DNA of 64,000 nucleotides. It comes from Halorussus limi. GTDB taxonomy: Archaea > Halobacteriota > Halobacteria > Halobacteriales > Haladaptataceae. Both the position numbers and the translations under genes were made by a program. The stretch spans positions 1,302,001 to 1,366,000 of the forward strand of contig NZ_CP096659.1 in assembly GCF_023238205.1 (NCBI RefSeq). The letters are read 5' to 3'. The notes under the pieces were generated by a model that was not told where the DNA came from, made no database searches, and was given only the letters and a program-made list of their open reading frames with translations. Shown piece by piece: positions 1-64,000 of the stretch (positions within the stretch are counted from its first letter, which is position 1; each line of letters starts with the position of its first letter).

Positions 1-1410
<1,410 letters not shown>

Positions 1411-1503
1411 CATCACCGCACTGCGCCCGATTGACACACACTCATCGGGTCCAGGCGCAAACTGGATTGCACACACTACATACGGTCACAACGACCATCG
1501 AAT

Positions 1504-1548
1504 CACCGACGGTGGACCAGTATCGCGGTTCGATTCCGCGAGTCGGCG
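1504..1548 (+). ncRNA. tRNA-like element in the 5S rRNA leader (tRNase Z recognition structure)
   Basis: Directly before the 5S lies a perfect T-arm mimic: stem CGCGG at 1524-1528, seven-base loop TTCGATT at 1529-1535, stem CCGCG at 1536-1540. The following GTCGGCG (1542-1548) pairs, with one mismatch, with CACCGAC at 1504-1510, like an acceptor stem. The structure ends exactly where the 5S starts. In Haloferax volcanii the 5S 5' end was reported to be matured by tRNase Z acting on a tRNA-like leader element, and this fits that role. The pairing is seen here; the processing role is inferred. Confidence 0.7.
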
Positions 1549-1670
1549 TTAAGGCGGCCACAGCGGCGGGGCGACACCCGTACCCATCCCGAACACGGAA
1601 GTTAAGCCCGCCTGCGTTTCGGCGAGTACTGGAGTGCGCGAGCCTCTGGGAAATCCGATTCGCCGCCTCC
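1549..1670 (+). rRNA. rrf: 5S ribosomal RNA
   Basis: About 122 nt beginning TTAAGGCGGCCACAGCGG and ending CGCCGCCTCC. The two ends pair in helix I, and the conserved core CCCGTACCCATCCCGAACAC and the loop GGAAGTTAAGCCCGCC are present, all typical of haloarchaeal 5S. It lies about 140 bp after the 23S and is followed by a strong hairpin and T-containing tract. The 3' end is uncertain by one or two bases. Confidence 0.97.
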
Positions 1671-1682
1671 CACTCATACTCC

Positions 1683-1713
1683 GACCCCGTTCGGCACCGC
1701 GCCGAACGGGGTC
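1683..1713 (+). terminator. hairpin terminator after the rRNA operon
   Basis: Perfect 13-bp inverted repeat, GACCCCGTTCGGC (1683-1695) and GCCGAACGGGGTC (1701-1713), separated by five bases and followed by GCTTCATTTCG. It lies 12 bp after the 5S. A stable stem plus short T runs would end or process the rRNA transcript before the separately promoted tRNA-Cys. Confidence 0.65.
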
Positions 1714-1752
1714 GCTTCATTTCGAACCTCGGCGAGCGCCGCCGGGGACCGC

Positions 1753-1760
1753 TATATTTA
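1753..1760 (+). promoter_or_regulatory. TATA box of tRNA-Cys
   Basis: TATATTTA preceded by GGGGACCGC, about 30 bp before the mature tRNA 5' end at 1790. It shows that the tRNA has its own promoter in addition to possible read-through from the rRNA operon. Confidence 0.7.
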
Positions 1761-1789
1761 AGCGCGACCAGCGAATAGCAGAAGACAGC

Positions 1790-1865
1790 GCCAAGGTGGC
1801 AGAGTCCGGCCGAACGCAGCGGCCTGCAGAGCCGCCTACCGCCGGTTCAAATCCGGCCCTTGGCT
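1790..1865 (+). tRNA. tRNA-Cys (anticodon GCA)
   Basis: Complete cloverleaf: acceptor GCCAAGG with CCTTGGC, anticodon stem GCGGC/GCCGC around loop CTGCAGA with anticodon GCA, T-arm CCGGTTCAAATCCGG, and discriminator T at 1865 as usual for tRNA-Cys. CCA is not encoded. tRNA-Cys downstream of 5S is the common haloarchaeal arrangement. No intron is seen. Confidence 0.97.
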
Positions 1866-1899
1866 TGCACCGTTTTACTTCGTCGAGTGTCCTCGCACC

Positions 1900-2053
1900 C
1901 ACAACCTCAGTTCGGCCTGCGGACACCGTTCCTCGTGAAAATCTGTACCGAAATCCCCGTTCGCTCAGTCGCTTCGCTCCTTCGCTCACGGCGAAACGGC
2001 GCTCCGCGCCGTACGCTACTGTGCGAACTGTCGGCTCGCCATCCACCGGTGAA
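1900..2053. repeat. TTCGCT/CGCTC-rich intergenic segment (possible degenerate copy of the dispersed element)
   Basis: No gene is seen between tRNA-Cys and the cyclo-ligase gene. Around 1957-1997 lies CCGTTCGCTCAGTCGCTTCG, then a CCTTCGCTCACGG tract and GCGAAACGG, giving an imperfect inverted repeat. The style matches the elements near 38.3, 40.1 and 50.1 kb, and GAAAATC precedes it, but it lacks the TTTTGC/GCAAAA arms, and I find no duplicated gene tail here. It may be a decayed relative or only shared base bias. Confidence 0.35.
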
Positions 2054-2764
2054 CTACGGTCGCCGTCCTTCCAACACCGGAATCTCGGCGATGCGTTCCT
2101 CGGACAGTTCGTCCCAGAACACGCCCGAAGGCGTTTCGTACTCGGTGTCGGTCCGAATGGTCTCCGTCGGCGTCACCAGGAGGTCCATCGGCACGTCGTG
2201 GGCCTCGACCGCCACCTCGTCGGTCACGACTTGCGAGTCGTGGACGGTAGTCGCGACGGGCGTCCCTCCGTCGACGAGTCTCAACTCGCGGAGGACGGCG
2301 TACTCGAGGTCGCTGTATCCCTCTCCCTTCCCGACTCGCGCGCCGGACGCAGTGACCGCGACGCTCCCCGATACCACGAGGTCGATGGTCGCCACGTCCT
2401 CGGGCGCGACCTGCCGCGCGTAGGACTCGACGTGCGAGATGGTGGGCGCGCTGTCGTACTCCGCGGACGGAATCTCCGCGGGGTCGAGTTCGTAGAACGG
2501 CTTCTCGTCCCGGAGTCGAGGCACCGCCATGTAGACGGTCTTGCCCTCGCGGAGCGCGCGCCGCCGGACTGGTAGCTGCGGCGCGTCGGGGTTGGCCTTG
2601 ACGGCGTCGGCGTCCCGCCACGCCTCGGTTTCCGCGAGTCGGTCGGCGGCGTCGTCCGCTCCTGCGAAGTTCGGAATCCGGTCGTGGGGCGGGAAGGGGA
2701 ACCGGGCGACGCCCGCTTCTTCGAGGTGGTCCCAGATTCGCTCGCGGAGGTCTTGTTTGGACAT
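2054..2764 (-). CDS. 5-formyltetrahydrofolate cyclo-ligase family protein
   Basis: 236 aa. The family converts 5-formyl-tetrahydrofolate to 5,10-methenyl-tetrahydrofolate with ATP, returning the storage folate to one-carbon metabolism in the cytosol. The key motif GKGEGYSDLE (residues 145-154), which contributes to the nucleotide/folate site, is clear; basic residues near 66-72 (PVRRRAL) sit where the family binds phosphate. The ATG at 2764 follows a short spacer from the ABC exporter genes on the same strand, so it may be the last gene of that transcript, though no functional link is evident. Haloarchaea often use modified folates, so the exact substrate is inferred. Confidence 0.85.
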   Translation of the reverse strand: MSKQDLRERIWDHLEEAGVARFPFPPHDRIPNFAGADDAADRLAETEAWRDADAVKANPDAPQLPVRRRALREGKTVYMAVPRLRDEKPFYELDPAEIPSAEYDSAPTISHVESYARQVAPEDVATIDLVVSGSVAVTASGARVGKGEGYSDLEYAVLRELRLVDGGTPVATTVHDSQVVTDEVAVEAHDVPMDLLVTPTETIRTDTEYETPSGVFWDELSEERIAEIPVLEGRRP

Positions 2765-2806
2765 GGCCAGAGTACGAGCGGCCGAGGACGAAAAGGTGGC
2801 TCCTTC

Positions 2807-3664
2807 CTACTCCACTTCCGAACTCGACGCCCGGTTGAGCATGTACACCGCGAACGCGCCGAGAACGAGGTCGAGTCCGACTAGCACGCCGACGTTCGGA
2901 AGAATCGTCTCCCAGATCCATCCGTCGATGACCAGCGTTCGGGCCGCGTCCACGCCGTAGGTCACGGGGTTGAAGTCGCTGATTAGCTGAATCCACTCGG
3001 GGAGGAGTTCGACCGGGAGGAACGCCGAGGAGACGAACAGCAGGGGGAACTGGAGGATGTTCGCGCCGATGATGGTCGACTCTTGGTCGCGGGTCACCAG
3101 CGCGACGACGTTCGAGAACGCGGTGAACCACCCGGCGAACACGATGCCGATGACGACGATGGCCAGCGCGCCCGCGACGCCGGTTTCGATGTTCGCGCCG
3201 AGCAGGACGCCCAACCCGAGGATGATGAGTATCTGGACCGTGATGCGGAGCATCTCGGCGAGCGTCTTCCCGAGGAACACCGCGGCCCGGTTCATCGGAC
3301 TCACCAACACCTTCTCGAACATCCCCTCTTCGATGTCGTTGACCAGTCCGATGCCGGACGTCGCCGCGGCGACCAGCGACACCTGAATCACGATGGCGGG
3401 CAGCAGGAAACTCTCGTACGTGACGGCCGGCCCGCCGCGACTGATTGCACCGCTGGCGACCTGTCCGAAGACCTGCGTGAAGAGGACGAGGAAGACTATC
3501 GGTTGGACGAGCGACGCGGTCAGCACGAAGGGGTTGCGCACCGCTTTCAGGTTCCACCGCTTGAAGTTGACCCACACGTCGGTTCGGAACCCGCGTTCGC
3601 CGCCGCCGGTCTCGCCCGGCGCGATGGTCGGACCGGCGGTCGCTTCGTCGGTCTCGGTACTCAT
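2807..3664 (-). CDS. ABC-2 type exporter permease (DrrB-like)
   Basis: 285 aa. A soluble N-terminus (about 1-30) leads to an amphipathic stretch and then six hydrophobic segments (roughly 48-70, 85-105, 130-160, 165-190, 195-215, 255-280), the ABC-2 permease layout. It pairs with the ATPase encoded immediately upstream: the two genes overlap by 4 bp (ATGA at 3661-3664), so translation is coupled. The daunorubicin-resistance type exports lipophilic compounds or lipid-like substrates; the true substrate here is unknown. Confidence 0.88.
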   Translation of the reverse strand: MSTETDEATAGPTIAPGETGGGERGFRTDVWVNFKRWNLKAVRNPFVLTASLVQPIVFLVLFTQVFGQVASGAISRGGPAVTYESFLLPAIVIQVSLVAAATSGIGLVNDIEEGMFEKVLVSPMNRAAVFLGKTLAEMLRITVQILIILGLGVLLGANIETGVAGALAIVVIGIVFAGWFTAFSNVVALVTRDQESTIIGANILQFPLLFVSSAFLPVELLPEWIQLISDFNPVTYGVDAARTLVIDGWIWETILPNVGVLVGLDLVLGAFAVYMLNRASSSEVE

Positions 3665-4674
3665 CGCACCGCCCCGGCGTCCGCCGCGGCCTCGTCGGCC
3701 GGTTCCTCCAACTCCTCGCCCGTGATGGCGAGGAACACGTCGTCGAGCGTCGGCGCGCGCACGTTGAATCCGGTCACGGTCAGGCCTTCGTCGCGGAGCG
3801 CCACCAGCAGGTCGGTGCCGTTCGTCCGGGCGTTGCGCGCCGTGACGGTCAGTCCCGCGTCGGTGACTTCGACGCTAGCCTCCTCGAAGACGCCCGACTC
3901 GCTGGCCACCTCGGCCGCGCGCTCGCGGGCCGTCTCACCGCCGTCGATTTCGATGTCGAGCAGTTCGCCGCCGACCCGCCGTTTGAGTTCGGCGGGCGAC
4001 CCGGTGGCGACGATTTCCCCGTCGAGGATGACCGCGATGCGCTCACAGAGCTGGTCGGCCTCTTCGAGATACTGGGTCGTGAGGAAGATGGTCGTCCCCC
4101 GCTCGTTGATGCGCCGGAAGTACTCCCAGAGCCGATTCCGCGCTTTCGGGTCCAGTCCGGTGGTCGGTTCGTCCAGAAAGACCAGCGGTGGCTGGTGAAC
4201 CAGTGCTGTCGCCGCGTCGAGGCGCTTTTTCATCCCGCCCGAGAAGTCGTCGGCGCGCTTGTCGGCCACGTCGGCGAGGTCGGCGAGTTCGAGCAGTTCC
4301 TCGATGCGCTCGCCTCGTTCGCTCCGGGGGACGCCGTAGGCCTCGCACGCGAACCGGACGTTCTCGCGGGCGGTGAGTTCCGGGTCGATACTGGTCTCTT
4401 GGGCCATATAGCCGATGGACTCCCGTACCGACTGGGCCTGCTCGCGCACGTCGAACCCGTTGACCCGAATCTCACCGCCGGTCGGCTTCAGTAGCGTCGC
4501 CAGCATCTTGATAGTCGTCGTCTTGCCCGCGCCGTTCGGCCCGAGGAACCCGAAGAACTCGCCCTCGGGAACCGTGAGGTCCACGTCAGTCACGGCCTCG
4601 GTCCCGTCGCTGTACGTCAGCGAGACGTCGCTCGCGGCTATCGCGTTCCTCGAATCGGTTGTGTCCGTGTCCAT
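3661..4674 (-). CDS. ABC transporter ATP-binding protein (DrrA-like)
   Basis: 337 aa from the ATG at 4674; an upstream in-frame stretch to 4800 has no family similarity and is not used. Walker A GPNGAGKT (45-52), signature FSGGMKKR (144-151), Walker B LVFLDEP (164-170), and TTQYLEEAD (199-207), in which the usual H-loop histidine is Gln, as is characteristic of DrrA-type ATPases. A C-terminal extension of about 90 residues ends in FLAITG. It forms an exporter with the permease through a 4-bp overlap. Upstream, 4830-4882 carries repeated short motifs that could be an operator. Confidence 0.9.
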   Translation of the reverse strand: MDTDTTDSRNAIAASDVSLTYSDGTEAVTDVDLTVPEGEFFGFLGPNGAGKTTTIKMLATLLKPTGGEIRVNGFDVREQAQSVRESIGYMAQETSIDPELTARENVRFACEAYGVPRSERGERIEELLELADLADVADKRADDFSGGMKKRLDAATALVHQPPLVFLDEPTTGLDPKARNRLWEYFRRINERGTTIFLTTQYLEEADQLCERIAVILDGEIVATGSPAELKRRVGGELLDIEIDGGETARERAAEVASESGVFEEASVEVTDAGLTVTARNARTNGTDLLVALRDEGLTVTGFNVRAPTLDDVFLAITGEELEEPADEAAADAGAVR

Positions 4675-4829
4675 GATTTCCCTCGGCGCGGCGTGTCGCC
4701 GCACCACTCGTCGTCTGCTACGAACGCGAGGAGGATATACGTGGGAGTCGGAAACCGCAACTGCCCTCGACAGTCGAAGGCAACGTCCGGGCCAAGGCAC
4801 GAACAGTCGACTCAGCCGAGGCCGAACTT

Positions 4830-4882
4830 GACCGCGCTAAGACCCAAACTTTCACGATAGTTATCGCAAGACCGCGCTATCG
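4830..4882. promoter_or_regulatory. candidate operator between the divergent ABC exporter and membrane protein genes
   Basis: Two exact copies of GACCGCGCTA (4830-4839 and 4870-4879) lie 40 bp apart, and the inverted pair CGATA/TATCG (4855-4859, 4862-4866), with a further CTATCG at 4877-4882, lies inside. A TATA-like ATTAAAC at 4901-4907 serves the plus-strand gene at 4932. Binding by a regulator is inferred from symmetry and spacing only. Confidence 0.35.
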
Positions 4883-4931
4883 AAACCAAGAAAAGCAATC
4901 ATTAAACGGCGCGCGTCGAAACGCTTCGAAC

Positions 4932-5762
4932 ATGCAACGACGAGCCGCGACGGTGTACGCCGTCCTCTTCCTCGTAATCGCCGCTGGGTCCTACTCGCTC
5001 ATCGGCGTTGCCAAGGAGCCGGGCATCGAACTGCAAGGGGAGACGTACGCCGAGAACGACACGCTGACCGTCGACGGATACCAGTACACGGTGGCATCGG
5101 TCGGCGACGGCGAGGGAACGCTGGAACGGGTCAACGAGTCGGCGCGCTACACCGCGACGTGGGCGAACAACACGACCACGCAAGTGGACAACACCACCTA
5201 CCGGGTTCTCATCCCCAACCAGACGGACCCCGGTCAGTTCACCCTCCGCGAGCAGTTCAACCTGAGCGAGAACACCTCCACGGTCACGCAGGGCGGCACG
5301 GAGTACGTCGTCGTCAACGAGAGCGGCGGTAACCGGTCGCTGGTGCCCGTCGACCAGTACAAGCGCCAGCAGTTCGGCCAACCCGACACCCGCCAGTACT
5401 CGGAGGGCCAGACCTTCCAACTCGGGGGCAACCGGACTACCGTCTCCAACATCACCGCGGACCAGGCGACCCTGACGTGGACCGCTCCGAGAACCGAGTC
5501 GACCTCGCTCGAAGAGGGCGGTAACGTCACGCTCGGCCCCGCAGACGGCGGCCAGCAGTTCGTCGCTCACTTCACGAACGAGACGGTCGACGGCGAGCAG
5601 ACGACGGTCGTCCAACTCTCGCCGAACCCCGGCGAGTACCAGTCTCAGGTCAGCGAAATCGACCACTTCAACGAGCGCATGGCGGGTCTCTGGGGAGTCA
5701 CCATCCTCAGTTCGCTGACGGTCGTCCTGCTGTTCGGACTGGCCTTCCTGCCGAACAAGTAG
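4932..5762 (+). CDS. haloarchaeal membrane-anchored protein of unknown function
   Basis: 276 aa. One transmembrane helix at each end (about 7-26 and 251-271) brackets a large polar domain of beta-rich, Asn/Thr-rich sequence with many N-x-T/S sequons (NNTTT, NETV), suggesting an extracellular domain that may be N-glycosylated. The C-terminus is a short positively charged tail (LPNK). The start is supported by ATTAAAC about 28 bp upstream, implying a leaderless mRNA. I do not recognise the family and no conserved catalytic motif is evident. Confidence 0.8.
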   Translation: MQRRAATVYAVLFLVIAAGSYSLIGVAKEPGIELQGETYAENDTLTVDGYQYTVASVGDGEGTLERVNESARYTATWANNTTTQVDNTTYRVLIPNQTDPGQFTLREQFNLSENTSTVTQGGTEYVVVNESGGNRSLVPVDQYKRQQFGQPDTRQYSEGQTFQLGGNRTTVSNITADQATLTWTAPRTESTSLEEGGNVTLGPADGGQQFVAHFTNETVDGEQTTVVQLSPNPGEYQSQVSEIDHFNERMAGLWGVTILSSLTVVLLFGLAFLPNK

Positions 5763-5838
5763 CTCTCGGTCCACCTTTTCGTCGTGCGTACACTCCGTAA
5801 AATAGCGCCGAGCGTCGGATGTCGCGGAACCGCTGCGA

Positions 5839-6039
5839 TTACTCCCGCGCCAGCCACGCCAGTCCCGCGCCGATTGCGATAGCGGCCACCGCGCCGAACG
5901 CCTGTCCGACCATCAGGAGCGCACCGCCGGACTTGTGGGCCCACGGCGTGCCGACGATGGTCGCGAGACCGACGAGGACGAGCAGGACGCCGAAACCGAT
6001 TCCGAGCGGTTCGAGTTTGTCCGCGTTCGCTGTAGCCAT
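5839..6039 (-). CDS. small two-helix membrane protein
   Basis: 66 aa, MATANADKLEPLGIGFG then two hydrophobic helices (about 12-32 and 40-63) joined by a short loop (GTPWAHKSGG), ending WLARE. The start ATG at 6039 was chosen because the upstream in-frame extension is GC-rich shadow sequence. It sits downstream of trpS on the same strand, 113 bp away. Function unknown. Confidence 0.65.
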   Translation of the reverse strand: MATANADKLEPLGIGFGVLLVLVGLATIVGTPWAHKSGGALLMVGQAFGAVAAIAIGAGLAWLARE

Positions 6040-6152
6040 GTTTCGTCTGTCCGGGCGCGCCGGGTTAACAGTTGCTGAAACAATCGGACGCGGACCACGA
6101 CGCGGTCGGGGGAACAGAAACGTCGAACAGTTTTGTCGGCGAGGACAGAGAT

Positions 6153-7790
6153 TCACTCGCGCTTGCGCGGACTGTCGAGTTCGATGTCGGCCTGCTCCAG
6201 CAGGTCCTCTACCTCCTCGCGCTTCTCTTGGTGCTCCGCGAGGAACTCCCGCATCAGTCGGGCGGCCTGCTCCTTGCAGTCGCCACAGAGGCGCTCGCCG
6301 CCGACGCACTCGTCGTACACCTCCTTGGCGAACTCGTCGTCGTCGCCCGCGAGCAGGTAGGCGTAGAGTTCGTACACCGGACATTCGTCGGCCCGGCCGC
6401 CGAGTTCGCGCTGCTTTTCGGCGGTTTCACGGCCGCCCGTGGTCGCAGCCTTCACCTTGTCGTAGCCGTCCTCGGGGTCGTCCAGCAGACTGATGTGACT
6501 CGCCGGAACCGACGAGGACATCTTCCCGCCGGTCAGTCCGGTCATGAACCGGTGGTAGAGCGAGGAGGGTGCGACGAACCCGTAGCCGCCGTGGTCGAGT
6601 TCGACCTCGCGGGCCAACTCCTCGGCGTCCGCCCGCGAGAGGTCGAAGGCGTCGACGTGTTCGTCGAAGACGCGTTTCTCGCCCTCCACGGCGTCGATGA
6701 GCGCGCCGAAGGCCTCCTCGGTCGCGTTCCGGTCGAGGAAGCGGACGCGCGGTCGGAGCGGTTCCTTGCCCGCCTCCCGGAGTTTCGCGGTCACGCTGTC
6801 GCGAGCGTCGTCGGGGGCCACCTCGTCGACTATCCAGTCGGCCGCGTCCTCACAGCGGACGACTTCGTCCTCGTCGGTCTCCTCCGAGAGCGCGGCGTAG
6901 GCCGCCGCCAGCAGTTCGCGCTCCTCGGGGTCGGCCTCGAAACTCGCGTACGCCTTCGTCACCCCGAAGTAGCCCATCCGGGCCGCGAGGTCACGCGCGA
7001 GGCGGACGTGGGGGTCTTGGTCGGGACCCACCGGGATGACCGTCGGCTTGGGTTCGTCGAGTTGGGGATAGAGGATGTCGGCCATCTGGGTCACGACGCT
7101 CTGCATGTGCGAGACGCTGGTCTCGCCCGAGAAGCCGTAGATGTTCTCCAGTTCCGAGAAGTTGGCCTCCGAACCCAACTCGAAGGCCAAGTCCTGCACG
7201 TCCCGGTCGCCCGACTGGCGGTACAGTTCGCCCTCTTCGGGGTCGAACCCGAGCGCCAGCAGGCTCAGGAGGTAGTCCCGAGCGTGCTCGTCTATCTCGT
7301 CCCACGTCATCCCGCGGGCGCTGTGGGCTTCGAGGTCCGCGATGAGCGCGTAGGCGTCGCCGCCCTGCTGTTGGTGCCAGATGATCTCGTCGAACACGAG
7401 TTTGTGTCCGATGTGGGGGTCGCCGGTCGGCATGAACCCCGAGAGCGCGGCGAACGGTTCGTCGTTCACCATCGCGTCGGCGACCCGGCGGTAGTCGCGG
7501 TGGCCGAAGATGACCCCGCGGCGCATCAGGTAGTGGGGGTCGGGCACCTCGGGAAGCACCTCGTCGAACTCCTCGATGCCGAATTCCTCGAACAGTTTCC
7601 GGTAGTCGGCGACCGTCGCCGACCCCCACGGGTCGAGCGTCGTCTCGTCCTCGCCGCTCGCGGCGGTCCCGCCGTCGGGCAGCGCCTGCCGGGCCTCCGA
7701 ACCGGTCGAGTCGGACGCGTCGTCGGGCAGTGTTTCCGGCGCTGTGCTGTCTCGCTCGTCTCCGCGACCGCTGTCTGTGTCTCGTGTCAT
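6153..7790 (-). CDS. trpS: tryptophan--tRNA ligase
   Basis: 545 aa class I aminoacyl-tRNA synthetase charging tRNA-Trp. HIGH signature at 126-129 in GDPHIGHKL and KMSSS at 423-427; GPDQDPH (255-261) is the usual Trp-AMP site segment. An acidic, low-complexity N-terminal extension of about 55 residues and a roughly 110-residue insertion between GPDQDP and KMSSS make it longer than the usual archaeal enzyme of about 380 aa; long haloarchaeal forms are known. It follows endA on the same strand with a 13-bp gap containing a 17-bp stop/start microduplication. EndA removes the intron of haloarchaeal tRNA-Trp, so the pair is functionally coherent. Confidence 0.96.
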   Translation of the reverse strand: MTRDTDSGRGDERDSTAPETLPDDASDSTGSEARQALPDGGTAASGEDETTLDPWGSATVADYRKLFEEFGIEEFDEVLPEVPDPHYLMRRGVIFGHRDYRRVADAMVNDEPFAALSGFMPTGDPHIGHKLVFDEIIWHQQQGGDAYALIADLEAHSARGMTWDEIDEHARDYLLSLLALGFDPEEGELYRQSGDRDVQDLAFELGSEANFSELENIYGFSGETSVSHMQSVVTQMADILYPQLDEPKPTVIPVGPDQDPHVRLARDLAARMGYFGVTKAYASFEADPEERELLAAAYAALSEETDEDEVVRCEDAADWIVDEVAPDDARDSVTAKLREAGKEPLRPRVRFLDRNATEEAFGALIDAVEGEKRVFDEHVDAFDLSRADAEELAREVELDHGGYGFVAPSSLYHRFMTGLTGGKMSSSVPASHISLLDDPEDGYDKVKAATTGGRETAEKQRELGGRADECPVYELYAYLLAGDDDEFAKEVYDECVGGERLCGDCKEQAARLMREFLAEHQEKREEVEDLLEQADIELDSPRKRE

Positions 7791-7816
7791 GGTGTCAGTT
7801 CCGTCATGGTGTCAGT
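7786..7816 (-). repeat. 17-bp period duplication at the endA stop / trpS start junction
   Basis: On the plus strand GTCATGGTGTCAGT occurs at 7786-7799 and again at 7803-7816. In gene sense each copy carries ACTGACACCATGAC. The upstream copy holds the endA stop as an ATGA overlap (TGA at 7804-7806), and the downstream copy holds the real trpS ATG. The first ATG opens only the hexapeptide MTELTP before a stop. Confidence 0.8.
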
Positions 7817-8877
7817 CGACCCACGGAGATCCAATCGGTTATCCGTTCGTTCGGGCCTACGAGCGCAAAAATCATCCGCTTTCGGACCCCGTGAGCGAGT
7901 CGCACGTCGAGCGCGAGGTCCCGCGGCGAGAAGACCCGGTCGGCCGGAAGCACTCGAACGAGACACTCCGAGTGGCCCAACTCCTCGACCGACTCCACGT
8001 CTGCGTAGGTCCGGAAGTCGGATCCGAACTTGAACCCGGTCTTGGGGACGACCCCGCGCTCGCGGAGCGCCCGGTAGACTCGGAGTCGGCGGTCGAACCG
8101 CTCGCCCTCGACCGCCCGGCCCCGCTCGCGGACTGTTTCGGCGCCGCCGCCGAGCGAGAGGACGCCGTCGTCGGCGAGGTACGCCGCCTCGACCAGCGAC
8201 AACTGGAGGGCGCTGTCGCGGTCCCCGTCGCGGTCGTCCAGCGGTTGGCCGTAGAATCCGCGGTGGTGAAGCACCTCGGGCGGGTCCCAGACCAGCACGC
8301 GGTCGTCCAGCAGGTCGGCGGGCACGCCCGCGGGGAGGTCGGTCGCCGAACTCCCCCGGAGGTCGGCCCGGTCGGTTTCGAGGTAGGTGATTTCGCTCTC
8401 CTCGTCCACGACCGCCAGTACCACGTCGCCCAACTCGTCGGCGGGCACGTCCGCACGCTCGCCGACGACTCGGACGCGGTAGAGGACCGCGTCGTCCCAC
8501 GGTCCCTTGCCGCGGGGGTAGACCACGAAGTCGGCGTTCGACCGCGGGGCGTCTACCCACCCCTCGCGGGCGGGCGAGAGGTAGAATCCCCGGTCGCGCA
8601 GGTCGGCGTAGACCAGAAACCGCGTCGCTATCTCGTCGCCCGCGTCGGCGAGAAACTCCCGGAAGCCCATGCGCGTCTCGTCGGCCTCCGGCCGACTCCC
8701 CGGGGTGTCTCGCACGACGCTGTCCATGTCGCCTTTGAACAGCAGATAGGCCGCTTCGACGCGCGAGAGCGCGACCCGGTTCTCCTCCAAGGGGCGGCCG
8801 TACCCGCTGGAGTCGTAGTAGCGCTGGCGGGCGTCACCCCCGACTACCACCTCGTCGTCTCGCAGGCGTCCGTCCAT
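7804..8877 (-). CDS. endA: tRNA-splicing endonuclease
   Basis: 357 aa, the double-length haloarchaeal form (two fused catalytic-fold repeats that dimerise). It cuts both boundaries of bulge-helix-bulge introns in pre-tRNA. Each repeat starts with a similar segment (LSRVEAAYLLFKG near 38-50; LSLVEAAYLADDG in the second half). The catalytic triad appears in the C-terminal half: Tyr in SDFRTY, His in ELGHSEC and Lys in GVRKRM. The start ATG at 8877 is preferred over the long upstream extension, which is shadow sequence. The next gene, trpS, is likely co-transcribed. Confidence 0.93.
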   Translation of the reverse strand: MDGRLRDDEVVVGGDARQRYYDSSGYGRPLEENRVALSRVEAAYLLFKGDMDSVVRDTPGSRPEADETRMGFREFLADAGDEIATRFLVYADLRDRGFYLSPAREGWVDAPRSNADFVVYPRGKGPWDDAVLYRVRVVGERADVPADELGDVVLAVVDEESEITYLETDRADLRGSSATDLPAGVPADLLDDRVLVWDPPEVLHHRGFYGQPLDDRDGDRDSALQLSLVEAAYLADDGVLSLGGGAETVRERGRAVEGERFDRRLRVYRALRERGVVPKTGFKFGSDFRTYADVESVEELGHSECLVRVLPADRVFSPRDLALDVRLAHGVRKRMIFALVGPNERITDWISVGRLTP

Positions 8878-8900
8878 GCTCGTGGTTCCGGTTCGCGGCG

Positions 8901-9725
8901 TCAAACGGTTTCCGGTGTCTCGGTGCAGTCGGGGTCGAGACAGCGCGAGTCGTCCGCGCGCGCCGAGTCGTCCGAGTCGTCGCCCCGAACCCGCGGCAGT
9001 CCGCACTCGCAGGACCCGACCACCTTCCGTTCGGGGAGCGCGAACGTCGCCTCGCACTCTGGGTAGTTCCCGCACCCGAGGAAGAGGGTGCGCTCGCGCA
9101 GAACTCGCAAATCGCCGCCGCACTCGGGACACGACCACTCCCGGTCGAACCGCTCGCGGACCGCCTCGTCGAGTTGCTCGCACTCGCGGTCCACGCAGAG
9201 TTCGAAACGCGCGCCGCGCTCGACCGTCATTCGAGGCAGGCCACACTCGCAGGTCGAGTCGAGCGTCGTGGCGTCTCTGGGCAGGCCGTACTCGGCCGAG
9301 CAGTCGAGGCAGGTGACTGCCCCGCGAGCGCGGACGAGGGTACCGTCGCAGTCGGGACAGGTGCCGGTCTCGGGCCCCGCGGGGGTCGCGCCGTGGCGCT
9401 CGCGGTCGGCGCCCCCGTGGCTCTCGACCCGGAGGCGCGAGTCGTCTTTGACCGCGACGAGGGCGAACCCGCCCTCGCCGTCGGTCTCGCGGTGGACCGC
9501 GTCCGCCCGGGTCAGCCACGCGACTGGCTGGTACCCCTCGGCGTCGTGGACGAGGACGGTGCCGTCGGGCTTGTGAACCACGACGACCCGGCCGCGCTGG
9601 CGGCGCGGGTCGCTCGATACGGCTTCGTCGCTCGGTTTCGAGGCCCGCGGCATCTCGCTGCGCTGGGTCTCGGCGCGGTACGTCGTCGTACAGTCTCCGG
9701 CGTAGACGCGAACGGGTTCGGTCAC
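8901..9725 (-). CDS. NucS N-terminal-like (DUF91) domain and topoisomerase-type C4 zinc finger protein
   Basis: 274 aa from a GTG at 9725, placed about 25 bp after the TATA-like CTTAAAC (about 9751-9757). Residues 1-80 (VRVYAGDCTTTY, then RGRVVVVHKPDGTVLVHDA) resemble the DNA-binding N-domain of endonuclease NucS; the nuclease domain itself is absent. The rest holds four Cys-pair units: CPDC...CLDC, CECG...CVDREC, CPECGG...GCGNYPEC (classic topoisomerase C4 type) and CECG...CLDPDC. It is probably a nucleic-acid-binding protein, and its substrate is unknown. It lies 23 bp upstream of endA on the same strand and may be in one operon with it. Confidence 0.75.
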   Translation of the reverse strand: MTEPVRVYAGDCTTTYRAETQRSEMPRASKPSDEAVSSDPRRQRGRVVVVHKPDGTVLVHDAEGYQPVAWLTRADAVHRETDGEGGFALVAVKDDSRLRVESHGGADRERHGATPAGPETGTCPDCDGTLVRARGAVTCLDCSAEYGLPRDATTLDSTCECGLPRMTVERGARFELCVDRECEQLDEAVRERFDREWSCPECGGDLRVLRERTLFLGCGNYPECEATFALPERKVVGSCECGLPRVRGDDSDDSARADDSRCLDPDCTETPETV

Positions 9726-9858
9726 GGGGAGGGTTCGTCCCCTTCCCGGACTTAAACCCTCGCGCGACCGCCGCCGAACGTGTTCGCTGTGAAAGATGGG
9801 GCGACTACTGTTCCCGCACGCCGGAGCTACTATTTCCGCTCGGCCCGTCGGTTCGCCC

Positions 9859-10509
9859 GTGCAATCGAAGGCTGTGCTGTTCGACATGGACGGCGTCATC
9901 GTTAACTCCGAGCGCTACTGGGTCGAGCGAGAGGAGGAGGAGATACTCCCCGCGGCGGTCGACGGGTCGCCCGACACCAGCGAGACGACCGGGATGAACT
10001 TCCGGGAGATATACGACTACCTCGAGGAACGCAACGAGATGACCGAGAGCAAAGACGAGTTCGTCGCCCGCTACGAGGACGCGGCCCGCGACATCTACGG
10101 CGAGAAAGTCGAGTTGCAGGAGGGTTTCGCCGACCTGCTCGCGGCCCTCCGGGAGGACGGCCGGACCGTCGCGCTGGTCTCGTCGTCGCCCCACGACTGG
10201 ATAGACCGGATGCTCGACCGGTTCGATCTCCGCGAGGAGTTCGACCAGATAATCAGCGCCGAGGAAATCGACGGCAAGAGCAAGCCCGAACCCGACGTGT
10301 ACGAGTACGCCGCCGAGCAGGTCGGGGTCGAACCGGCCGAGTGCATCGCTGTCGAGGACTCCACGAACGGGGTGAAATCGGCGAAGGCGGCCGGGATGAA
10401 AGCCGTGGGATACCGCAACCAGTCCGACGAGGAGTTGGACCTCTCGGAGGCCGACGCGGTCGCTGAGTCGCCCGCGGAACTCCGCGAGATACTGCTGGCC
10501 GACGCGTAG
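9859..10509 (+). CDS. HAD-superfamily phosphatase / phosphomutase-like hydrolase
   Basis: 216 aa from the GTG at 9859, which lies about 27 bp after a TATA-like CTATTTCC; an earlier ATG at 9796 would precede that promoter. Motif I FDMDGVIVNSE (catalytic Asp 9, Asp 11), motif II LVSSSPHDW, motif III Lys in GKSKPEPD and motif IV AVEDSTNG are all present, with a helical cap between I and II. The set matches the beta-phosphoglucomutase/phosphoglycolate phosphatase branch. Substrate cannot be deduced; the neighbour is an alcohol dehydrogenase. Confidence 0.88.
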   Translation: MQSKAVLFDMDGVIVNSERYWVEREEEEILPAAVDGSPDTSETTGMNFREIYDYLEERNEMTESKDEFVARYEDAARDIYGEKVELQEGFADLLAALREDGRTVALVSSSPHDWIDRMLDRFDLREEFDQIISAEEIDGKSKPEPDVYEYAAEQVGVEPAECIAVEDSTNGVKSAKAAGMKAVGYRNQSDEELDLSEADAVAESPAELREILLADA

Positions 10510-10556
10510 CGGTTCGGCCTCTACCTTCATTTCGGACGCGGTCCAATCTCCGGGGA

Positions 10557-11759
10557 ATGCTCCCGATAGCCGACGCGTTCGAACACGAGTACCGCGGGTG
10601 CGACCTGCTGTACGGTCGCGGGTGCGTGGACCGACTGGGCGACTATCTCGCCGACTGCGGCCTCGACCGCGCGCTGGTCGTCTGCGGGTCGAACGTCGCG
10701 GCCAACGACGACCTGATGGACCCCGTGAGAGGCGGCCTCGGCGACCGTCTCGCGGGCGTCTTCGACGGCACGACGCCCGAGAAGCAGGCCGAGGCGGCGT
10801 TCGAGACCATCGACGCGATGCGCGAGGCCGACGCGGACGTTCTCGTCGGCGTCGGCGGCGGCAGTAGCCTCGACGTGGCCCGACAGGCCAGCGTCTTCGC
10901 GTCTGACGGGCGGTCGCTTGCGGACCTCCGCGAGGAGGCCCGAGACGGGGCGGTCGGTCCGCCCGACGCGGACACCGACCGACCGCCGGTGGTCGTCGTT
11001 CCCACGACGCTCGCCGGCGCGGACGTGTCCGCGGGCGGGTCGCTCGAAGTCCTCTCGGCGGCAGAGTCGCCGACAGACCAGCCGATTATCGTCTCCGGGT
11101 CCGCGATGCCGATTGCGGACTTCGCCGACCCCGACCTGTTCGAAACCACGCCGGCGGGCGCGCTGGCCGGGTCGGCGATGAACGGCGTCGACAAGGGCAT
11201 CGAGACGCCCTACGCCCGCGACGCCAACCCCGTCAGCGACGCGACCGCGGTTCACGGCCTCCGCCTGCTGAGCGACGCGCTCCCGGAAGTTGCGGGCGAC
11301 GATGGCGCCACCGACGCCGCGGCGATGGACCGGGCGGTGGTCGGTTCGCTGCTCGTCCAACTCGACCGCAAGGTCTCGGTCGTCCACGCGTTCGGCCACG
11401 GATTCGCCCGCCGGTACGACGTTCAGCAGGGCGCGGTCCACGCGGCCGTCGTACCTCACATCCTCCGGTACCTCTTCTCGGCGGTGGACGCGGGCCGCGA
11501 CCTGCTGGCCGAGGGGTTCAGTATCGACTCGTCCGGTCGCTCTGACGACGAAGTGGCCGAGGCGGTCGTCGATGCGGTCGTGGCGCTGCGGGATTCGCTC
11601 GGCGCGCCGTCGCGCCTCCGGGACCTCCCGGAGACGCGCGAGGAGGATTTACCGGCTATCGCGGAGTTCATCGCCGACGACCACCCGATGGAGCGCGCGC
11701 CGTCGGGGCTGGACGCGAGCGTGGCGGAGATTGAGGGCGTGCTTCGGGAGGCGTGGTGA
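10557..11759 (+). CDS. iron-containing (group III) alcohol dehydrogenase
   Basis: 400 aa. NAD(P)-binding GGGSSLD at 100-106 in VGVGGGSSLDVARQ; TTLAGADVSAG matches the family's TTxxTGSE-type loop; the metal site is carried by HAFGHGFARRYDVQQGAVH (His residues) in the C-terminal helical domain. It would interconvert an aldehyde or ketone and an alcohol with a nicotinamide cofactor. It begins 47 bp after the HAD gene and may be co-transcribed. The physiological substrate is unknown. Confidence 0.88.
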   Translation: MLPIADAFEHEYRGCDLLYGRGCVDRLGDYLADCGLDRALVVCGSNVAANDDLMDPVRGGLGDRLAGVFDGTTPEKQAEAAFETIDAMREADADVLVGVGGGSSLDVARQASVFASDGRSLADLREEARDGAVGPPDADTDRPPVVVVPTTLAGADVSAGGSLEVLSAAESPTDQPIIVSGSAMPIADFADPDLFETTPAGALAGSAMNGVDKGIETPYARDANPVSDATAVHGLRLLSDALPEVAGDDGATDAAAMDRAVVGSLLVQLDRKVSVVHAFGHGFARRYDVQQGAVHAAVVPHILRYLFSAVDAGRDLLAEGFSIDSSGRSDDEVAEAVVDAVVALRDSLGAPSRLRDLPETREEDLPAIAEFIADDHPMERAPSGLDASVAEIEGVLREAW

Positions 11760-11821
11760 CCCCCGGCCTGTTCGTTCCGATAGAGAAACGCCTTTGCCAC
11801 CCGGCCCCTGTGAGTCGTACG

Positions 11822-14182
11822 ATGGAAGTCGCCGAGGCCGTCCCCGACCCGGAGTTCGCCGAGGTGTTCCCGTTCGAGGAGTTCAACGACATGCAGCGGG
11901 AGGTCGTCGACGCGCTCCTCGAAACCGACGAGAACGTGGTGGCGAGCGCACCGACCGCCAGCGGCAAGACCGCGCTGGCGGAACTCGCCATCTGTCGGAC
12001 CTTGGAGGCCGGAGGCACCGCTCTCTTCATCGCGCCGATGCGCGCGCTGACCAACGAGAAGGAGAGCGAGTGGGAGCGGTTCGAAGAACTGGGCTACTCA
12101 GTGTACGTCGTCACGGGCGAGCGCGACCTCAACCCCCGGCGGGCCGAGCGCGCCGACATCCTCGTGATGACTCCCGAGAAGACCGACTCGGCGACTCGGA
12201 AGCACGACTCGCGGCGCTACGCGTTCATCCGCGAGGTCGACTGCTGCGTCATCGACGAGGTCCACCTGCTCGACTCCGAGAAGCGCGGCAGCGTCCTCGA
12301 AGTCACGGTGTCGCGACTCCGGCGCCTCACCGACCCGCGCGTCGTCGCGCTCTCGGCGACGATGCCCAACGTCGGCGACGTGGCCGATTGGCTCGACGCC
12401 CCGCCCGAGACCACCTTCGAGTTCGGCGACGACTACCGGCCGGTCGACCTCAATTCCGGGGTCAAGACCTACACTCACGGCGACAACTCCTTCGCGGACA
12501 AGTACCGGCGACTCTACCGCGCTCTCGACCTCGCGGAACCCCACATCCGCGACGACGGACAGGCGCTCGTGTTCGTCTCCTCGCGCCAAGACACCGTGCA
12601 GGCCGCCAAGAAGGCCCGCGACGAGATCGGCGAGCGCGACATTCCGATGGGCGCGCGCGGCGACTACGACTTCCACAACGAGGCCAAGGAGCTTCAGAAC
12701 GACACGCTCCGGAAGTCGGTGCTGGACGGCGTGGCGTTCCACCACGCGGGGCTCTCGAAGGGGGACAAGGACCGCGTCGAGGAGTGGTTCAAGCAGGGCA
12801 AGGTTCAGCTCCTGTTCTCGACTTCGACGCTGGCGTGGGGCGTCAACCTGCCCGCCAGATGCGTCGTGTTGCGGGACACGAAGCTCCACGACCCCCTCGA
12901 AGGCGAAGTGGATATGAGTCCGCTCGACATCCTCCAGATGCTCGGCCGCGCGGGGCGACCCGAGTACGACGACGTGGGGTACGGCTGGGTCGTCTGCGAC
13001 CACTCGGAGGCCGACAAGTACCGGAGGCTCCTCCGGGAAGGCAAGGAAATCGAGTCCCGACTGGCCGAGGACTTGGACGCCCACCTCAACGCCGAAATCG
13101 CCATGGGGACCATCCGGGACCTCGGCGACGTCATCGACTGGCTCGAAACCACCTTCTACTACGTCCGCGCCAAATCGAACCCCGACGCCTACGGACTCGA
13201 CGACCTGCAGGCCGACCTCCGGAGTCGAGTCCGGGACGCGCTCGAACGACTCGACGGCCGGGGCTTCGTGGACATCGGCGACGACTTGGGCGTCTCGGCC
13301 ACGCCGCTGGGCCGCCTCGCCTCGAAGTTCTACCTCCGACTCGACACCGCGGGCGAGTTCCGCGACCTCTCCGAACGCGACGACGTCGGGACCGACGACA
13401 TCCTCCAGACCGTCGCGGACGCCGCGGAGTTCGACAGCGTGAGCGCCCGCCAGTCCGAGCGCGAGGCCGTGGACTCGGTCCTCGTGGGCCAGAGTGCGGG
13501 CGACTTGGAACCCGGCGCGCGCAAGGTGCTGGCGATTCTGCGCTCCACGATGACGGGGACGACGCCCGGCGAACTCCGGAGCGACGCGTGGGTCATCACC
13601 CAGAACGCGCTCCGCCTGCTCGCGGCGCTCCGGGCGTTCCTCGAACGCTTCGACCGACCCCGCGCCGCCAACCTCGCGCGCCGGGTCGAGGCCCGCATCG
13701 AACACGGCGTGAGCTCCGACGCGGTCGGCCTGACCGCCCTCGACGGCGTCGGGTCGGGCCGCGCGAGCAAACTGGCGAAGGAGGGAATCGCCGCCCCGGC
13801 GGACGTGCGCGAGGCGGGCGAAGACGGACTCGTGGACGCGGGCCTCTCGGCGGGCGTCGCCGAGGCGGTCCTCGAAAGCGCCGGGAACCTCCCGCAGGTC
13901 GCGGTCGAGTGGGGGTCGTTCCCCGACTCGGTCCCCCGCGGCGAGAACGACATGCGCGAGGTGACGGTCCGAAACGCCGGCGACGGGACCCAAGTCGGGA
14001 TTCGCGTGACGGTCAACGGCGTCGAGATGACCGAGACGACGACCTACCTCGGGAGCGAGGAGACCATCCCGGTCGGCGTCTTCGGCGGGACCGACGACGA
14101 GATGGAGTACGTCGTGGAGGTCTCGTTCCCGGAACTCCCCCTGCTCCCAGTCACCGATTCGCGGACCGTCCGCGTGGAGTAG
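11822..14182 (+). CDS. Ski2-type DEAD-box helicase (Hel308/Mer3-like) with C-terminal beta domain
   Basis: 786 aa from the ATG at 11822. Walker A APTASGKT (43-50), motif II DEVH (145-148), motif III SAT (178-180), motif IVa/V STSTLAWGVNLPARCV and motif VI QMLGRAGRPEYDD are complete, followed by a winged-helix/ratchet region and a helix-hairpin-helix segment (LTALDGVGSGRASKLAKEG). The last roughly 95 residues are a beta-rich, Ig-like segment (VRNAGDGTQVGIRVTVNGVE) that I do not associate with canonical Hel308. It likely unwinds DNA or RNA 3'-5' in repair or RNA handling. Its separation from true Hel308 is based on the diverged N-terminus. Confidence 0.85.
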   Translation: MEVAEAVPDPEFAEVFPFEEFNDMQREVVDALLETDENVVASAPTASGKTALAELAICRTLEAGGTALFIAPMRALTNEKESEWERFEELGYSVYVVTGERDLNPRRAERADILVMTPEKTDSATRKHDSRRYAFIREVDCCVIDEVHLLDSEKRGSVLEVTVSRLRRLTDPRVVALSATMPNVGDVADWLDAPPETTFEFGDDYRPVDLNSGVKTYTHGDNSFADKYRRLYRALDLAEPHIRDDGQALVFVSSRQDTVQAAKKARDEIGERDIPMGARGDYDFHNEAKELQNDTLRKSVLDGVAFHHAGLSKGDKDRVEEWFKQGKVQLLFSTSTLAWGVNLPARCVVLRDTKLHDPLEGEVDMSPLDILQMLGRAGRPEYDDVGYGWVVCDHSEADKYRRLLREGKEIESRLAEDLDAHLNAEIAMGTIRDLGDVIDWLETTFYYVRAKSNPDAYGLDDLQADLRSRVRDALERLDGRGFVDIGDDLGVSATPLGRLASKFYLRLDTAGEFRDLSERDDVGTDDILQTVADAAEFDSVSARQSEREAVDSVLVGQSAGDLEPGARKVLAILRSTMTGTTPGELRSDAWVITQNALRLLAALRAFLERFDRPRAANLARRVEARIEHGVSSDAVGLTALDGVGSGRASKLAKEGIAAPADVREAGEDGLVDAGLSAGVAEAVLESAGNLPQVAVEWGSFPDSVPRGENDMREVTVRNAGDGTQVGIRVTVNGVEMTETTTYLGSEETIPVGVFGGTDDEMEYVVEVSFPELPLLPVTDSRTVRVE

Positions 14183-14236
14183 GCCGGTTGGGAGGCTGAT
14201 TTTCGCGAGGTCCGGTCGTCGGCCGTCGACGGTCGC

Positions 14237-15634
14237 TCAGTCGGCGGCCGCGGTCGCTTTCTCGGCGGCGCGTTCGAGCATCCCGTTGTTCGTCGTGTAG
14301 TAGTAGTACAGTCCCGCGCCGACCGCGCCCGCGACGTTCGAGATAGTGACCGCCCAGAACACCGCGTGGACGTCGAAGTCGAACCAGAAGGCGCCGACCG
14401 CGGCGATGGGAAGTCGGACCGCCCAGTACTTCAGGAGCCCGACGACCATGCTGACCTTGGTCCGGCGCGCGCCGTTGAACCCGGCGTTGAAGGCGTAGGT
14501 CGCGCCGATGGCCCAGTACCCGAGGACGAGGATTTTGAGGTAATCGACGGACAGTCCCAAGGCCCGCTGGCTTATGTCCGCGACGAAGAAGTTGACCAGC
14601 AGTTCGGGTGCGACCCACTGGACGACGCCCGCGAGCGTGAGCCCGACCGCCGCGATACCCGCGCTAACCCACGTCGCCCGGCGCGCGCGGCCGGGGTTGT
14701 CCGCGCCGAGGTTCTGACCGACGACGCTCTGGGCCGCGCCCGAGAGGCCCTGCGCCGGGATGAACGCCACGCTGGCGATTCGCGCCCCGACCGTGTAGGC
14801 CGCGAGACCCGCCGCGCCGCCGACCGCCGAGACGAGGGCGATGATGAGGACGCGGACGAGTTGGCTCACCGCGCGCTGTGCGCCGGTCGGCAGGCCCACT
14901 TCGAGGACTTCGCGGTACTCCTCTACGTCGAAGCCGACAGCGTTCTCGGTGAAGGTGAGTCCGTCTCGTCCGCGCAGAATCATCCCGAGCGCGAGCAGGA
15001 GGCCGGCGGCGTAGCCGATTACGGTCGCCAACGCCGCGCCCCGGACGCCCATCTCGGCGAACGGTCCCCACCCGAGGATGAGGAAGGGGTCGAGAGCGAC
15101 GTTGACGCCGATTGCGGTGAGGTTGATGTAGAGAGCGGCCCGCGAGTCGCCCCATCCGATGAACGAGAATTCGAGCGCGTCGCTCGTCATCGAGAACGGG
15201 AACCCGAACATGTACGTCACGAGGTACGTGGTCGCGAGCGCGGCCACGGCGTCGTCGTCCACGAGCAGTTCGACGAGAGTCTCCGCGCCGACGGAGACGA
15301 GGATAGCGCAGGCGATTGCGCCGAAGAGCGCGAGCGTCGCGCCGTGGAACGCCGTCCGGCGGCCGCCCGCGGCGTCGTCGCCGCCGACGCGCTGGGAGAC
15401 GACGACCTGGGTCCCGGTGTTCACGACGACGGTCGCGCTGTAGATGAACGCGATGACCGGAAAGTTCACGCCGACGGCCGCGACGGCGTTCTCTCCGAGG
15501 CGGCCGACCCAGAACGTGTCGATTACCTGTTGGGCTACTTGCACGAGATTCTGTGCGACCAACGGAGCCGCTAAGAGGAGCAGAGAGCGGACGAGAGCGC
15601 CATCCGTGATTTCTTCCCGCGATACGTTCACCAT
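14237..15634 (-). CDS. MATE family efflux transporter
   Basis: 465 aa with about 12 hydrophobic helices in two six-helix halves; each half opens with the typical Pro-containing segment (LLLAAPLVAQNLVQVAQ in the first). These antiporters expel cationic drugs or metabolites using Na+ or H+. The start is supported by an AT-rich TATATTTTATT-type box about 25 bp upstream (15655-15664), giving a leaderless transcript. The gene converges with the helicase gene. A second MATE gene is at 38.5 kb. Confidence 0.92.
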   Translation of the reverse strand: MVNVSREEITDGALVRSLLLLAAPLVAQNLVQVAQQVIDTFWVGRLGENAVAAVGVNFPVIAFIYSATVVVNTGTQVVVSQRVGGDDAAGGRRTAFHGATLALFGAIACAILVSVGAETLVELLVDDDAVAALATTYLVTYMFGFPFSMTSDALEFSFIGWGDSRAALYINLTAIGVNVALDPFLILGWGPFAEMGVRGAALATVIGYAAGLLLALGMILRGRDGLTFTENAVGFDVEEYREVLEVGLPTGAQRAVSQLVRVLIIALVSAVGGAAGLAAYTVGARIASVAFIPAQGLSGAAQSVVGQNLGADNPGRARRATWVSAGIAAVGLTLAGVVQWVAPELLVNFFVADISQRALGLSVDYLKILVLGYWAIGATYAFNAGFNGARRTKVSMVVGLLKYWAVRLPIAAVGAFWFDFDVHAVFWAVTISNVAGAVGAGLYYYYTTNNGMLERAAEKATAAAD

Positions 15635-15760
15635 CGTTTTGCCTTAGTTGACAGTAATAAAATATCGCTCCTACTGATAAGTTTTCCGATGTGTGGGAGA
15701 TTCCGATTCGGCCTGCCATATCAACTCTTGATTTGCTTCGCTGAACTCCATCCCGTGAGA

Positions 15761-15767
15761 ATATATA
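15761..15767 (+). promoter_or_regulatory. TATA box of the class II aldolase gene
   Basis: ATATATA, about 30 bp before the ATG at 15795, in the 160-bp divergent region shared with the MATE gene; implies a leaderless mRNA. Confidence 0.65.
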
Positions 15768-15794
15768 GCCACTTCTCTACGTTACCAACGAAAC

Positions 15795-16430
15795 ATGCTC
15801 GGAGCGGAACGCCGCGCGGTCGCCACCCGCGCGCCCGACCTCGCAGCTCTCACGCCCGGCCGGACCGGCAACCTGAGCGTCCGGCGAGACGACCGGTTCG
15901 CCGTCACGCCGACCGGCGTCGCCTACGACCGCATCGCCGCCGCCGACGTGCCGGTGGTTTCGCTCGACGGCGAGCAGGTCGCGGGCGACACCGCACCGTC
16001 GAGCGAGACGCCGATGCACAGCGCGGTCTACCGGGAGTTCGACGCGGGCGCTATCGTCCACACCCACTCGCCGTGGGCCTCGACGCTGGCGATTCTCCAC
16101 GAACCGATTCCCCCGGTTCACTACATGCTCGCGCTCGCCGGAACCACGGTCCCGGTCGCGGACTACGCCACCTACGGCACGGCCGAACTCGCCGAGAACG
16201 CGGTCGCGGCGATGGAGGACGCCGACGCCGAGGCCTGCCTGCTGGCCAACCACGGCCTGCTCGCGACCGGTGACGACGCCGACTCGGCGCTCGAAACGGC
16301 GGTCAACGTCGAGTACACAGCTAGAATCTACTGTCAGGCGAAGGCGTTCGGCGACCCGGTGGAACTGGGCCACGAGGAGATGGCCGCCGTCGCCGAGAAG
16401 TTCGAAGGCTACGGACAGGACGTGGAGTAG
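15795..16430 (+). CDS. class II aldolase/adducin family protein (fuculose-phosphate aldolase-like)
   Basis: 211 aa. Zinc-dependent aldolase fold: phosphate-site GNLS (25-28), catalytic Glu in SSETPMHS (Glu 71), zinc ligands His 89 and His 91 (HTH) and His 153 (NHG). It would cleave a sugar phosphate to dihydroxyacetone phosphate plus an aldehyde, or run in the reverse direction. Haloarchaeal members are implicated in sugar or ribulose-type metabolism; the specific substrate is not evident. Transcribed alone from a leaderless promoter. Confidence 0.85.
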   Translation: MLGAERRAVATRAPDLAALTPGRTGNLSVRRDDRFAVTPTGVAYDRIAAADVPVVSLDGEQVAGDTAPSSETPMHSAVYREFDAGAIVHTHSPWASTLAILHEPIPPVHYMLALAGTTVPVADYATYGTAELAENAVAAMEDADAEACLLANHGLLATGDDADSALETAVNVEYTARIYCQAKAFGDPVELGHEEMAAVAEKFEGYGQDVE

Positions 16431-16521
16431 ACCGCCGGTTTTCTTCCCCGACGTTCCGTTTCTCGACCCCCGTCAACGACCCGGAAACTCGGAAAACGGA
16501 GTCGACAGTCACCGCGAAGAA

Positions 16522-16863
16522 TCAGGATTCCGTGTTCGTGTTGTCCGTGTCGGTGTCGGTGTAGTCGGCCGTCGTCTCGGTCCGGGTCGTCGCGTCCCGG
16601 CGTCGGCGCTCGCGGGTAGCCCGCCGACTCGCCCGGCCCATCTTGTAGGCGGTGTAGAGCAGGTAGACGCCCGCGACGCCGACGAGAACGTAGATAAGGT
16701 ACTCGACCGTCTCTGCCGGTCCCGGTTGGAAGATGGGCTCCAGCGCCATGTTGACGACGTTCAGCGGTTCGCCGGTCAGTCCGGTGACGCCGAGGATGCC
16801 CCACGTCACTGCGCCGATGGCGACGAGCAGGATGGCGAGCCAGTCGAAAGCATTTGTCTTCAT
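16522..16863 (-). CDS. DUF378 family membrane protein
   Basis: 113 aa. Two transmembrane helices (about 6-26 and 55-75) with the DUF378 hallmark AIGAVTWGILGV near the first helix and YLIYVLVGVAGVYLL in the second, then a strongly basic stretch (RRATRERRRRD) and a Thr/Asp-rich tail (TDTDTDNTNTES). Bacterial members are similarly short but lack the long tail. Function unknown. Confidence 0.75.
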   Translation of the reverse strand: MKTNAFDWLAILLVAIGAVTWGILGVTGLTGEPLNVVNMALEPIFQPGPAETVEYLIYVLVGVAGVYLLYTAYKMGRASRRATRERRRRDATTRTETTADYTDTDTDNTNTES

Positions 16864-17196
16864 AAACCAGCGTAGGCGTTTGAGACGTTTTGTTATTGTG
16901 GCCTTAGAAGTGCGGAAGGCCGTCGTACTCGGGTTTCGGTTCGGCGTCGGTACGTCAGAGGTCCGCGAGGGCGAGAATCAGTCCCGTACCCTCCGCCGTC
17001 GTATCGGAGATCCAACTATCGAGGGAGTCGGTACTCGTCGACGCGGTGAGCTGTTAGACTTCCGGGAGACTTTCGCTACATCTACTGACACAGACGCCGT
17101 CGTAGAAATTCATCTCTCGACGCCAAAAGCGACTAAACGCCCACCTCAAACGGGAATACCCTACCCTTTTCACTACCCGAATCCAACACCCGAGCA
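16864..17196. other. intergenic stretch without a supported gene
   Basis: This 333-bp gap lies between the DUF378 and lipA starts. The minus strand shows short open stretches (for example one ending GTGLILALADL and a stop near 16960) that could be remnants of a decayed gene, but no start, promoter or family can be assigned. TACCCTTTTCAC at about 17162-17173 may be the lipA promoter. Confidence 0.4.
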
Positions 17197-18144
17197 ATGA
17201 GTCGCCGCCGGAAACCCGATTGGCTCAAGATGCAACCGCCGTCCGGCCGTGAGTTCACGGGCATCAAGCAGACGCTCCGAGACCACGACCTCCACACCGT
17301 CTGCGAGGAGGCCAACTGCCCGAACCTCGGCGAGTGCTGGAGTGGCAATAACTCCGAGTCCGGGGGAACCGCGACGTTCATGCTGATGGGCGACCAGTGC
17401 ACCCGGAACTGCGGGTTCTGCGACGTGGACACCGGCGGCGGTCAACCGCTCGACCCCGACGAACCCGCGAACGTGGCGAGCGCCGTCGCCGAAATCGGAC
17501 TCGACTACGTCGTCCTCACGTCGGTGGACCGCGACGACTTAGAGGGGCAGGGCGCGGCCCACTTCGCGCAGACGATTCGGGAGATAAAGGAGCGCGACCC
17601 CTCGATTCTCGTGGAAGTCCTCATCCCCGACTTCCGGGGTGAGGAGGACCTGATTCGGAAGATTATCGACGCCGAACCGGACGTCATCGCCCACAACGTC
17701 GAGACGGTAGAGCGCCTCCAGCAACCCGTCCGCGACCCCCGCGCCGGGTACGAACAGAGCCTCGCGGTCCTCGAACAGGTCGAGCGCGAGTCCGACATCT
17801 ACACCAAGACCTCCATCATGCTCGGCGTCGGCGAGTACGACCACGAGGTCTACCAGACTCTCTCGGACCTCCGAGAGGCCGACGTGGACGTCGTGACCCT
17901 CGGCCAGTACCTCCAACCCTCGCGCACTCACCTCGACGTGGAGACCTACGTCCACCCGGCGAAGTTCGACACGTGGCGCCGGGTCGCCGAGGAGGAACTC
18001 GACTTCCTCTACTGCGCCAGCGGTCCGATGGTCCGGTCGTCGTACAAAGCGGGCGAACTGTTCGTGGACGCGGTCGTCCGCGACGGCAAGACCGTCGAAC
18101 AGGCCCGTCGGGAAGCGAGAGAGAGCGTCGCCGCCTCTGACTGA
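17197..18144 (+). CDS. lipA: lipoyl synthase
   Basis: 315 aa radical-SAM enzyme that inserts two sulfurs into protein-bound octanoyl groups to make lipoate. The auxiliary cluster cysteines are Cys 36, 41 and 47 (CEEANCPNLGEC) and the radical-SAM cluster Cys 68, 72 and 75 (CTRNCGFC). The C-terminal serine motif GPMVRSSYKAGE, a ligand of the sacrificed auxiliary cluster, is present. It lies 260 bp upstream of the 2-oxoacid dehydrogenase genes whose E2 carries the lipoyl lysine, so product and user are adjacent. Confidence 0.96.
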   Translation: MSRRRKPDWLKMQPPSGREFTGIKQTLRDHDLHTVCEEANCPNLGECWSGNNSESGGTATFMLMGDQCTRNCGFCDVDTGGGQPLDPDEPANVASAVAEIGLDYVVLTSVDRDDLEGQGAAHFAQTIREIKERDPSILVEVLIPDFRGEEDLIRKIIDAEPDVIAHNVETVERLQQPVRDPRAGYEQSLAVLEQVERESDIYTKTSIMLGVGEYDHEVYQTLSDLREADVDVVTLGQYLQPSRTHLDVETYVHPAKFDTWRRVAEEELDFLYCASGPMVRSSYKAGELFVDAVVRDGKTVEQARREARESVAASD

Positions 18145-18404
18145 CCGGACCGTCACCCCGAACGGACGCACCGGTGCAGTTCCGTTTATTTTGCCGCAAT
18201 AATTGCCGTTCGTTCACCGGAGCCCCCTGTGAGCCACTCTACGTCAGACGAACGTCTATTTTTCTGAACGAAATTTTAGAAATTGCCGAATTCTCCGGCC
18301 GAAAATGACTGTTCGCGCGAGGAACTCCCGTGAGAATCGTACCTCCGGAAAGTTAGTTACGAAAACCCTATTACGCCAGCGGGTGACCCTTTCGATATGT
18401 CAGG

Positions 18405-19526
18405 ATGGGTTCGACCGTGAGCATCGTACACCAAGACCCGCAGGACCGCGTTCAGGTCCTCGACGAGGACGGTAACGTGGTAGAAGGCGCGGACGTGCCC
18501 GACATCTCCGACGAGGAGATGGTGGATATGTACCGCGAGATGAAGCTGACCCGCCACTTCGACGAGCGAGCGGTCTCGCTCAACCGGCAGGGGCGGATGG
18601 GAACCTATCCGCCGCTCTCGGGCCAGGAGGGTGCCCAAATCGGGAGCGCCCACGCGCTGGCCGACGACGACTGGCTGTTCCCGAGCTATCGGGAGCACGG
18701 TTCGGCGCTGGTCCGCGGCCTGTCGCTGGAGCAGACCCTGCTGTACTGGATGGGCCACGAGCAGGGCAACGCCATCCCCGACGACACCAACATCTTCACC
18801 GTCGCGGTGCCCATCGCGACCCAGATTCCCCACGCGACCGGCGCGTCGTGGGCCTCGAAGCTGAAGGGCGAGGAGAAGGCCTTCGTCTGTTACTTCGGCG
18901 ACGGCGCGACCAGCGAGGGCGACTTCCACGAGGGTCTCAACTTCGCGGGCGTCTTCGACACGCCCACCGTCTTCTTCTGTAACAACAACCAGTGGGCCAT
19001 CTCGGTCCCGCGCGAGCGCCAGACCGCCTCCGCGACCATCGCCCAGAAGGCACAGGCCTACGGCTTCGAGGGCGTGCAGGTCGACGGGATGGACCCGCTC
19101 GCGGTCTACAAGGTGACGAAGGACGCCGTCGAGAAGGCCAAGAACCCCGACGAGGACGACCTCCGGCCCACGCTCATCGAGGCGGTCCAGTACCGCTACG
19201 GCGCCCACACGACGGCCGACGACCCCTCGGTCTACCGCGAGGACGAGGAGGTCGAGGAGTGGAAACGGAAGGACCCGATTCCGCGACTGGAGGCGTTCCT
19301 CCGGGACCGCGGCGTTCTCGACGACGAGAAGGTCGAAGCCATCGAACAGGAGGTCAAAGACGAGGTCGCGGACGCCATCGACGCCGCCGAGTCCGTCGAG
19401 CGCCCCGACCCCGAGGAGATATTCGCGCACGTCTACGCCGACATGCCCAAGCACCTCCGCGAACAGTACGCCGGGTTCGAGGAGATTCGGGAACAGTACG
19501 GCGACGACGCACTTCTGGAGGACTAA
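18405..19526 (+). CDS. pdhA: 2-oxoacid dehydrogenase E1 component, alpha subunit
   Basis: 373 aa thiamine-diphosphate enzyme subunit. The ThDP/Mg motif starts at GDG (165-167) and ends at NNNQ (193-196). Phosphorylation-loop-like segment [14 protein letters not shown] is present. With the beta subunit it decarboxylates a 2-oxoacid and reductively acylates the E2 lipoyl group. First gene of a tight pdhA-pdhB-pdhC run (gaps of 3 bp each). A GTG at 18417 is an alternative start. Substrate may be a branched-chain or 2-oxobutanoate-type acid rather than pyruvate, since haloarchaea oxidise pyruvate mainly by a ferredoxin oxidoreductase. Confidence 0.93.
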
Positions 19527-19529
19527 CAA

Positions 19530-20531
19530 ATGAGTCAACAAGCACAACAGCAAGAGACCGAGAACCTCACGCTGGTGCAGGCGGTTCGAGACGGACTGTA
19601 CACCGAGATGCAGCAGGACGACGACGTGCTCGTCATGGGCGAAGACGTCGGCAAGAACGGCGGCGTGTTCCGCGCGACCGAGGGCCTCTACGACGAGTTC
19701 GGCGGGGACCGCGTCATCGACACGCCGCTGGCCGAGTCCGGCATCATCGGCACCGCCATCGGCATGGCGGCCTACGGACTGAAGCCCGTCCCCGAAATCC
19801 AGTTCATGGGGTTCATCTACCCCGGTTTCGACCAGATAGTGAGCCACGCCGCGCGACTGCGAACCCGTAGCCGCGGCCGGTTCACCTGTCCGATGGTCAT
19901 CCGCGCGCCCTACGGCGGCGGCATCCGCGCGCCGGAACACCACTCCGAGTCCACGGAGGCGTTCTTCGCCCACCAGCCCGGACTCAAGGTCGTCATCCCC
20001 AGCACGCCCTACGACACCAAGGGCCTGCTCACGTCGGCCATCCGCGACCCCGACCCGGTGATGTTCCTCGAACCGAAGCTCATCTACCGGGCGTTCCGCG
20101 GCGACGTGCCGACCGAGTCCTACGAGGTGCCCATCGGCGAGGCCGCCGTCCGCGAGGAAGGGTCGGACATCTCGGTGTTCACGTGGGGCGCGATGACCCG
20201 ACCGACCGTCGAGGCCGCCCAGCAGTTGGAGGGCGAAATCGACGTGGAGGTCGTGGACCTCCGAACCGTCTCGCCGCTCGACGAGGAGACCATCGTGGAG
20301 TCGTTCAAGAAGACGGGCCGGGCGGCGGTCGTCCACGAAGCGCCGAAGACCGGCGGTCTCGGCGCGGAAATCTCCTCCATCATCCAAGAGGAGGCACTAC
20401 TGTATCAGGAGGCACCGGTCGAGCGCATCACCGGGTTCGACACGCCGTTCCCGCTGTACGCGCTCGAAGACTACTACCTCCCCGAACCCGCCCGCATCAA
20501 GGAAGGCATCCGGGACGCCGTGAACTTCTGA
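19530..20531 (+). CDS. pdhB: 2-oxoacid dehydrogenase E1 component, beta subunit
   Basis: 333 aa transketolase-like pyrimidine-binding and C-terminal domains. MGEDVGKNGGVFRATEGL (about 36-53) includes the Glu that activates thiamine; DTPLAESGIIG and the YGGGIRAPEHHSES loop near 130 are typical of E1 beta. It starts 3 bp after pdhA, so translation is likely coupled, and forms the alpha2-beta2 E1 heterotetramer. Confidence 0.94.
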   Translation: MSQQAQQQETENLTLVQAVRDGLYTEMQQDDDVLVMGEDVGKNGGVFRATEGLYDEFGGDRVIDTPLAESGIIGTAIGMAAYGLKPVPEIQFMGFIYPGFDQIVSHAARLRTRSRGRFTCPMVIRAPYGGGIRAPEHHSESTEAFFAHQPGLKVVIPSTPYDTKGLLTSAIRDPDPVMFLEPKLIYRAFRGDVPTESYEVPIGEAAVREEGSDISVFTWGAMTRPTVEAAQQLEGEIDVEVVDLRTVSPLDEETIVESFKKTGRAAVVHEAPKTGGLGAEISSIIQEEALLYQEAPVERITGFDTPFPLYALEDYYLPEPARIKEGIRDAVNF

Positions 20532-20534
20532 ATC

Positions 20535-22109
20535 ATGGTACGAGAATTCAAACTCCCCGACGTGGGCGAGGGCGTCGCAGAGGGCGAAATCGTCAGTTGG
20601 CTGGTCGAGGAGGGCGACACCGTCACCGAGGACCAAGCGGTCGCCGAGGTCGAGACCGACAAGGCTATCGTGGAGGTCCCGTCGCCGGTGAACGGCACGG
20701 TCCGGGAAATCATCCCCGAGGAGGGCGAAGTCGTCGAGGTCGGGTCGGTCATCATCACCTTCGACGTGGAGGGCGAACCGGTCGAAGAGGGCCAGACCGA
20801 GGGCGAAGCCCGGAGGGCCGCGGAGTCCGACGCCGGGACCGCCCCAGAGTCCGAGGCGTCGGGCGAAGCCGAGCAGGCGACGACGCAGGGCGACGCGACC
20901 GAGGAGACGGTCGCCGAGGAGGTTTCGACCGGCGAGGGACGCGTGTTCGCCGCGCCGAGCGCCCGCCGCGTCGCCCGCGAACTCGGCGTGGACATCGCCG
21001 CCGTCGAGGGCACCGGACCGAGCGGTCGCGTGACCGAGCAGGACGTGCGGCAGGCTGCAGAGTCCGGCGGCGAAGCGTCCGGCGATGCGACCGACGAGGC
21101 GCCCGCCGAGGCCGAGGCGCCGACCGGCGAGGTCGGAGCGACCCGCGAGCAGGACGCTCAGCCGACGACCGCGACCGCTGGCGCGACCGGCGGTCCCGCC
21201 CCGGAGGCGGCCGACCGCGAGCGGACGCTCGCCGCGCCCGCGACCCGGCGAATCGCCGACGAGCAGGGCGTAGACCTGAACGCGGTCCCGGCGACCGAAC
21301 AGCGCGACGGCGAGGCGTTCGTCACCAGCGAGGCCGTGATGCAGTACGCCGAGGCCCAGCGACAGGCCCAGCAGGCGCAGGCCGAAACCGCGGCCGCGAC
21401 GCCCGAGGGCGAGCGAGTCGAGCGCATCCAGTACAAGGGCGTTCGCAAGACCATCGGCGACGCGATGTCGCAGTCGAAGTACACCGCGCCCCACGTCACG
21501 CACCACGACACCGCCGTCGTCGAGGAACTCGTGAACACCCGCGAGCGACTCAAGCCGAAGGCCGAAGAACAGGGAATCCGGCTGACCTACATGCCGTTCG
21601 TGATGAAGGCCGTAGTCGCCGCGCTCAAGCAGCATCCCAAACTGAACGCCGAACTCGACGAGGAGGCCGGCGAAATCCTCCGGAAGAACTACTACAACGT
21701 CGGCGTGGCGACCGCGACCGACGCCGGACTGATGGTGCCGGTCGTCGACGACGTGGACGGCAAGGGCCTGCTCCAGATATCCAGCGAGGTCAACGAAGTG
21801 GTCCAGAAGGCCCGCGACCGCTCCATCTCCCGGGACGAGTTGCAGGGTTCGACGTTCAGCGTCACCAACTTCGGCGCCATCGGCGGCGAGTACGCGACGC
21901 CCATCCTCAACTACCCCGAGGCGGCCATCCTCGGCATCGGCGAACTGAAACAGCGCCCGGTCGTCGAGGAGGGCGAGGTCGTGGCCAAGCACACCCTGCC
22001 CATCTCGCTGTCCATCGACCACCGCATCGTGGACGGTGCCGACGCGGCGGCGTTCGCCAACACGTTCATCGAGTACGTCGAGAACCCCGAACTCCTGCTG
22101 CTGGAGTAG
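20535..22109 (+). CDS. pdhC: 2-oxoacid dehydrogenase E2 component (dihydrolipoamide acyltransferase)
   Basis: 524 aa. Lipoyl domain 1-80 with lipoyl-lysine Lys 43 in ETDKA; Glu/Ala-rich linker; peripheral subunit-binding domain at about 137-174 (AAPSARRVARELGVD, GTGPSGRV); second linker; a second, diverged binding domain at about 231-272 (LAAPATRRIADEQGVDLNAV) lacking the GTG loop; catalytic core from about 295 with the C-terminal DHRIVDG motif. It transfers the acyl group to CoA and forms the complex core. Two binding-type domains with one lipoyl domain is unusual against the common one-domain form. Confidence 0.94.
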   Translation: MVREFKLPDVGEGVAEGEIVSWLVEEGDTVTEDQAVAEVETDKAIVEVPSPVNGTVREIIPEEGEVVEVGSVIITFDVEGEPVEEGQTEGEARRAAESDAGTAPESEASGEAEQATTQGDATEETVAEEVSTGEGRVFAAPSARRVARELGVDIAAVEGTGPSGRVTEQDVRQAAESGGEASGDATDEAPAEAEAPTGEVGATREQDAQPTTATAGATGGPAPEAADRERTLAAPATRRIADEQGVDLNAVPATEQRDGEAFVTSEAVMQYAEAQRQAQQAQAETAAATPEGERVERIQYKGVRKTIGDAMSQSKYTAPHVTHHDTAVVEELVNTRERLKPKAEEQGIRLTYMPFVMKAVVAALKQHPKLNAELDEEAGEILRKNYYNVGVATATDAGLMVPVVDDVDGKGLLQISSEVNEVVQKARDRSISRDELQGSTFSVTNFGAIGGEYATPILNYPEAAILGIGELKQRPVVEEGEVVAKHTLPISLSIDHRIVDGADAAAFANTFIEYVENPELLLLE

Positions 22110-22195
22110 GGTCTCGACGCTCGTCTTCGTCCCCGCTCTCTTCGCTCTCGCTCGAACTGAGAAACTGATATACATCTCCTCGCATACTGGCAAAT

Positions 22196-23413
22196 ATGAC
22201 CGAAGTCACCCTGCGCGACGTGGAGGCCGCGCGCGAGCGGTTCGACGAGTCCGTCGTCCAGCGCACCGAAATCGAGCGGAGTCGGTCGCTGAGCGAGATG
22301 ACCGGCGCGGCGGTCCACCTCAAGATGGAACACCTCCAGCGCACCGGGTCGTTCAAGACGCGGGGCGCGTACAACAAACTCCAGCAGGTCGCATCGCGCG
22401 GCGGTACCGAACGCGTCGTCGCCGCCAGCGCGGGCAACCACGCGCAGGGCGTCGCGCTGGCCGCGACCGAGACCGGCGTGGACTCGACCATCGTGATGCC
22501 CGAGAACGCGCCGCAGGCGAAGGTCGAGGCCACCCGCGGGTACGGCGCGGACGTGGAGTTGCGCGGCGAGGACTTCCGGGCCGCGATGGAGTACGCCCAA
22601 TCGCTGACCGAGGCCGACGACACCGAGTTCGTCCACGCCTACGACGACCCGGCCATCGTCGCGGGACAGGGAACCATCGGCATCGAAATCCACGAGCAAA
22701 TGCCCGACGCGGACACCGTGGTCGTTCCCATCGGCGGCGGGGGTCTCGTCGGCGGCGTCAGCGCCGCGCTGGCGGAACTCGACCCGAGCGTCCGCGTCGT
22801 CGGCGTGCAGGCCGAACAGGCCGCGACGGTTCCCGAGAGCCTCGACAAGGGCATCCCGACCTCCATCGACTCCCCGTCGACCATCGCGGACGGTATCGCC
22901 ACGGGCGGCATCTCGGAGTTGACGCTCGGTCTCATCGAGGAACACGTGGACGAGGTCGTCACCGTCACGGACGACGAAATCGCTCGCGCGGAACTCATCC
23001 TGCTCGAACGCGCCAAGCAACTGGTCGAGGCGGCGGGCGCTTCCTCCGTCGCCGCGGTCCTCTCCGAGGACCTCGACGTGTCGGGCGAGACGGTCGTTCC
23101 CGTCCTCTCGGGCGGCAACATCGACATCTCGATGCTCCAGACCGTCCTCACGCAGGCGCTGACCGAGCGGAGCCAACTGATGCGCCTCCGGGTTCGCATC
23201 GAGGACGAACCCGGCGAGATGACCCAACTCTCGGGCATCATCGCCGACACCGGCGCGAACATCCGGACGGTCCGCCACGACCGCGCGGTGGACGACCTGC
23301 GCGTGGGCGAGGCGTATCTGGTCTTTCAGGTCGTCACGAGCGGGACGGGCCACGCCGAGAAGATAATCGAGGAGGTCAGGGACGCCGGCTACGAGGTCGA
23401 ACGAGTGGCGTGA
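22196..23413 (+). CDS. ilvA: threonine ammonia-lyase with ACT domain (copy 1)
   Basis: 405 aa fold-II PLP enzyme. The Schiff-base lysine is Lys 54 in GSFKTRGAYN; the phosphate loop is GGGGLVGG near 178; the C-terminal ACT domain spans about 325-405 (RVRIEDEPGEMTQLSG). It deaminates threonine to 2-oxobutanoate. It has its own TATA-like GATATAC (about 22168-22174), about 25 bp before the ATG, yet sits between E2 and E3 of the 2-oxoacid dehydrogenase. A paralogue lies at 36.4 kb beside ridA. Confidence 0.9.
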   Translation: MTEVTLRDVEAARERFDESVVQRTEIERSRSLSEMTGAAVHLKMEHLQRTGSFKTRGAYNKLQQVASRGGTERVVAASAGNHAQGVALAATETGVDSTIVMPENAPQAKVEATRGYGADVELRGEDFRAAMEYAQSLTEADDTEFVHAYDDPAIVAGQGTIGIEIHEQMPDADTVVVPIGGGGLVGGVSAALAELDPSVRVVGVQAEQAATVPESLDKGIPTSIDSPSTIADGIATGGISELTLGLIEEHVDEVVTVTDDEIARAELILLERAKQLVEAAGASSVAAVLSEDLDVSGETVVPVLSGGNIDISMLQTVLTQALTERSQLMRLRVRIEDEPGEMTQLSGIIADTGANIRTVRHDRAVDDLRVGEAYLVFQVVTSGTGHAEKIIEEVRDAGYEVERVA

Positions 23414-23483
23414 CCGACCTCGCCGAAGCGTCGACGAATCCTGTCGGCGAACCTATTACTCCCTCCGCGTCGTAGGCCTGCGC

Positions 23484-24620
23484 ATGCCGTTTCGACTGAC
23501 CGAGGACCAGCGAGCGCTCCGCGAGGAGGTCCGCGAGTTCGCCGAGTCCGAGATTCGTCCGCGCGCCATCGAACTCGACCGAAACGAGGAGTACCCCGGC
23601 GACATCTTGGCCGAACTCGGCGACCGGGGGTACGCGGGCATCACGCTCCCAGCGGAGTACGGCGGCCGCGGCGAGGGACTGGTCGAACTAGTCGTTCTCA
23701 CCGAGGAACTTGCGGCGGCAATGATGACCGTCGCCAGCGCGCTGGCGCTCAATCTGGGCGTCGCGACAGTAATCGAACGGTTCGGGACCGACGCCCAGCG
23801 CGAGGAGTACCTACCCGAGATGGCGACCTTCGACACGGTGGGCGCGCTGGGCCTCAGCGAGGCGAACGCCGGGTCTGACAAACTGGCGATGGAGACGACG
23901 GCCGAGAAAGACGGCGACGAGTGGGTCATCGACGGGCACAAGCAGTGGGTCACCAACTTCCAGCACGCCGACGTCGTCCTCACCTACGCGAAGACTGGTC
24001 CCGACGCCGACGCGCCCCACAACATCAGCGCGTTCCTCGTCCCGACCGAGGAGTTCGAGGTCGAGGCGGTGTGGGAGACCCTCGGCGCGCGTAACGTGAA
24101 GTCGCCCCGAGTTCGGTTGTCGGACGTGCGCGTACCCGCCGAAAACCTCGTCGGTGAGGAGGGCGAGGCGTACGTCCAGCGCGGCGAGGTCCACACCGGC
24201 GTGAACGTCCCGGCCCGCGGGGTCGGCATCGCTCGGGCCGCGCTCGAAGACGCGACAGCTTACACCGCCGAGCGCGAGCAGTTCGACCGGTCCATCGGGG
24301 AGTTTCAGGGCGTCCGGTGGAACGTGGCGGAGATGGCCCAGCGCGCCGACGCGGCCCGCCTGCTGACGCTCCGGGCCGCCGACCGCGCCGACCGCGGCGA
24401 AAACGTACGTCGGGAGTTCGCCGCGGCGAAGGTCCGCGCGACGGAGGCCGCCGTCGAGAACGCGAACGACGCGATGCAACTCCACGGAGGGAAGGGGTAC
24501 ACGACCGACCACCACGTCGAGCGCTACCTCCGGGACGCCCGACTCTTGACCGTCGCCGGAGGACCGAACGAACTCCACCGCAATTCGCTGGCCGACGCGG
24601 TGTACACGGACTTCGAGTGA
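23484..24620 (+). CDS. acyl-CoA dehydrogenase family protein (lacking the canonical catalytic Glu)
   Basis: 378 aa FAD flavoprotein fold: N-terminal helical domain (RALREEVREFAE), middle beta domain (GALGLSEANAGSD, WVTNFQHAD), C-terminal helices (FQGVRWNVAEMA; MQLHGGKGYT). By eye, LLTVAGGPNELHR at about 357-369 aligns with the IYQIYEGTSQIQR segment of medium-chain enzymes, so the catalytic Glu is Gly here; the alternative position used by isovaleryl-CoA dehydrogenase also lacks Glu (HTGVNVPARG region). It may use another base or act on an unusual substrate. TATA-like CCTATTA is about 28 bp upstream. It stands between ilvA and lpdA. Confidence 0.87.
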   Translation: MPFRLTEDQRALREEVREFAESEIRPRAIELDRNEEYPGDILAELGDRGYAGITLPAEYGGRGEGLVELVVLTEELAAAMMTVASALALNLGVATVIERFGTDAQREEYLPEMATFDTVGALGLSEANAGSDKLAMETTAEKDGDEWVIDGHKQWVTNFQHADVVLTYAKTGPDADAPHNISAFLVPTEEFEVEAVWETLGARNVKSPRVRLSDVRVPAENLVGEEGEAYVQRGEVHTGVNVPARGVGIARAALEDATAYTAEREQFDRSIGEFQGVRWNVAEMAQRADAARLLTLRAADRADRGENVRREFAAAKVRATEAAVENANDAMQLHGGKGYTTDHHVERYLRDARLLTVAGGPNELHRNSLADAVYTDFE

Positions 24621-24690
24621 AACGTTACCAACCCGATCTCGCCGCAAAATCCACCTGATTTTTCACCACCAAGCCCGACTTACCGGACAT

Positions 24691-26115
24691 ATGGTCGTCG
24701 GAGACATCTCGACGGGAACGGACGTGTTGGTAATCGGTGCGGGACCGGGCGGCTACGTCGCCGCGATTCGCGCGGGGCAACTGGACTTGGACGTGACCCT
24801 CGTGGAGAAAGACGCCTACGGCGGGACCTGCCTGAACTACGGCTGTATCCCCTCGAAGGCGATGATTACGGCCTCGGACCTCGCCCACGAGGCGGGCCAC
24901 GCCGAGGAGATGGGCATCTACGCCGACCCCGAGGTGGAGATGGACGAGATGGTCGGCTGGAAGGACGGCGTCGTGGACCAACTGACCGGGGGCGTCGAGA
25001 AACTCGCCAAGGCCAACGGCGTCGAACTGATGGAGGGCCGCGCGGAGTTCGCCGGCGAGGACAAGGCCCGCATCGTCCACGGCGGCGAGGGCCAAGGCTC
25101 CGAGACTGTCGAGTTCGAACACGCCATCGTTTCGACCGGAAGTCGTCCCATCGAGGTGCCGGGCTTCGACTTCGGCGACGACCCGGTGCTGGACTCCCGG
25201 CAGGCGCTCGCGCTGGACGAGGTGCCCGAGAGCCTCGTCATCGTCGGCGCGGGCTACATCGGGATGGAACTCGCGGGCGTCTTCGCCAAGTTGGGTACCG
25301 ACGTGACCGTGGTCGAGATGCTCGACTCGGTCCTGCCGGGCTACGAGGACGACCTCGCGCGCCCCGTCAAGAAGAAGGCCGAGGAACTGGGCATCGACTT
25401 CCACTTCGGCGAGGCCGCCAGCGGGTGGGAGGAGTCGGGCGGCGGCATCACCGTCAGGACCGAGAACGAGGACGGCGAAGTCTCTGAGTTCGGCGCGGAG
25501 AAGGTGCTGGTCGCGGTCGGCCGCGAACCCGTCACCGACACGCTCGAACTCGACAACGCGGGCGTCGAGACCGACGAGGACGGGTTCATCCCGACCGACG
25601 ACCGCGCGCGGACGAACGTGGAGCACATCCACGCCATCGGCGACGTGACGGGCGAACCCATGCTCGCCCACGTGGCCAGCAAGGAGGGGCAGGTCGCCGC
25701 GGAGGTCATCGCGGGCGAACCCTCGGCGCTCGACTATCAGGCGGTCCCCGCGGCGGTGTTCACCGACCCCGAAATCGGCACGGTCGGCATGACCGAGGCG
25801 GAGGCCGAGGAGCAGGGCTTCGAACCGGCCGTCGGCGAATTCCCGTTCAACGCCTCGGGTCGCGCGCTCACGACGGGCCACGCCGAGGGCTTCGTCCGCA
25901 TCGTCGCCGACGAACCCAGCGGCTTCCTGTTGGGTGCCCAAATCGTCGGGCCGGAGGCCTCCGAACTCATCGCCGAGATGGGTCTGGCCATCGAGATGGG
26001 CGCGACGCTGGAGGACGTGGCCGCGACGATTCACACCCACCCGACGCTCAGCGAGGCCGTGATGGAGGCCGCCGAGAACGCGCTGGGGCACGCGATTCAC
26101 ACGTTGAACCGGTAA
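24691..26115 (+). CDS. lpdA: dihydrolipoyl dehydrogenase (E3)
   Basis: 474 aa. FAD motif GAGPGG (16-21); redox disulfide Cys 47/Cys 52 in GGTCLNYGCIPSK; NAD motif GAGYIGMELAG near 188; active-site His in the C-terminal HTHPTLSE. It reoxidises E2 dihydrolipoamide and reduces NAD+. TATA-like TGATTTTT about 30 bp upstream gives it a separate promoter, as expected for a subunit shared with the glycine cleavage system. Confidence 0.96.
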   Translation: MVVGDISTGTDVLVIGAGPGGYVAAIRAGQLDLDVTLVEKDAYGGTCLNYGCIPSKAMITASDLAHEAGHAEEMGIYADPEVEMDEMVGWKDGVVDQLTGGVEKLAKANGVELMEGRAEFAGEDKARIVHGGEGQGSETVEFEHAIVSTGSRPIEVPGFDFGDDPVLDSRQALALDEVPESLVIVGAGYIGMELAGVFAKLGTDVTVVEMLDSVLPGYEDDLARPVKKKAEELGIDFHFGEAASGWEESGGGITVRTENEDGEVSEFGAEKVLVAVGREPVTDTLELDNAGVETDEDGFIPTDDRARTNVEHIHAIGDVTGEPMLAHVASKEGQVAAEVIAGEPSALDYQAVPAAVFTDPEIGTVGMTEAEAEEQGFEPAVGEFPFNASGRALTTGHAEGFVRIVADEPSGFLLGAQIVGPEASELIAEMGLAIEMGATLEDVAATIHTHPTLSEAVMEAAENALGHAIHTLNR

Positions 26116-26234
26116 CTCGACGCGCGCCGAACGGGTAGCGAGTCCTTTTTCCACTTTCTCGGAGTGAGTCCGCGAGAGCGACGGCGACCGGAGCGTAGCG
26201 AACAATTATGTTGATTGGTAACGAACACCACAGT

Positions 26235-26444
26235 ATGTCCCACGGAAGAACCGGCGGGCTGTCCCCCTTCGAGCGACTCCGGGCGCGCTTCGAACAACAG
26301 GACCTCGTCTGCCCGAAGTGCGGGTACGACGACGAGGACGGGCGGTGGCTCGCTGCGACCGGCGGTAATCGGATTCGGTACCGCCACCTCTGTCCCAGTT
26401 GCGGCCACGTCCGACGGCGGACGTTCGAACTCGGCGGGGAGTGA
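26235..26444 (+). CDS. HVO_0649-family small zinc finger protein
   Basis: 69 aa from the ATG at 26235; an in-frame earlier start at 26208 gives extra residues without family support. Two Cys pairs, CPKCGYDDEDG near 24-34 and CPSCGH near 54-59, form a rubredoxin-like knuckle pair, with RYRHLCPSC in between, as in the haloarchaeal HVO_0649 group. A basic N-terminal segment (FERLRARFEQQD) precedes it. Such small zinc proteins are probably interaction or nucleic-acid-binding modules; function unknown. Confidence 0.75.
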   Translation: MSHGRTGGLSPFERLRARFEQQDLVCPKCGYDDEDGRWLAATGGNRIRYRHLCPSCGHVRRRTFELGGE

Positions 26445-26543
26445 CCTCGACCCGGTGCAGTAGGCGTCCGAGCGGCGAGCGACGCCGCTATTTCAGATTC
26501 GCAACTGAGTAGCTTTATCCGGTGGGAGCGGGCTCTCGGTGAC

Positions 26544-26759
26544 ATGGGACCGTCCGGCTCCGAAGCGCCGCCCGAGAACGAACACGGTTGGGAAGTCGTC
26601 GAGAACATCGCGGTGGACGAACCGGAGCACACCGCGAAGAACACCATCTACCGGTGGGTAGACACCGAGGCCGAGGTGGTGTTGTACTACTTCACGGGCG
26701 CACAGAAGGGCGGGCTGACGGCGGTTCCGCTGGATGAGACGGCGCTAGGCGAGGAGTAG
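26544..26759 (+). CDS. small conserved-type haloarchaeal protein of unknown function
   Basis: 71 aa, acidic, no membrane segment and no cysteine. Sequence features are EVVENIAVDEPEHTAKNTIY followed by a beta-like stretch (RWVDTEAEVVLYYFTG). The ATG lies about 25 bp after a TATA-like CTTTATCC (26512-26519). Composition and codon use match neighbours, so it is probably real; no family is recognised. Confidence 0.6.
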   Translation: MGPSGSEAPPENEHGWEVVENIAVDEPEHTAKNTIYRWVDTEAEVVLYYFTGAQKGGLTAVPLDETALGEE

Positions 26760-27161
26760 CGGGCGTGAACCGTCGTTCGGCTTATCTCTCTCGTCACCAG
26801 CTCCATTTGCGGAAGTGAGGATTCTGTAGAGAGAAGCGTGCTACTGCCGGTATAAAGGAGTCTATCGTCCCGAACGGCGACGGCAGACCACGTCCTGCCC
26901 GACCGGTTCCGCTCTTCGGCCTTCGGCCCGCGTTGCTCGTCTCGCGCGCGGTGGCCGCGGCGCACCGGCGCCGCGTCCGCACGCGCCGACCGCCGTGGAA
27001 AGTGACGTGTGGCTTCTTCGAAGAACGATAGAGAATCCTAAAGGACCTCTACACACGTCTCTAGCAAACAAAAATCTATGCTAAGTTGCGTTCACTCCGT
27101 CCATCGAGAAAATCTGTCACACCCGACGCCCTTTTAGTCGCTACCGCGAAACGAGTGGCAT
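26760..27161. other. 402-bp gap without a supported gene; strong GC hairpin
   Basis: The first part (26810-26870) is AT-richer than the surroundings, with GGTATAAAGG at about 26849-26858 that could be an orphan promoter. At 26956-26975 lies a stem of eight GC pairs (CGCGGCGC / GCGCCGCG) with an ACCG loop. The pheA promoter (CTTTTAG near 27128-27134) closes the gap. No ORF with coding character was found; a small RNA or an old mobile-element scar is possible. Confidence 0.4.
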
Positions 27162-27974
27162 ATGCAAGCAGTCACGCTCGGTCCCGAGGGGACCTACTCG
27201 CACCGCGCCGCCAGCGCAGTCGCCGACGAGGTGGAGTTCCGCGAGTCCGTCACCGCCATCGTAGAGGCCGTCGCGGACGGCGAGTTCGAGCGCGGAGTCG
27301 TCCCCATCGAGAACAGCATCGAGGGGAGCGTCACCGAGACGCTCGACGCGCTGACCGACCGCGAAGTCGCCGCGGTCCGGGAAATTGTCACTCCGATTCG
27401 CCACGCGCTCCTCGCCCAGCGCGACGACTTCTCGGTCGTCGCCAGCCACTCCCAAGCGCTGGCGCAGTGCCGAAGCTACCTCGAAGCCGAGTACCCCGAC
27501 GCCGACCTCGAAGCGGTCGCCAGCACCGCCCGCGGCGTCGAACACGCCCGCGAGAACCCCGACGTGGCGGGCATCGGCCACCCGGACAACGCGAGCGGCG
27601 ACGACGACCTCCGGGTCGTCGCGGAGGGGATTCAGGACCGCAACTCGAACGCGACCCGCTTTTTCGTCATCGCGCCGGTCGCCGAACAGTCGGAGGCGGG
27701 CGGCAAGTCCTCGCTGGTGGTCTACCCGAACGCCAACTACCCGGGTCTGCTGCTCGAACTGCTCGAACCCTTCGCCGACCGGGACGTCAACCTCACGCGG
27801 GTCGAGTCGCGCCCGAGCGGCGAGCGACTGGGCGACTACGTGTTCCACATCGACTTCGCGGCCGGTCTCTACGAGGAGCGCGCACAGGAGGCCATCGCGG
27901 ACGTGGAGGACATCGCGGAGAACGGGTGGGTCCGGCGACTCGGGTCGTACGACACCGAACACGTGGTCTACTGA
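27162..27974 (+). CDS. pheA: prephenate dehydratase
   Basis: 270 aa. Converts prephenate to phenylpyruvate in phenylalanine synthesis. N-terminal PDT domain begins LGPEGTYSHRAA, with PIENSIEGSV near 46-55 and the catalytic Thr-Arg-Phe in NATRFFVI. The C-terminal ACT domain (about 185-270), which binds Phe for feedback, carries the ESRPSGERLGDYVFHID signature. No chorismate mutase domain is fused. TATA-like CTTTTAG about 30 bp upstream suggests a leaderless mRNA. Confidence 0.95.
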   Translation: MQAVTLGPEGTYSHRAASAVADEVEFRESVTAIVEAVADGEFERGVVPIENSIEGSVTETLDALTDREVAAVREIVTPIRHALLAQRDDFSVVASHSQALAQCRSYLEAEYPDADLEAVASTARGVEHARENPDVAGIGHPDNASGDDDLRVVAEGIQDRNSNATRFFVIAPVAEQSEAGGKSSLVVYPNANYPGLLLELLEPFADRDVNLTRVESRPSGERLGDYVFHIDFAAGLYEERAQEAIADVEDIAENGWVRRLGSYDTEHVVY

Positions 27975-28018
27975 GGTGGACCCGACTCCCGCCGACCGAC
28001 CGCTCGCCGACTATTCGC

Positions 28019-28205
28019 CGACCTCCCACCGACCTCCCACCGACCTCCCACCGACCTCCCACCGACCTCCCACCGACCTCCCACCGACCTCCCACCGACC
28101 TCCCACCGACCTCCCACCGACCTCCCACCGACCTCCCACCGACCTCCCACCGACCTCCCACCGACCTCCCACCGACCTCCCACCGACCTCCCACCGACCT
28201 CCCAC
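28019..28205. repeat. 17 perfect tandem copies of the 11-mer CGACCTCCCAC
   Basis: The unit CGACCTCCCAC repeats without a mismatch from 28019 to 28205 (187 bp), flanked by degenerate CCGACC/CCGCCGACC triplets on both sides. Because 11 is not a multiple of 3, all frames on both strands stay open with an 11-residue period (for example SHRPPTDLPPT), but no start codon or promoter supports translation. It lies between the pheA stop and the hsp20 promoter. Perfect identity suggests recent slippage expansion and likely copy-number variation between strains. Confidence 0.97.
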
Positions 28206-28250
28206 CGACCGACCACCCGCCGACCACCCTCGGACCGGCCTCCCGGTCTG

Positions 28251-28260
28251 AATTTTTAAG
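28251..28260 (+). promoter_or_regulatory. TATA region of the hsp20 gene
   Basis: AATTTTTAAG at 28251-28260, 46 bp after the end of the 11-bp repeat array and about 50 bp before the hsp20 ATG, leaving a short 5' leader with GGGGGAAACT just before the ATG. Confidence 0.6.
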
Positions 28261-28308
28261 ACCCAACGCGTCGGACACCCAACGGGCGACCGGCGCCCGG
28301 GGGAAACT

Positions 28309-28752
28309 ATGGCAGGACGAAAGAATCCGTTCGAGGACTTAGAAGAGATGATAGAACGCATGAGCCGCCAGTTCGAGCAGTCGATGGGCGGCGGCGCGAT
28401 GGAGCAGTTGAGCGGCAGCGGCGCGTCCGTCGACGTGGCCGACCACGGCGACGAGTTCGTCGTCACCGCCGACTTGCCCGGCTATCAGAAGGAGGACATC
28501 GACGTGACGCTCCGGGGCGACCACCTCCAGATTCGGGCCGAGACCCAACAGGAGACCGAGGACAGCGACGACGAGGACGGCCAGTACATCCGGAAGGAGC
28601 GACGCCACCGGTCGGTGAACCGCTCGGTGACGTTCCCCGAAGAGGTGGACGAGGAGAACGTCTCCGCCCAGTACCGGAACGGCGTGCTGACGGTGACGCT
28701 CCAGAAGCTGACCGCGGGCGACGGGGACTCCCACAGCATCGACATCGAGTAG
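28309..28752 (+). CDS. hsp20: Hsp20/alpha-crystallin small heat-shock protein
   Basis: 147 aa. N-terminal arm (FEDLEEMIERMSRQFEQS) followed by the alpha-crystallin domain at about 45-135, with the diagnostic ADLPGYQKEDIDVTLRGD segment and the conserved GVLTVTLQK near 124-132. ATP-independent chaperone that holds unfolding proteins. The perfect 11-bp repeat array lies directly upstream of its promoter and could affect its expression. Confidence 0.93.
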   Translation: MAGRKNPFEDLEEMIERMSRQFEQSMGGGAMEQLSGSGASVDVADHGDEFVVTADLPGYQKEDIDVTLRGDHLQIRAETQQETEDSDDEDGQYIRKERRHRSVNRSVTFPEEVDEENVSAQYRNGVLTVTLQKLTAGDGDSHSIDIE

Positions 28753-28815
28753 GCCCGACTCTCTCGGTCGCTACCAAGCGCAAACACCTTGCCGTCGCGC
28801 CCGTAATCTGGGTCC

Positions 28816-29268
28816 ATGACGCTCGAAACGGGCGCGGACGCGCCGACGGTCGAAGCGACGAACCAGCGCGGCGAGACCATCGAACTCGACTTCTCTGAAC
28901 CGACGGTGCTGTACTTCTACCCCCGCGACGACACGCCGGGGTGTACCACCGAGGCCGAGCAGTTCGACGCCGAACTGGAGAGCTACCACGACGCCGGCGT
29001 CTCGGTCTTCGGCGTCTCGACCGACGACGTCGAGAGCCACGAGGAGTTCGCCGAGAAGTACGACCTCCGATTCGACCTACTGGCCGACCCCGAGGCCGAA
29101 ATCGCCGACGCCTTCGGCGTGGACGCCTCGCGCGGGTCCGCTCCCCGCACGACCTTCGTCCTCGCCGACGGCGAGGTGAAGGCGGTCTACGAGGGCGTGG
29201 ACCCCGACGGGCACGCCCGCGACGTTCTGAGCGACATGCTCGACGACGAGTTAGTCGCGCTGGAGTAG
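28816..29268 (+). CDS. bcp: thioredoxin-dependent peroxiredoxin, Bcp/PrxQ type
   Basis: 150 aa. Reduces hydrogen peroxide and organic peroxides. Peroxidatic Cys 43 in DDTPGCTTEA with the upstream Pro/Thr; no second cysteine anywhere, so a 1-Cys mechanism relying on an external thiol. The conserved Arg appears in SAPRTTFVL. It follows hsp20 by 64 bp, a plausible stress-response pair, though co-transcription is not shown. Confidence 0.92.
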   Translation: MTLETGADAPTVEATNQRGETIELDFSEPTVLYFYPRDDTPGCTTEAEQFDAELESYHDAGVSVFGVSTDDVESHEEFAEKYDLRFDLLADPEAEIADAFGVDASRGSAPRTTFVLADGEVKAVYEGVDPDGHARDVLSDMLDDELVALE

Positions 29269-29352
29269 CCGAAGCACAACCGCGACCGAACGCGGCGGCG
29301 AGCGGGTCGCGCTCGCCGACACCGTTTTTCGCCGGGCCGACGAGCAACCCGT

Positions 29353-29856
29353 ATGGTCGATTCGCCGGGGCCTCCGGAGTCCGCCGAGTCGCTCGCCGCG
29401 CCGCCGACCGAACCGACGCTCGCCGCCAAACTGGTCGGCGGGTTCCAGTGGGCGATAACCGGAGCGTACGTCTTCTTCCTCGGCGTTTTGGCGACCGGCT
29501 GGTACCTCCACGCCACCCGAACCCCGGTCTCGCTCGACCTCTCGCGGGCGTTCGCCGTCTCCGCCGCCGCGGCGTTCGCCGCGGGCTACCTGTGGGTCCG
29601 GTCCCGGCCGTCCGCGCCCGCCGCGCACGACCGGCGAATCGAAGTCGTCGTCACGCTGCTGGTTCTGGGATTCCTGCTCCCGTTCGGAGTGCCCCGACTC
29701 TTCGACCTGCTCGGGATCGAACTCGGCGTTCCGCTCGCCGGGTTCGGGGTGGCCTACGCGCTGACGCTCACGCTCTCGTACGGACTCGTGTACGGTCTCG
29801 GATTCAGGTTCTTCCTCGGCCCGCACCGGTCCGAGCGGTCGGAGTTCCGGGAGTGA
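29353..29856 (+). CDS. membrane protein of unknown function
   Basis: 167 aa with a Pro/Glu-rich N-terminal tail (about 1-30) and four hydrophobic segments (roughly 33-55, 66-84, 98-118, 123-150), ending in a polar tail (GPHRSERSEFRE). No family recognised. It starts 84 bp after bcp on the same strand. Confidence 0.72.
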   Translation: MVDSPGPPESAESLAAPPTEPTLAAKLVGGFQWAITGAYVFFLGVLATGWYLHATRTPVSLDLSRAFAVSAAAAFAAGYLWVRSRPSAPAAHDRRIEVVVTLLVLGFLLPFGVPRLFDLLGIELGVPLAGFGVAYALTLTLSYGLVYGLGFRFFLGPHRSERSEFRE

Positions 29857-30082
29857 CTCGGGGTCGGAGCAGCGACGCGACTCCGGCGGGCCGACGTGTT
29901 GTTCGCGGCTCGACCTTCGAGACAACTAACACGTCCGGGGCCTGTCGCTCGCCGACTGCCCGGCGAGAGGGAGGCGGCCGAAATCGTGTCATCGTTCGCG
30001 ACGCGGGAGCGAGAGCGTTACTCGGCGACGTTCTAGAACATAATTAAAAATCATTAATAACTCGCCCGGCGTAGCCTCTCGC

Positions 30083-30688
30083 ATGGCCTCAGAGACCATC
30101 AAGCACGGCGTAAATCTGGAAGAGTACGGCGCGTTCGTCGAGAACATGACCGAGAACCCCGAAGACGCGATGCTCCGACTCGGCGCGAGCGGCGTCGCGG
30201 AGGGACGTGCGATGCACACGCTGGCGAAACTCGACGCGTACAGTTTCGGAGGCGAGGAGATTCGGCGCGAGACCCGCGAGTACACCTTCCCACTCGGCGC
30301 GCACAAGGAAGTGGAAGCCGACGCGGGGTTCGTGGACCCCACCGACCGGCCGGAACCCGTTGAGGTCGCGCTGGCCGGCCTCACTGGCTGTATCAACGCC
30401 ACCGTCGGTATCGTGGCGATGGAGAACGACATCGACCTCGACGGCCTCGAAACGACGGTCGGCCTCGACCTCGACCCGCGGGTCCTGTTCGGCGTTCGCG
30501 GCGTCGAGCGGTCGGACGAGACCTACGACGACTTCACCATCGACATCGAAGTCAGCGGTCCCGGACTCACCGACGAGGACGCCGAGACGCTCCGAGAGGG
30601 CGCGCGTCGCTCCCCGGTGTTCAACCTGCTGTCGGGGTCCCACGAGATGACGCCCGAGGTACACCTCAAGGACGCGCGACCGGCGTAG
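30083..30688 (+). CDS. OsmC family protein
   Basis: 201 aa. OsmC/Ohr fold with the first conserved cysteine Cys 103 in LTGCINATV. The second family cysteine appears to be Ser 177 (ARRSPVFNLL, where CPV is usual), so classic Cys-Cys peroxidase chemistry is unlikely. An N-terminal extension of about 30 residues precedes the fold. TATA-like ATTAATAAC lies about 28 bp upstream. Function may be a thiol- or sulfide-related role, or binding only. Confidence 0.85.
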   Translation: MASETIKHGVNLEEYGAFVENMTENPEDAMLRLGASGVAEGRAMHTLAKLDAYSFGGEEIRRETREYTFPLGAHKEVEADAGFVDPTDRPEPVEVALAGLTGCINATVGIVAMENDIDLDGLETTVGLDLDPRVLFGVRGVERSDETYDDFTIDIEVSGPGLTDEDAETLREGARRSPVFNLLSGSHEMTPEVHLKDARPA

Positions 30689-30842
30689 TGTGGCCGAGCG
30701 GTCCCATTTTCCGCGGTCTAACCCCGAAATCCTGAATATCCAATAGTTCTACCGTCGGCCAGCGAAGCCGACGACCTGCTGTGACGGCGGTCGGCCGGGC
30801 CGCCACAAACGCTTATCGCTCCGGGCGTCGATAGGTCACTGT

Positions 30843-31094
30843 ATGAGTTCTGGGGGTTCCGACGAAACCGAAGACGAAGGAGTGGTGCCGGCGCCGGTCC
30901 GGAAGGTCGTGCGGACGGTCACGCCGTCCTACCGCGGGCGACCCGACACCGAGATGACGACCATCGGAATCGCGTACGGTCTGGGACTGGTCGTCCTACT
31001 GATTCCGCTCCTGCCGTTCATCGTGGTCGTCTGGGTGGTCTCGAAAATCACGGGCTTTCTCGCCCGAAAAGCGCCGACGGACCGGGTTCGCTGA
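30843..31094 (+). CDS. small membrane protein (DUF7535-like)
   Basis: 83 aa: acidic N-terminus, VPAPVRKVVRTVTPSY, then a long hydrophobic segment (about 43-69) and a basic end (RKAPTDRVR). TATA-like CTTATCG about 30 bp upstream. Matches my memory of a haloarchaeal DUF7535 protein, with moderate certainty. Function unknown. Confidence 0.65.
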   Translation: MSSGGSDETEDEGVVPAPVRKVVRTVTPSYRGRPDTEMTTIGIAYGLGLVVLLIPLLPFIVVVWVVSKITGFLARKAPTDRVR

Positions 31095-31150
31095 CCGGCG
31101 ACGGATCCGGTCCGTCGGGGAGGGTCCGCTCGGACCGCCGCGATACCTGC

Positions 31151-32146
31151 TTACTGCGTTCCGGTGCCGATGAGGTCGAAGGGGTAGCCGTTGTCGTTGT
31201 CGTCGGCGTGTTCGTAGACGACGTGGGCCGCGGCCACGTCCTGAATGGCGAGACCGGTGGAGTCGAACACCGTGATGCCGTCCTCGGAGGTCCGGCCCTC
31301 CAAGTCGCCGACGACGATGTCGCCGACTTCGCCGTAGATGTCGTCGTCTGTCAGGACGCCCTCGTGGTACGGGACGTTGATTTCGCCCGAGTGGGTGGTC
31401 TGGGCGTGGTCGTCGATGACCAGTTTGGCGTCGAGCAGAATCTCGTCGGCGAGTTCGTGCTTGCCCTCGGCGTCCGCGCCCATCGCGTTGACGTGGGTGT
31501 GGTCGCCGATGTCCTCGCGGGAGACGATGGGGTCCTCGACCGGTGTCACCGTCGAGAGCACGTCGCACTGGGCGGCCTCGGCGATGGACCCGGCCCGGAC
31601 CTCGAAGTCGTCCTCGAAGTACTCGATGAAGTCGGCGACTCGCTCCTCGTCCAAGTCGCTGACGACGACCTCTTCGATGGGTCGGACCTCCGAGATGGCC
31701 TCCAGTTGCGTGTACGACTGGACGCCGGCACCGATGACGCCCATCGTCGTCGCGTCCTCGACCGCGAGGTGGTCGGTAGCGACCGCGGCGGCCGCGCCCG
31801 TCCGCTTCATGGTCAGTTCGGTCCCGTCCATGATGGCGAGCGGGAAGGCGTTCTCGGGGTTCGAGTAGACCATCGTGCCCATCACGGTCGGCAGGTCGAA
31901 GCTCTCGGGGTTGTCCGGGTGGACGTTGACCCACTTGATTCCGGCCGCGTCCCAGTCGTCGGCCTCCAGATAGGCGGGCATCGACCGGAAGTCCCCGTTG
32001 TACTGCGGCAGGTCGATGTAGGACTTGGCGGGCATCTGGGCGTCGCCGCGGGCGTACGCGGCGAACGCGTCCTCGACTGCCCGGATGACCTCCGCCATCT
32101 GAGTGTTCGCGTCTACGGCGTCCCGATTCAATAAGAGTGTTTCCAT
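31151..32146 (-). CDS. ornithine cyclodeaminase / alanine dehydrogenase family protein
   Basis: 331 aa of the mu-crystallin family. N-terminal part MPAKSYIDL and AGIKWVNVHPDN (substrate-binding Lys residues), Rossmann motif GVIGAGVQSYTQLEA (NAD(P) binding) near 135-149, and THVNAMGADAEGKHEL in the second half. Archaeal members include NAD-dependent alanine dehydrogenase; ornithine cyclodeaminase activity is the alternative. Monocistronic, minus strand, convergent with the 30.8-kb gene. Confidence 0.85.
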   Translation of the reverse strand: METLLLNRDAVDANTQMAEVIRAVEDAFAAYARGDAQMPAKSYIDLPQYNGDFRSMPAYLEADDWDAAGIKWVNVHPDNPESFDLPTVMGTMVYSNPENAFPLAIMDGTELTMKRTGAAAAVATDHLAVEDATTMGVIGAGVQSYTQLEAISEVRPIEEVVVSDLDEERVADFIEYFEDDFEVRAGSIAEAAQCDVLSTVTPVEDPIVSREDIGDHTHVNAMGADAEGKHELADEILLDAKLVIDDHAQTTHSGEINVPYHEGVLTDDDIYGEVGDIVVGDLEGRTSEDGITVFDSTGLAIQDVAAAHVVYEHADDNDNGYPFDLIGTGTQ

Positions 32147-32385
32147 ACTCGCAAGATTCCGAGCGCCGGCACTTAGTTCATTCTGAAACGGCCGAACGGG
32201 GACCGAGGAGGGGTTCGACGTCGGCTTCCGGGCCGAATATTTTCCGCCGTCCGAATCGCCAGTAGGGGCAGGCCAAGTGCCCCGGGTCGTTCGGACGACC
32301 TTCGGTCTTCCTTGATGGTGAGAACCACTTCACCCCGAGGTGATTCACCGAAAGAATTATCGAAGAGATGAATAACAGTCAGGCG

Positions 32386-33150
32386 ATGGAGCGACGACGA
32401 TTGCTCGCGCTCGGAGCGACTGCAGTCACGTCCGGCTGTTTGCGTCTCTCCGGCGGGGAGGTGACGGAAACGAGGACCGAGACAGCTACTGGGCCAGACG
32501 TGACTATCACGTCGGTCAGCCTCCCGGACACGATGAGGCCCGGAAGGGAGTACACCGCGAGAACCACCCTCCGGAACACGGCCGACGCGGCCAGAATGGT
32601 GACGGTCACGTACCAGTTCGAAGGGCAGAAGACGCTCTTCAGCGACGTGAGAGTACCGGCGGGCGGGAGCAAAACCACGTCGTACGCTATCAGTCCCGTC
32701 ATCGTGGAAACGTCGTACGGCAGTGACATCGACGTGGGCACGTACACTCACGGCATTCGGCTGTCGAACGGCGGTCGTGAAACCGCGAGTGTCAGCGTAA
32801 AGAGTAGCGACATCTTCCCCGAGAAGCTCTCAGTGGGGTCACTGGAGGCGCCTACGAGCGTTCCGCTCGACGAGAAGTTCACCGTAGCGACGACGGTGTC
32901 GAACGCCGCTTCGCAGGCCGCTATCCAGCGGGTCGAATACCGGTTCGAGGGGAAACTGGTGTTCTCCCGGAACGGCGTCCGAATCGAACCGAACGGCGAG
33001 ACGCGGGTGGGGTTCGGACCGTCCGTCGACGACATCGAGACGACGCTCGGCCACGACCTCTCGCCGGGCACGTACAGTCACGAACTGGTCGTGCCCGACG
33101 TCGGACGCGCGTCGGGACGCGTCGAACTCACCGAAGGCGGGTTGTTGTAA
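32386..33150 (+). CDS. Tat-type lipoprotein with CARDB-like repeats
   Basis: 254 aa from the ATG at 32386. AATTAT at 32355-32360 is about 29 bp upstream, favouring this start over the ATG at 32368, which is too close to the box. N-terminus MERRRLLALGATAVTSGCLR has a twin-arginine-type RRR and a lipobox ending in Cys 18, so it is exported and lipid-anchored. The mature part has two similar beta-sandwich segments (about 38-140 and 150-250; TYQFEGQKTLF and EYRFEGKLVFS), CARDB-like adhesion or spacer domains. Role unknown. Confidence 0.75.
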   Translation: MERRRLLALGATAVTSGCLRLSGGEVTETRTETATGPDVTITSVSLPDTMRPGREYTARTTLRNTADAARMVTVTYQFEGQKTLFSDVRVPAGGSKTTSYAISPVIVETSYGSDIDVGTYTHGIRLSNGGRETASVSVKSSDIFPEKLSVGSLEAPTSVPLDEKFTVATTVSNAASQAAIQRVEYRFEGKLVFSRNGVRIEPNGETRVGFGPSVDDIETTLGHDLSPGTYSHELVVPDVGRASGRVELTEGGLL

Positions 33151-33298
33151 CGCGGTCTCCGCTGGTCGGTGATACTGACCGGCACGCGCGAAAAGAGGTT
33201 AGATGAAAGCAGTTCGACCGACGTACGGGGTCGGGAGTTACGCCGCTGCGTCGGCGGGCGAATCGGTAGGCGTCAGGCGATAGTGCGTGCGCCTGTGT

Positions 33299-34954
<1,656 letters not shown>

Positions 34955-34980
34955 AGTACACCCATTGATTGATTGTGATT

Positions 34981-34990
34981 CTATATAAAT
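34981..34990 (-). promoter_or_regulatory. TATA box of the thermosome gene
   Basis: Plus-strand CTATATAAAT (minus sense ATTTATATAG), about 30 bp upstream of the ATG; one of the strongest promoters seen in the window, consistent with abundant, heat-inducible expression. Confidence 0.75.
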
Positions 34991-35131
34991 CTTTTCTTCC
35001 CTGTTATTTGGTAACGTGACGAACTGGCCTGTTCCGGGGCAGGAAATCGCTCGGAAGAAACTCGGTACCGCGCGATACTCTGGGAATTCTTCGCACGGAA
35101 ACGCCGCCGTTCGGGGCGAGTTCAAGGGCGG

Positions 35132-35139
35132 GATTTATA
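35132..35139 (+). promoter_or_regulatory. TATA box facing a 16-codon micro-ORF
   Basis: ATTTATAT precedes, by about 30 bp, an ATG at 35163. It is separate from the weaker box (ATCTATAC, about 35220-35227) that fits the larger gene at 35250. An AACGCC/GGCGTT hairpin (35144-35162) overlaps the expected transcription start. Confidence 0.5.
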
Positions 35140-35162
35140 TGCAAACGCCTGCGTTGGGCGTT

Positions 35163-35213
35163 ATGTTTCGGTGTTCGGTGGCCCCATACGAAGTAGGACG
35201 TGACGGAGAGTAG
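35163..35213 (+). CDS. candidate leaderless micro-ORF (16 aa)
   Basis: Encodes MFRCSVAPYEVGRDGE and a TAG stop, 30 bp after a good TATA box and 37 bp before the next gene. It could be a leader peptide or simply the start of a short RNA. No family known; needs expression evidence. Offered because the promoter has no other obvious product. Confidence 0.35.
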   Translation: MFRCSVAPYEVGRDGE

Positions 35214-35249
35214 GGGAAAATCTATACAGTTGATGGACATCTTCCGGGT

Positions 35250-35591
35250 ATGGACTGGGAGTTCCTCGCACACTACGGTGGCAAGTACACGGTACTGGCC
35301 GGCGGCGGGACGGTCACGGTCGCCTATCTCCTCCCGCGGCCGTTCGGTCCCTACGCGCTCATCGGAGCTATCGCCGTCGGGATGCTCCTCATCGGCAGGG
35401 CCGCCCTCGACGGGGGCGGCGGCGCGCCGATGTCCGGCGGGAGCCCGGCCGGGTCAGCCCACGCCCTGAGCGAGGGCAGCGACGGGATTTTCGCACCGCG
35501 CGAGTCCGACGACCCGCTCGGTGTCGCGCCGCTGTTCTACGCCATCGGACTGGTCGGATTCGGTATCGCGGCGCTCTCGACTCTCCTCTGA
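35250..35591 (+). CDS. membrane protein of unknown function
   Basis: 113 aa: hydrophobic segments at about 14-32, 35-52 and 92-112, with a Gly/Ser/Asp-rich middle loop (GGGGAPMSGGSPAGSAHAL). TATA-like ATCTATAC lies about 28 bp upstream. Divergent from the thermosome. Function unknown. Confidence 0.7.
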   Translation: MDWEFLAHYGGKYTVLAGGGTVTVAYLLPRPFGPYALIGAIAVGMLLIGRAALDGGGGAPMSGGSPAGSAHALSEGSDGIFAPRESDDPLGVAPLFYAIGLVGFGIAALSTLL

Positions 35592-35643
35592 GACTGACCG
35601 TCCGAGTACACGCGACGCTCGCGGCATCGTTCGTAGGAGAAAA

Positions 35644-35725
35644 CGCCAGGACAGGGATTTGAACCCTGAATCCCGTAAGGGAACACGCTTTCCAGGCGTG
35701 CGCCTTACCGTTCGGCCATCCTGGC
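35644..35725 (-). tRNA. tRNA-Ser (anticodon GGA)
   Basis: 82-nt class II tRNA on the minus strand: acceptor GCCAGGA/TCCTGGC with discriminator G, anticodon stem CACGC/GCGTG around CTGGAAA (anticodon GGA), a long variable arm (TTCCCTTACGGGAT) and T-arm CAGGGTTCAAATCCCTG. No CCA is encoded and no intron is seen. Confidence 0.97.
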
Positions 35726-35792
35726 TCGTGTGAAAGTTGTCCCGTCCCGCGTTTAAAGCCTTCCCTTTGCGTCGATTGGGCGGCCGAGCGGC

Positions 35793-36005
35793 CTATCCGA
35801 ACAGTCTTCCCTCGGCCAGATACGACAGGCCGGCCGCGCCGACGCCGACGGCAAGCGCCACGCTCCCTTTGACCGCCAGCGAGTAGCGATACCCCGTGAC
35901 GAGTTCGTACCCCTGCACGGCGACCAGAAAGGCCAGCAGACCGACGACCCCCCAGAGGAGACTCGCCTTCACCCGGGGCCGAACCGGGCCCAACTCCAGC
36001 GTCAC
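35793..36005 (-). CDS. small two-helix membrane protein
   Basis: 70 aa from a GTG at 36005, located 1 bp after the RidA stop (36007-36009), suggesting translational coupling. VTLELGPVRPRVKASLLWG leads to two hydrophobic helices (about 14-34 and 44-62) and ends EGRLFG. Upstream in-frame sequence is overlapped by ridA and not used. Function unknown. Confidence 0.65.
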   Translation of the reverse strand: MTLELGPVRPRVKASLLWGVVGLLAFLVAVQGYELVTGYRYSLAVKGSVALAVGVGAAGLSYLAEGRLFG

Positions 36006-36006
36006 G

Positions 36007-36387
36007 CTACTCGCTGGTGGCGATGGCCTCGATTTCCACGCCGACGCCCTTCGGGAGGTTGCCCGCCTCGACCGCACTCCGGGCGGGCGGATTGTCCTGG
36101 AAGTACTCCTTGTAGGCGTCGTTCATCTCGTCGAAGTCCTCGATGTCGTCGAGGAACACCGTGACTTTCAGCACGTCCTGCATCGTCAGGCCCTCCTCTT
36201 CGAGGATGGCCTTGACGTTCTCGAGACTCTGGCGGGTCTGGACTGCAATCTCCTCGTCGTCCAGCAGGTCGCCGTCGGGCGTCATCGGAATCTGGCCCGC
36301 GGTGAACACCATGTCGCCGTTGGTCGTCGCTTGACTGTACGCGCCGACCGCCTCGGGCGCGTCCTGCGTGCTGATGATTCGCTTCAT
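36007..36387 (-). CDS. ridA: RidA family reactive intermediate/imine deaminase
   Basis: 126 aa YjgF/YER057c/UK114 fold. It hydrolyses enamine/imine intermediates such as 2-aminoacrylate and 2-aminocrotonate made by PLP dehydratases. Signature elements include AVGAYSQA near 13-20, VFTAGQIP, and the catalytic Arg in NPPARSAVEAGNLPKG near 100-115. It has its own TATA-like GTTTAAG about 28 bp upstream, yet lies only 45 bp downstream of a threonine ammonia-lyase on the same strand, its natural metabolic partner. Confidence 0.93.
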   Translation of the reverse strand: MKRIISTQDAPEAVGAYSQATTNGDMVFTAGQIPMTPDGDLLDDEEIAVQTRQSLENVKAILEEEGLTMQDVLKVTVFLDDIEDFDEMNDAYKEYFQDNPPARSAVEAGNLPKGVGVEIEAIATSE

Positions 36388-36432
36388 ACCGGTTTCTTCG
36401 CGCCCTGCAACTTAAACTTAGGCAAGCGAGTC

Positions 36433-37644
36433 CTACGCCAGCACCTCCACGTCGAACCCCTCCTCGCGGAGCGCCGAGAGCAGGGACTCGACGTGGTCCG
36501 GGCCGCGGGTTTCGAGGTCCAGTTCGACCTCCGCGGCGTTCATCGCGATGTCGCGGGAGGTCCGGTCGTGCTGGATGCCGTAGATGTTCGCCTGTCGCTC
36601 GGAGATGACGTCGATGAGGTCGTCGAGCGCACCCGGTCGGTCCTTCAGGACCGTCCGGACTTTGACGTACCGTCCGGTCTCGACCAGTCCGCGCATAACG
36701 ACCGTCGTGAGGGTATTCATGTCGATGTTACCGCCAGAGAGGACGGGGACGACGATCTCGTCCTCGTCGTACTCGATGGCACCCGACAGCAGCGCCGCCA
36801 GCGCCACCGCGCCAGCGCCCTCCACGAGCGTCTTCGCGCGTTCGAGCAGGTGCGTGACCGCCACGGCGATTTCGGAGTCCGAGACCGTGACGACCTCGTC
36901 CACGCGTTCGTCGATGACCTCGAACGTCTTCCCGCCGACGCTCCGGGTGGCGATGCCGTCCGCGATGGTGTCCACCGAGGAGAGCGTGTGGACCTCGCCT
37001 TTCCGGAGCGACTGGGCCGCACTCGACGCGCCCTCGGCCTGCACGCCGACGACTCTGGCCTCGGGTTTCTGCTCTTTGATGGCAGTCGCGATGCCCGCGA
37101 TTAGCCCGCCGCCGCCGATGGGGACGACCACGGTGTCCAGTTCCGGGAGGTCTTCGACGATTTCGAGACCGATGGTTCCCTGTCCGGCCATCACCATCTC
37201 GTCGTCGAAGGCGTGGACGTAGGTCCGGCCCTGCTCTCGTTCTATCTCGTGGGCCCTCTCGGACGCCTCGTCGTAGTCGTCGCCGTGGAGGACGACCGTC
37301 GCGCCGTAGTCGCGAGTCGCCTTTATCTTCGAGATGGGCGCGTTCTCGGGCATCACGATGGTCGAGTCCACGCCGGTCTTGGTCGCGGCCAGCGCGACGC
37401 CCTGCGCGTGGTTGCCCGCGCTGGCGGTGACGACACCTGCGGCCTTCTCCTCGTCGGTGAGCGTCTCGATGCGGTTGGTCGCGCCCCGGATTTTGAACGA
37501 CCCGGTGCGCTGGAACGTCTCCAGTTTCAGGTGGACCTCCGCGCCGGTCATGTCCGAGAACGTGTGAGAGTAGTCGAGCGGCGTCCGCCGGGCGGTCTCT
37601 TCGACCCGGACCCGCGCGTCGAGAACGTCCGAGAGGTCTATCAT
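36433..37644 (-). CDS. ilvA: threonine ammonia-lyase with ACT domain (copy 2)
   Basis: 403 aa. Schiff-base Lys 51 in GSFKIRGATN, glycine loop GGGGLIAG near 178, and C-terminal ACT domain (VRTVLKDRPGALDDLID) about 325-403. It makes 2-oxobutanoate and ammonia from threonine; serine is a likely second substrate. TATA-like GTTAAAG about 28 bp upstream. It is clearly paralogous to the 22.2-kb copy but diverged, and it is the copy coupled to ridA. Which one is biosynthetic and which catabolic cannot be told from sequence. Confidence 0.92.
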   Translation of the reverse strand: MIDLSDVLDARVRVEETARRTPLDYSHTFSDMTGAEVHLKLETFQRTGSFKIRGATNRIETLTDEEKAAGVVTASAGNHAQGVALAATKTGVDSTIVMPENAPISKIKATRDYGATVVLHGDDYDEASERAHEIEREQGRTYVHAFDDEMVMAGQGTIGLEIVEDLPELDTVVVPIGGGGLIAGIATAIKEQKPEARVVGVQAEGASSAAQSLRKGEVHTLSSVDTIADGIATRSVGGKTFEVIDERVDEVVTVSDSEIAVAVTHLLERAKTLVEGAGAVALAALLSGAIEYDEDEIVVPVLSGGNIDMNTLTTVVMRGLVETGRYVKVRTVLKDRPGALDDLIDVISERQANIYGIQHDRTSRDIAMNAAEVELDLETRGPDHVESLLSALREEGFDVEVLA

Positions 37645-37813
37645 GGCGTAATCTACTCTCGGCGTCTCTTTAACGCTTTTTCACTACGATTTCGACCCGA
37701 CGGGACCGAATACGCCGAAACTGCCGACAGTCACGACTACCGGGGTGGGAACAGGGGGAAAGGGGGAAATGGGCGCGAAGCGTGTGACGCGCAGTTGATT
37801 CGTGTCACGGCAC

Positions 37814-37911
37814 ACACTTAAAGCCCCGGTGGACGGAGTGAAAGTGAAAAACGCAAGATGGCAACGGTTTACCCCGAACGTCTGACGGGCGGCACACGCA
37901 ATTGTCAGACG
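37814..37911 (+). ncRNA. candidate small transcript: orphan promoter plus hairpin
   Basis: CACTTAAAG (about 37814-37822) looks like a TATA box with no gene downstream on the plus strand before a convergent gene ends at 37932. After it come an ATG at 37859 opening 18 codons (MATVYPERLTGGTRNCQT) and a perfect 8-bp inverted repeat CGTCTGAC (37879-37886) / GTCAGACG (37904-37911). The rest of the 37645-37931 gap holds nothing else evident. Confidence 0.35.
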
Positions 37912-37931
37912 TAAAGCTGACGGCCGTTTGC

Positions 37932-38339
37932 TCACTCGCGGGAGCGAACGACGACCTCGTTCTCGCGGACGAAGCGTCGAACTCGCTCGGGAAACGACCC
38001 GGTTCCGGGCCACTCCGCGTCGGCACCGAGAGCCACCGGGTCGCCGACGTAGACGTCGACCTCCGGGTCGCTCTCTGAAGCGTCTCGCGGAACTGATACT
38101 CGGACGTACAGTCCGCTCTCGACCCCTTCGTACGCGTCTATCGCTTCGATTTCCTCCGTGCGGAGGACGCGCCCGGACACCGTTCCGCCCGGCGCGAGCG
38201 TAGGGTACCTCCCATCGACGCGGTGGAGACCGTGGAGGGTCGCCTCGCCGAGAAACTCGTACGTCGAGACGACGCTGGCGACTCGCTCCGGGTCGGTCAG
38301 CGTCCCATAGACGAACAACTGTTTGCTGCACTCGGTCAC
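37932..38339 (-). CDS. gamma-glutamylcyclotransferase-like (AIG2/GGCT fold) protein
   Basis: 135 aa from a GTG at 38339 (VTECSKQLFVYGTLTDPERV). FVYGTL is the diagnostic nucleotide-like loop of the BtrG/GGCT fold; the catalytic Glu is probably in AIDAYEGVESGLYVR. The fold releases 5-oxoproline from gamma-glutamyl amines; the substrate here is unknown. The first codons lie within the left half of the dispersed inverted-repeat element, so the element may have supplied or altered the start. A TTG at 38366 is an alternative start. Confidence 0.75.
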   Translation of the reverse strand: MTECSKQLFVYGTLTDPERVASVVSTYEFLGEATLHGLHRVDGRYPTLAPGGTVSGRVLRTEEIEAIDAYEGVESGLYVRVSVPRDASESDPEVDVYVGDPVALGADAEWPGTGSFPERVRRFVRENEVVVRSRE

Positions 38340-38450
38340 TCGCGTTACTCGTTCCCTCGTTTGCAAAACGTTGATGAAAAGCCTGCTCTCCTCCCTCCGC
38401 TTCGCTCCGGTCGTCGCTTGGCCCGCTCGCTCAGTGCGTTCGCTCGCAGT
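38316..38450. repeat. dispersed CGCTCG-rich inverted-repeat element, copy A
   Basis: Left arm CAACTGTTTGC (38316-38326) and right arm GCAAAACGTTG (38363-38373) match in 9 of 11 inverted positions around a TTCGCTC-type loop; GATGAAAAGCC follows directly. A distal block at 38421-38450 matches copy B (40208-40237) in 26 of 30 bases. This copy covers the GGCT gene start rather than a gene end. Confidence 0.7.
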
Positions 38451-38522
38451 CGGCCGGAGGACCTGTGGCGACCCCCTCGCTCTTCCGATACACTCAAACC
38501 GCCACCGGCGGACGAAAAACGC

Positions 38523-39956
38523 ATGGCCGAGTCCGTCCGCGCTCGCGTGTTGGCGGTCTGGCGGCGCGTCCTCTCGCTCTCGTGGCCCATCATGGCCGAG
38601 CAGACGCTCCGGACGCTGATGCGGACGACCGACATCGTGGTGACGGGCCTGTTCTCGCCCGCCGCGGTCGCGGCGATCGGACTCGCCGACCTGTTCGCCA
38701 GACTCCCGCTCAGAATCGGTCTCGGTCTCGGAAGCGGAGCCATCGCGCTGTCGAGTCAGGACACCGGCGCATCGAAGACGCGCCGAGTCTCAGACGACGA
38801 GGGCGTCGGAGACGCGGAGAGCGACGCTACCGCGAATCGCAACGAGGCCATCACGCAGGCTATCGTCATCGGAATTCTGGCCGGAGTTCCCTTCGTTCTC
38901 TTCGGCCTGTTCGCGGGCGAGGCGGCCATCGCCGCGCTCGGGGCGCCGCCGGACGTCGCCGAGATGGGCGGTACCTACCTCGCGGTCATCTTCGTCACCG
39001 CACCCGCCCGCCACGTCGCGCTCATCGCCGCGCGTTCGCTACAGGGGACCGGCGACACCCGGACGCCGATGTACGTCAACGTCGTCTCCAACCTGTTCAA
39101 CATCCTCGGGACCGTCGCGCTCGGCCTCGGAGTCGGTCCGGTCCCGCGACTCGAAATCCTCGGCGTCGGCATCGCCACCGCGTTCGGAAACCTGCTCACC
39201 GCGGTCGCACTCCTCGCGGCCATCCGCGGTCCGTGGGCCGCCGCCTCGTTCGCCCGGCCCACCGACCCCACCATCGCCAAGCAACTGCTGGAGGTCAGCG
39301 CGCCCAGAATCGCGGAGGGCCTCGCGGCCACCGTCGCGGAGTTCCCCTTCAACGCCATCCTGCTCGCGTTCGGCACCGAGGTCAACGCCGCCTACCAGAT
39401 CGGCAGGCGGATGCACCAACAGGTCACGAGTCCTCTCTCGCGGGGCTACCATGTCGCCGCCAGCGTCATTGTCGGGCAGTCGCTCGGCGAAGGCCACCCG
39501 GACCGCGCCCGGTTCGAAGGGTGGGCGAGTTCGGCGCTCGGTCTCGTGACGGTCGGAACTATCGGCATCCTGCTGTTCTTCGGTGCAGAGTGGTTCGTCC
39601 GCCTGTTCACCGACGACCCCGCGACCCTCGAATACGCCGCGGACTTCGCCCGCGTCTACGGTCTCGTCTCGCCGTTCCTCGTCCTCTACGTCGTCCTCTC
39701 GGGGGCCTTGCAGGGCGGGAGCGACACCCGGACGCCCTTCGTCGCCCGCACCACGGGAATGTTCGGCTTCATGGTCGGCTTCTCGTGGCTGTTCGGCGTC
39801 TACCTCGGGTTCGGCGTCGAGGGGGTCTACGCGGGCATCTTCCTGTACTTCGTCTGGGCGCTTCTCGTGGTCGCGGCCGGGTTCCGCTGGGGCGGGTGGG
39901 CCGGGAAGGCGGCCGCGATGATGGAGGAGCGGGGGAGCGTCGAAGAAGCGTCGTGA
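38523..39956 (+). CDS. MATE family efflux transporter
   Basis: 477 aa from ATG 38523; longer upstream extensions run through the dispersed element and are rejected. Twelve hydrophobic helices, first-half signature LSWPIMAEQTLRTLMRTTD and the typical QGTGDTRTPMYVN motif after helix 6, with its second-half equivalent QGGSDTRTPFVAR. Na+- or H+-driven multidrug or metabolite export. Only distantly like the MATE gene at 14.2 kb. Confidence 0.9.
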   Translation: MAESVRARVLAVWRRVLSLSWPIMAEQTLRTLMRTTDIVVTGLFSPAAVAAIGLADLFARLPLRIGLGLGSGAIALSSQDTGASKTRRVSDDEGVGDAESDATANRNEAITQAIVIGILAGVPFVLFGLFAGEAAIAALGAPPDVAEMGGTYLAVIFVTAPARHVALIAARSLQGTGDTRTPMYVNVVSNLFNILGTVALGLGVGPVPRLEILGVGIATAFGNLLTAVALLAAIRGPWAAASFARPTDPTIAKQLLEVSAPRIAEGLAATVAEFPFNAILLAFGTEVNAAYQIGRRMHQQVTSPLSRGYHVAASVIVGQSLGEGHPDRARFEGWASSALGLVTVGTIGILLFFGAEWFVRLFTDDPATLEYAADFARVYGLVSPFLVLYVVLSGALQGGSDTRTPFVARTTGMFGFMVGFSWLFGVYLGFGVEGVYAGIFLYFVWALLVVAAGFRWGGWAGKAAAMMEERGSVEEAS

Positions 39957-40033
39957 AGAACACCTGATTCGCTCTGGAATACCGGGGTTAGACGACTCGA
40001 AACCCGAAAGAAAAGGAAGCGACCGTTACGACT

Positions 40034-40112
40034 CTACCGCTCGTCGATGGGAACCCACTCTTCCTGCTTCGACCCGGTGTACTTCGCTCGGGGCCGAATC
40101 AGGCGGTCGTCC
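40034..40112 (-). repeat. displaced duplicate of the citrate synthase 3' end
   Basis: 67 bp (40035-40101) are identical to the 3' end of the citrate synthase gene (40254-40320), continuing to about 40112 with two mismatches. It carries its own stop codon (TAG, complement of 40034-40036) in place of TAA and could encode the last ~25 residues (AKYTGSKQEEWVPIDER). It has the same orientation as the gene and lies just past the element. Confidence 0.95.
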
Positions 40113-40253
40113 GCAACCTTTTGCTACGCTCGTCACTCGCTTCGCTCGCTCCTTCGCTGGCAAAAGGTTGATCAAAAGCCGTCGGTCGTCCCGGTGGTCC
40201 TCCCTCGGCCTGCTCGCTCACGTCGTTCGCTCGCAGTACGATTACCCGAGGTT
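40113..40253. repeat. dispersed CGCTCG-rich inverted-repeat element, copy B
   Basis: About 140 bp between the two citrate synthase tails. It has a perfect 11-bp inverted repeat, CAACCTTTTGC (40114-40124) and GCAAAAGGTTG (40160-40170), a 35-nt TTCGCTC-rich loop, GATCAAAAGCC directly after, and a distal CTCGCTCA/TCGTTCGCTCGCAGT block. No start codon or long reading frame. Between them, element plus gene tail form a 219-bp unit. Confidence 0.9.
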
Positions 40254-41392
40254 TACCGCTCGTCGATGGGAACCCACTCTTCCTGCTTCGACCCGGTGTA
40301 CTTCGCTCGGGGCCGAATCAAGCGGTTGTCCTCGTACTGCTCCAACACGTGGCCGATCCAGCCACCGACGCGCGACATGGCGAAGATGGGAGTGTAGAGG
40401 TCGATGGGGATGCCCATCTGGTAGTAGGTCGAGGCCGAGTAGAAGTCCACGTTCGGCGCGAGACCCTTCTCGTTCTGCATGTACTCCTCGATGGCGACCG
40501 ACATCTCGTACCACTTGGTGTCGCCCGCGGCCTCGCCCAACTCCTCGCTCTTCTCGCCGAGAATCTTCGCGCGGGGGTCCTTGACGTTGTAGACGCGGTG
40601 GCCGAAGCCCATGATGCGCTCGCCGCGGTCGAGGGCGTCGTCGACCCACGTCTTGGCGTCCTTGCCGCTCTCGTCCAGTTCCTTCAGCATCTTCATGACG
40701 TTCGCGTTCGCGCCGCCGTGGAGCGGTCCGGCGAGGGTGCCGACCGCGCTCGTGATGGCGCTGTGGAGGTCCGAGAGCGTCGAGGACGTGACCATCGAGG
40801 AGAACGTCGAGGCGTTCAGGCCGTGGTCTGCGTGGAGGACCAGCGCCATGTCGAACGTCTCGGCCAGCACCTCGTCGGGTTCCTCGTCGTTGAGCATGTA
40901 GAGGAAGTTCTCGGCGTGGCCGAGGTCCTCGCGGGGTCCGACCGGGTCGTCGCCGTCGCGGATGCGCTTGAACGCCGCGACGACGGTCGGAATCTTCGCC
41001 GTGATGCGCCGTCCCTTCCGGAGGTTGACCTCGCGGTCGGTCGGGTCGGCATCGGAGTCGTCGGGGTCGTTGGCCGAGAGCATCGACACCGCGGTCCGGA
41101 GCGCGGCCATCGGTTCCTCGTCGGCCTCGGCGAGCTTTCGCACCGTGTCCAGCACGTCCTCGTCGAGTTCTCGCTCGGCGGCCATCGAGGCCGAGAACTC
41201 GTCGAGTTCGTCCCGTGTCGGGAGTTCGCCGTGCCAGAGCAGGTAGAGGACCTCCTCGTAGCTCGCGTTCTGCGCGAGGTCCTCGATTTCGTACCCGCGG
41301 TAGATGAGGCGACCTTCGTCGCCGTTGATGAAGCTAAGTCCTGACTCTGCGACGACGACGCCCTCTAACCCTTTCTTGACCTCTTCTGACAT
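40253..41392 (-). CDS. citZ: citrate synthase
   Basis: 379 aa. Condenses acetyl-CoA and oxaloacetate to citrate at the entry of the citric acid cycle. Catalytic residues appear in HADHGLNAST (His), MGFGHRVYN (His) and NVDFYSA (Asp); GPLHGGANANVMKM is the family signature. The start ATG at 41392 gives MSEEVKKGLEG. The 3' end ends in TAA (40253-40255) and is duplicated beyond the adjacent element, so the gene appears intact but its tail may have been replaced by an element-borne copy. Confidence 0.96.
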   Translation of the reverse strand: MSEEVKKGLEGVVVAESGLSFINGDEGRLIYRGYEIEDLAQNASYEEVLYLLWHGELPTRDELDEFSASMAAERELDEDVLDTVRKLAEADEEPMAALRTAVSMLSANDPDDSDADPTDREVNLRKGRRITAKIPTVVAAFKRIRDGDDPVGPREDLGHAENFLYMLNDEEPDEVLAETFDMALVLHADHGLNASTFSSMVTSSTLSDLHSAITSAVGTLAGPLHGGANANVMKMLKELDESGKDAKTWVDDALDRGERIMGFGHRVYNVKDPRAKILGEKSEELGEAAGDTKWYEMSVAIEEYMQNEKGLAPNVDFYSASTYYQMGIPIDLYTPIFAMSRVGGWIGHVLEQYEDNRLIRPRAKYTGSKQEEWVPIDER

Positions 41393-41507
41393 GCGTTGAA
41401 CTTCTCGGCATGACCGGAAAAGCATTATCTTTCCTTTCTCTTTCGGACCGTTCCCATCCAACGCGTACCGACCAACGTTTTTATCGGGAGACGTACAAGG
41501 TTCCAGC

Positions 41508-42725
41508 ATGGAACCGTCCGGCGGCGAGGTCGAGTACGAACCCGTCAGCGTCAAGCAGGTGCTGTCGGAGATGAAAGACACCGCCGAACTCCTCATCGAC
41601 CTCTCGTTTTCGGCCGTCCTCAACGGGAGCGACGACGTCGCCGCCGAGGTGCTGGACCTCGAAGCCCGGATGGACGTGCTGCAGATGCGCGCCCGGATGA
41701 GCCTCCTGATGGCCGCCAGAACCACCGACGACGCAGAGCAGTTGGCCCCCGTGCTGGGCGTGGTCGGCGCGGCCGAGAAGATAAGCGACGCCGCGGGCGA
41801 CGTGGCCAAGGTCGTCTTGGAGGACATCGGCCTGCCGGACGCGATGCGGGCCGCGCTCCCCGAGGCGGTCGAGACGCTCGTCCGCGCGGAAGTCGCGGAC
41901 GACTCCGCGCTCGCGGGTCAGACCTTGGGCATCCTGAACGTCGAGACCGAGACCGGCGTCCGAATAATCGCCATCCGGCGCGGCGACGACTGGATTACGA
42001 ACCCGGACCGCGACACCGCCCTCGAAGGCGGCGACACCGTCCTGCTCCGGGGTCCGGACGAGGGTATCGCCGACGTCTACCGGCGCGCGACCGGCGACGC
42101 CTACGAACCGCCAGCGCCGCCCGAACCCGGCATCGAGGACCTCGAACGCGCCGTGGACTCCATCGTCCTGATGAAGAACATCAGCGAACTCGCGGTGGAC
42201 TTGGCCTACGGGAGCGTCCTCTTCGACAGCAAGGACGTGGCCGAGGAGGTGGTCGAACTCGAAGCCGAGGTCGACGCCCTCCAGTCGCGGTTCGAGGCGT
42301 GGACGCTCCGCGCTGCCGCCCGCGTGGACGACCCCGTCTCGCTCCGGGGTCTGGTCCACCTCGCCAACGCGACGGAGGTCATCAGCGACGCCGCGGTCGA
42401 AATCAGCGAGGGCGTCCTCCGGGGACTCGGCACCCACCCGGTCGTCGAGCAGGCGGTCCAAGAGAGCGACGAGGTCATCGTCCGCCTGACCGTTGCACCG
42501 GGAAGCGAGTTCGACGGCGTGACGCTGGGCGACCGCGAGGTCAAGACCGAGACCGGGATGCGGGTCATCGCGGTCCGGCGTTCGAGAGGCGGCGAGCGAG
42601 ACTGGGTGATTCAGCCCGGTCCGGAGACGGAACTCCGGGCCGGCGACGTGTTCATCGCCAAGGGCACCCGGTCGGGCGCGGAGCGACTGGCGGAGTTGAC
42701 CGGGTCGGAGTACTCCTCGGAGTGA
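41508..42725 (+). CDS. duplicated PhoU-like / RCK_C (TrkA-C) protein
   Basis: 405 aa made of two repeats. Each has a PhoU-like helical segment (VLSEMKDTAELLIDLSFSAV near 18-37; VLMKNISELAVDLAYGSVLF near 217-236) followed by a TrkA-C beta domain (TGVRIIAIRRGDDW; TGMRVIAVRRSRGGERDW). Such proteins are regulatory parts of potassium channel/transport systems that bind nucleotides; no membrane domain is present, so it must partner a separate channel. GTTTTTATC about 28 bp upstream supports the start. Confidence 0.88.
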   Translation: MEPSGGEVEYEPVSVKQVLSEMKDTAELLIDLSFSAVLNGSDDVAAEVLDLEARMDVLQMRARMSLLMAARTTDDAEQLAPVLGVVGAAEKISDAAGDVAKVVLEDIGLPDAMRAALPEAVETLVRAEVADDSALAGQTLGILNVETETGVRIIAIRRGDDWITNPDRDTALEGGDTVLLRGPDEGIADVYRRATGDAYEPPAPPEPGIEDLERAVDSIVLMKNISELAVDLAYGSVLFDSKDVAEEVVELEAEVDALQSRFEAWTLRAAARVDDPVSLRGLVHLANATEVISDAAVEISEGVLRGLGTHPVVEQAVQESDEVIVRLTVAPGSEFDGVTLGDREVKTETGMRVIAVRRSRGGERDWVIQPGPETELRAGDVFIAKGTRSGAERLAELTGSEYSSE

Positions 42726-42782
42726 AATCGACGCTCACGCCACGAAAACTACGGAACTGATTCGTCCCCTCGAAGTCCCGAC

Positions 42783-43049
42783 TCAATCGAGGTCGGTCTC
42801 GCGCGCCAGACGGTACGCCGAAACCAGCGTCAATACGGTCGTCGCCAGCGCCCCGAGCGACGTGACGAGGACGAACGCCAGCGCCAGGTAGTACGGCATC
42901 GGTTGTCGCGTCCCCGGCAGCACGACGAACACCGCCAGCACCGTCGCGGTGAACAGCAGACTGAATCCGAACCCTCGGACGGCGTTGCGCCGGACGTTCA
43001 GCGCGGCCACGAAGTTCGCTCGCGGCCGCTCGGGGACGCTTTCGGACAC
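42783..43049 (-). CDS. small two-helix membrane protein (DUF7536-like)
   Basis: 88 aa from GTG 43049: VSESVPERPRANFVAALNV then two helices (about 25-45 and 52-76) and a charged end (RLARETDLD). The start was chosen where similarity to this haloarchaeal small-protein type begins; an in-frame upstream extension to 43139 is poorly supported. Function unknown. Confidence 0.65.
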   Translation of the reverse strand: MSESVPERPRANFVAALNVRRNAVRGFGFSLLFTATVLAVFVVLPGTRQPMPYYLALAFVLVTSLGALATTVLTLVSAYRLARETDLD

Positions 43050-43177
43050 GACCGAACGTTGGGACGGCCGGATGAAAGGCGCGTCGGTTGTCGGTCGACT
43101 GGACCGGACAGAACGCGCGAAACTACTGACCGCCGACACCGCTCACCTTTTTGTCCGCTGGCTAACTATCGAACCGC

Positions 43178-43414
43178 ATGGACGAAGACGTGCTGGCGAC
43201 GTGCGGCGGGGCCGTCGTCCTCGCCGCGTTCGGTCTCCTCGCGGCCGGTCCGCTCGGAATGGCCTTCGTCGGCGGATTCCTGCTGGTCCTCAGTATCGCA
43301 CTGTCGGGGGCCGAGGAGGCGAACGACGAGACGCCGACCCGGAACTGTCCGGACTGCGGTGCGGTCGTGGACGGAGAATCGTGCGACTACTGCGGTCGCT
43401 CGCTCTCGGCGTAG
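43178..43414 (+). CDS. membrane-anchored zinc-ribbon protein
   Basis: 78 aa. Hydrophobic region at about 8-44 (two short helices), then a zinc ribbon with CPDC (57-60) and CDYC (69-72) near the C-terminus, ending GRSLSA. Its last 28 bp overlap the end of the convergent MFS gene (43387-43414). Function unknown. Confidence 0.75.
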   Translation: MDEDVLATCGGAVVLAAFGLLAAGPLGMAFVGGFLLVLSIALSGAEEANDETPTRNCPDCGAVVDGESCDYCGRSLSA

Positions 43415-44684
43415 TCGCCCCGCCCGTTGGCCACAGGGGAGACTCGCCGCTCCAGCGACAGCACGCCGACGCCGAGCAAGAGGCTCATCCCGACCAGCGC
43501 GGGCCAGAGCAGGGCCTCGACGCCGTAGTCGAAGAACGCCCCGCCGACGACCGGACCGATTCCGAACCCGAGTCGCTTGGCGACTTCCAGCACCGAGAGC
43601 TGTGACCCGCGCTCCTCGACGGTGCCCACGTCGCTCGCCAGCGCCGTAATCAGCGGCGCGTGCAGAATCTCGCCGACGGTCCGGAGGACGAGAAAGGCCC
43701 CGACGAGGCCGACGCCCAGCAGGAACGGTGCCCCGTGGGCGAGCACGATTGCGACGAAACTCGCGGCCCAGAAGCACGCCGAGAGCGCCAGCCCCCGCGT
43801 CCGCCGCCACGACTGTATCCACGACACGACCGGAAGCTGAAACAGGACGATTACCAGCGGATTCAGCACGTAGAGGGTGCCCAACTGCTCGCTGGTCAGG
43901 CCGAACGCCTGCTCGGCGAACACCGGGACCGTGCTCTGCATCTGGGCGTAGGCGACCGCAAAGCCGACGTTCAGCACCGCGAGCGCCAGAATCGTCGGTT
44001 GCGTGACCGCGCGACTCCACTCCCTCAGGGTCGCGCCGAGCGAGGCGCCGGGATTCGAAGCCGAGTCACCGGTCTCGGCCCGCTCGTCGTCCGCGACTCG
44101 CGGGAGCGCGACCGCCAGCAGAATCGCGACCACGCCGCTGGTCAGGCCGTCGGCGACGAAGACGGCGGTGTGGGCGAACCCGTAGAGGACCCCGCCGACG
44201 ACGAACCCGGACCCGAACCCGGCGTTGCTGGCGACCTTCAGCAGGCCGTAGGCCTGTTCGCGGTCGGCGTCGGGCGTCAAGTCGGCTATCATCGCCTGAC
44301 TCGCCGGCGCGAACAGTCCGGCCGCGAGACCCGCCGCGGCGGCGACCGTGATGAACCCCGGCGCAGTCGTCACGAGCGCGTAGGCCGCGAGCGTCGGGGC
44401 CGACAGCGCCATGCTCGCGACCATCACGGGCTTGCGGCCGTACTGGTCCGACAGGTAGCCCCCGACGAGGGTCCCGCCAGCGGTCGCCACGCTGTTGGCG
44501 AACAGACCGGTCCCGACCAGCGTGAACGCGATGCCGACCTCGCCGTAGAAGTAGAGGGTGGCGAACGGGTAGACGATGCGTAGACGATGCCCGACCCGAG
44601 GACGTTGACGAACCGCGCCGCCGCCACGACGAAGACCGCGCGGTCGAACCCCCGGAGGTCGGACAGGGAGGCGCGAAACGACAT
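43387..44684 (-). pseudogene. MFS transporter disrupted by an 11-bp tandem duplication
   Basis: Major facilitator superfamily transporter of 428 aa if repaired. The N-terminus (MSFRASLSDLRGFDRAVFVV) is in one frame up to GSGIVY; the rest (PFATLYFYGEVGIAFTLVG onward, including GGYLSDQYGRKPVM) is in another. The break falls exactly at two tandem copies of GTAGACGATGC (44569-44579, 44580-44590); deleting one copy restores GSGIVYPFATLY in frame. It is either a recent inactivating slippage event, a reversible phase switch, or a sequencing/assembly artefact. Convergently overlaps the zinc-ribbon gene at its 3' end. Confidence 0.88.
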
Positions 44685-44815
44685 CCGCTCGTCGGTATTC
44701 TCGGCCGAGTGAAAGGGGTTCGGGAAGCGGGGCCGGCCTGCCGGTACGGCGAACCGCTCCGACCGCTGGCGCTGCGTTTTTGTCTCGTTTCCCGGTAGTG
44801 ACTCCACGGAGAGAC

Positions 44816-45856
44816 ATGGCTCTGCTCGAGACGCCGTTCACCGACCGGTTCGACCTCGACGTACCGATAGTGCAGGCTCCCGTCGGGAGTGCGACGTGTC
44901 CCGAACTCGCGGCCAGCGTGGCTGATGCCGGTGGTCTCGGCATGCTCGCGGTCACGTGGCGGAGTCCAGACCGGACGCGCGAACTGCTCCGCGAAACGCG
45001 GCGACGGACCGACGGCCAGTTCGGCGTGAACATCGTGGCCGACGACGACGCGAAGGACGTTCCGACGGAAGACCACCTCGCTGTCTGCTTCGACGAGGGC
45101 GTCGAAGTCGTCTCCTTCTCGTTCGGCGATGCGGACGCTCACGTCGGACGAGTCCACGACGAAGGCGGGGTCGTTCTCCAGTCGGTCGGAAGCGCCGGCG
45201 AGGCTCGCACCGCGGCCGAATCCGGCGTCGACGCGGTCGTCGCGCAGGGTTGGGAAGCGGGTGGACACGTCCAGAGCGAGGTGGCGACCATGCCGCTGGT
45301 GCCCCGGGTCGCCGACGCCGTCGACGTTCCGGTCGTCGCCGCGGGCGGCATCGCGGACGGTCGCGGAGTCGCGGCGGCGCTCACGCTCGGCGCGGACGCG
45401 GCGTGGCTCGGCACCCGGTTTCTGGCGACGGAGGAGGCCCGAGTACACGACCTGTACCGCGAACGCGTCCTCGAAGCCGACGAGACGGACACATACTTCG
45501 GGACGCTCTTCGACGAGGGGTGGCCGGGCGTGCCCCACCGCGTCCTCCGGAACAGCACGGTCGAACGCTGGCGAGACGAGGGGGAACCGCCGCGGGGCCA
45601 ACGCCCCGGCGAGGGAGTTGCGGTCGCCGAAACTCCGGACGGCGAACCGGTCGAGAGATACGAAGACGCACTGGCGGTTCCGGGGACGACCGGCGAGGTA
45701 GAGGCGATTCCGCTCTACGCCGGGCAGAGCGCAGGTCTCGCGGCGTCGGCACCGTCGGCCGAGACGCTGACCGAGCGCCTCGCCGACGAGACGCGAGAGG
45801 CGCTCTCACGGGCGACCGCGACGCTCGAAGCGGGCGAGACCGAACCTGACGAATAG
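44816..45856 (+). CDS. nitronate monooxygenase / 2-nitropropane dioxygenase-like flavoprotein
   Basis: 346 aa TIM-barrel FMN enzyme. PIVQAPVGSATCPELAASVADAGGLGML matches the start of the NMO family; GVDAVVAQGWEAGGH is the FMN phosphate/active-site His loop; VVAAGGIADGRGVAAALTLGADAAWLGTRF follows as expected. It may detoxify nitronates or reduce other substrates. ATG 44816 lies close behind the divergent MFS start (44684), sharing a 131-bp intergenic region. Confidence 0.85.
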   Translation: MALLETPFTDRFDLDVPIVQAPVGSATCPELAASVADAGGLGMLAVTWRSPDRTRELLRETRRRTDGQFGVNIVADDDAKDVPTEDHLAVCFDEGVEVVSFSFGDADAHVGRVHDEGGVVLQSVGSAGEARTAAESGVDAVVAQGWEAGGHVQSEVATMPLVPRVADAVDVPVVAAGGIADGRGVAAALTLGADAAWLGTRFLATEEARVHDLYRERVLEADETDTYFGTLFDEGWPGVPHRVLRNSTVERWRDEGEPPRGQRPGEGVAVAETPDGEPVERYEDALAVPGTTGEVEAIPLYAGQSAGLAASAPSAETLTERLADETREALSRATATLEAGETEPDE

Positions 45857-45879
45857 CGTCTCCCGGCGCGGTCGTTCGC

Positions 45880-47208
45880 TCACCGGTACGCGGGCAACTC
45901 CTTCCCGAAGACGAGGAAGTAGCCCGTCCCGACCAGTCCTACCGCGGTCGCCAGTCCGAACGCCAACTGGGGACCGCCCGGCGAGAGGCCGTACAGCCAC
46001 CCGCCGACGGCCGCGCTCGGGACGACCACCGCGTTCCGCGCGAGGTAGTACGACCCCACGACCCGACCCCCGGCGTTCTCCTCGGCCGGGCCGACGATGA
46101 GCGCCTTGTGGGCCGGAAGCCCGGCGAATCGAAGTCCCGACAGGGCGAACAGGAGCGTGACCAGTGCGGTCTCCGAGACGGCGATTCCGGCCACGGTCAG
46201 GCCGCCCTCGGGCGCGTTGACCAGCAGGGCAGGGAACACCGCGTAGACGACGAAGCCGAGCGCGACGACCGACTTGAGACCGAACCGCCGGGCCGCCTTC
46301 GAGACGGGAATCATCACGACCAGCGCGACGGCCATCTCGACGACGAGCAGGACGCCGAAGAAGGCGTCGGGACCGAGGAACCCGACGACCGGGAGGGTCG
46401 CGCTGACCTCCAACACGTTCGTGACCACGAGGACCACGAAGACGTAGACCATCCCGTTCGCGAACCGGACGAGCGTGTCGCCGACCAGTAGCGGTCGGAG
46501 CGTGTCGGGCATCTCCCGGAGGTCCGAGACCACCTGCTCGACGCCCTCGAAGGACTTACCGAAGGTGTCCTCGCTGGCGTCGTACAGCACGTGTTGGACC
46601 ACCGTCGCCAGCAGGCCGAACCCGGCCGCGACCGCCAGTACGTATCGGAAGCCCACCTCGAACTCGTAGACCGAGAGCAGGCCCGCCGCGAGGAGCGGAC
46701 CGAGCAGGAACGCGGTCCGACGGAACGTCTCGGTGCTGGCGAACCCGGTCGCCAGTTCCTCCGGCGGGACGCTCTGCTTGACGATGGCGAACGTCGCGCC
46801 CAGTCCGAACGACTTCCACGCCTGCGCCAGCAGGAGGCCGACGAAAATCCACGCCCACCCCGGAATCGGCAGGAGCGAGAACTCGGGCGCGAGAAACCAC
46901 AGCAGAAAGCCCAGCGTCGAGGCGAGACCGAACGCGGTCAGCGCGGTCCGGGAGCCGATTCGGTCCGAGATGGCTCCGCCGGGATAGGGATAGACCGCAC
47001 CGATGAGGTTACCCAGACTCCCGTAGAGACCGATGACGAGGCTCCCCGCGCCGAGGACCTCCAGATAGCGGCCCATGTAGCGCCCCGTCATCTGGAAGCC
47101 GAGACTGAACGCGAACATCGCCAGCGAGAGGACCAGCACGTCCCGCTCCAGCGCGAGGAACTGCCGGAACGCCGCGAAGGGGTCCGCTCGCTCCCGGTCG
47201 GTCGCCAT
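45880..47208 (-). CDS. MFS transporter
   Basis: 442 aa from ATG 47208 (MATDRERADPFAAF); a TTG at 47235 is a less likely start. Twelve hydrophobic helices; the loop 2-3 motif GAISDRIGSRTAL in the N-half and a long cytosolic loop at about 200-230 (EDTFGKSFEGVEQVVSDLR). Substrate not evident. It converges with the nitronate monooxygenase-like gene and has an intact frame, unlike the neighbouring MFS copy. Confidence 0.87.
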   Translation of the reverse strand: MATDRERADPFAAFRQFLALERDVLVLSLAMFAFSLGFQMTGRYMGRYLEVLGAGSLVIGLYGSLGNLIGAVYPYPGGAISDRIGSRTALTAFGLASTLGFLLWFLAPEFSLLPIPGWAWIFVGLLLAQAWKSFGLGATFAIVKQSVPPEELATGFASTETFRRTAFLLGPLLAAGLLSVYEFEVGFRYVLAVAAGFGLLATVVQHVLYDASEDTFGKSFEGVEQVVSDLREMPDTLRPLLVGDTLVRFANGMVYVFVVLVVTNVLEVSATLPVVGFLGPDAFFGVLLVVEMAVALVVMIPVSKAARRFGLKSVVALGFVVYAVFPALLVNAPEGGLTVAGIAVSETALVTLLFALSGLRFAGLPAHKALIVGPAEENAGGRVVGSYYLARNAVVVPSAAVGGWLYGLSPGGPQLAFGLATAVGLVGTGYFLVFGKELPAYR

Positions 47209-47381
47209 GTGGGCGTGATGGGAGTCGGTCGTCAAAACGTTCGGGGACCGAAGCTACGTTCGTCACCGTACCGCACGGGAGGTCCAGCGCTCACGCCCCC
47301 GAGAACGCCGGCCGACCGAACTGCCCGACGAGTTCGCCGAGACCGAACCGCTAAAGGGCGTGTAGGCGTCGGTTATGGGTA

Positions 47382-48338
47382 ATGAAGACGCTCGGAACGG
47401 CGAGTGCGGCCCCCGGAGAGATGGACACCGGGCGGTTGCAGGTGGGCGAAACGCGCGACGGCGGCGAGTTCGGTCTCCCCGTCGCGGTCATCAACGGCGC
47501 GGAAGACGGCCCGACGCTGTACGTGCAGGCGGTCAGCGACGGCGACGAACTGAACGGTCTCGGCGTCCTCCAGCGGGCCATCCCCCAGATTCCGCCCGCG
47601 GACCTCTCGGGCACCGTCCTCGTCGTCGGCATCGTCAACTACCACGCCTTTCAGGTGGCCGAACACCGCAACCCCATCGACGACACCAAGATGAATCGCA
47701 CCTACCCCGGCGACGAGTCGGGGACCTCCAGCGAGCGCATCGCGGCCGCCACCTTCGAGGCCGCCTCGCGGGCCGACCTGATTCTCGACCTCCACCAAGG
47801 GTCGACGAGTCGCATGCTCAACGAGGTCCGGGTCCGGTGCGGCCAGCGGCACCGACTCCACGAGGAGTGTCTCGAACTCGCCAAGGTGTTCGGGTGCGGG
47901 CACGTCCTCGACCAGAAGGGACCGGACGGTCAACTCGCCCGCGCCGGGCCGGACGAGGGCATCCCGACCATCGACCCGGAACTCGGTGGCTGCGTCGGGT
48001 GGGACGAGGAGAGCATCCGGTACGGCGTCGAGGGCGTGTTCAACGTCCTGCGCTACTACGGCTTCCTCGACGGCGACGTGAACCTCGAACCCCAGACTCG
48101 GGCGACCGGCTTCGACCGCTACGGGTCGCCCTCGGGCGGTCTCGTCCGGTTCCGGAAGGAGTTGGGCGAGGCGGTCGAGGTCGGCGACGTTCTCTTCGAG
48201 ATTACCGACCCGTTCGGCCAGTTGAAAGCCGAAGTCACCGCCGACGACGCCGGCGTCTTCTGGCGCTCGCGCCGACTGCCGCAGGTGGCGACCGGCGAGT
48301 ACGTCTGTTCGGTCGGCACCGACGTGGGCGAGTTCTGA
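47382..48338 (+). CDS. succinylglutamate desuccinylase/aspartoacylase family protein
   Basis: 318 aa zinc carboxypeptidase-like fold. Zinc/active-site segments: DLHQGSTS (His) in the middle, NRTYPGDESG (substrate Arg region) and PELGG (catalytic Glu). C-terminal beta domain of about 95 residues. It would deacylate an N-acyl amino acid or a related compound. TATA-like CTAAAGG about 28-32 bp upstream supports the ATG. Followed after 1 bp by a threonine synthase-like gene, so translational coupling is likely. Confidence 0.86.
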   Translation: MKTLGTASAAPGEMDTGRLQVGETRDGGEFGLPVAVINGAEDGPTLYVQAVSDGDELNGLGVLQRAIPQIPPADLSGTVLVVGIVNYHAFQVAEHRNPIDDTKMNRTYPGDESGTSSERIAAATFEAASRADLILDLHQGSTSRMLNEVRVRCGQRHRLHEECLELAKVFGCGHVLDQKGPDGQLARAGPDEGIPTIDPELGGCVGWDEESIRYGVEGVFNVLRYYGFLDGDVNLEPQTRATGFDRYGSPSGGLVRFRKELGEAVEVGDVLFEITDPFGQLKAEVTADDAGVFWRSRRLPQVATGEYVCSVGTDVGEF

Positions 48339-48339
48339 G

Positions 48340-49503
48340 ATGTCGACGGCGCGCTCCGCTCCGGCCGACCTCACCTGCCCCGACTGCGGCCGGACGTACG
48401 ACGCCGGCCCCGACGAACCGTGGCGCTGCGAGTGTGGCCACCCGCTCGAATTCGCCGACCGACCGCTCCCCGAGGCTCCCGCGCCCGACTTCGCCGAATT
48501 GGACACCCGCGACGGACTCTGGACCTTCGAGGAGTTTCTGCCGGTCTCGCCCCGAGTCACGCTCGGCGAGGGGTTCACGCCCTTGCAGCGCGCGCCGGAC
48601 TGGGGCGAGAACGTCGAGTTCAAACTGGAGTACGTCTTCCCCTCGGGGAGTTTCAAGGACCGCGGCGCGACCGCGACGCTCTCGCGAGCGGCCGAGTTGG
48701 GCGTCGAGAAGGTCGTCGAGGACTCGTCGGGCAACGCGGGCGCGGCCGTCGCCCAGTACGCCGCGCGCGCCGGCATCGACGCCGACATCTACGTCCCGGC
48801 CGACGCCAAAGCCTCGAAACTCGCGGCGATAGAGCGCGTCGGCGCGAACCCGGTCCGCGTCGAAGGCACCCGGCAGGACGTGACCGACGCCTGTATCGAG
48901 CGCGTGGCGCGAACCGCCACGGAGGGCCGCGGGAAGCGAAGCGACCCGCGACAGCGTGGAGACGGCTGGTACGCCAGCCACGCGTGGAATCCGACCTTCT
49001 TCGCGGGCACCGCGACGTTCGCCTTCGAAGTCGCGGCCCAGCGCGACTGGCAGGTCCCCGACGCCGTGGTCACGCCGCTCGGTCACGGCACGCTCTTCCT
49101 CGGTACCTATCGCGGCTTCCGCGCGCTGAAGGAGGCGGGGTGGACCGACCGGATGCCCCGTCTGCTCGGCGCGCAGGCCGCCGGGTACGCGCCCGTCGCC
49201 GAGGCGCTACACGGAGACGAGGCCGCCGCGGGCGACAACTCGGTCGCCGACGGCATCCAGATTCTCGACCCCGCCCGGAAGGACCAGATTCTCGACGCCG
49301 TCGAGGAGACCGACGGCGACGCCATCGCGCTCGATTCCGACCCGGTGGCGGACGCCCTCGACCGCCTCCACCGCGGCGGGTTCTACGTCGAACCGACCTC
49401 CGCCGTCGCTCCGGCCGCGCTCTCGGCGTTCCGCGAGCGCGGGATGCTGGACGACGGGGACGAGGTAGTCGTTCCGCTGACGGGGAGCGGACTGAAGTCG
49501 TGA
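48340..49503 (+). CDS. threonine synthase-like PLP enzyme with N-terminal zinc ribbon
   Basis: 387 aa. N-terminal ribbon Cys 13, 16, 30, 32 (CPDC, CEC), then fold-II PLP domain with Schiff-base Lys 106 in PSGSFKDRGA, phosphate loop DSSGNAGAAVAQ and TPLGHGTLFLG. Threonine synthases share this architecture, but archaeal genomes often carry several such paralogues, so activity could differ. It overlaps the upstream gene's end region (TGAGATG) and precedes a NUDIX gene by 16 bp, giving a three-gene run. Confidence 0.82.
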   Translation: MSTARSAPADLTCPDCGRTYDAGPDEPWRCECGHPLEFADRPLPEAPAPDFAELDTRDGLWTFEEFLPVSPRVTLGEGFTPLQRAPDWGENVEFKLEYVFPSGSFKDRGATATLSRAAELGVEKVVEDSSGNAGAAVAQYAARAGIDADIYVPADAKASKLAAIERVGANPVRVEGTRQDVTDACIERVARTATEGRGKRSDPRQRGDGWYASHAWNPTFFAGTATFAFEVAAQRDWQVPDAVVTPLGHGTLFLGTYRGFRALKEAGWTDRMPRLLGAQAAGYAPVAEALHGDEAAAGDNSVADGIQILDPARKDQILDAVEETDGDAIALDSDPVADALDRLHRGGFYVEPTSAVAPAALSAFRERGMLDDGDEVVVPLTGSGLKS

Positions 49504-49519
49504 CGGGGGAGTGCGAAAT

Positions 49520-50044
49520 ATGACGACCTACCCCACGAACTTCTGTCCGCAGTGCGGCGCGGAACTGACTCGACGCGACGTTGAGGGGCGCGAGCGCCGG
49601 TTCTGCCCGGACTGCGAGCGCGTTGTCTGGCGAAATCCGGTTCCGACCGCCGGAGTCGCGGTCGTGGGGCCGAACGGCGTCCTCCTGACCGAGCGCGCGG
49701 TCGAACCGGGCGTCGGCGAGTGGGCGGTTCCCGGCGGTCACCTCGAAGCGGAGGAGACCCCGCTAGAGGCCGCGGTCCGCGAACTCCGCGAGGAGGCCGG
49801 CGTGCGGGCGGACCCCGACGACCTGCTACTGCTCGATACCTTCACTGCCACGCCGTTCGAGGACAAACACGTAGTCTCGGTCGGGTTCGCGGTCCGGGAC
49901 GAGGACACTACCGGAACGCCGGACGCCGGTCCCGAAGCGACGGCCGTTGGCTGGTTCACGCCGGAGTCGTTCGGCGACGGCGGCGAGCGGTTCCACCCGC
50001 CGCACGGCGAGCGGTTCCGGAACGCGTGGGACCGACTCGGGTAG
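49520..50044 (+). CDS. NUDIX hydrolase with N-terminal zinc ribbon
   Basis: 174 aa from ATG 49520. Zinc ribbon CPQC...CPDC at about 9-36, then the Nudix box GGHLEAEETPLEAAVRELRE followed by EAGV (GX5EX7REUXEEXGU complete) near 75-97. The ribbon-plus-Nudix layout is that of NADH pyrophosphatase-like (NudC) proteins, although this one is shorter. Third gene of the 47.4-50.0 kb run. Directly downstream lies a displaced copy of the tiaS tail. Confidence 0.88.
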   Translation: MTTYPTNFCPQCGAELTRRDVEGRERRFCPDCERVVWRNPVPTAGVAVVGPNGVLLTERAVEPGVGEWAVPGGHLEAEETPLEAAVRELREEAGVRADPDDLLLLDTFTATPFEDKHVVSVGFAVRDEDTTGTPDAGPEATAVGWFTPESFGDGGERFHPPHGERFRNAWDRLG

Positions 50045-50077
50045 CTACTTCCCGGGTGAATCGGCGCGTCGAACCCC
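50045..50077 (-). repeat. displaced, degenerate duplicate of the tiaS 3' end
   Basis: CTACTTCCCGGG then TGAATCGGCGCGTCGAACCC matches the true tiaS end (50172-50205: TCACTTCTCGGGA then TGAATCGGCGCGTCGAACCC) with three or four substitutions and one deleted base. It starts with its own stop codon complement (CTA = TAG) in place of TCA (TGA), exactly as in the citrate synthase case. It begins one base after the NUDIX stop. Confidence 0.85.
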
Positions 50078-50171
50078 GACCTTTTGCTGCGCGAGCGCCC
50101 CGAATGCGCTCACTTGCAAAACGTCGATGGAAAACCGCACCGCGGTCGTCCGGGACACCACGTTTCCTGCG
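50078..50171. repeat. dispersed CGCTCG-rich inverted-repeat element, copy C
   Basis: 94 bp between the two tiaS tails. Arms GACCTTTTGC (50078-50087) and GCAAAACGTC (50116-50125) pair at 9 of 10 positions around a GCGCGAGCG...GCGCTCAC loop, then GATGGAAAACCGC and GCGGTCGTCC, which also occur in related form after copy B. No reading frame. Shorter than copy B at its distal end. Confidence 0.85.
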
Positions 50172-51464
50172 TCACTTCTCGGGATGAATCGGCGCGTCGA
50201 ACCCGCCCCGAACTAGCGGCTTGGCGATGTGCCGCCGCGCTTCCGGGGGCACCTCGTACCACCCGAGTTCGAGGTCGCGGTCCACCTCGCGCTCGACTTT
50301 CCCGTCGGCCGTGGTCTTGCAGTCACGACACCGGTAGCCCTGTCCGGCCCCGGCGCTCTCCATCGACAGGCCGCAGTCCGGGCAGTCCGGCGTGACGAGT
50401 TCGGTGGCGTTGAGGTCGCGGACGGCGAACTTCTCCAGTTTCAGGGTCCCGTCCGAGACCTCCCCGCAGGCCGCGATGCGGTCGCCGGGCCGGAGGGCGC
50501 GCACCCGGTCGCGGAAGCGTTTGGTGGGTTCGAAGGCAGCGCACTGCAGGGTCTCGCGGGCGTCGTCGTCCGCCTCGTCGCCTTCGAGTGAGAGGAAGAC
50601 GTGGCCGCCGCGCCGGGTCTCGGGCGCTCGGGCGACCCTTCCTTCGACTCGGTAGGCGCGGCCGTCCTCGACCGTCGCGAGGCCGTCGGCGTCTCGGAGG
50701 TGGGCGTCGGTGCCCTGATTCGTCACGAACAGCGCGCGGCGCGAGACGGGTTCGCTCTCGATGGCTTCGGCGACTTCCCGGACGACCTCGGGGTCGTCGC
50801 CCCGGATGCCGTGGAGAATGGGACCGGGCGTGTGCGGGACGCAGACGAGTTCGCCGGTCTCGCGGTCCACGGTGTCCCACGCCGCGGGGTAGGCCGCGTT
50901 CGCGGCGTCGAAGACCGACTCGGCGTCCACCTCGCGGGGCGTCCCGACGCGCTCGGGGTCGCGGTAGGAGATGCACTCGTAGGTCCAGTCTCCGCCCTCG
51001 AACGCCGCCCACGCGCCGACCGCCGCGAGCGCCCCGATTCTCCCGCGGCCCACCTTCCACCCCGCGCTCCGGTAGTCCGCGGCCTCGATGGCCTCCTCGG
51101 CGTCTTCGACGGTGAGACGGTCCCGGACCGCGTCGCGGGCGAACGACGCGACTGCGTCCGGTACGTCCTCGGGGTCGCCCGGCGCGACGACGAGTCCGGG
51201 GTTGGTCCGCGGGTCGCCCGTCTCGGCAATTCGGGCGACTTCCTCGCGAGCGATTTCGAAGGCCTCCTCGGGGTCGGCGTCGGTGTGGACCGCGAGCGCG
51301 GCGTTCCCGCGGGTCTTGTGTTCGACCGCGGGGTTGAGTCGCACCAGTAGCGTTCGCTCCACCGCGGCGAACTCCCCGACGCGCTCGGCGATTTCGGCCG
51401 CGAGGTAGGTCGTACACATCCCCAGTTCGCGGGAGTCAGTGTCGTCGACGCCGATGACTGTCAC
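50172..51464 (-). CDS. tiaS: tRNA(Ile2) 2-agmatinylcytidine synthetase
   Basis: 430 aa from GTG 51464. TiaS joins agmatine to C34 of the AUA-reading tRNA-Ile with ATP, an archaeal-specific decoding modification. N-terminal IGVDDTDSRELGMCTTYLAAE, a middle catalytic domain (GRGRIGALAAVGAW), an OB-fold at about 280-350 (EGRVARAPETRRGG) and a zinc ribbon near the C-terminus (CPDCG...CRDC). Length fits the family. Its 3' end is duplicated beyond an adjacent element. Confidence 0.95.
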   Translation of the reverse strand: MTVIGVDDTDSRELGMCTTYLAAEIAERVGEFAAVERTLLVRLNPAVEHKTRGNAALAVHTDADPEEAFEIAREEVARIAETGDPRTNPGLVVAPGDPEDVPDAVASFARDAVRDRLTVEDAEEAIEAADYRSAGWKVGRGRIGALAAVGAWAAFEGGDWTYECISYRDPERVGTPREVDAESVFDAANAAYPAAWDTVDRETGELVCVPHTPGPILHGIRGDDPEVVREVAEAIESEPVSRRALFVTNQGTDAHLRDADGLATVEDGRAYRVEGRVARAPETRRGGHVFLSLEGDEADDDARETLQCAAFEPTKRFRDRVRALRPGDRIAACGEVSDGTLKLEKFAVRDLNATELVTPDCPDCGLSMESAGAGQGYRCRDCKTTADGKVEREVDRDLELGWYEVPPEARRHIAKPLVRGGFDAPIHPEK

Positions 51465-51614
51465 GGTCTTCAGTTGGCCCGTGTCGGATTAACGAGTTTC
51501 GGAGCGCCCCCGTCTATCGTTATCAAGCTATCGCTCGCCACCCGGCCAATCGCAAGCAGACTCCGAGATAGAGCCAGCACAACGCATATATAGGGGAATC
51601 ACTTACATGGGGAT

Positions 51615-52574
51615 ATGTCCCGGTCTGCACTGGTCGGGAACGTGACCGCAATGCTGGAGGATGCGGGATTTCTCGTAAGTGACCGGTGCGCAATTCGACC
51701 CAAGAGCTTCGACGTGGCCGCGCGGCGCGGGCGCGACTTGCTCCTGCTAAAGATTCTCGCGAACGTGGACGCGTTCGACGGAGCGACCGGTCTGGAGATG
51801 CGACGACTCGGCGACTACCTCAACGCCACGCCGGTCGTCGTCGGACTCCGGACCCGCGACGAGGAACTGGAACCCGGCGTCGTCTACTTCCGGCACGGCG
51901 TCCCGGTGCTGAGTCCCGACACCGCGATGGAACTGTTCGTAGAGGGAATGTCGCCGCTCATCTACGCCGCGCCCGGCGGTCTCTACGTCAACATCGACGG
52001 TGATGTGCTGCGCGACGAACGCGAGGAGCGCGGGTGGAGTCTGGGCCGCCTCGCCAAGGAACTCGGCGTCTCCCGGCGCACCGTCTCGAAGTACGAGGAC
52101 GGCATGAACGCCAGCGTGGAGGTGGCGCTCGAACTCGAAGACATGTTCGAGGGCGACCTCACCAGTCCCGTTGACGTGCTCGACGGGGCCGACGAGGTCC
52201 GCGAGGGCGAACCCACGCCCGAGGACCCCGAACCCGAGGACGACGACGAGCGCATCGTCACCGTCCTCACCCGCGCTGGCTTCGAGGTCCATCCGACGAT
52301 TCGCGCGCCGTTCAAGACCGTCAGCGAGGACAACTCCAGCGAGGAGAACGTCCTGACGGGCCACTCTGCGTTCACCAAGGCCGCCGAGAAGCGCGCCCGC
52401 ATCATGTCGTCCATCGGCGAAGTCGCCCGGACGCGCTCGGTCTACTTCGTGGACGAGGCCAAGCGCGAGAGCGTCGACGGTACCGGTCTGGTCGAGCGCG
52501 AGGAACTGGAGGACATCGACGACCCCGACGAACTGCGCGACCTGATTCGAGAGCGCGGCGAGAAACCGGCCTGA
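51615..52574 (+). CDS. conserved archaeal HTH-type transcriptional regulator (MF_00584 family)
   Basis: 319 aa. N-terminal nuclease-like/restriction-fold segment ([21 protein letters not shown] near 35-55), a central XRE-type helix-turn-helix ([20 protein letters not shown] at about 141-160) and an acidic linker before a C-terminal domain ([20 protein letters not shown]). The annotation 'putative HTH-type transcriptional regulatory protein' is used for this widespread archaeal family; targets unknown. TATA box CATATATA at about 51583-51590, some 25-30 bp upstream. Confidence 0.88.
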
Positions 52575-52634
52575 CGGCTTTCGGACCGACTCCTCGACCG
52601 TTACTCTGCGCGAAAAAACGAACCGAACGAGCCG

Positions 52635-52892
52635 TTAGGCCGCGCCGCTGCCGTACTCTTCGTCGAGGTACTCCACGATGTCGTCGCTCTCGGGCATCCC
52701 TTCGACGCCGTTCTCCTCGTCGACCAGCACCGGCACGCCGCGCTGGCCGCTGACCTCTTCGACCTCGTCGCGTTCGGACTTGGAACTGGCGACCATGTGG
52801 GACTCGTAGTCGAGTCCGAGTTCGTCGAGTTTGTCTACGACTTTCGCGCAGTACGGGCAGCCTTCGAGTTCGTACAGTTCGAGATTCGCCAT
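52635..52892 (-). CDS. glutaredoxin
   Basis: 85 aa from ATG 52892. Redox motif CPYC at Cys 12/Cys 15 (LYELEGCPYCAKV), cis-Pro in RGVPVLVDE and the glutathione-loop-like GMPESDDIVEYL. It transfers electrons to disulfides using a low-molecular-weight thiol (gamma-glutamylcysteine in haloarchaea). GATAAAG about 25 bp upstream supports the start. Confidence 0.92.
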   Translation of the reverse strand: MANLELYELEGCPYCAKVVDKLDELGLDYESHMVASSKSERDEVEEVSGQRGVPVLVDEENGVEGMPESDDIVEYLDEEYGSGAA

Positions 52893-53004
52893 GTTCGTCA
52901 ATAGGGACTTTATCGGGAAGAGCGTGGTGGTCGCGGTAGCGCGTGACGCGAACAGAATAGCCGATTCCTGGCGGCGAGACCGACTCGCGAAGTAGCCCGA
53001 CGCG

Positions 53005-54441
53005 TCACTCGGTCGCTCGCCGGACCCGACCGACCAGCCCCGAAACCCCGCGCCGAATCCGGCGCCGCTGGTAGACCGCTTCGCCCAGTCCCCACGCCAG
53101 CGCGACGCCCCCGGCCAGAATAACCCCGAGGAACTCCCAACTCGTCATCCAGACCGGGCGAATCCAGGGCGTGACGTGGGCCCACGTCCGGGCGAACTCC
53201 TCGGCCTGCGCGGCGAAGGGCGTCCCCTCGAACGTCTCGACCAGCCAGAACGAGACGGTCTTCGTGCCCTGTCCCGAGACCTTCAGACCGCTTCCGCTGA
53301 GGTCGTAGCTCCCCGACTTCCCGAGATCGCGCATCGTCGGACCGCCCGCCTCGTCGCCGTAGGTGATGCGCTCGGCGTCGTAGGGCGCCCACGGCGCGTG
53401 GAACTCCCAGACGACCTTGCCGGTCGGCGTCGTCTCGAAGACGCGGTGGTGCATCGTGTCCACGACCAGCGTGTTCCCGTTGGGAAGGCGGTCGGCGTCG
53501 CGGGGCCAGTTGAGACCGCGCGTGCCGACGCTCCACGTCTTCGTCCACCCGCTTCCGACCGGCGCGTCGGCGTCGGTCTTGGCGTACTCCACGATGCGGT
53601 CGTTCTCGCTGTCGGCGACCAGCATCGTCGGCGTGCCGTTCTCGCTTTCGAGATACTGCGGGTTGTGCTGTTCGTAGAGGGTGTCGTGGTCGTCGTCGCT
53701 CCCGAGTCGCATCGTCACGCTGTCGGTCGAGCGATTCACGACGATTACTTGGTCGAAGTTCCGCGGCGAGACCAGATACTCGCCCGCGCCGATTTTGTCC
53801 ACGTCGTTGACGTGGGTCCAGTCGTTCTTGCCGCCGCCACCGGAGGCCTCGTAGCCGTGTTCCTCGAACTTCCACTCCCAGACGGTCTCGTCGGTCGTCA
53901 TGTTGTGGACGAAGATGCGGTCGTTCCTGTCGGGCGCGCGCATGTTGGCGACCAGCAGTTGGTCGCCGTTGATGAGGTCCACGTCGTGTGTATCGTGGAT
54001 GGGCAGGCGCTCGGTCCAGACTCGCTCTTGGGTCTCGGGGTTCAACTCGTAGACCAGCGTGGCGTTCGGCGTCGTCGCGGTCACGAGCAGGTTCCGATTG
54101 TCGAGCGGGTCCACGTCGTAGAACCAGCGGGCGTCGAACCCGGACCCGTCGTGGACCCACTTCACGTCTCCGCGGGGACCGACCGCGACGAGACGCGCGG
54201 GCTTGTCCTCGTTGGCCATCCCCTTGAAGTGAAAGCCCTGAATCGAGATGACCGTCGTGCCGTTCGCGGGTTCGTCCACCGACGCGCGGAGGTTCGTCGG
54301 GTTCTCGGTCGTGGCGAAGTGGGTCGCACCCGAGATGACTGCGGGCGCGGCCAGCGAGAGGACGAGGAGCGCAATCACACCGCGGACCAACCACTGCCGC
54401 GAGACATCGCGGACGGAGTCCGGGCGAGAGGGCAGGTTCAT
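53005..54441 (-). CDS. arylsulfotransferase-family membrane-anchored beta-propeller protein
   Basis: 478 aa. N-terminal membrane segment at about 19-40 and another near the C-terminus (about 432-453), with an external propeller between them. Repeated blades such as RLPIHDTHDVDLINGDQLLV, WTHVNDVDKIGAGEYLVS and LNWPRDADRLPNGNTLVVD carry the His-Asp and PNGNTLV patterns typical of the arylsulfotransferase (ASST) family. Haloarchaeal members are of unknown substrate and may only share the fold. TATA-like GTTTAATT lies upstream. Confidence 0.82.
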   Translation of the reverse strand: MNLPSRPDSVRDVSRQWLVRGVIALLVLSLAAPAVISGATHFATTENPTNLRASVDEPANGTTVISIQGFHFKGMANEDKPARLVAVGPRGDVKWVHDGSGFDARWFYDVDPLDNRNLLVTATTPNATLVYELNPETQERVWTERLPIHDTHDVDLINGDQLLVANMRAPDRNDRIFVHNMTTDETVWEWKFEEHGYEASGGGGKNDWTHVNDVDKIGAGEYLVSPRNFDQVIVVNRSTDSVTMRLGSDDDHDTLYEQHNPQYLESENGTPTMLVADSENDRIVEYAKTDADAPVGSGWTKTWSVGTRGLNWPRDADRLPNGNTLVVDTMHHRVFETTPTGKVVWEFHAPWAPYDAERITYGDEAGGPTMRDLGKSGSYDLSGSGLKVSGQGTKTVSFWLVETFEGTPFAAQAEEFARTWAHVTPWIRPVWMTSWEFLGVILAGGVALAWGLGEAVYQRRRIRRGVSGLVGRVRRATE

Positions 54442-54482
54442 ATCACCGTGAACGAAGCCGACGGAATTAAACGGTGGGGTAC

Positions 54483-54776
54483 TCAGACGGGCAGTCGGTC
54501 GGCGAACGCCTCGACGCCGTCGTCGTCCACGCCGTAACCCGTCACTCGGCGGCCGTTGCGCGTGAAGGTGGTGTACTCCGAGGACATCACGCCGATGACG
54601 CGGTCGACGGGAATCGAGACGTAGTCGTACTCGCCGGTCGCGACTTGGTCGAAGCCGACGACCCAGTCCCAGTCCTCGATGAGAAACGCGGCGTCGACCT
54701 TGGTCGCCTCCTCGTCGGCGTAGTAGATGCTCGCTATCGGGTCCTCCCCCGGTCCGGTGATATCTGGTTCGTCCAT
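54483..54776 (-). CDS. small acidic protein of unknown function
   Basis: 97 aa from ATG 54776, pI low, no membrane segment. Features: SIYYADEEATKVDAAFLIED, WDWVVGFDQVATGEYDYV and SSEYTTFTRNGRRVTGYGVD. A CTTATCTC box about 32 bp upstream fits a leaderless start. It lies between the arylsulfotransferase-like gene and a NCS2 permease, all on the minus strand but widely spaced. No family recognised. Confidence 0.6.
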   Translation of the reverse strand: MDEPDITGPGEDPIASIYYADEEATKVDAAFLIEDWDWVVGFDQVATGEYDYVSIPVDRVIGVMSSEYTTFTRNGRRVTGYGVDDDGVEAFADRLPV

Positions 54777-54872
54777 CGTCGAACTGATAAATCGACAGCT
54801 AACGAGATAAGTGTTTCCGCGGCGAGAGGACGGCTCGGAGCGGTTCGACGAGAGGAAAGCGGAGTCGGCGGT

Positions 54873-56294
54873 TCAGACGTTGCCCTGCAGGACGCCGCTC
54901 GTCCGGACGAAGAAGTACAGGACGAACGCGGCCGCTAGCGCCCAGTGGCCCGGCCGGGTGTCGTCGAGTTCGCCCGCGGCGAGTTTGACGACGGGGTACG
55001 AGACGATGCCCGCGGCGATGCCGTAGGCGATGGAGAACGCGAACGGCATCATCAGGATGGTCATGCCGGCCGGGACGACGTTCGTGATGTCGTTCCAGTC
55101 GATGTCGACCACGTTCTGGAACATCACGACGCCGATGACGACCAGCGCGATGTGGGAGGCGTACATCGGAATCGCCGCGGCGATGGGGATGAACGCCAGC
55201 GCGAGCAGGAAGAGGACCGCGACGGTCAGCGCGGTCATCCCGGTCCGACCGCCCTCTTCGACGCCCGACGCCGACTCGATGTAGGTCGTGACCGTCGAGG
55301 TGCCGAGCATCCCGCCGACCGTGGTGCCGACGGCGTCGGCCATCAGCGGCCGGTCGATGTCGGGGAGGTTCCCGTTCTCGTCGAGGAAGCCCGCCATCTG
55401 CGAGACGCCGGTGAGGGTGCCCGCGGTGTCGAAGAAGTCCACGAAGAAGAAGGTGAAGACGACCAGCGCGAACGAGAACGCCTCCACGTTTCCGAGACCG
55501 CTGAGGAAGGCTCCGGCGACCGGCGCGATGTTGTACGTCGCCTGCGTCGAACCGGGAGTCAGCGCTCCCCCGGAGACGAGACCGAGCCACTCGGCCCCGT
55601 AGCCCAGTCCGGTAGTGAAGAGGATACCCACGACGATGGAACCCGGAATGCCGCGGGCGTAGAGCGCGAAGGTGACGAAGAGACCGACGATGGAGACGAT
55701 CGCGACCGGACTCTGACCGATCTGGGCCAGCGCGACGATGGTTCCGGCCTCGCCGGTGATGATGCCCATCGCTTCGAGTCCGATGATAGCGAGGAAGAGT
55801 CCGATTCCCGTTCCGACAGCCAACTTCACGGGTTCGGGGAAGAGTTTGATGATGTACTCGCGCGCGCCGACCGCGGTGAGCGCGATGAAGACGATTCCTT
55901 CGACCACGACCGCCGCGAGGGCGGTCTGCCACGGGATTCCGAGCGCCCCGACGACGGTGAACGCGAAGAAGGCGTTCAGTCCGAGACCCGGCGCCTGCGC
56001 GAACGGTCGGTTCGCGTAGAACGCCATCGTCAGCGTCGCCACCGCCGCCGCGATGATGGTGACGACGGCGAGCATCGATTGGGTCTGGCTCGCGTTGTAG
56101 CCCTGCAAGTCGATGGCCTGCGCGAGGATGGACGGGTTGACCACGACGATGTAGCTCATCGTCAGGAACGTGGTCACGCCCGCGAGAATCTCCGTCCGAA
56201 GGTCTGTGCCGTGTTCTTCGAAGCCGAAGTACTCCGCGAGCGCGCCGGTCGCACCCGAGTCGGAGCGGGAGTCAGTTGTTTCTTCGATCCCCAT
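54873..56294 (-). CDS. NCS2 family nucleobase permease (AzgA-like), copy 1
   Basis: 473 aa with 12-14 hydrophobic segments. Signatures: FLTMSYIVVVNPSILAQ near 40-56, GLGLNAFFAFTVVG near 105, GTGIGLFLAIIGLEAMG near 160 and FFVDFFDTAGTLTGVSQMAG near 285. This AzgA branch moves adenine, guanine or hypoxanthine by proton symport. Upstream, an interrupted repeat GCGTA (56359-56363) / TACGC (56376-56380) could be an operator. It is a tandem paralogue of the next gene. Confidence 0.92.
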   Translation of the reverse strand: MGIEETTDSRSDSGATGALAEYFGFEEHGTDLRTEILAGVTTFLTMSYIVVVNPSILAQAIDLQGYNASQTQSMLAVVTIIAAAVATLTMAFYANRPFAQAPGLGLNAFFAFTVVGALGIPWQTALAAVVVEGIVFIALTAVGAREYIIKLFPEPVKLAVGTGIGLFLAIIGLEAMGIITGEAGTIVALAQIGQSPVAIVSIVGLFVTFALYARGIPGSIVVGILFTTGLGYGAEWLGLVSGGALTPGSTQATYNIAPVAGAFLSGLGNVEAFSFALVVFTFFFVDFFDTAGTLTGVSQMAGFLDENGNLPDIDRPLMADAVGTTVGGMLGTSTVTTYIESASGVEEGGRTGMTALTVAVLFLLALAFIPIAAAIPMYASHIALVVIGVVMFQNVVDIDWNDITNVVPAGMTILMMPFAFSIAYGIAAGIVSYPVVKLAAGELDDTRPGHWALAAAFVLYFFVRTSGVLQGNV

Positions 56295-56423
56295 GTTGCA
56301 CGAGTGGGCATAGTCTCGAAAGCGTACTTAAGCATTCCCATCGAATCGAACCAAATATGCGTAATCGTGCATCAATACGCCGCATAAATCCGTGAGAAAA
56401 TCGGGAACCCTGCACGGACGTGC

Positions 56424-57836
56424 CTACGTCGCCGCCGACAGCACGTCGCCCGTCCGGACGAAGAAGTACAGGACGAACGCGGCCGCGAGAAGCCACTGGC
56501 CCGCCGAGACGTCGCGCCGTTCGCCGGCCGCGAGCTTTATCAGCGGATAGGAGACGATTCCGGCCGCGATGCCGTAGGCGATGGAGTAGGTGAACGGCAT
56601 CAACAGGACGGTCAGTCCCGCGGGAACGACGTGCGTGATGTCGTCCCAGTCGATGTCCACGACGTTCTGCAGCATGACGACGCCGATGACGACCACCGCG
56701 ATGTGGGAGGCGTAGAGCGGAATCGCGGCCGCTAGCGGCACCACCGCGAGGGCGGCCACGAAGAGGAGGCCGACGACCAGCGCGGTCATGCCGGTCCGGC
56801 CGCCCTCCTCGATACCGGTCGCCGACTCGATGTAGGTCGTGACGGTCGACGTTCCCAGCGCGCCGCCGACCGTCGTCGCGACGGCGTCGGCCATGAGCGG
56901 TCTCTCGGCGTCCGGGAGGTTGCCGTCCTCGTCGAGGAAGCCCGCGATTTGCGAGACGCCGGTCAGCGCGCCCGCGGTGTTGAAGAAGTCCACGAAGAAC
57001 AGCATGAACACGACCAGCGCGAACGCGGGCAGGTCCACCGTCTCGAACCCGGCGACGAACGACCCGGCCAGCGGCGAGATGTCGTACGTCGGCGAGACGC
57101 TCCCCGCGACGAGGCCCGCGCTCTCGGGGACGAGTCCGACCGCGGTGACCAGCCATCCGAGCAGCGTCGTCCCGACGATGCCCAAGACGACCGACCCCGG
57201 CACGTCGCGGGCATAGAGGCCGAACGTCCCCAGCAGGCCGACGACCGAGACCATCGCGACCGGGTCGGAGGCGACGCCCCCGAGCGTCACGAGCGTCGCG
57301 GGGTCGGCGACCACGACGCGCATCTCCTTCAGACCGATGAGCGCCAGAAACAGTCCGATTCCGGTCCCGACCGAGAACTTGACCGGTTTCGGGAACAGTC
57401 GCATGATAAACGTCCGCGCGCCGACGAGGGTCAGCGCGGCGAACAGTATCCCCTCGACGAACACCGCGGCGAGCGCGGTCCGCCACGGGACGCCCATCGC
57501 CCCGACGACGGTGAACGCGAAGAAGGCGTTCAGCCCCATCCCCGGCGCCTGCGCGAACGGTCGGTTCGCGTAGAGGGCCATGACGAGCGTCCCGGTCGCG
57601 GCCGCAATAATCGTGACGACCGCGAGCATCGCACGCACCTCTCCGGTGGAGTGCCCCGCGATGCTGATGCCGTCCTGCACGGCGCTCTGCGGGTTGTCCG
57701 CCAGCACGGCGGGGTTGACCACGACGATGTAGCTCATCGTCAGAAACGTGGTCAGTCCCGCCGTCACCTCCGTGCGAACGTCGGTGTTCCAGCGCTCGAA
57801 CTCGAAGTACTCGGCGGCGGACTCGAAGACTCCCAT
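56424..57836 (-). CDS. NCS2 family nucleobase permease (AzgA-like), copy 2
   Basis: 470 aa from ATG 57836; the upstream TTG/GTG codons lie too close to the TATA-like GGTTAAATT (57864-57872). The same signatures as copy 1 (GMGLNAFFAFTVVGAMG, GTGIGLFLALIGLKEM, FFVDFFNTAGALTGVSQIAG). Identity is high over the whole length, so a tandem duplication is likely. It may differ in nucleobase preference. Next upstream is gfcR. Confidence 0.92.
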   Translation of the reverse strand: MGVFESAAEYFEFERWNTDVRTEVTAGLTTFLTMSYIVVVNPAVLADNPQSAVQDGISIAGHSTGEVRAMLAVVTIIAAATGTLVMALYANRPFAQAPGMGLNAFFAFTVVGAMGVPWRTALAAVFVEGILFAALTLVGARTFIMRLFPKPVKFSVGTGIGLFLALIGLKEMRVVVADPATLVTLGGVASDPVAMVSVVGLLGTFGLYARDVPGSVVLGIVGTTLLGWLVTAVGLVPESAGLVAGSVSPTYDISPLAGSFVAGFETVDLPAFALVVFMLFFVDFFNTAGALTGVSQIAGFLDEDGNLPDAERPLMADAVATTVGGALGTSTVTTYIESATGIEEGGRTGMTALVVGLLFVAALAVVPLAAAIPLYASHIAVVVIGVVMLQNVVDIDWDDITHVVPAGLTVLLMPFTYSIAYGIAAGIVSYPLIKLAAGERRDVSAGQWLLAAAFVLYFFVRTGDVLSAAT

Positions 57837-57924
57837 TACCACCAATCGCCCAGTTGTATCGCGAATTTAACCGTGTCGAATCCACCCAGTAGGTTTCAAA
57901 CCGCCGACGAGACGCGCCGTTCGG

Positions 57925-58641
57925 CTAGTCTTCGAACGTCGTCAGCGCGCCCACGGGGGCGTCGGTCCGGCCCTTCGCGCGGTCGAGTCCCTCGTCCCCG
58001 GCGGCGATGAGCGCGAACACGCCGCCGACGCGGGCGTCCGCGCGGTCCACGATGTCCAACAGCAGTTCTTGGGTCTCGCCCGACCGGATGAGGTCGTCGA
58101 CGACCAGCACGGTCTCGCCCGCGTCGATGGCCGAGGCCGGCAGGTAGTACGTGAGTTCGATGCCCGACTGGAGGCGCTGGCGCGACTCGATGAACTCCTC
58201 GACGGCGGTCTCCTTGGACTTCTTGGCGTAGGCGACTCGCGCGTCGAAGTTCCGGGCCATCGCGGACCCGAGAGTGATGCCGTCGGTAGCCGCGGTCAGC
58301 ACCACGTCGGGTCGGTCGAACCCGAGCGACTCGGCCGCGACGGGGGCCACGAGGTCGAGGAACGACTGGTCGAAGACGACCTCCGAGTTGTCGACGTACC
58401 CCTCGTCGTCCACCCGAATTCGGGCCTCCAGTTCGGCGGCGAGTTCGTCCCGGCCCACGCCGCCGACGATATCCTCCGCTCGGTCCACGCTCGGCAGGAC
58501 GTGGCCGTTGACGTAGCGGTTCAGGTCGCCCGCAGGGAGACCCGTCACCTCGGCGAGTTCGTCGTACGTTCGAGTCTCCTTCAGCATCCGGAGGACGGCG
58601 ACCGCCTGCAACTGCAGGGTCGCCTTCTCTGCGCGGTTCAT
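57925..58641 (-). CDS. gfcR: GfcR-type regulator: HTH plus phosphoribosyltransferase domain
   Basis: 238 aa. N-terminal winged-helix-type region (1-65: RTYDELAEVTGLPAGDLNRY) fused to a phosphoribosyltransferase-fold domain with the PRPP-site TVLVVDDLIRSGET near 172-185. GfcR in Haloferax activates genes of the semiphosphorylative Entner-Doudoroff pathway. Here its neighbours are nucleobase permeases and pyrE, so a link to nucleobase metabolism is also possible. TCTATTCAAG about 28 bp upstream supports the start. Confidence 0.85.
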   Translation of the reverse strand: MNRAEKATLQLQAVAVLRMLKETRTYDELAEVTGLPAGDLNRYVNGHVLPSVDRAEDIVGGVGRDELAAELEARIRVDDEGYVDNSEVVFDQSFLDLVAPVAAESLGFDRPDVVLTAATDGITLGSAMARNFDARVAYAKKSKETAVEEFIESRQRLQSGIELTYYLPASAIDAGETVLVVDDLIRSGETQELLLDIVDRADARVGGVFALIAAGDEGLDRAKGRTDAPVGALTTFED

Positions 58642-58742
58642 GTTCTGCGTGGTCGTATTCCACGAACTTGAATAGACCGATAGGAGAGCGCGAGGATATT
58701 GGCAGAACTGCGTAACTGTGGTTCCGCGTTGTCACGAAAGCA

Positions 58743-58790
58743 CGCTTCGCCGCGTGACCGTTTCGCCGCGCAACCGTTTCGCCGCGCAAC
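58743..58790. repeat. three tandem 16-bp units between gfcR and pyrE
   Basis: CGTTTCGCCGCGCAAC occurs at 58759-58774 and 58775-58790, with a degenerate first copy (CGCTTCGCCGCGTGAC) at 58743-58758. They lie between the gfcR promoter side and the pyrE stop. Possibly regulatory or a slippage product. Confidence 0.85.
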
Positions 58791-58795
58791 CGCGA

Positions 58796-59317
58796 TTACT
58801 CCGCGTCGAGCAACTCGCTCGCGGTCAGGAGCGATTCGAGTTCCACGTCGTAGTCGGCCAGATTCTCGGCCGCGCCCTCCTCGCGGTCCACGACCACGAG
58901 GACGCGGTTCACCGTCGCTCCGGCGTCGCGCAGGGCCTCGACGGCGTCGGCCGCGCTCTGGCCGGTCGTGGCGATGTCTTCGAGGACGACGACCTCCTCG
59001 CCCTCGTCGAGTCGGCCCTCCACGAGGTTGGCCGTGCCGTAGTCCTTCTGCTGTTTCCGGGCGATGACGTAGGGATTCCCGGTCTCGACGCTCGTGACGG
59101 CCACGAGCGGAACGCCCCCGAGCGCCACGCCCGCGAGCTTCTTCTCGCCGACTCGCTCGGCGAACGCTCCGGCTATCAGTTCGAGACAGCGGGGGTCGGT
59201 CTCGAAGAGATACTTGTCTACGTAGTAGTCGCTGGTCCCGCCGTGCGAGAGTTCGAATTCGCCGTACTTGACCGCGTCAGCCTCTCGGAGCGCCGCGATG
59301 AGTTCCTCGTTCGCCAT
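58796..59317 (-). CDS. pyrE: orotate phosphoribosyltransferase
   Basis: 173 aa. Converts orotate and PRPP to OMP in pyrimidine synthesis. The N-terminal part ([20 protein letters not shown]) and PRPP motif [14 protein letters not shown] near 108-121 match archaeal PyrE. Single-domain length is normal. Upstream of gfcR on the same strand with the 16-bp repeats between them. Widely used as a genetic marker in haloarchaea (uracil auxotrophy). Confidence 0.94.
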
Positions 59318-59393
59318 GTTGAGGACTCGGGGCGGCGGGAGTGATAAGCAGTTTCGTTTTCCGCGAGACGCCTCCGTTCCGGCAGTGTACAGC

Positions 59394-59753
59394 CTACTTC
59401 TCGGTCGCGCACGCGTCCACCCACTCGTCGGCCCAGCCTTCCAGTTCGGCGAAGACGGGGCAGAGCTGTCGGCTCTTCTCGGTTAGACTGTAGTACGTGG
59501 CGATGGGCTTGTCCTCGACCCGGCGGTTCACGAGACCGACCTCCTCCAAGTCGTCGAGGACCCGCGAGAGCGTCCGGGAACTCGCGTCGGTCGAGCGCTG
59601 GAGTTCGTTGAACCGCTTCTCGCCGTCGCCGTGGAGGTCGTGGAGGACGACGAGTCGCCACTGGGAGCCGATTTGCTCGATGGCCTCTACGACGGGACAC
59701 GCCTCGGCGTTCTTGGTCTCGGTCGCGTCGGTCTGGGAGTGGATGGACGACAT
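59394..59753 (-). CDS. HxlR family transcriptional regulator
   Basis: 119 aa winged-helix regulator. [22 protein letters not shown] is the HxlR opening, followed by [20 protein letters not shown] (recognition region) and the wing [20 protein letters not shown]. The Cys near residue 19 is typical and can sense thiol stress. GATAATACG lies 27 bp upstream (leaderless). The adjoining upstream AGGTAACGTAAC/TTCCGTTCC tract could be its operator. Targets unknown; the nearby NCS2/pyrE genes are candidates. Confidence 0.88.
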
Positions 59754-60255
59754 AGGTGTGAGTTACTACCCGTATTATCGACAAGCGCACAAATAGGTTC
59801 CGTTCCGAAGTAGGTAACGTAACGAAACCAGGTGTAATTTCGCAAGCACCGGTTCGCGCCGAACGCCGTCGCTCCGACTTCAACGGGAGTGAGCGCCTGA
59901 TGCGGCCGACCCCGTCAGTTCGGTCGCGTTCCTCGCCGGTCGGTTCTCGCGTTCGGGGGTTTCGACCGCTTCGGGTAGGCCGACCAGATGGCGCGGTTAC
60001 GCCGGGGCTAACGGTGCGCCGGTATCCGACTCTCGGTGTACGGGCCGAGTGTGCTGGTCGTCGCTGGCGGCCTGTCCGTCGCTCTCGGCGTCTGAGGGTT
60101 TTAACCTCGCCTCTCGAAAAGATATAACTATGTTTTAGAAATAAGAATATTTGTAAGACAATTGCAGAGCGTTCCAAGCTGGCAGAGCAGTGCTACTGCG
60201 GTGGCGGAGCGGTACGCCGTGCCGTCGGCGACTGCGCTCGCAATAAAACGGTCGT
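59754..60255. other. 502-bp intergenic region; AT-rich patch
   Basis: Contains the HxlR promoter at its left end. The middle is GC-rich without coding character. A strongly AT-rich patch (about 60118-60165) lies beyond, containing GTTTTAGAAATAAGAATATT; such patches often mark promoters, unwinding regions or insertion scars. Downstream, GCAGAGCAGTGCTACTGCGG and AGCGGTACGCCGTGCCG form short palindromic segments. No gene is supported. Confidence 0.4.
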
Positions 60256-60801
60256 TCAGTATGGCTCGTCCTTCAGACCGAGTCCGTAGGCGATGCCGTT
60301 CGTCACCAGATGCAGGAGCGGCGTCACCACGACGACGACGGCCACCACCGGCAGGGTGAACACGTCGCCGAACCAGTCCGGCGCGGCCAGAAACGCGAAC
60401 AACAGCGCGAACACCACGAAGTCGAGTTGGTCCACGCCGGGGAACGCCGCGCCGCGCTGGCGGCCGGTCCGGCGCTTGAGGAACGACGCCGCGATGTCGC
60501 CGAGCATCGCGCCCGCCGGGAGCGCGAACAGAACTCCGACCGGGAACGCCGGCAGCGAGACCCCGAGCAGGTCCGAGACGCTCGGTTCGGCCGCGTTGAG
60601 AACCAGTCCGAGCGCCGCACCGGCGAGGATTCCCGTCGCGGTTCCCCGCCACGTCTTGCCGTCGCCGAGGACTCGGCGTCCGTTCCACGTCCGCCCGCCG
60701 TCGATGGGACGGCCGCCGCCCGCCAGCACCGCGGCGTTGTTCGGAACGTACGCGGGCAACATCGCCCACAGCGCGACTGCGACTATCTCGAAGACACCCA
60801 T
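60256..60801 (-). CDS. carS: CDP-2,3-bis-O-geranylgeranyl-glycerol synthase (CDP-archaeol synthase)
   Basis: 181 aa from ATG 60801, with CTTAAG at 60827-60832 about 27 bp upstream; an earlier in-frame start would precede the TATA box. Four or five membrane helices with the family segments WAMLPAYVPNNAAVLAGGG, GDGKTWRGTATG and DLFLKRR-type SFLKRRTGRQRGA. It activates archaeal ether lipid with CTP, the branch point before head-group attachment. Confidence 0.94.
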   Translation of the reverse strand: MGVFEIVAVALWAMLPAYVPNNAAVLAGGGRPIDGGRTWNGRRVLGDGKTWRGTATGILAGAALGLVLNAAEPSVSDLLGVSLPAFPVGVLFALPAGAMLGDIAASFLKRRTGRQRGAAFPGVDQLDFVVFALLFAFLAAPDWFGDVFTLPVVAVVVVVTPLLHLVTNGIAYGLGLKDEPY

Positions 60802-60894
60802 GTTTCGATACGCGGACACCCGGACCCTTAAGAACCGGAGATTCCGCCTCGCGCCGGTGGTGGGTTTACGTGCCCGAGCGTCGTACGTCCGCCC

Positions 60895-61098
60895 GTGGCC
60901 CGCGAACTCGAACCGATAGCCGTTCTCTTCGGCACGACGCTCTTCTCGTACTGCCTCTGGCAGTTGGTCTTCGACCCGCTCCGCGGACCGATTCCGGGAG
61001 GAGTGCTCCCCGTCGTCGCTCTCGGAATCGGCGTCGCGACGGGACTCGGACTGATGGCGTGGGGTCTCCGTCGACTCGGCGTTCTGAGTCCGCCCTGA
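60895..61098 (+). CDS. small membrane protein of unknown function
   Basis: 67 aa from GTG 60895: MARELEPIAVLFGTTLFSYC, then a second hydrophobic stretch (about 36-58). Diverges from carS. A GTTTAC box lies about 30 bp upstream. No family recognised. Confidence 0.6.
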   Translation: MARELEPIAVLFGTTLFSYCLWQLVFDPLRGPIPGGVLPVVALGIGVATGLGLMAWGLRRLGVLSPP

Positions 61099-61154
61099 CC
61101 GTCGGCGACAACCGTTACCTTCGTCGGCGGTGTAGGCCGGAGTCCCACCGCATC

Positions 61155-61661
61155 ATGTATCCGACCGGTCACTACGGCGTCGCGCTGTTGGCGGCCGCGC
61201 CAGTCGCATCGTTTCTCGGCCGACGGTCAGGGACGGTGTTCTCCATGTTCGTCATCTTGGTCGCGGTGCTACCGGACCTCGACAGGCATCTCCCGTACGT
61301 GACCCACCACGGAGTGACGCACACCTTCCTGTTCGCGGCCGTCGCCGGCGTCGTCATCGGAGCACTCGGTGCCGCGGTGTACCGGGCGTACCTCGCCGTC
61401 TCGGCGGCCTCACGGTGGCCGAACCTGTCGCCCGAGCGCGTCTTCGTGTGGGCCACCGCCGGCGTGTTCATCGGGGTGTCCGGCCACGTCGTCGCCGACA
61501 TCCTCGTCCTGCTCCCCGGCACGCAACCGGTCAGTCCGTTCTGGCCGGTGTTCGAGCGGAAACTCACCGTCGAGGTCATTCCGTTGGGGGCCCCGGTTCG
61601 GAACGTCTCGCTTCTAGTGTTGGGATTCGTCGCCCAGACCGCCGTCTACCGGTACGAGTAA
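61155..61661 (+). CDS. YdjM-like (LexA-binding, metal-dependent hydrolase) membrane protein
   Basis: 168 aa from ATG 61155. Four hydrophobic segments; metal-ligand cluster PDLDRHLPYVTHHGVTHTF near 40-58 and a second His region GHVVADILVLLPG near 116-128, as in the YdjM/DUF457 family of membrane metal-dependent hydrolases. Substrate unknown. Confidence 0.85.
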   Translation: MYPTGHYGVALLAAAPVASFLGRRSGTVFSMFVILVAVLPDLDRHLPYVTHHGVTHTFLFAAVAGVVIGALGAAVYRAYLAVSAASRWPNLSPERVFVWATAGVFIGVSGHVVADILVLLPGTQPVSPFWPVFERKLTVEVIPLGAPVRNVSLLVLGFVAQTAVYRYE

Positions 61662-61720
61662 CGCTCCCTTGTTCGAATGAACTATCGAGTAAAACGGGGT
61701 TTAGATGGGCTAAAACGGGC

Positions 61721-61726
61721 TTATAT
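61721..61726 (+). promoter_or_regulatory. TATA box before the 61.8-kb gene
   Basis: TTATAT in CGGGCTTATATCAGC; a transcript would start near 61750, so translation can only begin at ATG 61773 or 61809/61812. It rules out the first in-frame ATG at 61677. Confidence 0.6.
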
Positions 61727-61808
61727 CAGCAATTGGCCAACGGCATTAACCGCGTGGGCGGGGTTGGTAGGAATGTCCCGAGCGGGGACAGTACTACTCT
61801 CTAAGACA

Positions 61809-62213
61809 ATGATGGGGAACGAAAACAGCGATATCACGGCGGACGAGGCGGCGTTGCAAGAGGAAGGCGAACAGATGGAGGCGTACATGTTCCAGAACCA
61901 GTTCTTCCGGGAGGGGGAGTTCCACGTCGTCTCCGGCGAACTGGAGAACGTTCCGAACCCGGCGGGCGTCGGCGAGGGCGGCCTGCTGAGTAGCTTCAAC
62001 ACGCGCATCATCCAGTACACGAACGCGAAGAACACCTTCGCGTACTTCTTCCCGTACCAAGACGCCGAGGTCGAACAGGGCGTCCTCTACCGCCTCGGCG
62101 GCGACTGGTCGGACATCAACCAGAACGGGGGCGGCGACGGCGGCGGCGAGACGCCGCGGTCGAACCTGATCAACGTGACGTTCCAGCAGGTCGGAACGCC
62201 GGAAGACTTCTGA
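61809..62213 (+). CDS. paralogue of the following Tat-exported protein, lacking a signal peptide
   Basis: 134 aa from ATG 61809 (start uncertain; ATG 61773 is possible). YMFQNQFFREGEFHVVSGEL and RIIQYTNAKNTFAYFFPYQD correspond to segments of the next protein (LMFQTNFFPQSQFTVRS and HVIEWQFAGQDWGFLFIPNS), and both end in a beta strand (NLINVTFQQV / GLITIQFSPV). It has no twin-arginine signal and is about 85 residues shorter. It may be a cytosolic form, a partner or a decayed copy. Family not recognised. Confidence 0.65.
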   Translation: MMGNENSDITADEAALQEEGEQMEAYMFQNQFFREGEFHVVSGELENVPNPAGVGEGGLLSSFNTRIIQYTNAKNTFAYFFPYQDAEVEQGVLYRLGGDWSDINQNGGGDGGGETPRSNLINVTFQQVGTPEDF

Positions 62214-62253
62214 TGCCGTACAGTACGCCAGCTAACACTATCAGAGACAAACA

Positions 62254-62907
62254 ATGACGGAAGACGACACTCTCATCGAGAAGCTTACGGGCGAATCGTC
62301 GCGCAGAACGTTCATGAAGTCCAGTGCGCTCGCGTCGGGCGGACTCGCGCTGGGGGCGTCCGGCGCAGGAACCGTCGCCGCTCAACAGGACGGCGGCGGA
62401 GACTGGAAGCGGGGGCTGATGTTCCAGACTAACTTCTTCCCGCAGTCGCAGTTCACGGTCCGGTCGAAACCGCTCCCGTGGGCACCGGTCTACAACCAGA
62501 ACGAGGAGGACTTCCTCAACGAGGAGAACCGGAGTCTGCTGTTCCAGAATCCGGGGGTCTTCCAGAACATCAACGCCCACGTCATCGAGTGGCAGTTCGC
62601 CGGGCAAGACTGGGGCTTCCTGTTCATTCCGAACTCCGTGAACGTCCAGCAGGGCCAGACGTACCGGACCAGTCCCGTGTTCGGCACGTTCGGACCCGAG
62701 GACTTCGGGGATTACGGCATCGACACGGGCGTCCAAGACGAGGCGTTCGTGGGCGCGGACGAGAACCAGTACCTCGACGAAGGTGCGAACGAACTCGGAC
62801 TCATCACCATCCAGTTCTCCCCCGTCAGCGGCGGCGGTCAAGGCACCACGACGCAGGGCGACGGCGGTGGCGGTCAAGACACTACGACGCAGAGCGGCGG
62901 CAACTGA
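62254..62907 (+). CDS. Tat-exported protein of unknown function
   Basis: 217 aa. Classic twin-arginine signal: SRRTFMKSS at about 16-24, hydrophobic ASGGLALGASGAG and AAQQ near 43, so the folded protein is exported. Mature part as for the upstream paralogue, with repeated MFQ...FFPQSQF and FLFIPN strands, plus a Gly/Thr/Gln-rich low-complexity C-terminus (TTTQGDGGGGQDTTTQ). The gap of 40 bp to the preceding gene suggests co-transcription. No catalytic motif seen. Confidence 0.75.
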   Translation: MTEDDTLIEKLTGESSRRTFMKSSALASGGLALGASGAGTVAAQQDGGGDWKRGLMFQTNFFPQSQFTVRSKPLPWAPVYNQNEEDFLNEENRSLLFQNPGVFQNINAHVIEWQFAGQDWGFLFIPNSVNVQQGQTYRTSPVFGTFGPEDFGDYGIDTGVQDEAFVGADENQYLDEGANELGLITIQFSPVSGGGQGTTTQGDGGGGQDTTTQSGGN

Positions 62908-62970
62908 CTGCCGTCTCGCTATCTCGGAGCGGACTGACTCTTTTTTACCGACGGTGACGCGGATGCCCAC

Positions 62971-62977
62971 TTTATAA
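62971..62977 (+). promoter_or_regulatory. TATA box of the proline dehydrogenase gene
   Basis: TTTATAA, about 30 bp before the ATG at 63003; implies a leaderless mRNA. Confidence 0.65.
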
Positions 62978-63002
62978 GACGGGAGGGTGCAAACACCCGC
63001 CC

Positions 63003-63839
63003 ATGATACCGCCCATCGCGAGCAAGTTCGTCGCCGGGGAGTCGCCGGCTGAGGCGCTCGAACACACCCGCGACCTGAACGACCGGAACGTGAAGTCCAT
63101 CCTCAACCTGCTCGGCGAACACTACCACGAGCGCGCTCCCGCCGACGAGGACGCGGAGGCGTACCTCCGACTGGTGGACGACATCGAGACCAGCGAGGCC
63201 GACGCCTGCGTCTCGGTCAAGCCCTCGCAGGTCGGTCTCGACGTTGGGACCGAGGTGTTCCACGAGAACGTCGAGCGCATCGTCGACTACGCCGCCGACC
63301 GCGACGTGTTCGTCTGGATAGACATGGAGGACCACGACACGACCGACGCGACCCTCGACATCTTCGAGAAACTCTCTCGGAAACACGAGGGCGGCGTCGG
63401 CGTCTGCGTGCAGGCGAACCTCAAGCGGACCGACGACGACCTCGAACGCCTCGCGGACCTCCCCGGCAAGGTCCGACTCGTGAAGGGCGCCTACGACCCG
63501 CCCGCCGAAGTCGCGCTCAAGGAGAAGTCGGCGGTCAACGCCGCGTACGAGCGCCAACTCGAATACATGTTCGAGCACTTCGACGGCGGTATCGCGGTCG
63601 GGAGCCACGACCCCCGGATGATAGACCGCGCCGAGGAGTTCCACGAGGAGTACGGCACCGACTTCGAGATTCAGATGCTGATGGGCGTGCGCGAGGACGC
63701 CCAGTACGACCTCGCAGCGGAGTACGAGGTCTGGCAGTACGTCCCCTACGGCGACAAGTGGCTCTCGTACTTCTACCGGCGCGCGATGGAGCGCAAGGAG
63801 AATCTCCTGTTCGCGGTCCGTGCGGTCCTCGGCCGGTAA
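63003..63839 (+). CDS. putA: proline dehydrogenase
   Basis: 278 aa FAD TIM-barrel enzyme oxidising proline to pyrroline-5-carboxylate; only the dehydrogenase domain is present. Family elements: DACVSVKPSQVG near 67-78, WIDMEDHDTTD near 104-114, RLVKGAYDPPAEV near 157-169, GSHDPRMI and the C-terminal YGDKWLSYFYRRAMER that closes the proline site. A bacterial-type fused P5C dehydrogenase domain is absent, as expected in archaea. Confidence 0.92.
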   Translation: MIPPIASKFVAGESPAEALEHTRDLNDRNVKSILNLLGEHYHERAPADEDAEAYLRLVDDIETSEADACVSVKPSQVGLDVGTEVFHENVERIVDYAADRDVFVWIDMEDHDTTDATLDIFEKLSRKHEGGVGVCVQANLKRTDDDLERLADLPGKVRLVKGAYDPPAEVALKEKSAVNAAYERQLEYMFEHFDGGIAVGSHDPRMIDRAEEFHEEYGTDFEIQMLMGVREDAQYDLAAEYEVWQYVPYGDKWLSYFYRRAMERKENLLFAVRAVLGR

Positions 63840-63969
63840 GCCGGACGCGTCTCGGTTCTCGTTCGGACCCGTCAGCGCCGACAGCACTGATATAGATAGC
63901 GGGGAAAACAATGAATTTTAGTAAAACTAGCAGAAAAATATATCTCCGTGGTGGTTGTTAACACTCTAC

Positions 63970-63977
63970 TGGAGGTG
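63970..63977 (+). promoter_or_regulatory. strong Shine-Dalgarno site
   Basis: TGGAGGTGA, 5 bp before the ATG at 63983. Unlike most genes here, whose TATA boxes lie ~30 bp upstream, this gene has a leader; the AT-rich segment 63900-63950 (with AAAATATATC) is its probable promoter. Confidence 0.7.
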
Positions 63978-63982
63978 AACCC

Positions 63983-64000
63983 ATGATCAGCATCACGTTC
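63983..64000 (+). CDS. start of a gene running past the window
   Basis: Only MISITF can be read before the window ends. Start supported by the Shine-Dalgarno site. Too short to name. Confidence 0.5.

Follow-up and report, generated by a model that had tools for sequence, protein, structure and literature searches.

Integrative elements and casposons at the 3' ends of genes and tRNA genes have the gene tail on both sides, and the gene stays intact. Cases of integrative elements at tRNA 3' ends are given in PMC3119063. The PATEs of Haloquadratum make no target duplication and have ends that match IS605-type elements, and SMR-A/B have terminal inverted repeats, make no target duplication and are mostly inserted in other mobile elements (PMC3119063). 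REP sequences are GTAG- and CGTC-tagged extragenic palindromes (PMC3733652, PMC12306157). In compact genomes there is little neutral space for repeats to occupy. Here we describe a haloarchaeal hairpin element, E, that lies between two copies of a gene tail at tiaS and at other genes.

The window, the whole stretch of DNA that was analysed, is 64,000 nucleotides of the haloarchaeal chromosome of a Halorussus species (G000:C1:1302001-1366000). The host gene, tiaS (50172-51464, minus strand), was assigned as tRNA-Ile2 2-agmatinylcytidine synthetase from a match to the model NF040849 TiaS (E 1e-106) that falls below that model's curated cut-off. A sequence-only reading of the window had claimed that the 3' end of tiaS is repeated with a TAG stop in place of TGA, and alignment bore this out. 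The tail copy used by tiaS (X; sequence, repeat finder and alignment) occupies 50172-50205 on the minus strand and ends in TGA (TCA at 50172-50174). The displaced tail (X'; repeat finder, alignment and orthologues) occupies 50045-50077 on the same strand and ends in TAG (CTA at 50045-50047). In a gapped alignment 29/30 paired bases of X and X' are identical, with one 1-nt gap, and the repeat finder paired 50054-50076 with 50182-50204 at 96%. About the final 31 bases of tiaS reappear at 50046-50076, where one base is mismatched and one is absent. Between the two tails lies E, a 94-bp hairpin element on the plus strand (50078-50171) delimited by sequence and family comparison. Its foot arms are GACCTTTTGC (50078-50087) and GCAAAACGTC (50116-50125); the second arm is followed by GATGGAAAACCGC at 50126-50138, where the core ends, and a spacer runs to 50171. 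X' starts right behind the TAG of a convergent NUDIX gene (49511-50044, plus strand), whose stop abuts it. Since X' is short of one base, the C-terminus of TiaS is not encodable there in a single frame, and X' is unlikely to be a coding unit, in line with that reading. The NUDIX gene is found between thrC and tiaS in several species; H. aquaticus (G012) lacks it, and there the displaced tiaS tail comes directly after thrC (L021).

An element of the same design had also been proposed for citZ, a gene unrelated to tiaS, and it is present there as a full-length E of 141 bp (40113-40253, plus strand; sequence comparison). The citZ tail copy in use lies at 40254-40331 (minus strand; alignment). The displaced citZ tail, with the ancestral 3' region after it, lies at 40035-40112 (minus strand; alignment and element-free relatives). 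The two tails are identical at 76/78 positions with 141 bp between them, and the citZ stop TAA falls in the 40252-40254 region, its first base just outside the tail copy in use. A third E copy, at 38316-38383 from foot to core (plus strand), has no tail duplication. Besides these three copies in the window, the E core has two weaker matches elsewhere in the genome. At 27934-28272 the window also holds about 21 copies of an 11-bp tandem repeat within an open frame.

Comparison with sister species, which the sequence-only reading had called for, revealed the element-free state at both tiaS and citZ, and none of the element-free sister species carries a displaced tail at either gene. In G019, G023, G024 and G026 the NUDIX and tiaS stops directly adjoin each other (TAGCTA), and the displaced tiaS tail of the window forms exactly this junction. 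At citZ, G012 and G014 lack the element, and their 3' region matches what follows the displaced tail. At sufS, E and a 24-25 bp repeat of the tail set G012 apart from its sister G026; in G012 the displaced copy retains the TAA and downstream sequence of G026, and the gene has a new TGA. These comparisons show that the displaced copy holds the ancestral position, with the original stop retained at tiaS, citZ and sufS, and that the gene now uses the E-side tail copy, often with a new stop codon. Taken together, the element-free orthologues and the retained junctions indicate that a segment of E plus tail came to lie inside the gene and that the original tail was pushed out.

To compare flanks, the sequence left of each E was aligned with the sequence right of the same E for about 109 copies. 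The flank scores were bimodal: 16 of the roughly 109 copies scored 17-143 and the rest 13 or less. Mismatched flank pairs, used as a control, reached at most 16, except for two at 21 and 30 that may be orthologous loci. The gene tail is therefore duplicated around E in about one copy in seven, and E then lies inside the gene end. In this X-E-X' layout one tail copy ends at the foot of the E hairpin and the other begins at the gene's stop. The left tail copy is 4 nt or less from the foot in 15/16 duplicated cases (10 nt at L134), and the right copy mostly starts at the stop codon of a convergent gene. At one of the 16, L033, the duplicated tail is that of a tRNA, and the repeat may be a neighbouring tRNA gene. 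Genes affected repeatedly include tiaS, citZ, a phosphoribosyltransferase gene, elp3 and an M29 aminopeptidase gene. Repeat lengths vary from 17 to over 100 bp among many unrelated genes. Tandem X-E-X-E arrays were observed at the phosphoribosyltransferase gene (G013, G014), with the second unit decayed in one species. A sister family, E2, which carries CACCTTTTGC and GCAAAANCTGGACCAAAA, has the same tail duplication in 8 of about 31 copies.

The occurrence of one architecture at two unrelated genes had been taken to argue against chance, and the counts agree. A tail repeat was found at 17/190 ORF ends near E and at 5/818 without E. Four of these five have E2 between the copies, at three loci (L077, L104 and L019), the two matches at L077 being two overlapping ORFs; the fifth, at L038, is an internal repeat. 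An unbiased scan for direct repeats covered 464 kb of the window's genome and 400 kb of H. aquaticus, so that genome-wide rates rest on 864 kb. In the 464 kb, non-coding short-range direct repeats were few, and the clear gene-tail repeats were those of citZ, tiaS and the M29 aminopeptidase gene; in the 400 kb they were those of tiaS and M29. Every gene-tail repeat in these scans has E, E2 or an E2-like remnant in its gap. One more pair, of 19 bp and without E, may be due to chance. On the control gene ends and the unbiased scan, chance was rejected as the source of the tail repeats. In H. aquaticus, near G012:C1 position 1298122 (L262), a 115-bp duplication of the M29 aminopeptidase tail leaves only 24 bp between its copies; this gap, which contains AAAAGGTG, is probably an E2 remnant.

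E belongs to a haloarchaeal hairpin-repeat family. A pattern search found E in 20/28 genomes of the host's taxonomic family, with a maximum of 20 copies in one genome, and sparsely in the rest of the order. The reversed pattern, used as a control, had zero matches in the 28 genomes and zero in the search of the wider order. The consensus is CRACCTTTTGC, a variable hairpin and then GCAAAASGTYGATS'AAAA; a second hairpin region frequently lies downstream. The foot arms enclose the first hairpin only, so that the hairpin foot marks one end of E, and the far end is variable. The fold has a median z of about -4.8 relative to shuffles. The bases after the stem are GTYGAT, in which Y varies and pairs within the foot. 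Covariation is seen in the foot pair (A-T 61, G-C 37, others 5) and between positions S and S' (C-G 71, G-C 30, others 2). In G016, G018 and G025 the apical hairpin is species-specific and common to the copies of one genome, as if homogenised. Other palindromic inserts (CCGGAAGACAAACCGCGTCTTCCGAGC...) are nested in E between the core and the second hairpin at L025, L129 and L135. Searching the E loci against Rfam 15 returned nothing but a tRNA at gathering scores in eight loci, and one weak unrelated match outside E (E 0.05); E matched no described RNA family.

Many E copies start 0-3 nt past the stop of an ORF on their own strand, 2 being the commonest distance, or no more than 2 nt from the 3' end of a tRNA. 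In about nine species E stands right behind the stop of the DNA polymerase D large-subunit gene (3'-end loci L172, L163, L174, L176, L177, L167 and L171), and these copies have a locus-specific foot, TGAAC/GTTCA, the two sides of which vary in concert. Such placement after stops, the compensating foot at the polymerase gene and the foot covariation across the family (98/103 copies A-T or G-C) would fit a functional 3'-end element, whether a terminator, an RNA-stability hairpin or a REP-like translational brake; in E. coli, REPs lying no more than 15 nt from a stop are reported to lower translation (PMC12306157). E would then be selected after stops, and the tail duplications would be accidental, tandem and tolerated because the gene is kept intact. 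We consider this account improbable. E is patchy among close species at the same gene, its apical hairpins are shared within a genome and differ between species, and a tandem duplication of tail plus E leaves no element-free ancestral downstream region of the kind seen at tiaS, citZ and sufS. A functional 3'-end role is possible in addition to insertion.

The X-E-X' layout, its recurrence, the edge at the foot, the element-free sites and the ancestral downstream junctions are observed directly. Their best explanation, to which we give an even chance of being right, is the insertion of a mobile hairpin that duplicates the gene tail up to the stop, is maintained by conversion and can be excised. 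E would be a non-autonomous, REP/PATE-like mobile hairpin repeat. That E moves is suggested by its copy number across the family together with the zero matches to the reversed pattern. At tiaS, E would have inserted antisense to the gene within its final ~30 bp, and everything between the insertion point and the stop would have been duplicated in the event. The gene would have retained a complete tail on the E side, with the original tail beyond E in its ancestral place. A long staggered target duplication or template switching is a candidate first step. The duplication would be long and variable in length, and visible in genes only where it covered the whole tail; the survivors inside genes would be those in which it reached the stop codon. 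Gene conversion between the two tails could slow the decay of long displaced tails, and recombination between them could excise E precisely and leave the gene intact. E copies outside genes had no duplicated flank in the flank comparison, so the duplication is not a constant product of insertion. Y1 transposases are absent from three E-bearing genomes (G000, G011 and G018), no E core was found near 5 Y1 loci, and neither an E nor an E2 core was found in 96 kb around 30 TnpB loci. No transposase is linked to E, and an origin as an IS200/IS605 derivative was rejected on the Y1 and TnpB results.

Most duplications end inside the stop codon, and the stop codon mostly differs between the two tail copies. 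The former speaks against insertion, as a duplication of random length would not mostly end in a stop codon unless the non-coding part has since diverged. Divergence of this kind is the likelier source of the edges, which would belong to old duplications, since the duplication at L077 runs several bases beyond the stop; a mechanism directed by the stop codon was rejected on these grounds. The main rival to insertion, which we judge rather unlikely, is homology-facilitated illegitimate recombination. Here a donor fragment holding the 3' part of the gene plus E, and ending at the foot, would recombine homologously upstream in the gene and be joined end-on in the recipient's tail, and the tails would be donor and recipient alleles rather than an on-the-spot duplication. 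This would directly explain the switching of stop codons, and it fits homology that stops at a stop codon mostly differing between the copies, as between orthologues, an E edge that is always the foot and a displaced tail that retains the recipient's downstream region. However, the copies are identical over 44-72 bp at some loci (L037, L087), though later gene conversion could yield that, the L077 duplication again passes the stop, and a reason is needed for DNA ends at the foot. Two further candidates were set aside. Resemblance of the insertion site to the E core was noted at sufS and at the DNA polymerase D gene and is inconsistent across genes. A plain tandem duplication of the tail together with E accounts for some arrays (the phosphoribosyltransferase gene in G013 and G014) and fails at tiaS, citZ and sufS, because the displaced tail keeps the element-free ancestral downstream region.

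The sequence-only reading had taken the greater divergence at tiaS to suggest an event older than that at citZ. This did not hold: age is not readable from divergence here, as the displaced citZ tail has apparently been kept similar by gene conversion, and the citZ insertion is common to three species and the tiaS insertion to two. At citZ, G000, G020 and G024 have one common junction and, beside it, one fixed, trans-specific difference between displaced and used tail. At 12 further sites that vary, the displaced tails agree each with the gene tail of its own species, and the same tracking was seen at the phosphoribosyltransferase gene in four species (8 sites). Judged from these alignments, the tracking implies concerted evolution, a mark of gene conversion. 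In haloarchaea, gene conversion between genome copies is very efficient (PMC8223754); here it would act between two tails on one chromosome. Because concerted evolution keeps the tails similar, their similarity does not date the event. The ~30-bp tiaS repeat has drifted, and may be too short for efficient conversion. The idea of decaying displaced tails beside a preserved tail in the gene itself was an oversimplification: displaced tails decay at some loci and are homogenised at others, and it is the displaced copy that holds the ancestral position. In polyploid archaea, similarity between duplicated gene ends may thus mean gene conversion rather than recency.

The tiaS insertion is common to G000 and H. 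aquaticus, with the same junction and an alignable spacer. G026 pairs with G012 in both trees (0.98-0.999), yet its tiaS junction is intact and element-free; paralogues and missing data affected the first concatenated tree, and only this pairing, present in both trees, was used. This suggests a precise loss of E, by excision, in G026. Transfer between G000 and G012 stays an alternative because the tree position of G000 is not settled.

Tail duplication points to a route by which small repeats could settle inside genes without disrupting them. If a hairpin can sit harmlessly inside conserved gene ends, with an apparently reversible footprint as seen at several genes across three genera, repeats would have an uncommon means of spreading, and gene pairs that abut an uncommon way of becoming separated. 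A literature search of partial coverage found no description of gene-tail duplication around such repeats, a weak sign of novelty.

Like integrative elements, E has the gene tail repeated at both ends of the insert, with the gene intact. The locus could accordingly be read as what is left of an integrative element whose attachment sites were gene 3' ends, its cargo gone and the tails being attL and attR, and E copies at tRNA 3' ends are in keeping with this. We regard it as very improbable, since the same short hairpin recurs in all cases without cargo or integrase, the repeats vary in length (17 to over 100 bp) in many unrelated genes, and the E copies at tRNA ends have no clear tail repeat. 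Integrative elements carry integrase cargo, whereas the inserts at tiaS (94 bp) and citZ (141 bp) contain neither integrase nor casposase and the target genes are many and unrelated; the variable repeat length also speaks against a casposon. In MITEs, terminal inverted repeats come with a constant short target duplication, whereas the duplication around E spans 17 to >100 bp and is absent from most copies. SMRs, at about 80-110 bp, resemble E in their unexplained movement and in having no resident transposase, but they make no target duplication, whereas 16 E copies have duplicated flanks. PATEs are closer to E. Both are haloarchaeal, non-coding and patchy between close strains or species, with a palindrome near the end and too little length to code. 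Unlike PATEs, E has duplicated flanks in 16 of about 109 copies, and its ends are unlike those of resident IS605-type transposons, no core having been found at the Y1 or TnpB loci. REPs and E are both short hairpins in many copies, often just after stop codons, and the CGTC REP superfamily likewise lacks a dedicated transposase. E differs from REPs in its greater length, in having neither a constant GTAG or CGTC tag nor an unpaired one, and in being flanked, in one copy in seven, by duplicate gene tails. E is REP/PATE-like, but its tail-duplicating habit fits no family that could be checked. We tentatively raise, as a somewhat doubtful proposal, a new class of archaeal mobile hairpin that enters gene ends, copies the tail at once and leaves the gene whole, with conversion keeping the tails similar and permitting a clean removal that would make the insertion reversible.
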